A stretch of 35,079 nucleotides of DNA from the IMG/VR virus record IMGVR_UViG_3300033553_000123, positions 1-35,079 of that record; one strand, given 5' to 3'. The notes under the pieces are model-generated. The model made no database searches. It was given only the letters and a program-made list of their open reading frames with translations, and was not told the DNA's origin. Positions 1 through 35,079 of the stretch are shown piece by piece. A program made the position numbers and the translations under genes. The stretch is from a virus. Numbering within the stretch: the stretch's first letter is position 1; each line of letters begins with the position of its first letter.

Positions 1-26
1 AATCCATTGTTCAACACAGAGTATTC

Positions 27-209
27 TTACTGTCTCCATGCTGTTGTGTCTCCGTGGTATTTTTTATCTCTCCCCCACAAAAATCCGCCACTCCACTGCC
101 TGTAGGCGGCGCGATGGTCGCCATCGTGCCCGTACTTGCGTATGCACGGGTATGTGTACGCACCACCGTACACATGCTCTGTGCCACACAGGACCACATG
201 CTCATTCAT
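27..209 (-). CDS. CCHH microprotein, array copy 1
   Basis: This 60-aa protein has candidate ligands C8, C22, H28 and H32, with the longest Cys-Cys spacing of the family (13 residues). The core reads YPCIRKYGHDGDH, followed by a Trp-rich tail (GGFLWG) typical of copies 1-4. The start at 209 overlaps the stop of copy 2 by ATGA. A second ATG four bases on (205) opens another frame without the motif and is rejected. It ends with TAA at 27-29. Function is unknown. Confidence 0.8.
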   Translation of the reverse strand: MNEHVVLCGTEHVYGGAYTYPCIRKYGHDGDHRAAYRQWSGGFLWGRDKKYHGDTTAWRQ

Positions 210-379
210 AGCTTGAAATCCTTCTGCCAGAAGCCTTCATGGTCCCATAAAAAGTAGGACTCCGAGACAAGATAACTACTCAGGTGGTCGCCGCCGTGGC
301 TCTGCCTGCGTAGGCACCTGTACTGGTAGCTCATCCACGGCCTAGCACAAAGCACCTCACGCACCACCTTGTCACTCAT
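206..379 (-). CDS. CCHH microprotein, array copy 2
   Basis: This 57-aa protein has C11, C22, H28 and H32, with core YRCLRRQSHGGDH and a C-terminal SYFLWDHEGFW patch. The frame stays open further upstream, but the ATG at 379 puts the first Cys at the family position and overlaps copy 3 by 8 bp. That is the only junction in the array with this overlap; most are 4 bp. Function is unknown. Confidence 0.8.
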   Translation of the reverse strand: MSDKVVREVLCARPWMSYQYRCLRRQSHGGDHLSSYLVSESYFLWDHEGFWQKDFKL

Positions 380-548
380 CGCGAATATCCGGCCAGTGAC
401 TGTCGCCAGCCCACATAATCGGGTACTTGGACATTTTGTAGAAGGCCATGTGGTTGCCTCTGTGGTCTGGCCTGCGCGCGCACGGATACCGAGGGTCGCG
501 CTCCCACATCTTGGTGCATAGAATTTCACTCCCTCGCCTGTTACTCAT
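372..548 (-). CDS. CCHH microprotein, array copy 3
   Basis: This 58-aa protein has C11, C23, H29 and H33 (core YPCARRPDHRGNH) and a tail with two Trp residues (IMWAGDSHW). The ATG at 548 is preferred to one at 569 because it forms an ATGA overlap with the stop of copy 4. It resembles copy 4 closely around the core (Y-P-C, R-[RK]-P-D-H, then HMAFY), so these two are probably a recent duplicate pair. Confidence 0.8.
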   Translation of the reverse strand: MSNRRGSEILCTKMWERDPRYPCARRPDHRGNHMAFYKMSKYPIMWAGDSHWPDIRDE

Positions 549-739
549 GGTCCGAAGGCCTTCGACCAATAATTATAATTGTCCTTATCCTCCGACCAAT
601 AATCGTCGCCAGTCCACCAGAGCGGGTGGTCGGACGTCTGATAGAATGCCATGTGGTCGCCTCCATGGTCTGGTTTGCGCATGCACGGATACAAATGGTC
701 GCTCATCCATCGGTTGCGACACAACAACTTCCTGCTCAT
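545..739 (-). CDS. CCHH microprotein, array copy 4
   Basis: This 64-aa protein has C7, C19, H25 and H29 (core YPCMRKPDHGGDHMAFY). The tail contains WWTGDDYW followed by a Tyr/Lys/Asp-rich extension absent from most copies. The start at 739 (MSRKLLC) makes an ATGA overlap with copy 5. An in-frame ATG at 751 would lengthen the overlap and is less likely. Confidence 0.82.
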   Translation of the reverse strand: MSRKLLCRNRWMSDHLYPCMRKPDHGGDHMAFYQTSDHPLWWTGDDYWSEDKDNYNYWSKAFGP

Positions 740-930
740 GGGCTTCTCCATCCGTCTTCCGGGGGCCATGACAGTATCGAGTGTACCATGGAATGGTACC
801 ACACAAGCGCTGTGTCCAAGCTTACCGAGAATGGCTGCACATGCTTTCCGATATGGCCGCCCCTGAGCACGCATCCGTATTCGACTGACCGGACGTCCCA
901 AACCTTCGTACACTTTATGCTTTTGTTCAT
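736..930 (-). CDS. CCHH microprotein, array copy 5
   Basis: This 64-aa protein has C7, C20, H26 and H30 (core YGCVLRGGHIGKH). Copies 5-8 share a WPP motif near the C-terminus (here SWPPEDGW), which separates them from copies 1-4. The start at 930 overlaps the stop of copy 6 by ATGA. Confidence 0.82.
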   Translation of the reverse strand: MNKSIKCTKVWDVRSVEYGCVLRGGHIGKHVQPFSVSLDTALVWYHSMVHSILSWPPEDGWRSP

Positions 931-1106
931 ATTCCCCTCGGTGGCCAGCTACGATTTCCCTCGATAAGGCCCCCCACCCAAAAAAACGCGCTGTCGGGGC
1001 GTCCGACGAGCCGGGACAAGTGAGCCCCGCCGTGGTCCTTCCTGAGCTTGCAAATGTATCTAGAATCTTGCTTCCAACAAACCGTACACAAAATGTTCTT
1101 GTTCAT
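927..1106 (-). CDS. CCHH microprotein, array copy 6
   Basis: This 59-aa protein has C7, C19, H25 and H29, plus an extra Cys at position 10 that gives a CxxC pair. The core is YICKLRKDHGGAH and the tail ends in SWPPRGI. The ATG at 1106 (MNKNILC) is chosen over 1127 because it forms the ATGA overlap with copy 7. Confidence 0.82.
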   Translation of the reverse strand: MNKNILCTVCWKQDSRYICKLRKDHGGAHLSRLVGRPDSAFFWVGGLIEGNRSWPPRGI

Positions 1107-1297
1107 CCTCGTGCTTTCGGCGGCCATGGAATGTCTTGCTTAGGCCTGCGCATGCCGGGGCCTCTCGTCCAAGCAAACCCGAGGCTTCTGTATGTAATGT
1201 ACAATGACAGGTGGTCCCCGGCGTGGCCTTCCCTAAGTTGGCAATGATATTTCGGCTCAGCCGCCCAGAGGTCTGTGCATAGAATGTTTCTGCTCAT
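1103..1297 (-). CDS. CCHH microprotein, array copy 7
   Basis: This 64-aa protein has C7, C19, H25 and H29 (core YHCQLREGHAGDH) and a C-terminal PWPPKARG. The start at 1297 (MSRNILC) gives an ATGA overlap with copy 8; the in-frame ATG at 1309 is the alternative. Its N-terminus matches that of copy 4 (MSR-x-[IL]-LC). Confidence 0.82.
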   Translation of the reverse strand: MSRNILCTDLWAAEPKYHCQLREGHAGDHLSLYITYRSLGFAWTRGPGMRRPKQDIPWPPKARG

Positions 1298-1488
1298 ATT
1301 CTTTGCCACCCCGACCTTTTTGGGGGCCAGTAGATGCTATGATGCCTCTGGTCGCCACCCCAAAAGAACGCTTCGTCACTGTATGCCATGAGCCGAGTGA
1401 CGTGCATTCCTGTATGCCCACCCTTGAGCATACAAGCGTAGTAAACCACATCACCGTAGAGTTGGGTACACTTTAGTGTTTTGCTCAT
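1294..1488 (-). CDS. CCHH microprotein, array copy 8
   Basis: This 64-aa protein has C7, C19, H25 and H29 (core YACMLKGGHTGMH), an aromatic FFWGGD segment and a YWPPKRSGW tail. The ATGA overlap at 1485-1488 with copy 9 fixes the start. It most resembles copy 5 in the core (GGH-x-G-x-H) and in having K before the first Cys. Confidence 0.82.
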   Translation of the reverse strand: MSKTLKCTQLYGDVVYYACMLKGGHTGMHVTRLMAYSDEAFFWGGDQRHHSIYWPPKRSGWQRI

Positions 1489-1667
1489 ACTCCCGTCCCT
1501 CTCGTGCTCGTGGTGAGGATACCCCAGTCATCCTTGAGCCATTGACGAAGGATAAGCCTCCCATCGAGGGTACTTGACACCATCGAAAGGATATGCCAAC
1601 CAGTGTGACCTTCTTTTGACTGGCAACAGTAATCCCCGACATACGTTTCACCACATAGTATTTTCAT
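1485..1667 (-). CDS. CCHH microprotein, array copy 9
   Basis: This 60-aa protein has C5, C15, H21 and H25, with an additional Cys at 14 (core YCCQSKEGHTGWH). The frame extends upstream to 1826, but that extension overlaps copy 10 completely and carries no motif. The ATG at 1667 (MKILC) forms an ATGA overlap with the stop of copy 10. The WPP tail of copies 5-8 is absent. Confidence 0.8.
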   Translation of the reverse strand: MKILCGETYVGDYCCQSKEGHTGWHILSMVSSTLDGRLILRQWLKDDWGILTTSTRGTGV

Positions 1668-1816
1668 GGTATCCTCTGTATGCCAAGGCTCTCTTTTATG
1701 CCGTTGACCTTTATCCATCGGGAGTAAAAGCTCCTGTTCGCCCGCAGGTGCGCCCCCTGATGACCTTTCTTCATCTGGCACCGAACATGTCTCCTGAAGG
1801 GGGAGTTGCAAATCAT
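1664..1816 (-). CDS. CCHH microprotein, array copy 10 (50 aa, shortest)
   Basis: Reading the minus strand from the ATG at 1816 gives a 50-aa protein beginning MICNSPF. It has C3, C13, H19 and H23 (core VRCQMKKGHQGAH) and ends at a TGA at 1664-1666. Both ends form ATGA overlaps with copies 9 and 11, so it fits the array register exactly although it is short enough to be missed by a 60-codon cutoff. Confidence 0.8.
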   Translation of the reverse strand: MICNSPFRRHVRCQMKKGHQGAHLRANRSFYSRWIKVNGIKESLGIQRIP

Positions 1817-2001
1817 GGCGTAACATTTACTATGTCAAAGTTGACGGCGTATGGGACCCCCCGCGAGGGGCGTTCGTAGTTCCATACAAGTACAGATAAT
1901 GGAATGTCTAGAGGCTTCCTCGCCCAATGAGATGTGTGCCGATGGGGATGCCCGCGCTTCATCAGGCACGTATGGGTGTCAGTCCGCACCGGGCACATCA
2001 T
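1813..2001 (-). CDS. CCHH microprotein, array copy 11 (divergent)
   Basis: This 62-aa protein has C3, C12, H18 and H22, the shortest Cys-Cys spacing in the array (8 residues). The usual H-x-G-x-H is altered to HPHRH, with a further His three residues on, so this copy lacks the conserved Gly. The start at 2001 overlaps the stop of copy 12 by ATGA. Confidence 0.75.
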   Translation of the reverse strand: MMCPVRTDTHTCLMKRGHPHRHTSHWARKPLDIPLSVLVWNYERPSRGVPYAVNFDIVNVTP

Positions 2002-2162
2002 CGCTCAAAGAATCGGGTTGCGCGGAACACTAGGTCTTCAACCCCTTCACCCCATGAAGAATACATTCGACTGCCGTCGAACATGTGAAAATGCTCGCCA
2101 ATGTGCCCACTTTTCTTTTGGCAGGCCGACAGCTTCTTGTTGGCCCGCTTACAACACAACAT
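1998..2162 (-). CDS. CCHH microprotein, array copy 12 (first of array in transcription order)
   Basis: This 54-aa protein has C3 (and C4), C14, H20 and H24 (core SACQKKSGHIGEH). The start at 2162 (MLCC) puts the first Cys near the terminus, as in copies 10 and 11, and lies 1 bp after the upstream stop. An ATG-equivalent start at 2192 is possible but would overlap the upstream gene by 29 bp. Confidence 0.72.
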   Translation of the reverse strand: MLCCKRANKKLSACQKKSGHIGEHFHMFDGSRMYSSWGEGVEDLVFRATRFFER

Positions 2163-2163
2163 G

Positions 2164-2646
2164 TTACGTCCATTCACTAACGGGGCCTGCACTGGAATCG
2201 GTGCGCAATACAGGCAGGTCTTCGCTTGCTCCTACCTCCATAAGCCCCAACCCCTCCCTTAGGACGGGGGGAATCTTCATGAGCTTGAACATGTCATACA
2301 TTTGCTCATATGAAAGTGGCTGCGTAAACAGCAAGTATGGGTTAGACCACATTCTGAACTGGTACTTACCCTCAGGGATAAAGCCTCCGCAGTGGCATGT
2401 TGCCCTCCGCGTAGCGGCCCCCTCAATGAGCGGCGTTCTTCTCTTGTAAACTACCAATGTGAACCACGGGTCAAATTCATCGGCGTCAATCCAAGTCTTG
2501 AAAATATCCCTCGTGGTGCCCTTGTTGAAGTTGCAGCCCGCGCCATTAGTCGTTTGTGGCCAGTCTGACCGACACAGGGGAACCCCACTTTGCTTGACCG
2601 CCATGTAGATTTTCTTCAGGGCGTGGACGGTGCTCACCCAGACCAC
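2164..2646 (-). CDS. Hypothetical protein
   Basis: A 160-aa protein that I do not recognise. It contains a short Cys/His run (CHCGG) near residue 94 and several aromatic segments, but no transmembrane stretch or signal peptide. It is not a member of the CCHH array that follows it. The GTG at 2646 overlaps the upstream stop by 13 bp. An ATG at 2604 with a GAAG-type ribosome site is a realistic alternative, giving a protein 14 residues shorter. Confidence 0.65.
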   Translation of the reverse strand: MVWVSTVHALKKIYMAVKQSGVPLCRSDWPQTTNGAGCNFNKGTTRDIFKTWIDADEFDPWFTLVVYKRRTPLIEGAATRRATCHCGGFIPEGKYQFRMWSNPYLLFTQPLSYEQMYDMFKLMKIPPVLREGLGLMEVGASEDLPVLRTDSSAGPVSEWT

Positions 2647-3074
2647 CGACCGTGCATGAATTCACCACGGTCGTGAACCTTCAAAAGCTCTTTGGCCTGC
2701 GCGCCATAGCCCATTGCGTGAATCATGCCAAGCAGGGCGTCGTAAACCATGTGGTTGCTTCTGGCAATGTCTGACACGGTGGCAATCTGCTGCTGCTCTG
2801 GCCACCACTGCTTTGCGTGGAGTAGGTTGAGTTTGGTGATAGGTCTCCAATCTCCGTCCTCGCACCAAATTTTGGGGTGGATGAGCCCACCGAGGGCGTC
2901 AAAGATAAACCCGTCCACCCACACACGCTCGTAGCCGTCAACCATCACGAGAGTTACTTCAAACTCATGGTCACCAAATACATCAGTGAGATAGTCCATG
3001 AGATTGCCAATGTCTTCCTTGTGCAGTTCTGTACTCTCTTCGACAAACTGGTTCTTGGCTTCCTGAAGTCCCAT
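2634..3074 (-). CDS. Hypothetical protein
   Basis: A 146-aa soluble, acidic protein with no family that I recognise. The start is well supported: GGAGGAAT lies immediately before the ATG at 3074, and the A of the start is shared with the TAA of the upstream gene (TAATG). The N-terminal half is rich in charged residues (LHKEDIGNLMDYLTDVFGDHEF) in short pieces, and the middle contains a Trp/Gln-rich stretch (QWWPEQQQ). It belongs to the long left operon. Confidence 0.72.
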   Translation of the reverse strand: MGLQEAKNQFVEESTELHKEDIGNLMDYLTDVFGDHEFEVTLVMVDGYERVWVDGFIFDALGGLIHPKIWCEDGDWRPITKLNLLHAKQWWPEQQQIATVSDIARSNHMVYDALLGMIHAMGYGAQAKELLKVHDRGEFMHGRWSG

Positions 3075-3322
3075 TATTCCTCCAATAGTTTTTCCGGGGT
3101 GTCGCTGATATCCGCAATGACATACACTCTGTCAATATAGCACAGTAGCACTCCGTCAATGTCTACAGACCACTCTGCACCTTCACCAGTGTACCAGCCG
3201 AGGGTGTGTTCCGTGGAAAGGTCGGGCTGCCAGCCATAAATGGCCTTGAACTCCCTGCGCACCTTTCGCAGCCGGGGGTCATCGCCCCCGGCCTCAACGG
3301 CCTGTCGAAATTTGTTGCTCAT
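3074..3322 (-). CDS. Hypothetical protein
   Basis: An 82-aa protein starting MSNKFRQ. The ATG at 3322 overlaps the stop of the membrane-protein gene upstream by ATGA, which decides this start over the longer frame from 3373. The sequence is mixed alpha/beta in appearance with a hydrophobic C-terminal half (VLLCYIDRVYVIADI). No domain recognised. Confidence 0.7.
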   Translation of the reverse strand: MSNKFRQAVEAGGDDPRLRKVRREFKAIYGWQPDLSTEHTLGWYTGEGAEWSVDIDGVLLCYIDRVYVIADISDTPEKLLEE

Positions 3323-3498
3323 GATAGGCCCGTCACGATTCTGTAGATGACATACCCAATGGCGGCATACCACACAAGGCGCACAGCAAGGACTGCCAGA
3401 AGGGAGAGGGTGTTCCCCCAGCCAAAGTCACCTGCAATTGCCCACGCACTCCAAAGCACGGGGGCAATCACAATAAATATGGCGAGGACAAGAATCAT
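3319..3498 (-). CDS. Small two-helix membrane protein
   Basis: Translation from the ATG at 3498 gives 59 residues beginning MILVLAIFIVIAPV. Two hydrophobic segments, about residues 2-22 and 31-57, are separated by a short polar turn (GDFGWGNT). Both ends make ATGA overlaps with neighbouring genes, which argues strongly that it is real. It probably sits in the host membrane. Whether it is a holin-like protein, an exclusion factor or something else cannot be told from sequence; its place in an accessory operon with no lysin nearby argues mildly against a holin. Confidence 0.75.
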   Translation of the reverse strand: MILVLAIFIVIAPVLWSAWAIAGDFGWGNTLSLLAVLAVRLVWYAAIGYVIYRIVTGLS

Positions 3499-3962
3499 GA
3501 CAGGCCCAGCGCGGCCCTACGCTGCTTACGCAACTTCTCGTGGAGGCCAAGCTCATACTCAGCCAAAAGGCCAACAGCCTCGACCTCGCCCATGGCAGCC
3601 AGAGAGTCTGTCAGTTGCTCAATGGTGCCGAGGGCGGTTGACAATCCATCCCCCCCGAAACTGACAGACTGCTTTGCCTCTAGATTGTAGACTTCGTCGC
3701 CAGAGTCCACGCCCGCGAAAAACGGCTTGCAGGATTCGCATGCGTCGTCCATCTTTTCCCTGTCCACCATGTAACGAAACACCGCGATGGTGGCGTCATG
3801 CTCCACTGCCGGGTCGTCCATCATGTGGACCATCCAGTGGTCATCCATGATGCCACAGCCCGAAACCATGACGTCGTCTTCGTTCTTCTTCTTGTTTGTG
3901 CAGCCATCGGACCATTCGCCAACGCCGCTGCGTACCTCTACCATTCTCATCTTGAATTCCAT
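3495..3962 (-). CDS. Hypothetical acidic protein
   Basis: A 155-aa protein rich in Asp/Glu/Met in the middle (MDDHWMVHMMDD), with one CxxC pair (CESC, near residue 78) and a basic C-terminus (KLRKQRR). No family recognised. The start is uncertain: ATG codons at 3962, 3950 and 3944 are all in frame, and the one at 3950 has the best-placed ribosome site (TGGAA). The stop overlaps the membrane-protein start by ATGA. Confidence 0.68.
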   Translation of the reverse strand: MEFKMRMVEVRSGVGEWSDGCTNKKKNEDDVMVSGCGIMDDHWMVHMMDDPAVEHDATIAVFRYMVDREKMDDACESCKPFFAGVDSGDEVYNLEAKQSVSFGGDGLSTALGTIEQLTDSLAAMGEVEAVGLLAEYELGLHEKLRKQRRAALGLS

Positions 3963-3972
3963 TCGTTGTTGG

Positions 3973-4377
3973 TTAGAGAGTTTGGTTCACACCTAGTGCG
4001 TATTCACATACTACCACAAGCGCGTCTTCGTTGTCAAGGGCCTTGACCCAATCCAAGATTTCATCAAGTGTGGACAGTGTACGTGTGTTTACTTCATGCG
4101 TGACACTCCCAGTGAACGTGTCTCTTTCGACAGTACGCACGATTTCACACTCAAAGAGAGGATTTAGTGAGGGGTCCAAATATGTAGTACAAAACTCACA
4201 GTCCCCGCTCTGCTTCACAGTCTGCCTGTACAGGATAATAGAACGCTGGTCATCAGATGACCTGTCTCCGTGAGCCCAAACGGTAAATACAGAGGGGATG
4301 GGCCAGTCACAAAGACAGCTCTTTTCTATGAAATCCGCAGTGGGAAAGACACTGTCCCTCCCAAGGTGTACAAGCAT
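3973..4377 (-). CDS. Hypothetical protein
   Basis: A 134-aa protein starting MLVHLGRDS. The ATG at 4377 is preferred because a CAGGG ribosome site lies about 6 bp upstream and the start falls 1 bp after the upstream stop. The frame extends upstream but overlaps another gene there. Two Cys pairs are visible (CLC near residue 22 and CEFC near 59). The C-terminal part (LDEILDWVKALDNEDALVVV) looks helical. Function unknown. Confidence 0.68.
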   Translation of the reverse strand: MLVHLGRDSVFPTADFIEKSCLCDWPIPSVFTVWAHGDRSSDDQRSIILYRQTVKQSGDCEFCTTYLDPSLNPLFECEIVRTVERDTFTGSVTHEVNTRTLSTLDEILDWVKALDNEDALVVVCEYALGVNQTL

Positions 4378-4378
4378 G

Positions 4379-4816
4379 CTAGCCCTGCGGCCCATCTGGT
4401 ACCCCCAGTGTTGCGGCGAAGACCTTTTGGATGATGGACTCCGCATGCTCTGAGGGGTTGCGTTCATAGTATGCCATCGCCTTATCCAGAACGGCCTCTT
4501 CCTTTCTGGCTGTGAACACGGCTGAGTCGAGAGAGGCTTCGTCAATAATCATGAGGTGGAAGAAGTATCCTTCGAACTCACAACTAGGCTTGTGGGGGTA
4601 TGTCTTGTATGTCCCCCCAGCCAAACGGTTGCCCTCCTCATCCCGCTTCCAAAAGGCAGCATCAGAGACAGGAGTCACCGAACGGCTGCATCGGCATGTG
4701 ACCTCATAATCATAGGTCCCACCGCCAATCCTCGCGCTGGTGCCACCTGAGCCAGTTGAGAAATCCATAGCAGATTCTCCACCTTCTAGTGCTGATTCGG
4801 TTGACGAGCTTGTCAT
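4379..4816 (-). CDS. Hypothetical protein
   Basis: A 145-aa protein. The ATG at 4816 is preceded by AAGGAACAAC, a good Shine-Dalgarno sequence. The first 35 residues are low-complexity Ser/Gly/Thr and lie inside the 3' end of the upstream gene, so the ordered part probably begins at about residue 36 (TYDYEVTCRC). The C-terminal half is helical and charged. No family recognised. Confidence 0.7.
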   Translation of the reverse strand: MTSSSTESALEGGESAMDFSTGSGGTSARIGGGTYDYEVTCRCSRSVTPVSDAAFWKRDEEGNRLAGGTYKTYPHKPSCEFEGYFFHLMIIDEASLDSAVFTARKEEAVLDKAMAYYERNPSEHAESIIQKVFAATLGVPDGPQG

Positions 4817-4961
4817 GTTGTTCCTTACTCTTGGTCCATTTGAGCAGCGAACACTGCCCTATTTTTCTGAGGGTGGTAGAACCTTCAATAGACTCCACCA
4901 CCCACGGAGGAACTGGGGTATACACATGGTCATCCCACTCACTTTCCCAGAGCGCGGTCAT
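4710..4961 (-). CDS. Hypothetical protein with long 3' overlap
   Basis: An 83-aa protein starting MTALWESEWDD at an ATG with AAGGGA upstream. It overlaps the RNA ligase gene by 23 bp. Its last third (after about residue 50) lies in another frame over the start of the following gene and becomes unusually Trp/Arg-rich, which suggests only the N-terminal part is under strong selection. A frameshift joining it to the next gene is an alternative reading. Confidence 0.55.
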   Translation of the reverse strand: MTALWESEWDDHVYTPVPPWVVESIEGSTTLRKIGQCSLLKWTKSKEQHDKLVNRISTRRWRICYGFLNWLRWHQREDWRWDL

Positions 4962-5997
4962 AGACAATCCCTTGACAAATCTCTAGGGCCTTTTCGGCAT
5001 TGCTGTCTGCCAGCGCAAACACAGCGCCAGAGTAGTCTGTAGCCAGAGCGTGGTGTGCCAATTGCTTCCTGTTCATGCCCTGTTCAGCACAGAAATCAAA
5101 CAGCTCGCTCGCTTGAATGTACAGGTTTTCCACGTCCCTTTGGAACTGACGAACCAGAGGGTCTGTCCATGCACGTTCGTATTCTGGCAGCTTGGCTGCA
5201 AGGTCGTCATAGGACCCCTCAACAACTGAGTCCAGTACGTTCTTGGCAGTCAGGTTGAACAGCACCCTGTGCAAGTCCTTGTACGTCCCAAACTTGACCT
5301 TGGCGCGGATGCCGCCCATCCACTCTAGCACATAGCCCTCTGCGTTGTCAACCTCTGTGAACGGGTCCTTTTCCACGTACTGTGCGACGTCAGGCCACAG
5401 GAATTCAAGGTGGTCCCCGAACCGCTCACCGTGCAGCGCCGCGTCCAGCAGTACCAGCTTGCGCTCGTCGCCGTAATTCACCACAATTCTATTCTCGGGG
5501 TGAATAAGTTCGAACACATACTGATAATTTGGAAGAAGCTTAGTGCCCCTGTCATGGTATTCAGAAAGAAGCTCTGTCGCCCACTGTGCCTGCTCAGAAT
5601 TGAACGACCCAGAGGACGCGACCTGCCATGAGCCCTTGTGCATGAATACGGAAATCATGCTGCCGTCATACTTGACAAGCACGTCCGGTTCTTCTTCTTC
5701 AGGCAAAACGCCTGCGCCTTCCAATTCCTCGTAGTTGAAGAACTTGTCGAATACGAAGTTCAACTGAGAGCCCGCCCGAGAGTACACGACCCCACGGGCA
5801 GACAGCATTGCGGGAGTCCACCAGCGCTCCCACATGGCCTCCCTGCCGTACTTGTACAGGTGCATGCCGTTCAACTGCTGCAAACGAACCCGCCCCTGCT
5901 CGACAAGGGCGTCAAGGTCTGATTTCATAGGAATGTAGCACCAGTCCTCACGGGACAGGTGTACAATTCCACAGTCTGGACACGCTAGTCGTTCCAT
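4939..5997 (-). CDS. RNA ligase, T4 Rnl1-like
   Basis: A 352-aa ATP-dependent RNA ligase of the T4 RNA ligase 1 type. These enzymes join RNA 3'-OH and 5'-phosphate ends through a lysine-AMP intermediate and repair host-cleaved tRNA. Visible elements are a leader (RGVVYS, residues 69-74) and a FDKFFNYEE segment like the one just before the active site in Rnl1. The nucleotidyl motif I is KYDGS with K109 as the candidate nucleophile. A motif IV-like EGYVLE with E220 and a motif V-like KVKFGTYKDLHR with K233/K235 follow. The N-terminus adds CPDC at 6-9 and C20, a possible metal site. The start at 5997 has AGGGAG upstream and overlaps the upstream gene by 13 bp. Ligase assignment is confident; the biological target is inference. 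Confidence 0.9.
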   Translation of the reverse strand: MERLACPDCGIVHLSREDWCYIPMKSDLDALVEQGRVRLQQLNGMHLYKYGREAMWERWWTPAMLSARGVVYSRAGSQLNFVFDKFFNYEELEGAGVLPEEEEPDVLVKYDGSMISVFMHKGSWQVASSGSFNSEQAQWATELLSEYHDRGTKLLPNYQYVFELIHPENRIVVNYGDERKLVLLDAALHGERFGDHLEFLWPDVAQYVEKDPFTEVDNAEGYVLEWMGGIRAKVKFGTYKDLHRVLFNLTAKNVLDSVVEGSYDDLAAKLPEYERAWTDPLVRQFQRDVENLYIQASELFDFCAEQGMNRKQLAHHALATDYSGAVFALADSNAEKALEICQGIVYDRALGK

Positions 5998-7268
5998 CCA
6001 ATCAACTCCCTGTGTGCCTCGATGGCATCCTCAGGCCCCCACCATGCCTTCGCACGTGGGTGGACAAAGACGTCCTTGGCCCCTCTCACCAGTGTACCAT
6101 GCCAGTCCACTGCGTCAAACTCTGCCCCCCACTCAAGTTTCATCCACGGGTCCATGGAGTCTTCAATCTTGTCAGTCCACGCAGCATAGAACAGTTCCTG
6201 CATATGTGGGGTCAAAATGCTGCCGTCGTCGCGCTGTTCGCTAGCCACCGTCTTGTAGTAGGGTGGGCTATTGGGCCTTATTGGCCGCCACATTGGATTA
6301 TCTTTGGGGGGGTCGATAAGCTCACGCACCCGGTCCATCTTGGACTGTATCGCCTCAAGCTTTCGAGACATAGTTTCCATTGAAATCCCGTCGTCATAGA
6401 AGATTGGCTCAATGGAACCGAGAAGGGCTGAGGACTCAAGCTGGCTTGGGGTACCGTATGTTTGGAAAATTCTAAAAAACGAATTGGCAACAAGCTCGCT
6501 GCTGGGGCGGGACTCTAGTTCAGAGGCTCTGTCCATGAGGCGAAGCGGCGCGTCAGTTCTAAAGTCTGCCAGCGTGACAACCCTCGGGGCGGCGAGGAGG
6601 AATTCCGTCATAATGTCGAATAGCTGCCCAAGCAGCTCTTCTTCCCGGCCTGCTGAATTTCGCTTGCCAAAAATCGCATGGACGGCCTCTTCAAGGGTCG
6701 GCTTCATTATGAGCCCATTTGGCCTGCGGAACGCAGGAAGAACTCCGAATTCAAAGTTTGCAGAAGTGTCCCCTCCCCCGCGACCATTAAAAACCCTCTC
6801 AAGTTGAGACAGGGACGGGAATAGCACGTCCTTCACAGGGCCACCAAGCCTTTCCTCAATCTGAGGCAGCATGAACCTTGCGCCGCGCTCATCGAAGATT
6901 GTATTGTACAGTCTGGGGGAAAGACTCATGAAGCCAGTCTTCGTCGGAATGGAGCAGCGCCACCTTCCTACGCTATCGTTCCAGAAGAACAGCGTAAAGT
7001 CTTTTCTGACCTTCCCTGCGTACCCGCCACGGGAGCTTGTCCCAATCCAGACATGAAACTTGTCTGGGGATTCTTCGTAGAACTTTCCAGTGACGAACCA
7101 CCTCGGCCTGAAATCAACTATTCTGGATATGTTGGGGTCGTCGGTATTGCGGACGACCATCCCCGGAGAAGTGTTGTATGGTACAATCGGCTTCCCGCCA
7201 TTGTCCCACGTGTACGAAGAAATAGGAAATTCTGAATAGTGATACAGCAACTTACGTTTGCCAGACAT
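5985..7268 (-). CDS. Hypothetical protein upstream of RNA ligase
   Basis: A 427-aa soluble protein that I cannot assign. The N-terminus (residues 1-120) is rich in aromatic and beta-prone segments; the middle (about 150-330) is largely helical. A string near the C-terminus (FDAVDWHGTLV) recalls HAD motif I, but only about 35 residues follow, too few for that fold. The tight coupling to the RNA ligase (13-bp overlap) suggests the two act in one process, possibly RNA end processing, but nothing in the sequence proves this. The start ATG at 7268 has a weak GGCGG site. Confidence 0.75.
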   Translation of the reverse strand: MSGKRKLLYHYSEFPISSYTWDNGGKPIVPYNTSPGMVVRNTDDPNISRIVDFRPRWFVTGKFYEESPDKFHVWIGTSSRGGYAGKVRKDFTLFFWNDSVGRWRCSIPTKTGFMSLSPRLYNTIFDERGARFMLPQIEERLGGPVKDVLFPSLSQLERVFNGRGGGDTSANFEFGVLPAFRRPNGLIMKPTLEEAVHAIFGKRNSAGREEELLGQLFDIMTEFLLAAPRVVTLADFRTDAPLRLMDRASELESRPSSELVANSFFRIFQTYGTPSQLESSALLGSIEPIFYDDGISMETMSRKLEAIQSKMDRVRELIDPPKDNPMWRPIRPNSPPYYKTVASEQRDDGSILTPHMQELFYAAWTDKIEDSMDPWMKLEWGAEFDAVDWHGTLVRGAKDVFVHPRAKAWWGPEDAIEAHRELIGWND

Positions 7269-7296
7269 TTGACCGCCAATTTTGGTCGAGGGGAAC

Positions 7297-7797
7297 TTAT
7301 TCCTTGAACTTCACAAGCCTGTTGTCTTCGTCAATGAGCATCGGAGTCCCATTCACGTTCGCCCCGATAACACTACCATTGTTCACAATGGACTCTAGCG
7401 TCATCAGGGGCTCTTCAGTTGATTCCGACGCCACGGTAGCAAGCAGTAGGTCTCCATACACTCCCATGGTCCAGTCAGGGAAGAAGCACCCTTTCATGAC
7501 ATTCACATCACGCTCGGAGTAATATGTCCAGAATGACAGGTTCCTGATGATGCGGACCCACTTGCGACAAACCGGGCCGACCACGTAGAGTAGCCCATAG
7601 GTGTAGTCGCTGTCAACCTTGGCCACACTGGTGCCTACGGGTATGGTGTGGGGCAGGGCCAACCTCTCTAGGCCAAGTTCTTTGGCATATCGAGACTGGT
7701 GGTACCCCTGTGTGAATGCCATCTTCATGATGTTCGTGGCCCCTGCGGCGCTGGTCGCCCCAGATGCCACAGATTCTCCCTGCTTTTGCAAGTCCAT
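7297..7797 (-). CDS. Hypothetical protein, first gene of the left operon
   Basis: A 166-aa protein starting MDLQKQGES. The start at 7797 has a near-perfect ribosome site (AAGGAGG, 5 bp upstream). The promoter at 7820-7848 would put the transcription start near 7813, which excludes the longer start at 7860 and probably 7821. The N-terminal 25 residues are Ala/Gly/Ser-rich; the rest is beta-prone with hydrophobic segments but no clear transmembrane helix. No family recognised. As the first gene behind the promoter it is probably expressed strongly and early. Confidence 0.78.
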   Translation of the reverse strand: MDLQKQGESVASGATSAAGATNIMKMAFTQGYHQSRYAKELGLERLALPHTIPVGTSVAKVDSDYTYGLLYVVGPVCRKWVRIIRNLSFWTYYSERDVNVMKGCFFPDWTMGVYGDLLLATVASESTEEPLMTLESIVNNGSVIGANVNGTPMLIDEDNRLVKFKE

Positions 7798-7819
7798 ACG
7801 AGCCTCCTTGGTCCTGACC

Positions 7820-7848
7820 ATCCTACCACCACCGGACTTCCAAGTCAA
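7820..7848 (-). promoter_or_regulatory. Promoter of the left operon
   Basis: On the minus strand TTGACT (7843-7848) and TAGGAT (7820-7825) are separated by exactly 17 bp. A start of transcription near 7813 would give a leader of about 15 nt that carries the AAGGAGG of the first gene. No other convincing minus-strand promoter was seen between here and the left end, so this unit could be about 7.8 kb long. The -10 box is identical to that of the promoter at 32425. Confidence 0.8.
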
Positions 7849-8401
7849 GCGAAGGCACAAGTGTACTTAAGCCGCGTAACGGGCACCAAGTGCTCTGTTC
7901 TCCCCAGCCGGGACCCTGCACCCCGCTGTGCTTCACAGATTGCTAACCCCCCCTACTGCCCAAGTGAAAGGGCAGTTGAAAGGCTTGGGTGTTTCACTTG
8001 ACGGGGCAGTGCTTTTCTTGGCCTCTGGGTCCATGGCAGAGCCGTGCTTGCCGATGGGAGACTGGGTTCGTGGCGGCCAGATGCAACGCTCTGGCCGTGT
8101 TGGTTCGTACTAGACTGTGCCGATGGCGGAAAGGTGAACAACAGGTCAGAAACAAGGACTTGCTGGTGTGAGCCAGCCCACACCTCGAAAAGCGCCCCGC
8201 AAGAGGCATAGGTGTGTTCCATCCATCGACCCGCTGCGTTTGCACGGCGTCCGTGCGCGGTCATGCAACTCTACCGCTGCGCTACATTGCGCTCAGGCTC
8301 AGAACTCTCCGTGGGTCACGGGCTCGGGTATTGTGTACCCTGCGTTCGCAGCGCTTTCAGGCTGCGCACCAGTTTGCGACTGGCTCGTACTTTCTGAACA
8401 T
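7849..8401 (-). ncRNA. Candidate structured RNA or long leader
   Basis: This part of the 815-bp gene-free stretch holds many inverted repeats downstream of a strong minus-strand promoter. They include CCAGT/ACTGG, CGCAGC/GCTGCG and GGGTA/TACCC within 8320-8390; 8179-8185 with 8210-8216 (CACACCT/AGGTGTG); and GGCCAGA/TCTGGCC around 8074-8095. Inside the CACACCT stem a second stem pairs fully only as minus-strand RNA, through a G-U pair. A D-arm-like string occurs near 8272-8287, but no complete tRNA folds. No open frame has a ribosome site or recognisable protein. It may be a free RNA or the leader of the left operon. Confidence 0.4.
7955..8010 (-). other. Competing inverted repeats (possible switch)
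   Basis: ACTGCCC occurs twice on the minus strand (8010-8004 and 7976-7970), and one GGGCAGT (7961-7955) can pair with either. The near pairing gives a 7-bp hairpin with an 8-nt loop. The far pairing adds AAGTGAAA (7999-7992) against TTTCACTT (7969-7962), giving a longer two-part stem. The two structures exclude each other. Confidence 0.45.
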
Positions 8402-8407
8402 GTTGGC

Positions 8408-8436
8408 ATCATACACGTCGGCATGGTCGCTGTCAA
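8408..8436 (-). promoter_or_regulatory. Minus-strand sigma-70-type promoter
   Basis: Consensus TTGACA (8431-8436) and TATGAT (8408-8413) lie 17 bp apart on the minus strand, placing a start near 8401. It is one of the two best promoter matches in the window and reads into the structured gene-free stretch. Confidence 0.75.
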
Positions 8437-8470
8437 CTCGACTTGAGTCAGGGGGACTCAAGTTTGAGTT
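8435..8470. promoter_or_regulatory. Palindrome between divergent promoters (candidate operator)
   Basis: ACTTGAGTC (8441-8449) and GACTCAAGT (8455-8463) form a perfect 9-bp inverted repeat around AGGGG, flanked by a second pair AACTC/GAGTT (8435-8439 and 8466-8470). The outer edge overlaps the -35 box of the minus promoter. There is no T-tract, so an operator is more likely than a terminator. Confidence 0.45.
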
Positions 8471-8517
8471 GTGGAATATTTGTCACACTTGGATGCAAAC
8501 CACTTCACTCCTAGCGT

Positions 8518-8546
8518 TTGCATCACGGCCTCCGATGTGGTAAGCT
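8518..8546 (+). promoter_or_regulatory. Promoter of the ribonucleotide reductase gene
   Basis: TTGCAT (8518-8523) and TAAGCT (8541-8546) are separated by 17 bp. This matches the other plus-strand promoters of the window, most closely the one at 14861 (TTGCAT-N17-TAAGGT). It predicts a leader of about 60 nt that includes the GGAGG of the reductase. Confidence 0.65.
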
Positions 8547-8612
8547 GACAGAACCACCAAAAGGCCCCCCGCGGCCTGTATCTATCAAAAACACCCCTTT
8601 CGGAGGATTCCA

Positions 8613-10475
8613 TTGACTTATCTTTCACCCTATTCCAGCTATATCCATAAGAGCAAGTACGCGCGCTGGATTGAGTCAGAAGGGCGAAGAGAGACTTGGG
8701 ACGAGACAGTAGACAGGTTCGTTGACTACATGGAGTATCGCTTCCCCGGCGTTGCAATGGGTGACATTCGTACAGCCGTGCGCAACATGGACGTGATGCC
8801 TTCGATGCGAATGATGTTTGCAGCAGGCCCCGCACATGAGCGCGAAGAAATCTCTGGTTACAACTGTGCGACTGTCGCAGTGTCTAGTCTTCGGGCGTTT
8901 GACGAGGCCGTATACATTCTGATGAATGGCACAGGCCTAGGCTTCAGTGTGGAGCAAGAATACGTTGACCAGTTGCCGACCGTGCCGTCTGCGTTCCGTT
9001 CGGGGGATGAAATTGTAGTCGGGGACTCAAAGGAAGGATGGTCACGAGCATACCGCAAGTTGATTGAAGAGCTTTTTGCTGGGCGAATCCCCACGTGGGA
9101 CCTCGCACAGTTGCGCCCAGCCGGTGCCCCGCTCAAGACCTTTGGCGGAACAAGCTCAGGGCCAGAACCGCTCGACAAGTTGTTTACCGAGACTGTCGGC
9201 ATGGTGTACGGGTCTCGTGGCCGTCAACTGACTGCCATGGAGTGTCATGAACTTATGTGCATGATTGGCTCTATCATCGTAGCCGGTGGGGTTCGACGCT
9301 CAGCGCTCATCAGCCTGTCTGACTTGGACAACGAAGAGATTCGTGATGCAAAGCATGGGTCATTTTGGAATGACAAGCCACACTTGGCCCTAGCGAACAA
9401 CTCTGTTTCCTACAAGAGCAAGCCCACCCGTCAGCAGTTTGACGCTGAATTCAACGCCCTGATTGCCTCTGGTTCGGGAGAGCGCGGCATCTTCTCACGG
9501 TATGGCGCTCAGTCACGAGACAATGGACTTGACCGAGACATGACAAAGGTGGTATCCACAAACCCGTGTGGCGAAATCATGCTCAGGAACCAGCAGTTCT
9601 GCAATCTTTCTGAGGTGATTGTGAAGGAAGGAGACACCGAGGCTGATATCCTCCACAAGTTGGCCATCGCCTCCAAGCTTGGCACACTTCAGTCTTCGTT
9701 CACCAACTTCAATGAGATTCGTGACGAGTGGCGTGCTAACACAGAAGAAGAGCGTCTTTTGGGCGTTTCCCTTACTGGTATCATGGGCAATCACCTTACC
9801 GCAGCCCCCTCGGTAGAATTTCTTCAGGGGATGAAGAAGGTAGTTCACGATGCAAACCGCTACTGGGCGTCAGAACTTGGCATCCCAATGTCAAAGGCGA
9901 TGACCACAGTGAAGCCGTCAGGCACAGTCAGCCAGTTGGCAGGCGTGTCCAGTGGTATCCACCCATGGCACAGTAAGTTTTATCGCAGGAACGTTCGTAG
10001 TTCCAAGAATGAAGCCCTGACTGACGTTCTCTTGAATCAGGGTGTTCCCCACGAGATTGACGCATATGACCCAAACAACTACGTGTTCTCATTCGCCGTG
10101 GCTGCGCCAGAGGGTGCAATCCTACGTGAGGATATTTCTGCAATTGAACAGTTGGAGCACTGGCTGCTGTACTCCACACACTACACCGACCACAATCCCT
10201 CTGTGACAATCAATGTTGAGAATGACGAGTGGGAGCAGGTTCGTGAGTTCGTATGGGAGCACTTCGATATGATGGTTGGCGTATCCTTCCTCCCCAGCGA
10301 AAATGTGTATGTGCAGGCTCCATTCCAAGAGGTTGATGAAGACATGTATCAGATGTTGGTTGACCAATCACCCAACAGCCTGTATTGGGAGGCCCTGCAT
10401 GAGGCTGAAGACCACACATCAGGCGCTCAGGAACTTGCATGCGTTGCGTCTGAGGGTGGGTTTTGCGAAATCTGA
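8613..10475 (+). CDS. nrdJ: Ribonucleoside-triphosphate reductase, adenosylcobalamin-dependent (class II)
   Basis: A 620-aa monomeric class II reductase that converts ribonucleoside triphosphates to deoxynucleotides using coenzyme B12. By alignment from memory with Lactobacillus leichmannii RTPR, C85 (GYNCATV) and C330 (QFCNLS) are the redox pair. NPCGEI at 317-322 supplies N317, the thiyl cysteine C319 and E321. LMNGTGLGFSVE at 103-114, GGVRRS at 225-230 and a PSGTVSQLAG loop are also conserved. The C-terminus ends in a Cys pair (CVASEGGFC) that could shuttle electrons. It is about 120 aa shorter than the 739-aa Lactobacillus enzyme. The start is TTG at 8613 with GGAGG six bases upstream. 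It serves phage DNA synthesis and depends on host cobalamin. Confidence 0.93.
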   Translation: MTYLSPYSSYIHKSKYARWIESEGRRETWDETVDRFVDYMEYRFPGVAMGDIRTAVRNMDVMPSMRMMFAAGPAHEREEISGYNCATVAVSSLRAFDEAVYILMNGTGLGFSVEQEYVDQLPTVPSAFRSGDEIVVGDSKEGWSRAYRKLIEELFAGRIPTWDLAQLRPAGAPLKTFGGTSSGPEPLDKLFTETVGMVYGSRGRQLTAMECHELMCMIGSIIVAGGVRRSALISLSDLDNEEIRDAKHGSFWNDKPHLALANNSVSYKSKPTRQQFDAEFNALIASGSGERGIFSRYGAQSRDNGLDRDMTKVVSTNPCGEIMLRNQQFCNLSEVIVKEGDTEADILHKLAIASKLGTLQSSFTNFNEIRDEWRANTEEERLLGVSLTGIMGNHLTAAPSVEFLQGMKKVVHDANRYWASELGIPMSKAMTTVKPSGTVSQLAGVSSGIHPWHSKFYRRNVRSSKNEALTDVLLNQGVPHEIDAYDPNNYVFSFAVAAPEGAILREDISAIEQLEHWLLYSTHYTDHNPSVTINVENDEWEQVREFVWEHFDMMVGVSFLPSENVYVQAPFQEVDEDMYQMLVDQSPNSLYWEALHEAEDHTSGAQELACVASEGGFCEI

Positions 10476-10483
10476 CCACTGAG

Positions 10484-10512
10484 TTGACAAGCCTCAGTCA
10501 GTGTGGTATACT
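10484..10512 (+). promoter_or_regulatory. Near-consensus promoter upstream of a terminator
   Basis: TTGACA (10484-10489), a 17-bp spacer and TATACT (10507-10512) predict a start near 10519. It differs from the TTGC family used for the structural genes and is followed within about 25 bp by a strong terminator stem. Confidence 0.8.
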
Positions 10513-10518
10513 GGTCGT

Positions 10519-10582
10519 GGTCAGAAACAAATGAATCATGTGTAGAGCCCCCGGTGCGCAACACACCGGGGGCTCTACTTTG
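10519..10582 (+). ncRNA. Predicted short RNA of about 65 nt
   Basis: The span lies between the promoter at 10484 and the terminator at 10542. It would consist of a short unstructured 5' part and the terminator hairpin. A four-codon frame (ATG AAT CAT GTG TAG, 10531-10545) ends inside the stem, so translation there could in principle affect termination. Whether this is a free small RNA, an attenuated leader of the next operon or a decoy is unknown. Confidence 0.45.
10542..10582 (+). terminator. Intrinsic terminator
   Basis: A perfect 15-bp stem (10542-10556 with 10564-10578) surrounds a 7-nt loop and is followed by TTTGTTG. It closes the reductase unit and the short RNA. The next promoter's -35 box (TTGCTT, 10583-10588) follows the stem after 4 bp. 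Confidence 0.85.
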
Positions 10583-10611
10583 TTGCTTTAAAACGAATCT
10601 CAGTGTACTGT
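10583..10611 (+). promoter_or_regulatory. Promoter for the 10640 gene
   Basis: TTGCTT (10583-10588), 17 bp, TACTGT (10606-10611). The predicted start near 10618 gives a 22-nt leader with AAGGAG. Confidence 0.65.
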
Positions 10612-10639
10612 CATTCTTAGACTACAAGGAGATTTATAG

Positions 10640-10876
10640 ATGACAAACGAGACCGCCCAGAGCCATCGACACAATGAAGTTGAGTTTGGCTCTCAAGACA
10701 GCGATAAGGTTTTTGAGATTCAGAAGATGTTGCAGTCTCACGGGATGAGACTGAAGGCTGACGGCGTCTACAAGTCCATCACTAAGTCAGTGGTCGGTGA
10801 GTTCCAGCGCAGAAACAAGCTTCTGGTCAACGGTGTTGTTGACAATGAGACATGGCAGAAGCTGAAGGCGGAATAA
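10640..10876 (+). CDS. Small stand-alone peptidoglycan-binding domain protein
   Basis: A 78-aa protein whose residues 22-76 match a peptidoglycan-binding domain 1 (PGBD1) fold. An opening IQKML-x3-G helix, L-x-ADGVYKSIT-x-S-VV-x-FQ and a closing NGVVDNETWQKL are the family landmarks. It has no catalytic domain, signal peptide or membrane segment, so it is either a virion-bound cell-wall-binding protein or a partner of an enzyme elsewhere. AAGGAG at 10626-10631 supports the start. The next gene begins 3 bp later, so the two are translated together. Confidence 0.85.
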   Translation: MTNETAQSHRHNEVEFGSQDSDKVFEIQKMLQSHGMRLKADGVYKSITKSVVGEFQRRNKLLVNGVVDNETWQKLKAE

Positions 10877-10879
10877 CAT

Positions 10880-12973
10880 ATGGCCACTCCGATTGAATTG
10901 GTCTCTGGCTTGGAGCTTTACAGTCGCTCCGAGCCCTCCTGCGTGCTGTTCAGTTCGCTGTCAAACCTCTCTATCGTCAGTGACATTGCCTCCGTCGAGT
11001 CAGAAGTTGGAAGTGATGGGCTGCCGTCAGGCAGGGTTGTTGTCCATGACAGTTCAGCCACTTTTGGAGCGGGGACGGGATTCTCTAACAAGACCTCTCC
11101 ATACTCCTTCCCACTGAACACACTACCAGATTTCACGGTGGTCTTGGAGGTGGTTTCAACAGGTCAGTCGGCGGAAACGCTTCTTCGGTGGGGTGAGGTG
11201 GAGCTTGTTCTGACTGAGGGGACTATGGATACACTCAACAGACTGGGTCTGTCAATACCATCAACTCGCCCCGCATCAAGAATTGTAATCTTGCGCGCCA
11301 ATTCAGGTGGATTCGGACTGTCAGCAACCCTTGACGAAGGGGTGTTTGCAACTGGGACAAATCACTTCGCCTCGGGGTCGATTCAGACTGAAGTAGATGA
11401 CCCAATCACTTCCTCGTGGGCCATCGGATTTGACGGTAGGCAACTTTTTGAGGGGCCAGAATCGTGGACGCGGGGGTCAGCAGACTGGCTTCAGCTATCA
11501 AGAACGTCCAATGGGGTGCTGCTTGAGCAGAATATCCTTGACCCAGTCTCAGACTGGATAGACACATCGGCAGTATCAGACGTTGCCATCTCTAACTTGC
11601 CCCCAATCGGGGTAGGTGAAACTGGGAGCGTAATATTCTCCCCTGAATCTGGTTCGGAGCAGGTTGACGAGATTGTAACCTCTCCCTCTGTAGAGGTGAA
11701 CCCCGGAGACAGTTACAGAATGTCAACCCTTGCTCAAAGTCTGGACACGGTGTCCCCGTCAAGCACCGTTTCAATAATGGTGGTGTATCGCAGGGCCGAT
11801 GGCTCCATTGTGAGTAGTCAGAACGTTGACACTTCCGCTACCGGAGGTGCCCAGCCCGTGTACTTTGAAAACTGGTTCATGCTCACGGGAACCTCTGTCG
11901 CGCCCGCAGAGGCATATACCGCAGAGATGGTTATTTCTGCCGACTACAACGCGACAACGGAGGCGTGGTCTGCCACTGGGATGAAGTTTGCAAATGAGAC
12001 ATTGGTAAACGCATCTTCGACTGAGGTCATCGGGAACTATGGAGACCCAATCCTTGTTGACGGTGCTGAGTTCCTTCAAGTGGATGCAGTATTCAGAAGT
12101 GGTATCCCCCAGAAGTCAACTGGCGGTTATGCCAGTTCAAACTTTGAAATGCGGTACTACAATTCTGTCGGTACACTTTTGTCTGCCCAGTCTGTCGGAT
12201 TCCATGGCGGTGCTTCTGTCCCGAATGAAGTATTTAATGACTCTGCCCTTTTGAACGTTCCGACTGGCTCGGTTACGGCAAAGTTGTTCGTAGAGCTTTC
12301 TGGTTCTCAGACCGGCGGGTGGCTGTTTGAAGACCTTTCGGTATACAGGGCAGACCAGATTGGGGCCGCTGGGGTGAGCTTTTACACGTCTGGCCAGCAG
12401 CCAGTTCCAATTTCTGCGGGGGAGGAAGCCTCCTTCAGTGCCTTTGTAAGGTCAGATGTTGCGTTCACAATGAAGCTTGAATGGTTGGACGGCGTCGGCG
12501 CAACCTTGTCAACATCAACGGGGGCCACGCTCATTCAGGAGTTGGCAGACTCTCCGTGGGGATTGTATGAGTTCATTTCTGTCGCTCCCGCCTCCGCAGC
12601 CTCATTCATCCCTTCTGTAGAAGTGACTGGCCCAGAGCCCTTCGGAGAAACAAGGGTGGCGCTTCCATCGGTACGCTCAAGGTCTGGCGGGCCATTTGAC
12701 CCAGTGAACTTTGAACTGTTGGACCAGTTCAGTTCTAATTCAGTGCCGTTCATCACGCAAGAGGTGGACACAACGCTGGTACTCGGGGACGAAAATTTCG
12801 GAGGGGCGCAAGTAAAGGGGCTTGCAGTATTCAACGAGTACTTCGATGATGCAAAGATTCTAGAGGTTGTTGACGCGGCCATGGGAAGGGAGCGCCAATC
12901 TTATGCCATGGGAAGCCTCACTCTCACCCCTTCAGCAACATCAATTACCAACGTCGTGTGGTCGAACGCTTAG
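10880..12973 (+). CDS. Putative virion protein with lectin-like and carbohydrate-binding-like modules
   Basis: A 697-aa beta-rich, Ser/Thr/Gly/Val-rich protein. Residues about 1-200 read like a concanavalin A/LamG-type jelly roll (SGLELYSR, TLPDFTVVLEVVST, WAIGFDGRQLF). Three later blocks (about 270-380, 390-490 and 505-590) each begin with a stretch like DSYRMSTLAQS, FLQVDAVFRSG or EEASFSAFVRS and look like repeated carbohydrate-binding beta-sandwiches. No catalytic residues are evident. It follows the PGBD gene by 3 bp and precedes the portal, an unusual place for an adhesion protein. It may be a head decoration or a tail component. The module assignment is inference from sequence texture. 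Confidence 0.65.
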   Translation: MATPIELVSGLELYSRSEPSCVLFSSLSNLSIVSDIASVESEVGSDGLPSGRVVVHDSSATFGAGTGFSNKTSPYSFPLNTLPDFTVVLEVVSTGQSAETLLRWGEVELVLTEGTMDTLNRLGLSIPSTRPASRIVILRANSGGFGLSATLDEGVFATGTNHFASGSIQTEVDDPITSSWAIGFDGRQLFEGPESWTRGSADWLQLSRTSNGVLLEQNILDPVSDWIDTSAVSDVAISNLPPIGVGETGSVIFSPESGSEQVDEIVTSPSVEVNPGDSYRMSTLAQSLDTVSPSSTVSIMVVYRRADGSIVSSQNVDTSATGGAQPVYFENWFMLTGTSVAPAEAYTAEMVISADYNATTEAWSATGMKFANETLVNASSTEVIGNYGDPILVDGAEFLQVDAVFRSGIPQKSTGGYASSNFEMRYYNSVGTLLSAQSVGFHGGASVPNEVFNDSALLNVPTGSVTAKLFVELSGSQTGGWLFEDLSVYRADQIGAAGVSFYTSGQQPVPISAGEEASFSAFVRSDVAFTMKLEWLDGVGATLSTSTGATLIQELADSPWGLYEFISVAPASAASFIPSVEVTGPEPFGETRVALPSVRSRSGGPFDPVNFELLDQFSSNSVPFITQEVDTTLVLGDENFGGAQVKGLAVFNEYFDDAKILEVVDAAMGRERQSYAMGSLTLTPSATSITNVVWSNA

Positions 12974-12974
12974 C

Positions 12975-13003
12975 TTGCTTTTTGAAGTGTTCTGTGTGAC
13001 AAT
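12975..13003 (+). promoter_or_regulatory. Promoter giving a leaderless mRNA for the 13010 gene
   Basis: TTGCTT (12975-12980), 17 bp, GACAAT (12998-13003). The ATG at 13010 follows the -10 box after six bases, so it should lie at +1. The -35 begins 2 bp after the preceding stop codon. Confidence 0.65.
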
Positions 13004-13009
13004 AGCCGC

Positions 13010-13324
13010 ATGACTAAAAACAACAAGAAGCGAAAGACAACTATACTATCTTCCAATTTGCCGTGGGGGGTTTACATGATTGAGCTTCCAGACGGCAGGC
13101 TGTTTACAGACGGTGACGGCAATATCTTCTCAATGAACGGCGAGAAGGGTGACCTAGCTGCCATTGAGAAGATGAGGACGCATGCCGCTGGGTATGGCGT
13201 ATTTGATGGCAAGGTCGTTTTTGCTGAGGGGAGATGGAAGATTTCTAACTCTGAGTACGAGGCCCAAATCGAAGCCATGCTTGATGAAAAGGACCCGGAG
13301 TCAATTTTCTATGACAGAGACTAG
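13010..13324 (+). CDS. Hypothetical protein, leaderless
   Basis: A 104-aa protein with a basic N-terminus (MTKNNKKRKTT) followed by a compact alpha/beta-looking region (WGVYMIELPDGRLFTDGDGN). No Shine-Dalgarno precedes the ATG; the gene appears to be translated from a leaderless transcript. It overlaps the portal gene start by 14 bp. It occupies the position where a small terminase subunit would be expected, but nothing in the sequence supports that function. Confidence 0.75.
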   Translation: MTKNNKKRKTTILSSNLPWGVYMIELPDGRLFTDGDGNIFSMNGEKGDLAAIEKMRTHAAGYGVFDGKVVFAEGRWKISNSEYEAQIEAMLDEKDPESIFYDRD

Positions 13325-14852
13325 CAAGAGCATAGACAAGTCAAAAGAGGTGACTGTCAAAACGGCAGGGCCGACCTATGCCCCAGTGTCAATCCCACTG
13401 GAAGACGACCCGTTTCTAGATATTACGAAGGGACACCAGACGGGCCTAGGTGATTCAGGTTCCAAGTCGGAAGTTGAGAATGAAAAGGACTCAAACTACT
13501 ACGGCAAGTACAGACTGGTGGAGCCGCCATACAACTTGAACAACTTGGCAAAGATTTATGAAAAGTCACCCAGCCAGATGGCTGCTGTTGACGCCAAGGT
13601 CTCTGGCATTGTTGGACAGGGATTTAAGTTTGTAGAGTCCAACAAGACCAAGGACACGATTGACGACATTGACGGCAAGGAAGACAAGGAGAAGGCTCGA
13701 CGCACAATTGAAGAAATGCGAGAGATTCTTACCAACCTGCTTGAGGCCATGAATGGCCTTGACCAGTTCATTGAAACCCTGACGGCAGTGGTCACCGACC
13801 TAGAGGCTGTAGGGAACGGCTACATTGAGGTGGGACGCAACCGCAATGGCAGCGTCGGTTACATTGGGCACATTCCAGCCACAAGCATGCGCATCCGGGT
13901 GCAGAAGGACGGATTTGTTCAGATGATTGGTACCAAGGCCACGTTCTTCAGAAACTATGGCCAAGACACTGTTGACCCAATCAACGACGACCCGATGCCG
14001 AATGAAATCATCCACTTCAAGCACCACACCCCCACCAGCATCTATTACGGAATCCCCAAGATTGTTTCAGCGCTTCACGCTGTCGCTGGGGAAATCTATG
14101 CTAGCGAGTACAACCTTGACTTCTTCCAGCACAAGGCCATCCCGAAGCACATGATTGTCTTCAAAAATGCTGAGGTGGGAGAGATGACGGAAAACGACAT
14201 TGACAACTTCCTTCAGACAAACTCACAGAACAACCACCACCGTACGCTCGTGGTGGCGCTGCCAAATGTTACAGGTGACGATGCACATGAGCCTGAGATT
14301 GAAGTTGTCCCCATTGGGCCAGCCAAGAATGAGTCCTCGTTTGAAATCTACAAGTCAAGCAACAAGGCTGAGATTCTGCTCGCCAATCGCGTCCCCTCGG
14401 CAATTGTGGACACCACTGGCGGGCAGAGCCTAGGGGCCACACGTGACGGGGCTCGCATCTTCAGGGAGCAGGTTTGCAGGCCCATCCAGCGAATGCTTCA
14501 GGACAAGCTACAGACTCTCTTCAGGGAAATTACTACGGTCTTTGACTTCAACCTGAATGAGCTGACGCTTACTGACGAAGAAACCATGTCTCGTGTCTAC
14601 GAGCGCTACTTGCGCTGGGGCGCGCTTGTCCCCAACGAGGTGCGTGCAGAACTTGGCAAGCGTCGTGCTGATTTTGCTGAAGACCCAGTCAGCGTCATGG
14701 CTCAGGCAGAGCTTAAGACTAAGACACAAAATGAGGCGGCAGTTCAAAGCACAGGCAACAGAACACGTGACCAAGAACGCACGGGAGGGCCTGACACAGC
14801 GGGCTCAGACCGAACTCGCGCTCCTTCGGGTGAGGGTAGGCAGACTGGATGA
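13311..14852 (+). CDS. Portal protein
   Basis: A 513-aa phage portal, the dodecameric ring at the capsid vertex through which DNA passes and to which the neck attaches. Family features are the EPPYNLNNLAKIYEKS opening, a GYIEVGRN-x-GSVGYIGHIP strand region, and the KHHTPTSIYYGIPKIVSALHA helix typical of PBSX/HK97-type portals. RVPSAIVDTTGGQSLGATRDG, followed by the long helix REQVCRPIQRMLQDKLQTLF, is also typical. The C-terminal 40 residues are polar and disordered. The ATG at 13311 is chosen because the longer frame from 13182 lies inside the preceding gene; a CGGAG lies about 10 bp upstream. No terminase gene precedes it, which is unusual. Confidence 0.9.
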   Translation: MTETSKSIDKSKEVTVKTAGPTYAPVSIPLEDDPFLDITKGHQTGLGDSGSKSEVENEKDSNYYGKYRLVEPPYNLNNLAKIYEKSPSQMAAVDAKVSGIVGQGFKFVESNKTKDTIDDIDGKEDKEKARRTIEEMREILTNLLEAMNGLDQFIETLTAVVTDLEAVGNGYIEVGRNRNGSVGYIGHIPATSMRIRVQKDGFVQMIGTKATFFRNYGQDTVDPINDDPMPNEIIHFKHHTPTSIYYGIPKIVSALHAVAGEIYASEYNLDFFQHKAIPKHMIVFKNAEVGEMTENDIDNFLQTNSQNNHHRTLVVALPNVTGDDAHEPEIEVVPIGPAKNESSFEIYKSSNKAEILLANRVPSAIVDTTGGQSLGATRDGARIFREQVCRPIQRMLQDKLQTLFREITTVFDFNLNELTLTDEETMSRVYERYLRWGALVPNEVRAELGKRRADFAEDPVSVMAQAELKTKTQNEAAVQSTGNRTRDQERTGGPDTAGSDRTRAPSGEGRQTG

Positions 14853-14860
14853 CATGTTTG

Positions 14861-14889
14861 TTGCATTTTAATCAGTATCACTGTAAGGT
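14861..14889 (+). promoter_or_regulatory. Promoter giving a leaderless mRNA for the protease gene
   Basis: TTGCAT (14861-14866), 17 bp, TAAGGT (14884-14889), then TGTCAC and the ATG at 14896. The start codon should be at +1. It probably drives the abundant protease/scaffold and capsid transcripts. Confidence 0.7.
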
Positions 14890-14895
14890 TGTCAC

Positions 14896-16221
14896 ATGAA
14901 TAAGTCGAGCGTAGTTTCACATGGAAACGACCTAACCGTCGAGGTTGGGTTCACAAAGATTGATGAAGAGCGTCGTGAAGTCGTTGGTATCGCGACCACT
15001 GACAAGCTCGACGCTCACGGTGAAGTAATTGACGCTGAAGCTTCGACTTCAGCTTTTCAGCGGTTCAAGGGTTCCATTCGTGAAATGCACCAGCCCAATG
15101 CGGTTGGAACGCTTGCCAAGTTTACGGTTGCGAAGGTGTGGGATGAGGAAGATTCAACATTCTACAATGCCATCGTAGTCAACGCAAGGATTTCCAAGGG
15201 AGCACAGAACACTTGGGAGAAGATTATGGATGGAACGCTCAAGGCGTTTTCCATCGGGGGAATGATTAAGGAAAGAGGATTCATCGAAAAGGATGGAAAG
15301 AAGGTCCCGGTCATTAAGAGTTATGACCTAAAGGAGCTGTCTGTAGTGGACATGCCTGCAAACGGACCGTCCACCATCACTTCAATCTTCAAGGCCGCCG
15401 ACGCGGCAGAACAAAATTACAACATTTTTTACCAAAAGAACACAGGTTCTCTACTGCTTTCACATGATACAGCCATTGACGGATACGACCATGTTGGCTT
15501 CACAAACCAGCCTGATGACGTTGACGTTGACGGTATTGTTTCACAAGCTGATGAGGTTGTAATAAACCTTGCAGACGCAGCAGAACCAACCACAACTGGA
15601 GGCTCTACTATGCAAAAGAACAACGAAGGTACACCGTCAGAAGACGCCGTTGCCGAGCAGGTGGAGGTTTCCACTGAGGATGCAATTGAGGAAACGGTGA
15701 GCGAAGACGCTGAGAAGTCAGCCGAAGGCGCTTCCACCGCCGCCGTGGACACGGACGCTGACACTGAAACCGAAGCCGTCGATACTGCCGAGGTCGATGC
15801 TGAGGAAGAAACTGTTACCGCCTCTGATACCGCTACCGAGGTATCAGCCACGGTTGAAGAAGAAGACGAAACTGCTGCTGTGGAAGAAGAAGCACCGGCA
15901 GAAAAGTCAATTGAGGGGACAGTAGAACTTACTTCTACCCCCGATACAAACGTAGCAGTCCTTGAGGCGCTTACCGCGCTTACCAAGGCTGTAAGCACTC
16001 TGGGTGAGCGCCTTGACAAGGTGGAAGACCTTGACACCAAGGTCACGGAGGTGGCCGAGAAGGCTGCCGACGCGGCTGAGCGTGTTGAAAAGGTTGAAAA
16101 CACAGGTGCTGTCAAGAAGTCTGTTGACGAAAGCCCAGCAGAACAATTGAAGGACAAGCAGGATGCCTTTTGGAAGGGGACCGCGCTTTCCGCCGTAACC
16201 ACATTTTCAAAGAATAATTAA
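14896..16221 (+). CDS. Prohead protease fused to scaffold domain
   Basis: A 441-aa protein in two parts. Residues 1-170 form a phage prohead serine protease of the XkdF/U35 type, which matures the capsid. HQPNAVGTL contains H65, AFSIGG contains S119 and KELSVVDMPAN contains E147, the likely catalytic or neighbouring residues. Residues about 205-350 are very acidic and low complexity (Glu/Asp/Ala/Thr/Val). Residues 355-430 form a heptad-patterned coiled coil (LTKAVSTLGERLDKVEDL), together a typical scaffold. The gene is leaderless. An internal ATG at codon 239 with its own GGAGG could produce the scaffold alone. The capsid gene follows after 11 bp. Confidence 0.87.
   Translation: MNKSSVVSHGNDLTVEVGFTKIDEERREVVGIATTDKLDAHGEVIDAEASTSAFQRFKGSIREMHQPNAVGTLAKFTVAKVWDEEDSTFYNAIVVNARISKGAQNTWEKIMDGTLKAFSIGGMIKERGFIEKDGKKVPVIKSYDLKELSVVDMPANGPSTITSIFKAADAAEQNYNIFYQKNTGSLLLSHDTAIDGYDHVGFTNQPDDVDVDGIVSQADEVVINLADAAEPTTTGGSTMQKNNEGTPSEDAVAEQVEVSTEDAIEETVSEDAEKSAEGASTAAVDTDADTETEAVDTAEVDAEEETVTASDTATEVSATVEEEDETAAVEEEAPAEKSIEGTVELTSTPDTNVAVLEALTALTKAVSTLGERLDKVEDLDTKVTEVAEKAADAAERVEKVENTGAVKKSVDESPAEQLKDKQDAFWKGTALSAVTTFSKNN
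15598..15602 (+). promoter_or_regulatory. Internal ribosome binding site for the scaffold
   Basis: GGAGG lies 7 bp before an in-frame ATG at 15610, at the boundary between the protease and the acidic scaffold part. Spacing is optimal. Confidence 0.6.
15610..16221 (+). CDS. Nested scaffold protein (internal in-frame start)
   Basis: Translation from the internal ATG would give a 203-aa acidic protein starting MQKNNEGTPSEDAV. It comprises the disordered acidic segment and the C-terminal coiled coil. Phage lambda makes its scaffold Nu3 from an internal start inside the protease gene C, so the arrangement is known. Because the parent ORF is leaderless and this start has a Shine-Dalgarno, the two could be initiated by different mechanisms and in different amounts. 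Expression is inferred. Confidence 0.55.
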   Translation: MQKNNEGTPSEDAVAEQVEVSTEDAIEETVSEDAEKSAEGASTAAVDTDADTETEAVDTAEVDAEEETVTASDTATEVSATVEEEDETAAVEEEAPAEKSIEGTVELTSTPDTNVAVLEALTALTKAVSTLGERLDKVEDLDTKVTEVAEKAADAAERVEKVENTGAVKKSVDESPAEQLKDKQDAFWKGTALSAVTTFSKNN

Positions 16222-16232
16222 GGAGGACAAAA

Positions 16233-17261
16233 ATGTCTAACGACCTACTGCAAAAGATTGTCGATACCGAACTAGTCGGTAGCGGCGGTGGCGGTATCCT
16301 GAACCCGGAACAGGCCAGCCGTTTCATTGACTACACATGGGACGCAACTGTTCTTGGCAATTATGCCCAGCGCCGCCCAATGGCGAACCCGCAGGTTGAC
16401 GTGGATTCTTTCCGTGTCGGTCAGCGTATCACTCGACTAGCCACTGAAGGACTGGACGACGGCCAGAACGCCGTTCCGACCTTCGGCAAGGTAACACTTC
16501 GCACCGAAAAGCTGCGCCTTGACTGGGAAATCACCACGGAGTCTCTTGAAGACAACCTTGCCGGTGACGACCTTCAGGACCAGATTTCACGCGCAATGGC
16601 CACGACTCTAGGCAATGACCTTGAGGACGTAGCCATCAACGGTGACACCGCCGTTAACACTGGCTCGCCGGATGACGGCTTGATTATGGCCTATGACGGC
16701 TTCCACAAGCTTGCGCTTAACGGTGGCCACGTCATTTCCAACAACGGTGGCTACTTGACCGAGGAAACTTTCTCTCGGGCCTACAAGCAGCTTCCTCGTC
16801 AGTACAAGTCACGCCGTGACGCCATGAAGTTCTTCACAGCGTCCAGCCTCGTACACGACTTCCGCATGCACCTTGCCAACATGGGCGTTGACGCCCTGAA
16901 CGGCACATGGATTCAGCAGGCTGGTGTCGCACCGATGGTCGGAGAGCAGGGTTCAACAGGACTTCGTCCCTTTGGGATTGAACTGCTGGACATTCCGCTC
17001 TACGAAGACACATTTGCCGGGACTTACCTCCTTGCCGATGCTGTTACCGATGCCGACCCAACGCAAGAGTACCACGGTTACGTGGACCTCACGGTTCCTG
17101 AGAACATGGTATGGGGAGTTCACCGCGAAATCACCATGCACAGCCGCTTCGAACAGCGCAAGGACGCATTTGAGTTCACGGTCTTCACCCGTCAGGGTGT
17201 TGTAATCACGAACGCTGATGCTTACGTCACAGTGACCGACGTTCGGAACAAGGCAGTCTAA
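16233..17261 (+). CDS. Major capsid protein (HK97 fold)
   Basis: A 342-aa major capsid protein. The N-terminal arm (residues 1-60) leads into a strand pair (SFRVGQRITRLATEGLDDGQ) with the TFGKVTLRTEKLRLDWEIT segment expected for the E-loop and P-domain. The spine helix follows (DDLQDQISRAMATTLGNDLEDVAINGD). The A-domain ends in a beta segment (VWGVHREITMHSRFEQRKDAFEFTVFTRQG) that is typical of the fold. There is no long cleavable delta domain, in line with a separate scaffold. AAGGAGG lies 8 bp before the start. A terminator follows the stop, so the gene is probably transcribed with the protease/scaffold gene as one unit. Confidence 0.93.
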   Translation: MSNDLLQKIVDTELVGSGGGGILNPEQASRFIDYTWDATVLGNYAQRRPMANPQVDVDSFRVGQRITRLATEGLDDGQNAVPTFGKVTLRTEKLRLDWEITTESLEDNLAGDDLQDQISRAMATTLGNDLEDVAINGDTAVNTGSPDDGLIMAYDGFHKLALNGGHVISNNGGYLTEETFSRAYKQLPRQYKSRRDAMKFFTASSLVHDFRMHLANMGVDALNGTWIQQAGVAPMVGEQGSTGLRPFGIELLDIPLYEDTFAGTYLLADAVTDADPTQEYHGYVDLTVPENMVWGVHREITMHSRFEQRKDAFEFTVFTRQGVVITNADAYVTVTDVRNKAV

Positions 17262-17281
17262 CAACTGAATGAACAAACACG

Positions 17282-17313
17282 GCAAGCCGGGGCATAGTCC
17301 CCGGCTTGCTTTG
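17282..17313 (+). terminator. Intrinsic terminator after the capsid gene, overlapping the next -35
   Basis: An 11-bp stem (17282-17292 with 17299-17309) with loop CATAGT is followed by TTTGTG. The last bases of the stem and the T-run form the -35 box TTGCTT (17306-17311) of the next promoter. Confidence 0.82.
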
Positions 17314-17334
17314 TGAACAGTACCGCTGTACTAT
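17306..17334 (+). promoter_or_regulatory. Promoter for the neck genes
   Basis: TTGCTT (17306-17311), 17 bp, TACTAT (17329-17334). The predicted start near 17341 gives a 22-nt leader with AAGGAG. Confidence 0.7.
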
Positions 17335-17362
17335 GTTCGCATACCTACAAGGAGAAACAACT

Positions 17363-17752
17363 ATGAATATCATCGAAAAGCTAGTAGCTGACAACAGCAA
17401 GGACGAACTGCTTGCGCTTGTTGAAGAAGAAGATGTTGAGGGCAATTATTCTCACTCTGATAACAAGGACGTCATCGCCCGCGCGATTGCAGAAAATCGA
17501 CTGGGGGGACCAATTGACGAAGAGAAGGAACCAGTAGAAGAGGAAGAGCAGTTGGACCCAACGGATGACAGCAACGAGGTTGTCAAGTTCATTGGGAAGA
17601 ATGCATCCTTTGGAGTTGCTGGTCAGTCCTTCTCTCGCCAGCACCCGTTCGCAGTCTTTGACGCAGACAAGGCCCAGCACATGTTCAACACTTGGCCGGA
17701 CAAGTTCCGTCCAGCTTCCAAGAAGGAAGTCAAGGACTACTACGAGGTCTAA
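17363..17752 (+). CDS. Hypothetical acidic protein after capsid
   Basis: A 129-aa protein. Residues 1-75 are strongly acidic and helical with a Glu-rich stretch. The C-terminal 50 residues are ordered (GQSFSRQHPFAVFDADKAQHMFN, then a KKEVKDYYEV end). The ATG at 17363 is supported by AAGGAG at 17349-17354; the longer frame from 17306 would start inside the -35 box. Proteins of this type between capsid and adaptor often act in head completion or as minor head proteins, but no specific family is recognised. Confidence 0.75.
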   Translation: MNIIEKLVADNSKDELLALVEEEDVEGNYSHSDNKDVIARAIAENRLGGPIDEEKEPVEEEEQLDPTDDSNEVVKFIGKNASFGVAGQSFSRQHPFAVFDADKAQHMFNTWPDKFRPASKKEVKDYYEV

Positions 17753-17775
17753 TTATTTGGAGGGACTGAGACAAT

Positions 17776-18633
17776 ATGAACATTGTAGCTAATGGAGCCT
17801 ACACTACTTTCTCAGTCCCTCTGACAAACTGGACCGGGGACGCACAGACGCCAGCAGACGTTGACGTTGCCCTCTTCAGCCGTACGCATAATGCTGTCGT
17901 GTTTGAAGAGACTGTGACCCCACAGAGCGGCAGCGCCTCATTCGAATTTCATGCAGGTAGGTACACAGGGCCGGGGGACTACCTGATTAACTTCACGTAT
18001 GTGCTTGACGATTTGGGGACGAAGAAGGACACTGTCCCTGTCAAGGTGTACGTGCCGTACTTGTCGATGGACAAGATTGAAGATGCGGAGCAGACCTCCA
18101 ACTTGGACAGGTCGCAGAAGGAAGCGCTGGCATTCAGCGTAACCCAGAGTATTGACTCATTCTGCAACAGAAGCTTCCAGCACACAATCGGAGAGACCAA
18201 GAACGTAATGGGCAATGGGACCAAGACGTTGCAGTTGCCTGAAAGAATCTGGCAACTCGATTCGGTAACGAGCCCATATGTCAGCCCCACGATTATCGAC
18301 CCGTGGAACATGTCAACAACTGCTGAAAACTTTCGTATTGAGTTGGGCATGGACTATCAGGTGTTCGGCCTGCGGAACTTCAAGTCGGGGTCTGTGTACG
18401 GAGTGACTGGTAACTGGGGTTATCATTATCCCCCCGAGGGAATCCAGTACGTGGCCAGTCAGCTTTTCCTGTTGAACTTCTGTGCAGACAGCACCTACCG
18501 GGACCGCTGGGTCAGCAACATCAACACTGGTCAGTGGCAGATGGAATTTGCCCGCACCGGGAACCAAACCACAGGGTCTGCTGAGCTAGACAACATTCTA
18601 AAGAAGTATCGCAAGATAAGGTTCATTGCATGA
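17776..18633 (+). CDS. Head-tail adaptor (connector) with N-terminal Ig-like domain
   Basis: A 285-aa protein. Residues 1-95 look like an immunoglobulin-type beta-sandwich (YTTFSVPLTNWTGD, FEFHAGRYTGPGDYLINFTYVLDD). Residues about 96-285 resemble HK97 gp6/SPP1 gp15-type adaptors. A helical segment (NLDRSQKEALAFSVTQSI) with FCNRSFQ is followed by beta hairpins and a long helix (EGIQYVASQLFLLNF). Its position two genes after the capsid and before the stopper candidate supports the role. The extra N-terminal domain is unusual for this family. GGAGGG lies upstream. The stop overlaps the next start by ATGA. Confidence 0.72.
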   Translation: MNIVANGAYTTFSVPLTNWTGDAQTPADVDVALFSRTHNAVVFEETVTPQSGSASFEFHAGRYTGPGDYLINFTYVLDDLGTKKDTVPVKVYVPYLSMDKIEDAEQTSNLDRSQKEALAFSVTQSIDSFCNRSFQHTIGETKNVMGNGTKTLQLPERIWQLDSVTSPYVSPTIIDPWNMSTTAENFRIELGMDYQVFGLRNFKSGSVYGVTGNWGYHYPPEGIQYVASQLFLLNFCADSTYRDRWVSNINTGQWQMEFARTGNQTTGSAELDNILKKYRKIRFIA

Positions 18634-19082
18634 TTCTGAACGGACTAGACCTAAACTCCTGTGTTACGACTGCCTCATACCAGATGACGGCAGAGTTTTA
18701 TCGTGCAACCGTTAACGTTCTAGAGTCAGGTCAGCGCAGGCGTGCATGGGACTACTCGTCCTATGTTGAAAGACGGGTCCGCGCCGAGGCAATTTTGGGT
18801 GGGGGGATTAGATTAGTAGGTTCTACAAGAGAATTCTCCTACAACCTAGAAGACGTAGAGTACATGAAGATGTACCTTGCAGACCTGAACCTTGACGGCT
18901 CAGGTGGGATTACCAAGTCAACGAGGGTTGGCAGTGTCAAGGGCACGAACGGAGAAGTCCTGTGGAAGGATGGCGATGACGTTCCTGTCGTATTCATGGT
19001 CCAAGGAATCCAGCCTGTCGTTGACCCATTCGGCAATGTACAGGAGTATGAGCTTTTGCTGAAGGGGGTTACAGATGACTAA
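18630..19082 (+). CDS. Putative head-closure (stopper) protein
   Basis: A 150-aa beta-rich protein placed where HK97 gp7/SPP1 gp16-like stoppers lie. Segments such as WDYSSYVERRVRAEAILGGG and the C-terminal VVFMVQGIQPVVDPFGNVQEYELLL suit a small beta-barrel of the neck. It starts in an ATGA overlap with the adaptor and overlaps the next gene by 8 bp. The role is inferred from gene order and size. Confidence 0.68.
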   Translation: MILNGLDLNSCVTTASYQMTAEFYRATVNVLESGQRRRAWDYSSYVERRVRAEAILGGGIRLVGSTREFSYNLEDVEYMKMYLADLNLDGSGGITKSTRVGSVKGTNGEVLWKDGDDVPVVFMVQGIQPVVDPFGNVQEYELLLKGVTDD

Positions 19083-19905
19083 GGGCAACCCCGGTATCGA
19101 CCAGACCATTGACGTATCTCAGGTCTCAATGGCAGTTTCTGCTGTCCAAGGGATGGTTCAAGGTGTTGAGGAAAGCGGGGTTACAATTGTTTCCAAGATT
19201 CAGAAGGGGATGGAACAAAGCTTTTCGGAGACAGCAGACTATGCATCCATCGGAGAGAATGCGCCCCTGTCGCACGTGTATGAGTATGGCTTGGAGGGCT
19301 CTGCTGCGGGGCGGCTATGGGTGATGGACTGGACCGTGGCACGCAACAGCGCCAAGGCTGCCATTGCCTTCAGGCCTGCCGTAATGGTGTCTCCAATTGA
19401 CCCGAGACTGGAAGAGCATGCGCTGCTCAAGGGCGTCAAGATGGCCACTCACGTATTCACTGACAAGGCCTCCGTGCTTGAACACCAGCCGTTCCTAGAG
19501 TCGGTGGCGGGTCAAACCCCTCACTCAGAGCGCCGTGGCGGGGGAGACACCCCGACCAAGCTAGTATTCTGGTCAACGAGGCGGGGTAAGCCAATGTTCA
19601 CGAAGGCTATGGCGAGAGAGAACAAGTACCACGGCAATTTCCAGAAGTTCATTGCTGACTTCTATGCCATCGGTGAAATGGAAGAGAAGGCAGAGTCCCA
19701 GATGAACCAAGCAGAGCGCAATATCGAGTCTGTCAAGGCAGACATTCAGAGGGCAGTCAAGCGTATTCCGTTCGACATGAAGGTGGCCAAGGGTCAGGGT
19801 ACTCGCATTGTGAGCATGGGCCGCCCCGGTGGCGTGCAGATTATCGCCTCCGTGGTGAAGCAGTTCAAGGCAACGACGCGCAATATTTTCAAGAGGGGGA
19901 GGTAG
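19075..19905 (+). CDS. Putative neck/tail-completion protein (HK97 gp10-like position)
   Basis: A 276-aa protein with a helical N-terminus (VSMAVSAVQGMVQGVEESG), a central region ending in PTKLVFWSTRRGKPMF and a charged helix with Gln/Glu/Lys repeats (about 200-230). The C-terminus is basic (FKATTRNIFKRGR). No family signature is certain; it occupies the slot of gp10-like tail-completion proteins between stopper and terminator. The start follows a GGGGG tract and overlaps the stopper gene. Confidence 0.62.
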   Translation: MTKGNPGIDQTIDVSQVSMAVSAVQGMVQGVEESGVTIVSKIQKGMEQSFSETADYASIGENAPLSHVYEYGLEGSAAGRLWVMDWTVARNSAKAAIAFRPAVMVSPIDPRLEEHALLKGVKMATHVFTDKASVLEHQPFLESVAGQTPHSERRGGGDTPTKLVFWSTRRGKPMFTKAMARENKYHGNFQKFIADFYAIGEMEEKAESQMNQAERNIESVKADIQRAVKRIPFDMKVAKGQGTRIVSMGRPGGVQIIASVVKQFKATTRNIFKRGR

Positions 19906-19906
19906 T

Positions 19907-20353
19907 ATGACACAACGAATGCCATTCTATGACCTACGTGACTGGTGGTTGAGCAATGCACGGTTCGCTGAGATTGTTGACCCGACCAACTCAAAGAACT
20001 TCTTCCCTTCGTCAGAGGACCCTTCCAGTGACATACCATACGCTCGCTACACCGTCCGCGATTACCAACACCCCAACACGTATTGGCAAAAGAGACAGGA
20101 CGCCGTTGTGGTGTTGCATACTTGGACAGTGGAGGAATCCACCGAGGCAATCAACATTGTCAAGTCCATGTCGCACGAGGATGAGTCGGCGGAGCTTCTG
20201 AACCGCTGGCTGCGAGCCAACAACAGAGAAATCAACTTCAGATTCCAGTACATCAGGTTTTTGTACGGGGGAGAAATGGAACCATTTGGAGAACTAGGAG
20301 CAGCAGTACTTAGGCCATTCACAGTGTTGATGGAGTATGTGGATGCAGCCTAG
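19907..20353 (+). CDS. Putative tail terminator
   Basis: A 148-aa protein with the size, position (just before the tail tube gene) and alternating alpha/beta pattern of lambda gpU/HK97-type terminators, which cap the tail tube and join it to the neck. GGGGGAGG precedes the ATG. The C-terminus (AAVLRPFTVLMEYVD) is a probable edge strand. No invariant motif exists to confirm the family. Confidence 0.65.
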   Translation: MTQRMPFYDLRDWWLSNARFAEIVDPTNSKNFFPSSEDPSSDIPYARYTVRDYQHPNTYWQKRQDAVVVLHTWTVEESTEAINIVKSMSHEDESAELLNRWLRANNREINFRFQYIRFLYGGEMEPFGELGAAVLRPFTVLMEYVDAA

Positions 20354-20382
20354 TTGCTTTTTAGCTTAAATGACACTACACT
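20354..20382 (+). promoter_or_regulatory. Promoter for the major tail protein
   Basis: TTGCTT (20354-20359) directly abuts the preceding stop codon; TACACT lies at 20377-20382 after 17 bp. The predicted leader is about 56 nt, the longest of the structural promoters, and is A/T-rich before AGGAGG. Confidence 0.65.
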
Positions 20383-20444
20383 GAAAGCTACGCCCTTCCA
20401 AAGGTTTCGAAAAGTTAAAACAAAGCATTTTTAGGAGGAATAAA

Positions 20445-21158
20445 ATGGCCAATAATGTCCAGAACATTCTAGTGGGCCACGCAAAGCTCTACTGGGCCGC
20501 ACAAGGGGTCGTACTACCAGACTTCGCAGTCGGTGACCAGACTTTCTTGCACGAGTACTTTGACACTACCGTAGGCTGGAATCCTCTTGGGTTCACCCAA
20601 GACGGTGTTACTGTAAGCTATCAGCCAGAAACGTTTGACGTTCAGGTTGACCAGCTTGGTGACGCAGCCCGCATCTTCCGTTCAAGTACTTCGATTTCAG
20701 TTGCTACTACCCTAGCTGAAGCCACGCTTGGCAACATGCTTATCGCATGGGGCCTTGACGACGAGTACCTTCAGGAGACAGCCGGTGGAGAGGTTACGAC
20801 CTTCTCACTTACCGTGCCGTCTGAGCAGATTGTTGAGCGCACCCTAGCCTTTGTTGGCGCAGGTGCTCCCGCGACAGTCAGCAACCCTCTGTACACTGGT
20901 ACTCCCGGTGCAGACGACGACCCTGAAGGGGACCCTGAATTCATTCAGAAGAACCGTCAGCGTGTCTACTTCTGCCGCCGTGCGCTTGCTATGGAAGGCT
21001 CTGAAGTATCGCTTCGTCGCAATGAGCCATCTGTGTACCCAACCACATTCCGCGTACTGCCTGACGGCCAGTTCAATGACTCGAAGTACGGAGTCATCAT
21101 GGACCGCGCCGCAGATGACACTACTGCGAACCCTGACTTCGACAACGTATTCGTCTAA
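20445..21158 (+). CDS. Major tail (tube) protein
   Basis: A 237-aa protein between the terminator candidate and the chaperones, with its own promoter and terminator as expected for an abundant protein. The sequence alternates beta-strands (GFTQDGVTVSYQPETFDVQVDQ, SSTSISVATTLAEA) typical of the tube fold. A conserved-looking RVYFCRRALAMEGSEVSLRRNEPSVYPTTFRVLPDG end is characteristic of actinophage tube proteins. AGGAGG lies 7 bp before the ATG. Confidence 0.87.
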   Translation: MANNVQNILVGHAKLYWAAQGVVLPDFAVGDQTFLHEYFDTTVGWNPLGFTQDGVTVSYQPETFDVQVDQLGDAARIFRSSTSISVATTLAEATLGNMLIAWGLDDEYLQETAGGEVTTFSLTVPSEQIVERTLAFVGAGAPATVSNPLYTGTPGADDDPEGDPEFIQKNRQRVYFCRRALAMEGSEVSLRRNEPSVYPTTFRVLPDGQFNDSKYGVIMDRAADDTTANPDFDNVFV

Positions 21159-21174
21159 GCCAGCCAGTAATTTG

Positions 21175-21206
21175 AGAGAGGGAGCCTTCGGGCTCCCTCT
21201 CTTGTT
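21175..21206 (+). terminator. Intrinsic terminator after the tail tube gene
   Basis: A 12-bp stem (21175-21186 with 21191-21202) is capped by a stable TTCG tetraloop and followed by TGTTG. The next -35 box begins at 21205. Confidence 0.85.
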
Positions 21207-21233
21207 GCACAAAAGCCCAGTGTGCTATACCAT
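21205..21233 (+). promoter_or_regulatory. Promoter for the tail chaperone and tape measure
   Basis: TTGCAC (21205-21210), 17 bp, TACCAT (21228-21233); an overlapping TATACC at 21226 would give a 15-bp spacer. The predicted start near 21240 precedes AGGAGG (21254-21259). Confidence 0.6.
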
Positions 21234-21266
21234 AGTTCTCACTAACCAGATACAGGAGGTATCAAA

Positions 21267-21677
21267 TTGGCTACTAATCAAAAGGGAAAGGCTAAGGCAG
21301 ATTTGGATGAGGTGGAGACACTTCAGGTGAATGACAATGTGTCACTGACGCTGCGCTCACTGAAGATTGCACACCTGAAGAAGACCATGCGGGCAATGAA
21401 TCAGGCGGCGAAGAAGTTGGCAGCCGACCAGAAGGAACAGGCAGAGGCTCGCAAGGCTGCGGAGGAAGAAGGCACGGAGTTTGAAGAGCTTGATGAGCTA
21501 GACGGTGCGGAACTTGACACCGTTGTTGCGGGCTGCTTTGCCGCATTGCAGCAGGACAACTCTGAAGTAGTCACTGATACTGATTGGGTGGAGAACAACC
21601 TCAACCCGCAGCAACTAGAGAGAATCCTTGAAAAGACTGCCGGGTTTGAGACCAACACCGAGGTTTCGGGAAACTAG
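21267..21677 (+). CDS. Tail assembly chaperone, short form (G-like)
   Basis: A 136-aa acidic helical protein that, like lambda gpG, should bind the tape measure before tail tube polymerisation. It starts with TTG at 21267 with AGGAGGT six bases upstream. The middle is Glu/Ala/Lys-rich and predicted helical. It stops three bases after a GGGAAAC heptamer. Confidence 0.85.
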   Translation: MATNQKGKAKADLDEVETLQVNDNVSLTLRSLKIAHLKKTMRAMNQAAKKLAADQKEQAEARKAAEEEGTEFEELDELDGAELDTVVAGCFAALQQDNSEVVTDTDWVENNLNPQQLERILEKTAGFETNTEVSGN

Positions 21678-22015
21678 AAGAGGGTGAAGACCTAGACTGG
21701 GAACAGATTAGGGAATGGGAGTCCGAAGTTTTCACCCTCGGCTCATGGGCATCGTTTGAAGAGCTTGAAAATAACATAACACTTGATGAACTGTCTTCTG
21801 TTTTTGCGGCGATGGTTGAGAGGGAAGTTAGGTTTATGAAGACAATGGCAAGGTTGCAGGGGGCAGAAATCCCTGAAGACGATGAGCCACAGGAAGAGAA
21901 CAGAGGTCCATCGACGCTGGCACAGCGGCTGATGGAGAACAAGAACGAAAAAGCGGAGGAAGGTAAAAAGAAGAACATCGGAGCATACTCCGGGTTCTCC
22001 CACATCGAGGTATAG
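21267..22015 (+). CDS. Tail assembly chaperone, -1 frameshift product (GT-like)
   Basis: Slipping back one base at 21668-21674 lets the ribosome read GGG AAA CTA GAA and continue 113 codons to the TAG at 22013-22015, giving about 249 aa. The extension (DLDWEQIREWESEVFTLGSW and beyond) is acidic and helical, and has no start with a ribosome site of its own. Production of both G and GT forms is a near-universal feature of long-tailed phages. Confidence 0.82.
21668..21674 (+). other. -1 ribosomal slippery heptamer GGGAAAC
   Basis: In the zero frame it reads G GGA AAC, followed directly by TAG. It is of the canonical X-XXY-YYZ form and permits re-pairing as GGG AAA. Confidence 0.85.
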
Positions 22016-22018
22016 TAG

Positions 22019-25000
22019 TTGTCCCAGAGAATTGAAGCAATCATCAACATTGCATACCGCTCCTCAGGAGTAGGTGAAGTTACCAATGAAATGAAGAGGC
22101 TTGGACGAGTCTCTGGGAACATGAATCAGCAGATGGCCAAGGCCAACGCTGGCATTGGCGACTACCAAGTGGGCGTCAAGTCGAATCTCGCTCAACTGAA
22201 CGACCAAATCAAGATGAACCGCGTTGGCTTCGGTAAGTTCCGTGACGTCATTAAAAACGGGGGGGTATATCTTAAGGATTACAACAACCTCCTGTCAGCA
22301 ACAGTAACATCTACACGCGACGTTGCTGGCAACATGAACTACATCGTGAAGCCAAGCAACCAGTTTGGTAATAACGTAGCAACATTGGGTCAGCGCCTGA
22401 AGTTGGCAAACGTTGCGATGGGTGCCATGGCCACTCACACGGTGAACCTTGGTAAGAACATGCAGTGGGCCGGTCGCCAGATTATGGTTGGGTTCACGGT
22501 GCCCCTAGGCTTCGCACTGGTCGCGCTGTCGAAGCTAGGCTATGCGTACGACGAGACAATTACCAAGATTGTCAAGGTGTCTGACTTCCAGTTTGAGGCA
22601 GGAGATGCCTTTGACGCACAGCGTGCAGCCGTGGAGCGCCAGACAGACTCCATCGTAAAGCTGTCCGCTGCCATGGGCCAGCTTCCAACCGCAACGGCGG
22701 CTGCCGTTGCTGAGTTCACCCAGATGGGTTATGGTGGAGCCCAGCTTGACCAGTTGACAGAGGCAGCCGTTCGATTCAGCCGCGTGGCCGGTACTGACCT
22801 TGAGAACTCAATTGAGTTTACACGTATTGCCGCTCAGGCCTTCGGTGTAGAACTTGAAGACCTTGAGCAGACATTTGCCAACCTGAACTACGTTGAAAAC
22901 AACACCGCCTTGGGCATGGAAGAACTTGCTGAGGGCTTGCCTATTGTTGCTGCTGTTGCTGACCAGTTGGGCATCAGCATTGAAGAGACTGCCGGTCTTA
23001 TGGCCATGCAGAAGGAAGCCGGTATCGAGGCCAACGAGGCTGCCACAGCCCTGCGTACCGGCCTGTTGCGGTTGGTGCAGGACGCAACAAACCCTGCCAC
23101 TGAGGCCTTTAACAAGCTAGGTGTCAGTCTAGAGGATATCAAGGCTCAGGGCGGCGGCTCCATCGCAATGCTTACGCGCCTTGGTGAAGAGGCCCAGAAG
23201 TTTGACGCGCTGACTGGGGAAGTTGGCGAGAAAAAGCGTGAAGATTTCGCTGCCGCCATTTCCAAGCTGTTTGGGGTGCGTCAGGCTTCACGTATGATTG
23301 CCGTGCTTCGCCAGTTGCCAGACATTGGCAAGTCTGGGTCAGACGCTGCTCGCGCATGGTCTGCCGTTGTTGAGGGGACACAAGAGGCTACAGACGCGAT
23401 GAGGGTCTACAAAATTGAAGAGGAACTTATTCGCGACTCTGCCGCAGGACAGCGCGAAAGCCTTAACGCTCAAATTCAGTATGAGCTACTGGACGTTTCC
23501 GAAACGGTCACTGAACTGCTGAATCACTTCAGAGAAATGGCGCTTCAGGTTTTGCAGTGGATGAATTCACTTGAGGAACGCACAAAGAAGGCCATGCTTT
23601 CCCTTGTAGGTGCATTGGGTGTGCTTGGTCCCGTGACAATGGGCTTGGGTCTGTTCGCCAACGCGGTTGGACAGGTTGTTAATGCCGTTCACAAGCTAGG
23701 AAAATTGGCGGGGCTGAAGGATGATTTCAGTCCGCTCGCAGCAATTCGTGCAGCATACCGACGTGGAGGCAGCACGCCAGAGCCAATGCCGGGTGACGCA
23801 GGCGACGGCGATGGGCTAGACGTTGTAACCAGTGGCAGGTCAGGGGCAAACTCTGGCCCCCCGCGCGCAGAAGACATTGCCCGCGCGGCGCGCAAGGCAG
23901 ACCTCTCCGCCCCAAGGACCGTTGGAATTCCCACGGCAGCCACGGCTGCTACAGAGACCCTTAACGTTCGCACGCGCCGAGTTTTCGCCGGGGCTGACTC
24001 TGCATTGGGCACAAAGGCAGATGACGTCAACCGCATTATGAGGGCGGCCATGACACCATCCACGCGCATCAAGGCTCTTGAAGAAGCGATTGAAAAGGGA
24101 ATCGGTGATGAGAATGAGCTGCGTGACCTGTTGAAGATTTCCAGCCGTGACCAGAATACAGCCGCTGCCATGCAGATTGCCGCCGCCTCCAAGCAGGAGG
24201 AAGGCGTTGCAAGGTTCAACAGAATCCTGAGAGAGGCAAGTCTTGCGCAGGCAGCGTCAGGCAAGTCTACAGACTTTGTCATTTCACCAGACGACCAAGA
24301 CTTTATGAAGAAAAACGACATGGTCCCAGACGGCAAGGGCGGATGGCAGGTTATTCCTCGAAAGAGGGCTCATCGCCGCACCCCTAAGGACTTGCGCACA
24401 GGCGTGTCATTCATGGAGCAGTTGGGCAAGGGCGAGGGTGGTATTGACCCAGACGTCCGCAGGCAGGTGCGTGCAAATGAAATCCAGCAGGAGCTTAAGA
24501 GCGGCGTGAGGTCTCGTACGGGCGTGTTCCGTGGCTTTGACCCCAAGACCCACAGGGTCGCGCCAGAGACATTCCAAGACTGGGACTTGGACGCAAAGAA
24601 CCGTCCAATTCCCATCAGCGACAGGGCGACGACGGCAGCGCTTCGCAGGCAGAAGTTCGATGTTGATGGCAAGCCAATCGCGAGAAGGCTGACCGCTGGC
24701 AAGGCGTTGAAGGGCGCAGCGATGCTGCCGTTTGCTCCATTTATTGCGATGGGAAAGACTGTCAACAAGGTCGAAGAAGGGTTCAAAAAGCTCGCAATCA
24801 ATGCCATTGACCTTCGCAAGAAGCTGAGTGCCACTGGCTACGCTGCTGCAAATACCGCTGTTGAACTAAGAAGGCAAGCTGCCGGGGAGGGCGTTGGCCT
24901 TCTACAGAGAACTAGGCTGAAGGCCCGCGCTGCGGGCAATCAGGCGCGCGCAGCCCTTTACGGTCCAACGACAATGGCTGGAACCGGGCTGCCGCTGACT

Positions 25001-28000
25001 GGACGCCTGCGTAAGCCCGAACTATCAGATGGACCCGGCAAGTTCGGGAATATGATGGCCGGGGTGCGAAAGAACAGGATGGGAAGTATGCTTCTGAAAG
25101 GGGGGAGTAAGCTGGCGACTGGCGCTGTAGGGGGTGCCGCTGCCGCAGCACTTGTCGCCCTGACCGTTCCTATCATGGCAGACTTTGAGAAGTTCAAGGA
25201 AGGGTTCATGGAATTCATGGGCAGGATTAAGTCAGCCGGGCGTAGCTTCATGGCCCCAATCAAAGATGCGGTCCTGAGAATCAAGGACGTTCTCGGTAGC
25301 ATGACAGGGGAAGCAGGCGAAGGCATGGCCAACCTGTCAACCATGGCGCAGACACTAGGACGCTGGATTGGCGCTGCCGTTGAACAGGTAATTCGCTTCG
25401 GCACAATCATCGTTGAAACTGTGGCCCCTGTTGTTGGGGGGCTGGTTGAATCCATCATGTGGTTCGCTCAGGCACTTGGCCAGCTATTCAGCAAGGACTG
25501 GGAAGGATTCCTAAGCTCTCTTCTTGAGGGCGTAAAGGCACTTTTGCGGGGGCTAATTCAAGGAGTGAACAGCCTACTGGCAAGCGTACTTGACACTGTT
25601 GGCAATGCCATGAACAACATCATTAGTGGCACTGGTGACATGTTCACCAACCTTGCCGACTCTCTGCGCGAGGCAACTGACTTTGAAGGTACTTGGCTTG
25701 CGTCTGACGTTGTAACATCTGCTGGTGACTACCTGAAGTACGTCAACATGATTGAGGATGCCCAGAAGCAGGTCAACCAGCAGCAGGAGACAGGACTGGA
25801 AATCCAAGAGGCCCTAGCAAAGGAGGGCATGAACGTCAGCCGCTTGACAACCCAGCAAATCCTTGACCACAAGGACCTGAATGACAACTTCAAGATGGAC
25901 CTGTACATTCTGCGTGAATCAGCCGAAGTCATGCAAGAAATGGAAGAAATCCGTGCGAGGATTTTGGCGCTCGAAGTCTCAGACGATGCCATTCCCGATG
26001 AACTTATTGAAGACCTTAAGGAGCTTGAAGAGCGACTTGCAGGGCTGCCACAGGAGGCATCTGTTGAGGTCGGCAATGCACGTGAGGCCGCAGCCTTTGC
26101 AGATGAAATCGGCAGGCTTACTGGTGAAGTTGATGACCTTGGCACTGCGGAAGAAGAGCTTGCAGACCGGCTAGAGGCTGCCAACAAGGAAATCGAGGCC
26201 CAGAACGAGCTTATTGAAGAGGCTAACGAGCGCCATTCTGAGTGGGTATCCACGCTGCGCAGTTCGTCAAGCGAGGTCGTGTCTGACATTGTTTCTGCCG
26301 TCAATCAGGCGATGCAGAATCAGAAGGACGCACTCGCAAAGCGTTTCGATGAAATGCTTGAGAAGCACAACTCGACATACGACAGCATGCTGGCTGCGGC
26401 AGAGGAGAAGCACCAGCGAGAGCTTGACCAGATTGACGAGGCACGTAACGCTGAGCTTGAAAGACTGGAAAAGCAGCAGAAGGCAGAGGAAGACCTTGAC
26501 CGCCAGCGTGAGATTGCATTCCAGCGTGAGATTCGCCGCATGGAGTACTTGGAAAATCTTGAGCGGGGGATGGTAGATTATAGAGAGAACATTGCTAGAG
26601 GTAGAACAGACGAGGCCGCCAAGGTCCAGATTGGCATGCGCTACAACGCTGAGCGCTTCATGCTTCAGGAGCGTAACATTGCCCTTGACGAAGCAGCCGA
26701 AGCCAAGCCAGACGTCTACGCAGAAAAGGCTGACAAGGTCAACACCACTGCCGACACGCGCATTGAAAACCTTGAGTCACAGTATCAGGCACGCCTTGCC
26801 CAGTTGGAAAACATCAGGGTCAAGGAGGAAGAGGCCATCATTGCCAGCCGTGAAAGCGCGGAGGCTGCCATGGACCTGCGTCACCGCCTCATCCAGAATT
26901 ACCTGCGCGAGTGGGCACGGGTAACCCCCGCCACAGAGGCTGAATTCCAAGCACACCTTGGAAGGCTTCAGAGTGCGCTGGGAGGGTTTGGCCTTAGCTT
27001 CGGTGACGTTGCCAACGAGTACCAGAACTCATTCAACTCAGAGATGGAGAATGGCTTCGACAGGACTATGGAGATTGCGCAGAAGGTGCTTGGCGAGGAA
27101 GCCAAGTGGAAGGAGATTCTTGAGTCCGGGCTTGTTGCCGCCCTTGAGTCATTGACAGAAGAAGATATTCTTGCGGCCATGGAAGCTGAGGCTGCTGCTC
27201 GTGATGCTGCCCGAGAAAAGCGCATCAATGACGCATCCACTGCCCGTTGGAACGCGATAGCGCAGAACAAGGGATACAATCCGGGTCGCATGGGATTGGA
27301 GGCAGTCGAAGAACGGATTAACTCTGCATCTACAAGCCGCTGGACAGGGCTTGCTGAGCGCATGGGCTATGACATGGGAGAGGGTCTTTCAGGTGCAATG
27401 GCCCGAGCGGTTCGCGACAACGAGCGCCGCACTGAAGGAGAGTTGAAGAAGTCGTTCACAAACGCCACAGACTTCCTGAACCCACTGTGGCTGAACAAGG
27501 GTAAGGGCGCAACTGATAGGTTTATCGTAGGATGGGACGTTGATTCTACAGGTAACAAGAGAGCAATCTACAGTAGCTTTGAGACCGCAACCTCTGGCAT
27601 CCCCGGCCTTGCACGTAGCCGGGGTACTCAGGGCGGGGACAGGGTGCGTGGTGGATTTGTTGAAACCCTTCAGGGCCGCTACACACAGGGGCTGATTGCT
27701 GGGGCGGCCAACACTGGAATGTCGGGGATTAACTCTCGGGCGCAAGCTATGGGAAGCACGTCTGCCGGGGGTTGGCGTAATACGTTTACTGGTGTGGTCG
27801 GCAATCGCTCGACAACCCTAGCTCTTGCGCGGGCGTTCCAATCGCCACGCGAGAGAGTAATAGGATGGTGGAAGGCAACTGGTGGGTCTTCGGCCTCTAA
27901 CTGGATGCAGCAGTTTGGAAGACAGTTTGCTGCCAACAACACGAAGAACTCATCTGGTCAGTCAACCAGAACCGGAGCCGCAAGTGCGGCTGAATGGATG

Positions 28001-29131
28001 TACATTAAGCTGGCTCACTCCGGTGGTGCTGTTGAGTCAACACCACTTTTGCCGGGGATGAAGAATGACGAATCACTCTATGTGCTTCAGCACGGCGAGT
28101 ATGTCGTTCAGCGTGACGCAGTAAAGAATCTCGGTGAAGATTACATGGACCAGCTCAACTCCATGAAGAAGCACACTGGCGGTGCAATTAACATCAAGGG
28201 GACATTCAGTGACATGTCCTCAAAGATTGGTGACCCAATGAGCGACTGGGTTGAACTTATGACCAAGGAACGCATGGGTGCTGCAAGTAATGAAGGGAGT
28301 GCAAATGTGGACTATGGGGCTCAGCCGCTGCTGAAGGCGATTGCTGGGCTAGGTGGGCTGGCCGGTATGTGGGCCGGTCGCGCTGCGTCATTTGGAACGG
28401 CTGGCGCGGTGTCACCCAACGCGAAGGCCGTTGGGGAGGCTTCCGACTGGCGCTACAACACTAACGCATCAGATTGGCCACCGAGAAAGTGGGCTACCGC
28501 CTCTGCCAACACGCTTGCCGCGCAAAGGTTTATTATTGGCAACTGGGACACCAGATTTGGGGCGGGGCTGGGGCTTGAGCGTGGAGTTGTGCGGTCTGAC
28601 CACTCATGGGGTAAGGCCATCGACGCCATGGTGTCGCCCCTTGGGCGTATGCCAAACTCGGAGCAGCGCAAGCAGGGTTGGGAAATGGCCAACTGGTTCA
28701 CCGCCAATCCTGACGTGTACGGAACGAAGTACGTGATTTGGGACAAGATGATTAACTCTGGAACCTCTCAGGGGTGGAGGCCATATACTAGATACGGGAG
28801 CAACCCCGGTCCTACGCTTGGCCACTATGACCACGTTCACTTGAGCTTTAAGCACGATGGTGGTATGATTGGTAAGACTCCACAGCTTATGTCTGGGGGG
28901 AGAATCAACTACGACAACACCATTGCCAACCTGCACAAGGGCGAGACAGTTCTAACCGCCCCGCTTACGCAGTCACTTGAGCAGGGTATTGCAAGGATGG
29001 AAGCCGGCGGAGGGGACACCTACCAGTTCTACATTGACGGTGGGGCACAGGACCCAGAGCAGATTGCGAGTGCAGTCATGCGCAAGATTGAACAAAAGAA
29101 GGCGAGAGCAGGACAACGAGGGAGAAGGTAA
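22019..29131 (+). CDS. Tail tape measure protein with C-terminal peptidase domain
   Basis: A 2370-aa tape measure. At roughly 1.5 angstrom per residue it predicts a tail of about 350 nm. Residues about 190-375 form a TP901-type tape-measure core (EFTQMGYGG, AADQLGISIEETAGLMA). Hydrophobic segments lie near 525-560 and 1030-1055. A long coiled coil runs from about 1230 to 1620. Near the C-terminus a peptidase-like domain contains SDHSWGKAIDAM with H2195 and D2202, and YDHVHLSF with H2272 and H2274. This H-x6-D and HxH pattern suits a zinc D,D-carboxypeptidase (VanY/M15-like) that could cut cell wall during injection. Gly-Gly and HKGET motifs follow. The start is TTG at 22019, 4 bp after the chaperone stop, with GAGG upstream. 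Confidence 0.92.
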   Translation: MSQRIEAIINIAYRSSGVGEVTNEMKRLGRVSGNMNQQMAKANAGIGDYQVGVKSNLAQLNDQIKMNRVGFGKFRDVIKNGGVYLKDYNNLLSATVTSTRDVAGNMNYIVKPSNQFGNNVATLGQRLKLANVAMGAMATHTVNLGKNMQWAGRQIMVGFTVPLGFALVALSKLGYAYDETITKIVKVSDFQFEAGDAFDAQRAAVERQTDSIVKLSAAMGQLPTATAAAVAEFTQMGYGGAQLDQLTEAAVRFSRVAGTDLENSIEFTRIAAQAFGVELEDLEQTFANLNYVENNTALGMEELAEGLPIVAAVADQLGISIEETAGLMAMQKEAGIEANEAATALRTGLLRLVQDATNPATEAFNKLGVSLEDIKAQGGGSIAMLTRLGEEAQKFDALTGEVGEKKREDFAAAISKLFGVRQASRMIAVLRQLPDIGKSGSDAARAWSAVVEGTQEATDAMRVYKIEEELIRDSAAGQRESLNAQIQYELLDVSETVTELLNHFREMALQVLQWMNSLEERTKKAMLSLVGALGVLGPVTMGLGLFANAVGQVVNAVHKLGKLAGLKDDFSPLAAIRAAYRRGGSTPEPMPGDAGDGDGLDVVTSGRSGANSGPPRAEDIARAARKADLSAPRTVGIPTAATAATETLNVRTRRVFAGADSALGTKADDVNRIMRAAMTPSTRIKALEEAIEKGIGDENELRDLLKISSRDQNTAAAMQIAAASKQEEGVARFNRILREASLAQAASGKSTDFVISPDDQDFMKKNDMVPDGKGGWQVIPRKRAHRRTPKDLRTGVSFMEQLGKGEGGIDPDVRRQVRANEIQQELKSGVRSRTGVFRGFDPKTHRVAPETFQDWDLDAKNRPIPISDRATTAALRRQKFDVDGKPIARRLTAGKALKGAAMLPFAPFIAMGKTVNKVEEGFKKLAINAIDLRKKLSATGYAAANTAVELRRQAAGEGVGLLQRTRLKARAAGNQARAALYGPTTMAGTGLPLTGRLRKPELSDGPGKFGNMMAGVRKNRMGSMLLKGGSKLATGAVGGAAAAALVALTVPIMADFEKFKEGFMEFMGRIKSAGRSFMAPIKDAVLRIKDVLGSMTGEAGEGMANLSTMAQTLGRWIGAAVEQVIRFGTIIVETVAPVVGGLVESIMWFAQALGQLFSKDWEGFLSSLLEGVKALLRGLIQGVNSLLASVLDTVGNAMNNIISGTGDMFTNLADSLREATDFEGTWLASDVVTSAGDYLKYVNMIEDAQKQVNQQQETGLEIQEALAKEGMNVSRLTTQQILDHKDLNDNFKMDLYILRESAEVMQEMEEIRARILALEVSDDAIPDELIEDLKELEERLAGLPQEASVEVGNAREAAAFADEIGRLTGEVDDLGTAEEELADRLEAANKEIEAQNELIEEANERHSEWVSTLRSSSSEVVSDIVSAVNQAMQNQKDALAKRFDEMLEKHNSTYDSMLAAAEEKHQRELDQIDEARNAELERLEKQQKAEEDLDRQREIAFQREIRRMEYLENLERGMVDYRENIARGRTDEAAKVQIGMRYNAERFMLQERNIALDEAAEAKPDVYAEKADKVNTTADTRIENLESQYQARLAQLENIRVKEEEAIIASRESAEAAMDLRHRLIQNYLREWARVTPATEAEFQAHLGRLQSALGGFGLSFGDVANEYQNSFNSEMENGFDRTMEIAQKVLGEEAKWKEILESGLVAALESLTEEDILAAMEAEAAARDAAREKRINDASTARWNAIAQNKGYNPGRMGLEAVEERINSASTSRWTGLAERMGYDMGEGLSGAMARAVRDNERRTEGELKKSFTNATDFLNPLWLNKGKGATDRFIVGWDVDSTGNKRAIYSSFETATSGIPGLARSRGTQGGDRVRGGFVETLQGRYTQGLIAGAANTGMSGINSRAQAMGSTSAGGWRNTFTGVVGNRSTTLALARAFQSPRERVIGWWKATGGSSASNWMQQFGRQFAANNTKNSSGQSTRTGAASAAEWMYIKLAHSGGAVESTPLLPGMKNDESLYVLQHGEYVVQRDAVKNLGEDYMDQLNSMKKHTGGAINIKGTFSDMSSKIGDPMSDWVELMTKERMGAASNEGSANVDYGAQPLLKAIAGLGGLAGMWAGRAASFGTAGAVSPNAKAVGEASDWRYNTNASDWPPRKWATASANTLAAQRFIIGNWDTRFGAGLGLERGVVRSDHSWGKAIDAMVSPLGRMPNSEQRKQGWEMANWFTANPDVYGTKYVIWDKMINSGTSQGWRPYTRYGSNPGPTLGHYDHVHLSFKHDGGMIGKTPQLMSGGRINYDNTIANLHKGETVLTAPLTQSLEQGIARMEAGGGDTYQFYIDGGAQDPEQIASAVMRKIEQKKARAGQRGRR

Positions 29132-29134
29132 CCC

Positions 29135-29527
29135 ATGGACAAGCCAGCAGGACTAGCAGTTGGGGGTACCTCTTTGAGTGACCACAACAGGACCCCGATT
29201 GATGTTTCCCACGAAAACACTGGGGCCTTCAATCGTTCCAGCGATGGCACCATGCACGCCTTTGTCCTAAATCGGAAGCGGACAGTGAGCACTGCATGGG
29301 ACATGTTGCCTGAAAATACAGCAAAGACCGTTGACAACTTCGCCGGGGCGCAAGATATGATAACATTGTTCGGTCAGGGTATTGGCCCATACACAGTAAC
29401 ACTTTCATACGACACAGGGGAGACAGAGGTTTTGCAGATGTTCGCTCAGGAGTTTGCCTATACGGTTCAGAAGCGCTGGGAGTTCTCTTCATTCTATGCT
29501 GTCACGCTCTCTCTTGTGGAGGTTTAA
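29135..29527 (+). CDS. Minor tail/baseplate protein
   Basis: A 130-aa protein directly after the tape measure. GGGAGAAGG lies upstream of the ATG. The C-terminal half is beta-rich (GPYTVTLSYDTGETEVLQMF, FSSFYAVTLSLVEV). Position and size fit a distal tail component at the tube tip, but no motif confirms which. Confidence 0.7.
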   Translation: MDKPAGLAVGGTSLSDHNRTPIDVSHENTGAFNRSSDGTMHAFVLNRKRTVSTAWDMLPENTAKTVDNFAGAQDMITLFGQGIGPYTVTLSYDTGETEVLQMFAQEFAYTVQKRWEFSSFYAVTLSLVEV

Positions 29528-29530
29528 TTT

Positions 29531-32428
29531 GTGAAGAACATTTCTTTCCCCCTCAGGGATGACTGGTTTACAAGTCCCGCTCGTCAGGTGACGAGCCGGG
29601 TGGTTATCAGTGCGAACATGAACAACGTGTACGCTACTGATGTGGTCACCACTGATTCAATTGATGAAGAGCTATTCCCCAAGGGGTCACCAATTGAGCT
29701 TATGAGGGCACCTTCGGGAGGGATTTTCCCGAAGGTGATTATGAACGAGTCGGTGTTCACTTCCACAGACTCACCAAACCCCTATCGGCTGTCTTCAGAG
29801 TCCGACCGATACAAGTACTACATCTCCGACAAGGAATTTTATCAGGGGTTCAATCAGTGGTCGTATGTAGTTAAGTACTCTGAGCCTGTTCCAATCAACA
29901 AGGTCAGGGCTGTGTTTGAAACCGGGAACACTCAGGTGTCGCAATGCACCCTGAGCGTGCTGCCGGTGGGCTCTACTGGATGGTCTTCATTTAGCGTTGC
30001 CGTGGGTGGCGACGGTATCGCAGAAATGAATCACAGTGACCTGATTGGGTGGCTGTCCGATGACCCGGCAGAGACAAAAATGGTGGAGCAGATTAGAGTT
30101 ACAGCCAGCCCCGCTTCGGGATGGCAGCGCATTGCCTTGGTGCAGTTGGCTGGCATCGCAGAAATCAGCGTGTCTCCGTCACATATTGCAAGTCTTTCTG
30201 TAAGTACCAGTGCTGGGGAGTCTGGTCCTCTCAACGTAATGGGGCAAGCCTTGGCCGGGACGCTGAGCCTTTCCCTTAACAACGAGGGTGGGTACTTCGA
30301 CTCTGTTGTTGACTACCTCTCAATCAACAACAGGGTTGAGGTGCTTACTACGGTTGCTACGCAGGGAAACAGTCAGGAGTTCACTCATGGAGTCTACTAT
30401 GTTGACTCATGGTCGAGAGCGCAATACAACGAATTGTCTGCCAGCGGGACAGATATCAGCAAGTTCATGCAGCAGTGGGAGCCCCCACGCTTTTTCACGG
30501 CAGGCTCCAAGGAGACTTCAGTAGTAGTCGAGTTGCTTCAGCGTGCAGGCATTGACGCTTCAGGAATTACGCGGGGGCTGGGAAAGACTCTTTCTCTGTT
30601 CTATTCAGATGGTACAGGAACCATATGGGAGAGGCTGAATGAGATTGCACAGTCATGCCACTCTTGGTTTTGGATTGATGGCGACGGAAGGATGCGCTGG
30701 CAGCCCATTGCAGACTCATGGACAAATCCGATGGACGCGACATTCCGTGAGGCCACAAGTGGGGCCAACCTGTCGATGATAAACTCCTACAGCATGGGGG
30801 TCAATGCCAACATCAACCTAGCCAAGGTTTTCTGGACTGCGGCCTCTGACAACCCGGAGAGGGAACTCTGGGAAGAGCAGGAAACACTTGTGTTGTCATC
30901 TGCCGCCTTGCTGGCTGACGTTCCAACAACCGCCACAACGATTAAGATTTACGGCAATGACTGGGACGTGTTTTCTGATGAGGGGGTTGTATCAATCAAC
31001 CATGAAATCATCCGATACAAGAAGTCAGAAACCAGAGGCCTGCTGACAATTAAGGACCGTGGAATCTACGGCACGAGCAAGGCACATCACCGTCACGGAG
31101 GGGCCAACACTACAATCCCCGGAACCATTCTCAGGTACAATGACTACAGTGCATTGTCACCGGGGATTGAACAGGACGTGAGTGGGACTTCTCCGTTGGA
31201 CGTATACAAGGGAAGGCTCTACTGGGGGAGCGTTGACTCCCTTGCGAAATTGCAGCCAAGGAGGTCCGGCAACACCTCAAGGGACATGCTTCAGGTTATG
31301 CGCACTGACTACACGGACTATGCTCTTATTGGTGCAAAGTTCCACATCGACTCCACAACATCATCTGACGGGACTCCGGTGATGGTTGGGGCACCCTACT
31401 GTGGAATCTTCATCAAGACAAACAACACTAAGGGCGTGTTCTTTGAGTTGCAACCCAAGCTTATGCGCGAGGGCTCGACGCTAGTTGTGTATAGATACCT
31501 CAATGGAACGACAAGGACAAACCTCTATACTGGTAACCCAATAGACGTTCTGGCGGGCAAGGACTATACCATGGAGGTCGCCAGAGTGGGGTCCAATAGC
31601 TATGTGGTCCTCATTAACGGGACTCGTGTCACACCGCAAATTAACGTTGGGTCAATCGGGGTGGGCTACCACGGCGCATTTATTCGTGGGTTTGGTACAC
31701 TAAAGATTGACCACATTTACGGCATCGACTCTCCCAAGGTTAGTGGTTCTCTAGGTGTTGACCAAGTGGTTTCCGCACATGACTACATCAACGGAGGGGT
31801 CCGTTCGGTAACTGAGCCGAACTTGATGTTCGACAAGGCTAACGAGATTTCATTTGAAGACTTTGGGCCTGTCGTGAGGGAGGGCAAGGAGTATGAGGTA
31901 ACATATTCCGCTCCAAGTTCCACAGGTGGGGAGCTTTTCATCTCCGACGAAAATGATGTTTGGGTCCCACACTTCAAAAGCTCGCAGTTCGATGCCGAAT
32001 TTGCAATCCTCAACGCCAGCACGACTGACACTGTGGTCGTCGGGCAAGACCCCGCCACAGAGTCTGACATGTCCCTGTTCATCCACGGAAAGCCCGTCAA
32101 GAACGATGAGGATGACAAGAACTTTGTTGAGGTGAAAGATGAGGTGGCCATTAGACAGTATGGAGAGCAGGAGATAGAGCTTCGTCCCCGCTGGGTTTCG
32201 ACCAAGTCGATGGCTCAGTCCCTTGCCGACACTATCGTGGGGAACTGGGCAAAGGACCAAGACACAGTGGAGCTTGAAATTGTAGCAACGCCCTTCTTGG
32301 AGACTGGCGACAACATTCAAGTCGACCTTATTTCTGGCGACTCTCATCCGTGGCGCGTCACGAGCACGAATTACTCAATCAGCTCAAGCGGCCCGACAAT
32401 GGGAGTGACGGCGACTAGAATCGCGTGA
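29531..32428 (+). CDS. Baseplate/minor tail protein (hub-like) with LamG-like insertion
   Basis: A 965-aa protein starting with GTG at 29531, 3 bp after the previous stop. Residues about 1-450 contain segments typical of tail-hub proteins of actinophages (VEVLTTVATQGNSQEFTHGVYY, GTIWERLNEIAQSCHSWFWIDGDG). Residues about 535-745 contain a jelly-roll-like region (LIGAKFHIDSTTSSDG, GKDYTMEVARVGSNSYVVLING) resembling LamG/concanavalin folds that bind carbohydrate. The C-terminal part (about 770-965) returns to hub-like beta strands (DTVELEIVATPFLETGDNIQV). It probably forms the tail tip and contacts the cell surface. No hydrolase motif seen. Confidence 0.78.
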   Translation: MKNISFPLRDDWFTSPARQVTSRVVISANMNNVYATDVVTTDSIDEELFPKGSPIELMRAPSGGIFPKVIMNESVFTSTDSPNPYRLSSESDRYKYYISDKEFYQGFNQWSYVVKYSEPVPINKVRAVFETGNTQVSQCTLSVLPVGSTGWSSFSVAVGGDGIAEMNHSDLIGWLSDDPAETKMVEQIRVTASPASGWQRIALVQLAGIAEISVSPSHIASLSVSTSAGESGPLNVMGQALAGTLSLSLNNEGGYFDSVVDYLSINNRVEVLTTVATQGNSQEFTHGVYYVDSWSRAQYNELSASGTDISKFMQQWEPPRFFTAGSKETSVVVELLQRAGIDASGITRGLGKTLSLFYSDGTGTIWERLNEIAQSCHSWFWIDGDGRMRWQPIADSWTNPMDATFREATSGANLSMINSYSMGVNANINLAKVFWTAASDNPERELWEEQETLVLSSAALLADVPTTATTIKIYGNDWDVFSDEGVVSINHEIIRYKKSETRGLLTIKDRGIYGTSKAHHRHGGANTTIPGTILRYNDYSALSPGIEQDVSGTSPLDVYKGRLYWGSVDSLAKLQPRRSGNTSRDMLQVMRTDYTDYALIGAKFHIDSTTSSDGTPVMVGAPYCGIFIKTNNTKGVFFELQPKLMREGSTLVVYRYLNGTTRTNLYTGNPIDVLAGKDYTMEVARVGSNSYVVLINGTRVTPQINVGSIGVGYHGAFIRGFGTLKIDHIYGIDSPKVSGSLGVDQVVSAHDYINGGVRSVTEPNLMFDKANEISFEDFGPVVREGKEYEVTYSAPSSTGGELFISDENDVWVPHFKSSQFDAEFAILNASTTDTVVVGQDPATESDMSLFIHGKPVKNDEDDKNFVEVKDEVAIRQYGEQEIELRPRWVSTKSMAQSLADTIVGNWAKDQDTVELEIVATPFLETGDNIQVDLISGDSHPWRVTSTNYSISSSGPTMGVTATRIA

Positions 32429-32453
32429 CTTTTAAACAATCTGACTGTAGGAT
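32425..32453 (+). promoter_or_regulatory. Promoter giving a leaderless mRNA for the 32460 gene
   Basis: GTGACT (32425-32430), 17 bp, TAGGAT (32448-32453), then six bases and the ATG at 32460. The -35 lies over the stop codon of the preceding gene. It resembles the left-operon promoter (TTGACT/TAGGAT) more than the TTGC group. Confidence 0.6.
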
Positions 32454-32459
32454 AGGTAT

Positions 32460-32747
32460 ATGGTAAATGATTATGAGATTTGGGACAACACGCCGGACTC
32501 TCCGTTTAGGGAGTTGCCGGACTTCAAGAATGTCAGCCTTGAGGGCGACCCTCTTGACATTATTGGTGAGGGGGTAGAAGTTGCAGAGGGAGAAGAGGTA
32601 AGAGCCCTTGCAAGCCCAGCGCCATCACAACTAGCCATTATTGGTACCGATGTGCAACTCCACCCGGACGGCAAGGTCACTGTGGACGTGGACCTTCAGT
32701 TTGAAGGTGTGACTGGGGCCGTAGAATATGACGTGAGGTTGGCATGA
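32460..32747 (+). CDS. Hypothetical small tail protein, leaderless
   Basis: A 95-aa acidic protein. The first 50 residues are disordered and acidic; the end forms strands (IIGTDVQLHPDGKVTVDVDL). No family recognised. No Shine-Dalgarno precedes the ATG, in line with leaderless initiation. It overlaps the next gene by ATGA and lies among minor tail genes. Confidence 0.72.
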   Translation: MVNDYEIWDNTPDSPFRELPDFKNVSLEGDPLDIIGEGVEVAEGEEVRALASPAPSQLAIIGTDVQLHPDGKVTVDVDLQFEGVTGAVEYDVRLA

Positions 32748-33490
32748 TTACAGATGCAGGAAGGGACGTGATTGGTAGATACCTTGCCCTAGATGAAACC
32801 GCTTGGGCCGGGTACATCTCTCTTGGCATTGGTTCAGACACAATTAATGTTGCAAGAACTGACTTGGTGTTTGAGGTTGCCCGCGCCGGGGTGTTTGGCT
32901 ACAGGTATGACCCTGCTACAAACACGGTTTACGTGCGTGCGCAGTTTGAAAATGCCTACGACGGGCCAATCTCAGAGGTGGGACTTTGGTCTGAGGGTGA
33001 AGACGGAACCGTTGACCTGTTCTCTTTTGACGATGACGAAGAAGTCTGGGATGGGGACGTTGTCTTCGGAGGTGGGGTTACGGACCCCACATACATGTCC
33101 ATCAATGGAACGGCTACCACAGAAGCGACTGTTGAGCTGTTTGATGACCAAATAAGCAATGGCACATTCAGGCTTTCTGTTGATGGGGCGGGGTCTACTG
33201 GCTCTTCCCTGTCAGTTACAATGTCATCCCCATCGGGCGGGCTGCTAACTCTTGACTTCACCATCGGGGCAGACGACGTAGTCCTCGCCTCAAAGACAAT
33301 TTCTGGTGATGTGAGCGACACCCCATTGTCTGTGTCGATTTCGACAACAGGAGGGGCGGTAATTGTTCGGGGGATGGATTTGAAGATTCTTGGTGATGTA
33401 TCATCAGAGCTAATCGCCATAGAGTCGGCGGCAGGCCTAGTGGCATCAAGGCAAAACACACTAGTGATTGAAATGGGGGTCGATATATGA
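32744..33490 (+). CDS. Minor tail protein
   Basis: A 248-aa protein. The N-terminus (ITDAGRDVIGRYLAL, then YISLGIGSD) and the FENAYDGPISEVGLWSEG strand pair recall the tail-tip and collar domains of actinophage minor tail proteins, which often begin with such an opening. Residues 125-248 form a Ser/Thr/Val-rich beta domain. It starts and ends in ATGA overlaps, so it is co-translated with its neighbours and is likely part of the same baseplate/fibre assembly. Confidence 0.72.
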   Translation: MITDAGRDVIGRYLALDETAWAGYISLGIGSDTINVARTDLVFEVARAGVFGYRYDPATNTVYVRAQFENAYDGPISEVGLWSEGEDGTVDLFSFDDDEEVWDGDVVFGGGVTDPTYMSINGTATTEATVELFDDQISNGTFRLSVDGAGSTGSSLSVTMSSPSGGLLTLDFTIGADDVVLASKTISGDVSDTPLSVSISTTGGAVIVRGMDLKILGDVSSELIAIESAAGLVASRQNTLVIEMGVDI

Positions 33491-35079
33491 GTGAGACAGT
33501 CAAGCTAAGGGGCCTCACCCCCGGTCGTCAGTACTATGTGCAAATCAAGGGCAAGGGACCTGACGGGGAAGACGTTGGTGTGTGGTCGGAAGTATATTCA
33601 TTTATTCCGCCCGGAGACACCATCCCCCCACCAGAGCCAAGCTTTACCGTGAACAGCGTTGGCTCGACCTTTGTTCTCACCATGGACGCATACACCAAGC
33701 CAGAAGACTTTGCTAGGTTTGTAGTCGTGGTAGAAGACGGGCTTGACTCCACGGCCTTTGACATTGGGTCAACGGATACATTCACCCTGACCTCCCAATC
33801 GAACGAAGCCTATTTTGGAGACCCCCCATCGGCAACACTTGATTTCAAGGTGTATGCCTTTGACTATACGGGAAACCCCTCCACGACAGCAACGGTGCAG
33901 CACACCATCCCCGTGCCAACAGCGCCCGTGCTTTCCGCCGTTCGCGGGATTGGTTACGTTGAGTTGTCATGGACAGGGCTGTCTCCAAACATGCTCAGGG
34001 AGTACGTCGTCAAGGTAGACGGCGTGGAGGTGGCGCGCACAACTTCTACAAGTTATACACATACGTCGATTGAAGAAGTGGACTACACCATTGAGCAGGT
34101 TGATGCGTTCGGACGCATTCAGGTGTCCAACTTGGTGACAGAGAACGGTGCTGAGTTTGACCTTGTCCCCCCGGAAAAGCCATCACCACCCACCCTTACG
34201 GCGGGGCTACTTTCTGTGATTGTTCGCCACGACCTCACCCTTGCGCTTGGCGGCCCCCTTCCTAACGACATGGAGTATCTGGAAATCCATGCCAGCCCGA
34301 CTGCGGGGATTGTTCCATCGTCCACTACACTTGTCTACGTGGCCAAGGCCACGTATGCCATGATTTCACAGGGGCTTGGTGCCATTGGTCAATTCTCAAC
34401 AGACGCGGCAACGGTTTATGTTGCCGTAAGGGCGGTTGACACTTCTGGCAACGAGTCTGTACTGTCAGACGAGGTTTCAATCTCACCATTCAAGGTGGGG
34501 ACGGAAGACATTGACTTCGATGCGATTGACAGCACGCTCATCGCAGACGGCTCAATTGAAACCCCTCATTTGACTGCGGGGGCAGTAGTTGCAGACAAGA
34601 TTGCTGCCAACACAATCACCGCCGCCCAAATCGCAGCAGACACAATCACCGGCAACGAAATTGCTGCGGGGTCCATTACAGCCATTGATGCTGTGTTCGG
34701 GAACGCAGCCATCCAGTCTGCCGACATTGCTGACGCAGCCATCACCAACGCCAAGATTGATTCCCTTACATGGGACAAGGGTGTAGGTGGGACCCTTACC
34801 CTTGGTGGGGTGAGCAACACCCTAGGCACGCTGTATGTGCTTGACGCCACAGGTGAAGAAACGGTGTTTGAGCTGGACCAGCAGGACGGCGGATTCGGTG
34901 CTTCAAACTTCTACGTTGGCGACCTTACAAGCCCCACTGTGACCAAGCAGTCGACCTCCTCCAAGACGTTCTACGTCCATCCGGGCACTGGCAGCGACAC
35001 CAACCTCGGCACCGAGGTAAACCCCCTTGCCTCCATCAGCGAGGCGTTGGAGCGCTGTGAGCCCAACATGGCCGGGGGC
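33487..35079 (+). CDS. Tail fibre, 5' part (runs off the window)
   Basis: The frame starts at the ATG at 33487 in an ATGA overlap and stays open for 531 codons to the window end. Residues about 1-40 look like the end of a fibronectin type III domain (GLTPGRQYYVQIKGKG, VWSEVYSF). Two or three further FN3-like domains follow to about residue 340. A block of short repeats (about 355-420) built on AGAVVADKIAA, NTITAAQIAAD, TITGNEIAAG and similar units is typical of trimeric fibre shafts. The end (FYVHPGTGSDTNLGTEVNPL) has the GSD-x-NLGT-x-x-NPL pattern that opens right-handed beta-helix domains, so receptor binding or polysaccharide cleavage may lie beyond the edge. Confidence 0.82.
   Translation, partial: MSETVKLRGLTPGRQYYVQIKGKGPDGEDVGVWSEVYSFIPPGDTIPPPEPSFTVNSVGSTFVLTMDAYTKPEDFARFVVVVEDGLDSTAFDIGSTDTFTLTSQSNEAYFGDPPSATLDFKVYAFDYTGNPSTTATVQHTIPVPTAPVLSAVRGIGYVELSWTGLSPNMLREYVVKVDGVEVARTTSTSYTHTSIEEVDYTIEQVDAFGRIQVSNLVTENGAEFDLVPPEKPSPPTLTAGLLSVIVRHDLTLALGGPLPNDMEYLEIHASPTAGIVPSSTTLVYVAKATYAMISQGLGAIGQFSTDAATVYVAVRAVDTSGNESVLSDEVSISPFKVGTEDIDFDAIDSTLIADGSIETPHLTAGAVVADKIAANTITAAQIAADTITGNEIAAGSITAIDAVFGNAAIQSADIADAAITNAKIDSLTWDKGVGGTLTLGGVSNTLGTLYVLDATGEETVFELDQQDGGFGASNFYVGDLTSPTVTKQSTSSKTFYVHPGTGSDTNLGTEVNPLASISEALERCEPNMAGG

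Follow-up and report, generated by a model that had tools for sequence, protein, structure and literature searches.

The left end of the DNA analyzed here carries a local tandem expansion of one small Cys/His domain in at least 12 copies, each encoded by its own gene. The window (i.e., the whole stretch of DNA that was analyzed) is the linear, 35,079-base IMG/VR record IMGVR_UViG_3300033553_000123, and the array occupies positions 27–2162 at its far left end, where 12 adjacent ORFs on the minus strand, each opening with ATG, encode proteins of 50–64 amino acids (Table 1). The expansion is unusual: neither the domain nor its clustering is confined to this DNA, but the run of at least 12 separate genes is the largest that we found.

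Phage Context and Gene Organization

Since the major capsid protein is 46–50% identical to the capsid proteins of the Stanwilliamsviridae, which are Streptomyces phages of ~120–134 kb, the window is probably part of a larger actinobacterial phage, with the host assigned from capsid identity. By the same comparison, this phage is judged to be a distant relative of the Stanwilliamsviridae. A portal protein, a tail tape-measure protein, a ribonucleotide reductase and an RNA ligase were also recognized in the window. No DNA-level similarity of the window to phages was detected, and an Rfam search of the window returned no RNA family.

Ten of the 11 junctions between array genes are 4-nt ATGA overlaps of stop and start codons, and the remaining junction, between genes 2 and 3, is an overlap of 8 nt, as expected from an earlier sequence-only reading of this DNA that had described an overlapping gene run. 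Only 26 nt separate the end of gene 1 from the edge of the contig, and the copy number of 12 is therefore a minimum. As far as the contig extends, the array forms the 3′ end of a leftward gene run, upstream of which lies a candidate sigma-70-like promoter; the count of such sites in the region was not above chance. Shine-Dalgarno-like sequences are weak at several array start sites, so that the output of the distal genes may drop. When codon scores were summed over the array, the annotated frame was the best of six. The absolute scores were lower than those of the neighboring genes, as expected because the array proteins are rich in Cys, His, and Trp.

Table 1. Coordinates of the array genes and of other features in the window (E-values of array genes are from leave-one-out HMM searches).
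Feature	Position	Strand	Remarks
Array gene 1	27..209	-	60 aa; C-x13-C-x5-H-x3-H; E 2e-9
Array gene 2	206..379	-	57 aa; C-x10-C-x5-H-x3-H; E 1e-11
Array gene 3	372..548	-	58 aa; C-x11-C-x5-H-x3-H; 8-nt overlap with gene 2; E 2e-15
Array gene 4	545..739	-	64 aa; E 9e-16
Array gene 5	736..930	-	64 aa; E 9e-13
Array gene 6	927..1106	-	59 aa; E 2e-15
Array gene 7	1103..1297	-	64 aa; E 5e-16
Array gene 8	1294..1488	-	64 aa; residues 1–50 used as structure-model input; E 2e-15
Array gene 9	1485..1667	-	60 aa; E 5e-6
Array gene 10	1664..1816	-	50 aa; strongly basic, pI 11.6; E 9e-6
Array gene 11	1813..2001	-	62 aa; most divergent; without the Gly of H-x-G-x-H; E 0.11
Array gene 12	1998..2162	-	54 aa; first in transcription order; E 2e-6
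Leftward gene run, part upstream of the array	2164..7860	-	Uncharacterized ORFs and a T4 Rnl1-like RNA ligase
RNA ligase, T4 Rnl1-like	4939..5997	-	PF09511, Pfam E 2e-11; phrog_562, PHROG E 2e-49
Candidate sigma-70-like promoter, TTGACA-17-TATGAT	8408..8436	-	11/12 consensus match; upstream of the leftward run
Major capsid protein	16233..17261	+	46–50% identity to Stanwilliamsviridae capsids; basis of the phage placement

Motif and Common Ancestry of the Array Proteins

In all 12 array ORFs, the encoded protein has the motif C-x(8-13)-C-x5-H-x3-H, followed by a Trp further downstream. In an alignment of the 12 proteins, the two Cys, the two His and the Trp are invariant, while the Gly of H-x-G-x-H is found in 11. 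Dinucleotide shuffles of positions 1–2200 yielded 0.09 motifs on average and 1 at most, and a chance origin is therefore excluded. The ORFs, the motif and the shuffles thus confirm the 12 consecutive small genes that the sequence-only reading had proposed, including the strict fixation of the C-x5-H-x3-H half.

That the 12 genes are paralogues of one tiny domain, as had also been claimed, is upheld by two profile tests; the assignment of the DNA to a phage is supported as well. At E ≤ 1e-5, leave-one-out HMMs recovered genes 1–10 and 12 against a background of 799 further ORFs of the window. Gene 11 was marginal in this test (E 0.11), yet it has the same motif, the same spacing and ATGA junctions on both sides. 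A foreign-only profile that contained no array member ranked all 12 array proteins in places 1–12, above the 799 background ORFs; here gene 11 had an E-value of 0.085 and still scored above every background ORF.

Relatives Outside the Array

Searches of Pfam, NCBIfam and the named PHROG families with the array proteins gave nothing above cut-offs. A single-protein scan for array relatives found none, and conservation along the array is nowhere sufficient for a direct, alignment-based scan. In a one-copy DNA pattern scan of viral contigs, two residues were left out of the pattern, i.e., the Gly before the first His and the distal Trp. Among the matches listed, at least 40 were in frame and open, of which 23/40 had the Gly and 27/40 the Trp, compared with 6/50 for each residue in out-of-frame controls. 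As the members of the foreign profile were picked by motif, motif conservation within that profile is given by construction, and the independent evidence is the enrichment of Gly and Trp over the out-of-frame controls.

In hhalign, the profile of the array matched that of the foreign proteins (E 8e-9, probability 95.8), and the actinophage proteins and the array proteins showed profile similarity in both directions. Homologues outside the window, on which the sequence-only reading depended, are thus present in the form of actinophage proteins. When foreign members were used in tblastn, the matches were mostly to Gordonia phages, with weak E-values. Proteins of Gordonia phages Walrus, Wizard, Gudmit, and GTE7 and gp53 of Mycobacterium phage LilSpotty share C-x(n)-C-x4-G-H-x-G-x-H and a downstream Trp with the array. 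These actinophage relatives are mostly parts of larger proteins, whereas the array consists of stand-alone genes. By the profile comparisons, the array proteins are members of a Cys/His mini-domain that is widespread among actinobacteriophages and has no curated name. Its core, C-x(6-15)-C-x5-H-x-G-x-H, has the four C, C, H, H residues in 12/12 array proteins and the Gly in 11/12; its Trp, ~6–28 residues past the last His, is invariant in the array and enriched in the foreign members. DUF5763 (PF19067) was also considered: array genes 1–10 were unmatched in the Pfam search, and 4 of the 43 members of the wider alignment matched it weakly (best E 3e-4), with the scores shown far below the cut-off.

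Copy number elsewhere is low. With the combined profile, we found three copies in Wizard (all in one protein), two each in Walrus and GTE7, one each in Gudmit, Schwartz33, and LilSpotty, a weak one in Zipp, and none in Bxb1, phiC31, PHL114L00, BillNye, Tomas, LuckySocke, Thunderclap, or Sham, while IMG/VR contigs had up to four. Other tested phages thus have 0–4 copies of the domain, which may form a small protein by itself, be added to another protein or be repeated in a fusion. The array profile gave no convincing match in 50 IMG/VR records with related capsids, and the sampled Stanwilliamsviridae-like capsid relatives are without the mini-domain. Among 198 actinobacterial genomes, 5 had one match each.

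Multiple copies also occur in other arrangements. Fused tandem repeats were found in gp73 of Gordonia phage Wizard (three repeats), in the IMG/VR contig G074 (four) and in Streptomyces flavofungini (three). Pattern scans of viral contigs for two copies, which depend on particular bases and spacings, matched the architecture of two adjacent genes four times in the window and not once in the viral contigs; looser versions retrieved fused-repeat proteins (L234 and L235) and a loose cluster (L298), the other matches being mostly due to chance. The loose cluster (IMGVR_UViG_3300046722_000274) resembles the array in having about seven copies and four adjacent, touching genes, but its domains lie inside or at the ends of larger, dissimilar proteins. 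We found no report of such an array in the literature, in which subscription journals were thinly covered.

These results qualify what the sequence-only reading had said about occurrence. The domain was said to be common singly in actinophages; its relatives are indeed mostly single and mostly from actinophages, but fused repeats of three to four copies and the loose cluster exist as well. That reading knew of no other array of 12, and no other array of that form appeared in the pattern scans, while multi-copy use does occur in Wizard, G074, S. flavofungini, and L298. The profile search for further arrays that it had suggested yielded single- to few-copy relatives in phages and in 5/198 actinobacterial genomes but no stand-alone array.

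Duplication, Divergence, and Selection

Traces of duplication remain in the DNA. Genes 3 and 4 share a 119-nt repeat of 74% identity, and a 32-nt start region recurs in genes 5–8. A Mantel test of copy proximity against similarity gave r = −0.48 (p = 2e-4), with neighboring copies more alike, as expected of local tandem duplication. The mean pairwise identity among the array copies is 26%.

In the closest pairs, dN/dS was 0.39/0.96 (genes 3–4), 0.58/1.61 (genes 6–7) and 0.63/1.77 (genes 5–8), i.e., a ratio of ~0.35–0.4, and pN was well below pS. Only one of the 12 pairs examined, genes 10–11, which aligned poorly, had pN > pS. Mean pN was lowest in the C-x5-H-x3-H core (0.35), compared to 0.51 in the N-terminal part and 0.62 in the C-terminal part, with pS saturated. 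These values indicate that the scaffold is under purifying selection and that constraint is relaxed or changed elsewhere. The diversifying selection that had been suggested for the array is not borne out by the low ratios of the closest pairs and the strong constraint on the core; most array pairs are too saturated for a site-wise selection test, and the argument for such selection is best set aside until related arrays come to light. All 12 ORFs, their four ligands and the Trp are intact, although dS of the closest pairs is near 1 or above. As unused copies would have decayed over such divergence, every copy of the array seems to have been kept.

Predicted Structure and Comparison with Known Zinc Proteins

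A structure model built from the 12 sequences alone was unusable (pLDDT 46). With 41 sequences, the best of five models of gene 8 had a pLDDT of 71, and the other four had 52–58. The best model predicts strands at residues 29–32 and 40–43, the second of which ends at the conserved Trp 43. Solved structures gave no significant match to it. Its best neighbor among predicted viral proteins was a protein of Gordonia phage Bakery (probability 0.99, E 0.15); the leading viral neighbors were mostly actinophage proteins, in agreement with the sequence result, although no match was significant by E-value. PylRS matches to the array look like chance C-x5-H-x3-H look-alikes. We infer that each array protein is a putative zinc-stabilized module.

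CCCH zinc fingers have the spacing C-x4-15-C-x5-C-x3-H, and those of the tristetraprolin type thus share the ligand spacing C-x(n)-C-x5-X-x3-H with the array. The array differs from them in its third ligand, which is His instead of Cys in 12/12 proteins, and in having no profile or fold match to them, as no CCCH entry of Pfam was listed at E up to 1. The array spacing of C-x8-13-C-x5-H-x3-H also departs from that of classical C2H2 fingers (C-x2-4-C-x12-H-x3-5-H). Ogr/Delta and TraR/DksA are small phage zinc proteins that act on host RNA polymerase; in P4 Delta, an Ogr-like unit is duplicated and fused. The sites of these proteins have four Cys and other spacing and they are not known to form arrays of 12, whereas the array ligands are CCHH and no such Pfam match was found. 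Haloferax volcanii is reported to have many putative zinc micro-proteins of <70 amino acids, 43 of them with two C(P)XCG motifs (PMC10716476). That genome resembles the array in its many small putative zinc proteins, but these have the two-CPXCG motif and are products of cellular archaeal genes (PMC10716476).

Possible Role of the Array

We tentatively favor the explanation that the array encodes a co-translated set of diverged, metal-stabilized binding modules, probably directed at host factors. Because stop and start codons overlap at the ATGA junctions, ribosomes could re-initiate from gene to gene, and all 12 proteins would be produced together. Each protein would form one compact domain in which the two Cys and two His hold a metal ion, most likely zinc, and a short β-hairpin carries the conserved Trp. 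The ligand scaffold would stay constant, while the loop between the two Cys and the C-terminal arm vary, and through its variable surface each copy would recognize a partner of its own or a variant of a shared one. These partners would most likely be host proteins or nucleic acids, bound in the service of cell takeover or counter-defense. The step to host factors draws on genome position, protein size and analogy. The occurrence of the module in other phages as single copies, in serial fusions or joined to other proteins fits a generic binding module. It is possible, though doubtful, that the array is a standing library, in which one scaffold is present in a dozen co-translated copies, each kept for a different host target, as a panel of inhibitors or adaptors.

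The nearest rival to a host-factor module set is an RNA- or DNA-binding role, in which the proteins would be CCCH-like fingers with His for Cys as the third ligand that, for example, steer host or phage transcripts. The shared ligand spacing, the basic character of most copies (9 of the 12 proteins are basic by >1 charge unit) and the RNA ligase within the same gene run are consistent with it, as is a CCCH finger of ZGPAT that appeared at rank 9 of the Foldseek list with a non-significant E-value of 9.7. We consider it somewhat unlikely, given that every copy has His as its third ligand, that genes 4 and 9 have a net negative charge, and that neither a Pfam zinc-finger match above the cut-off nor a solved-structure match was found. 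The fused proteins with three to four repeats (Wizard gp73, G074, and S. flavofungini) raise another alternative, i.e., that the array is their split version, with 12 chains joined in one multivalent complex of fixed ratio. ATGA coupling would favor the matched output that such a complex calls for, but the copies have diverged strongly in sequence, with the low mean identity given above, and a single assembly is unlikely.

The similarity of neighboring copies and the persistence of DNA repeats would also be explained by mostly neutral growth in copy number via unequal recombination, with only one or a few functional members. That none of the 12 copies has decayed at the divergence seen, and that ligands and Trp are retained in every copy, makes this quite unlikely. 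Evasion of a host defense that recognizes the copies, so that variation itself is selected, would agree with a fixed core next to a highly divergent loop and C-terminal arm; it is improbable in view of dN below dS in the close pairs. A metallothionein-like sink that ties up zinc is highly improbable: the set offers four potential ligands per chain on many chains, but with a single site in about 60 residues the chains are much poorer in sites than known metallothioneins, and a sink would need neither the conserved Trp nor the predicted hairpin.

Twelve intact, diverged versions in one run amount to a natural variant series that separates fixed from free residues, and the 12 proteins provide 12 independent baits for the binding partners of the domain. 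For mycobacteriophages, overexpression has already been screened at genome scale (PMC11075535, PMC9339283, PMC13148394). Should the copies act on different host targets, the phage would have a compact means of attacking many host functions with a single fold.

Genes of the window outside the array

According to Pfam, the ribonucleotide reductase encoded in the window contains a B12-dependent (class II) insertion domain, and directly 3' of its gene lies a strong intrinsic-terminator-like hairpin (15 pairs, 11 of them GC). The 697-aa ORF, which is flanked by the ribonucleotide reductase gene and the portal region, had no match in a Pfam search. The T4 Rnl1-like RNA ligase is ~30% identical to RNA ligases of Streptomyces phages; no tRNA genes were found in this 35,079-nt phage fragment.

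Coordinates of the features described
Feature	Sequence	Position	Strand
T4 Rnl1-like RNA ligase	window	4939-5997	minus
Ribonucleotide reductase (Pfam)	window	8613-10475	+
Intrinsic-terminator-like hairpin	window	10542-10578	+
697-aa ORF	window	10880-12973	+
Cys/His mini-domain cluster	L298 (IMGVR_UViG_3300046722_000274)	4845-7087	minus
645-aa viral protein, two mini-domain pairs	L235	397-2331	minus
ORF with three mini-domain repeats	L242 (Streptomyces flavofungini)	5975-7018	minus

The Cys/His mini-domain in other sequences

A second multi-gene cluster of the Cys/His mini-domain was observed in the viral contig L298, where four touching genes hold ~7 copies; the encoded proteins otherwise differ from one another, with the mini-domain located inside or at the end of each. 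Repeats are also fused within single proteins. In that of the viral contig L235, an unrelated middle part is flanked by one mini-domain pair near each end. Trp-rich stretches separate the three repeats encoded by the ORF of the bacterial genome L242; the product of this ORF could be a prophage protein or a host protein.
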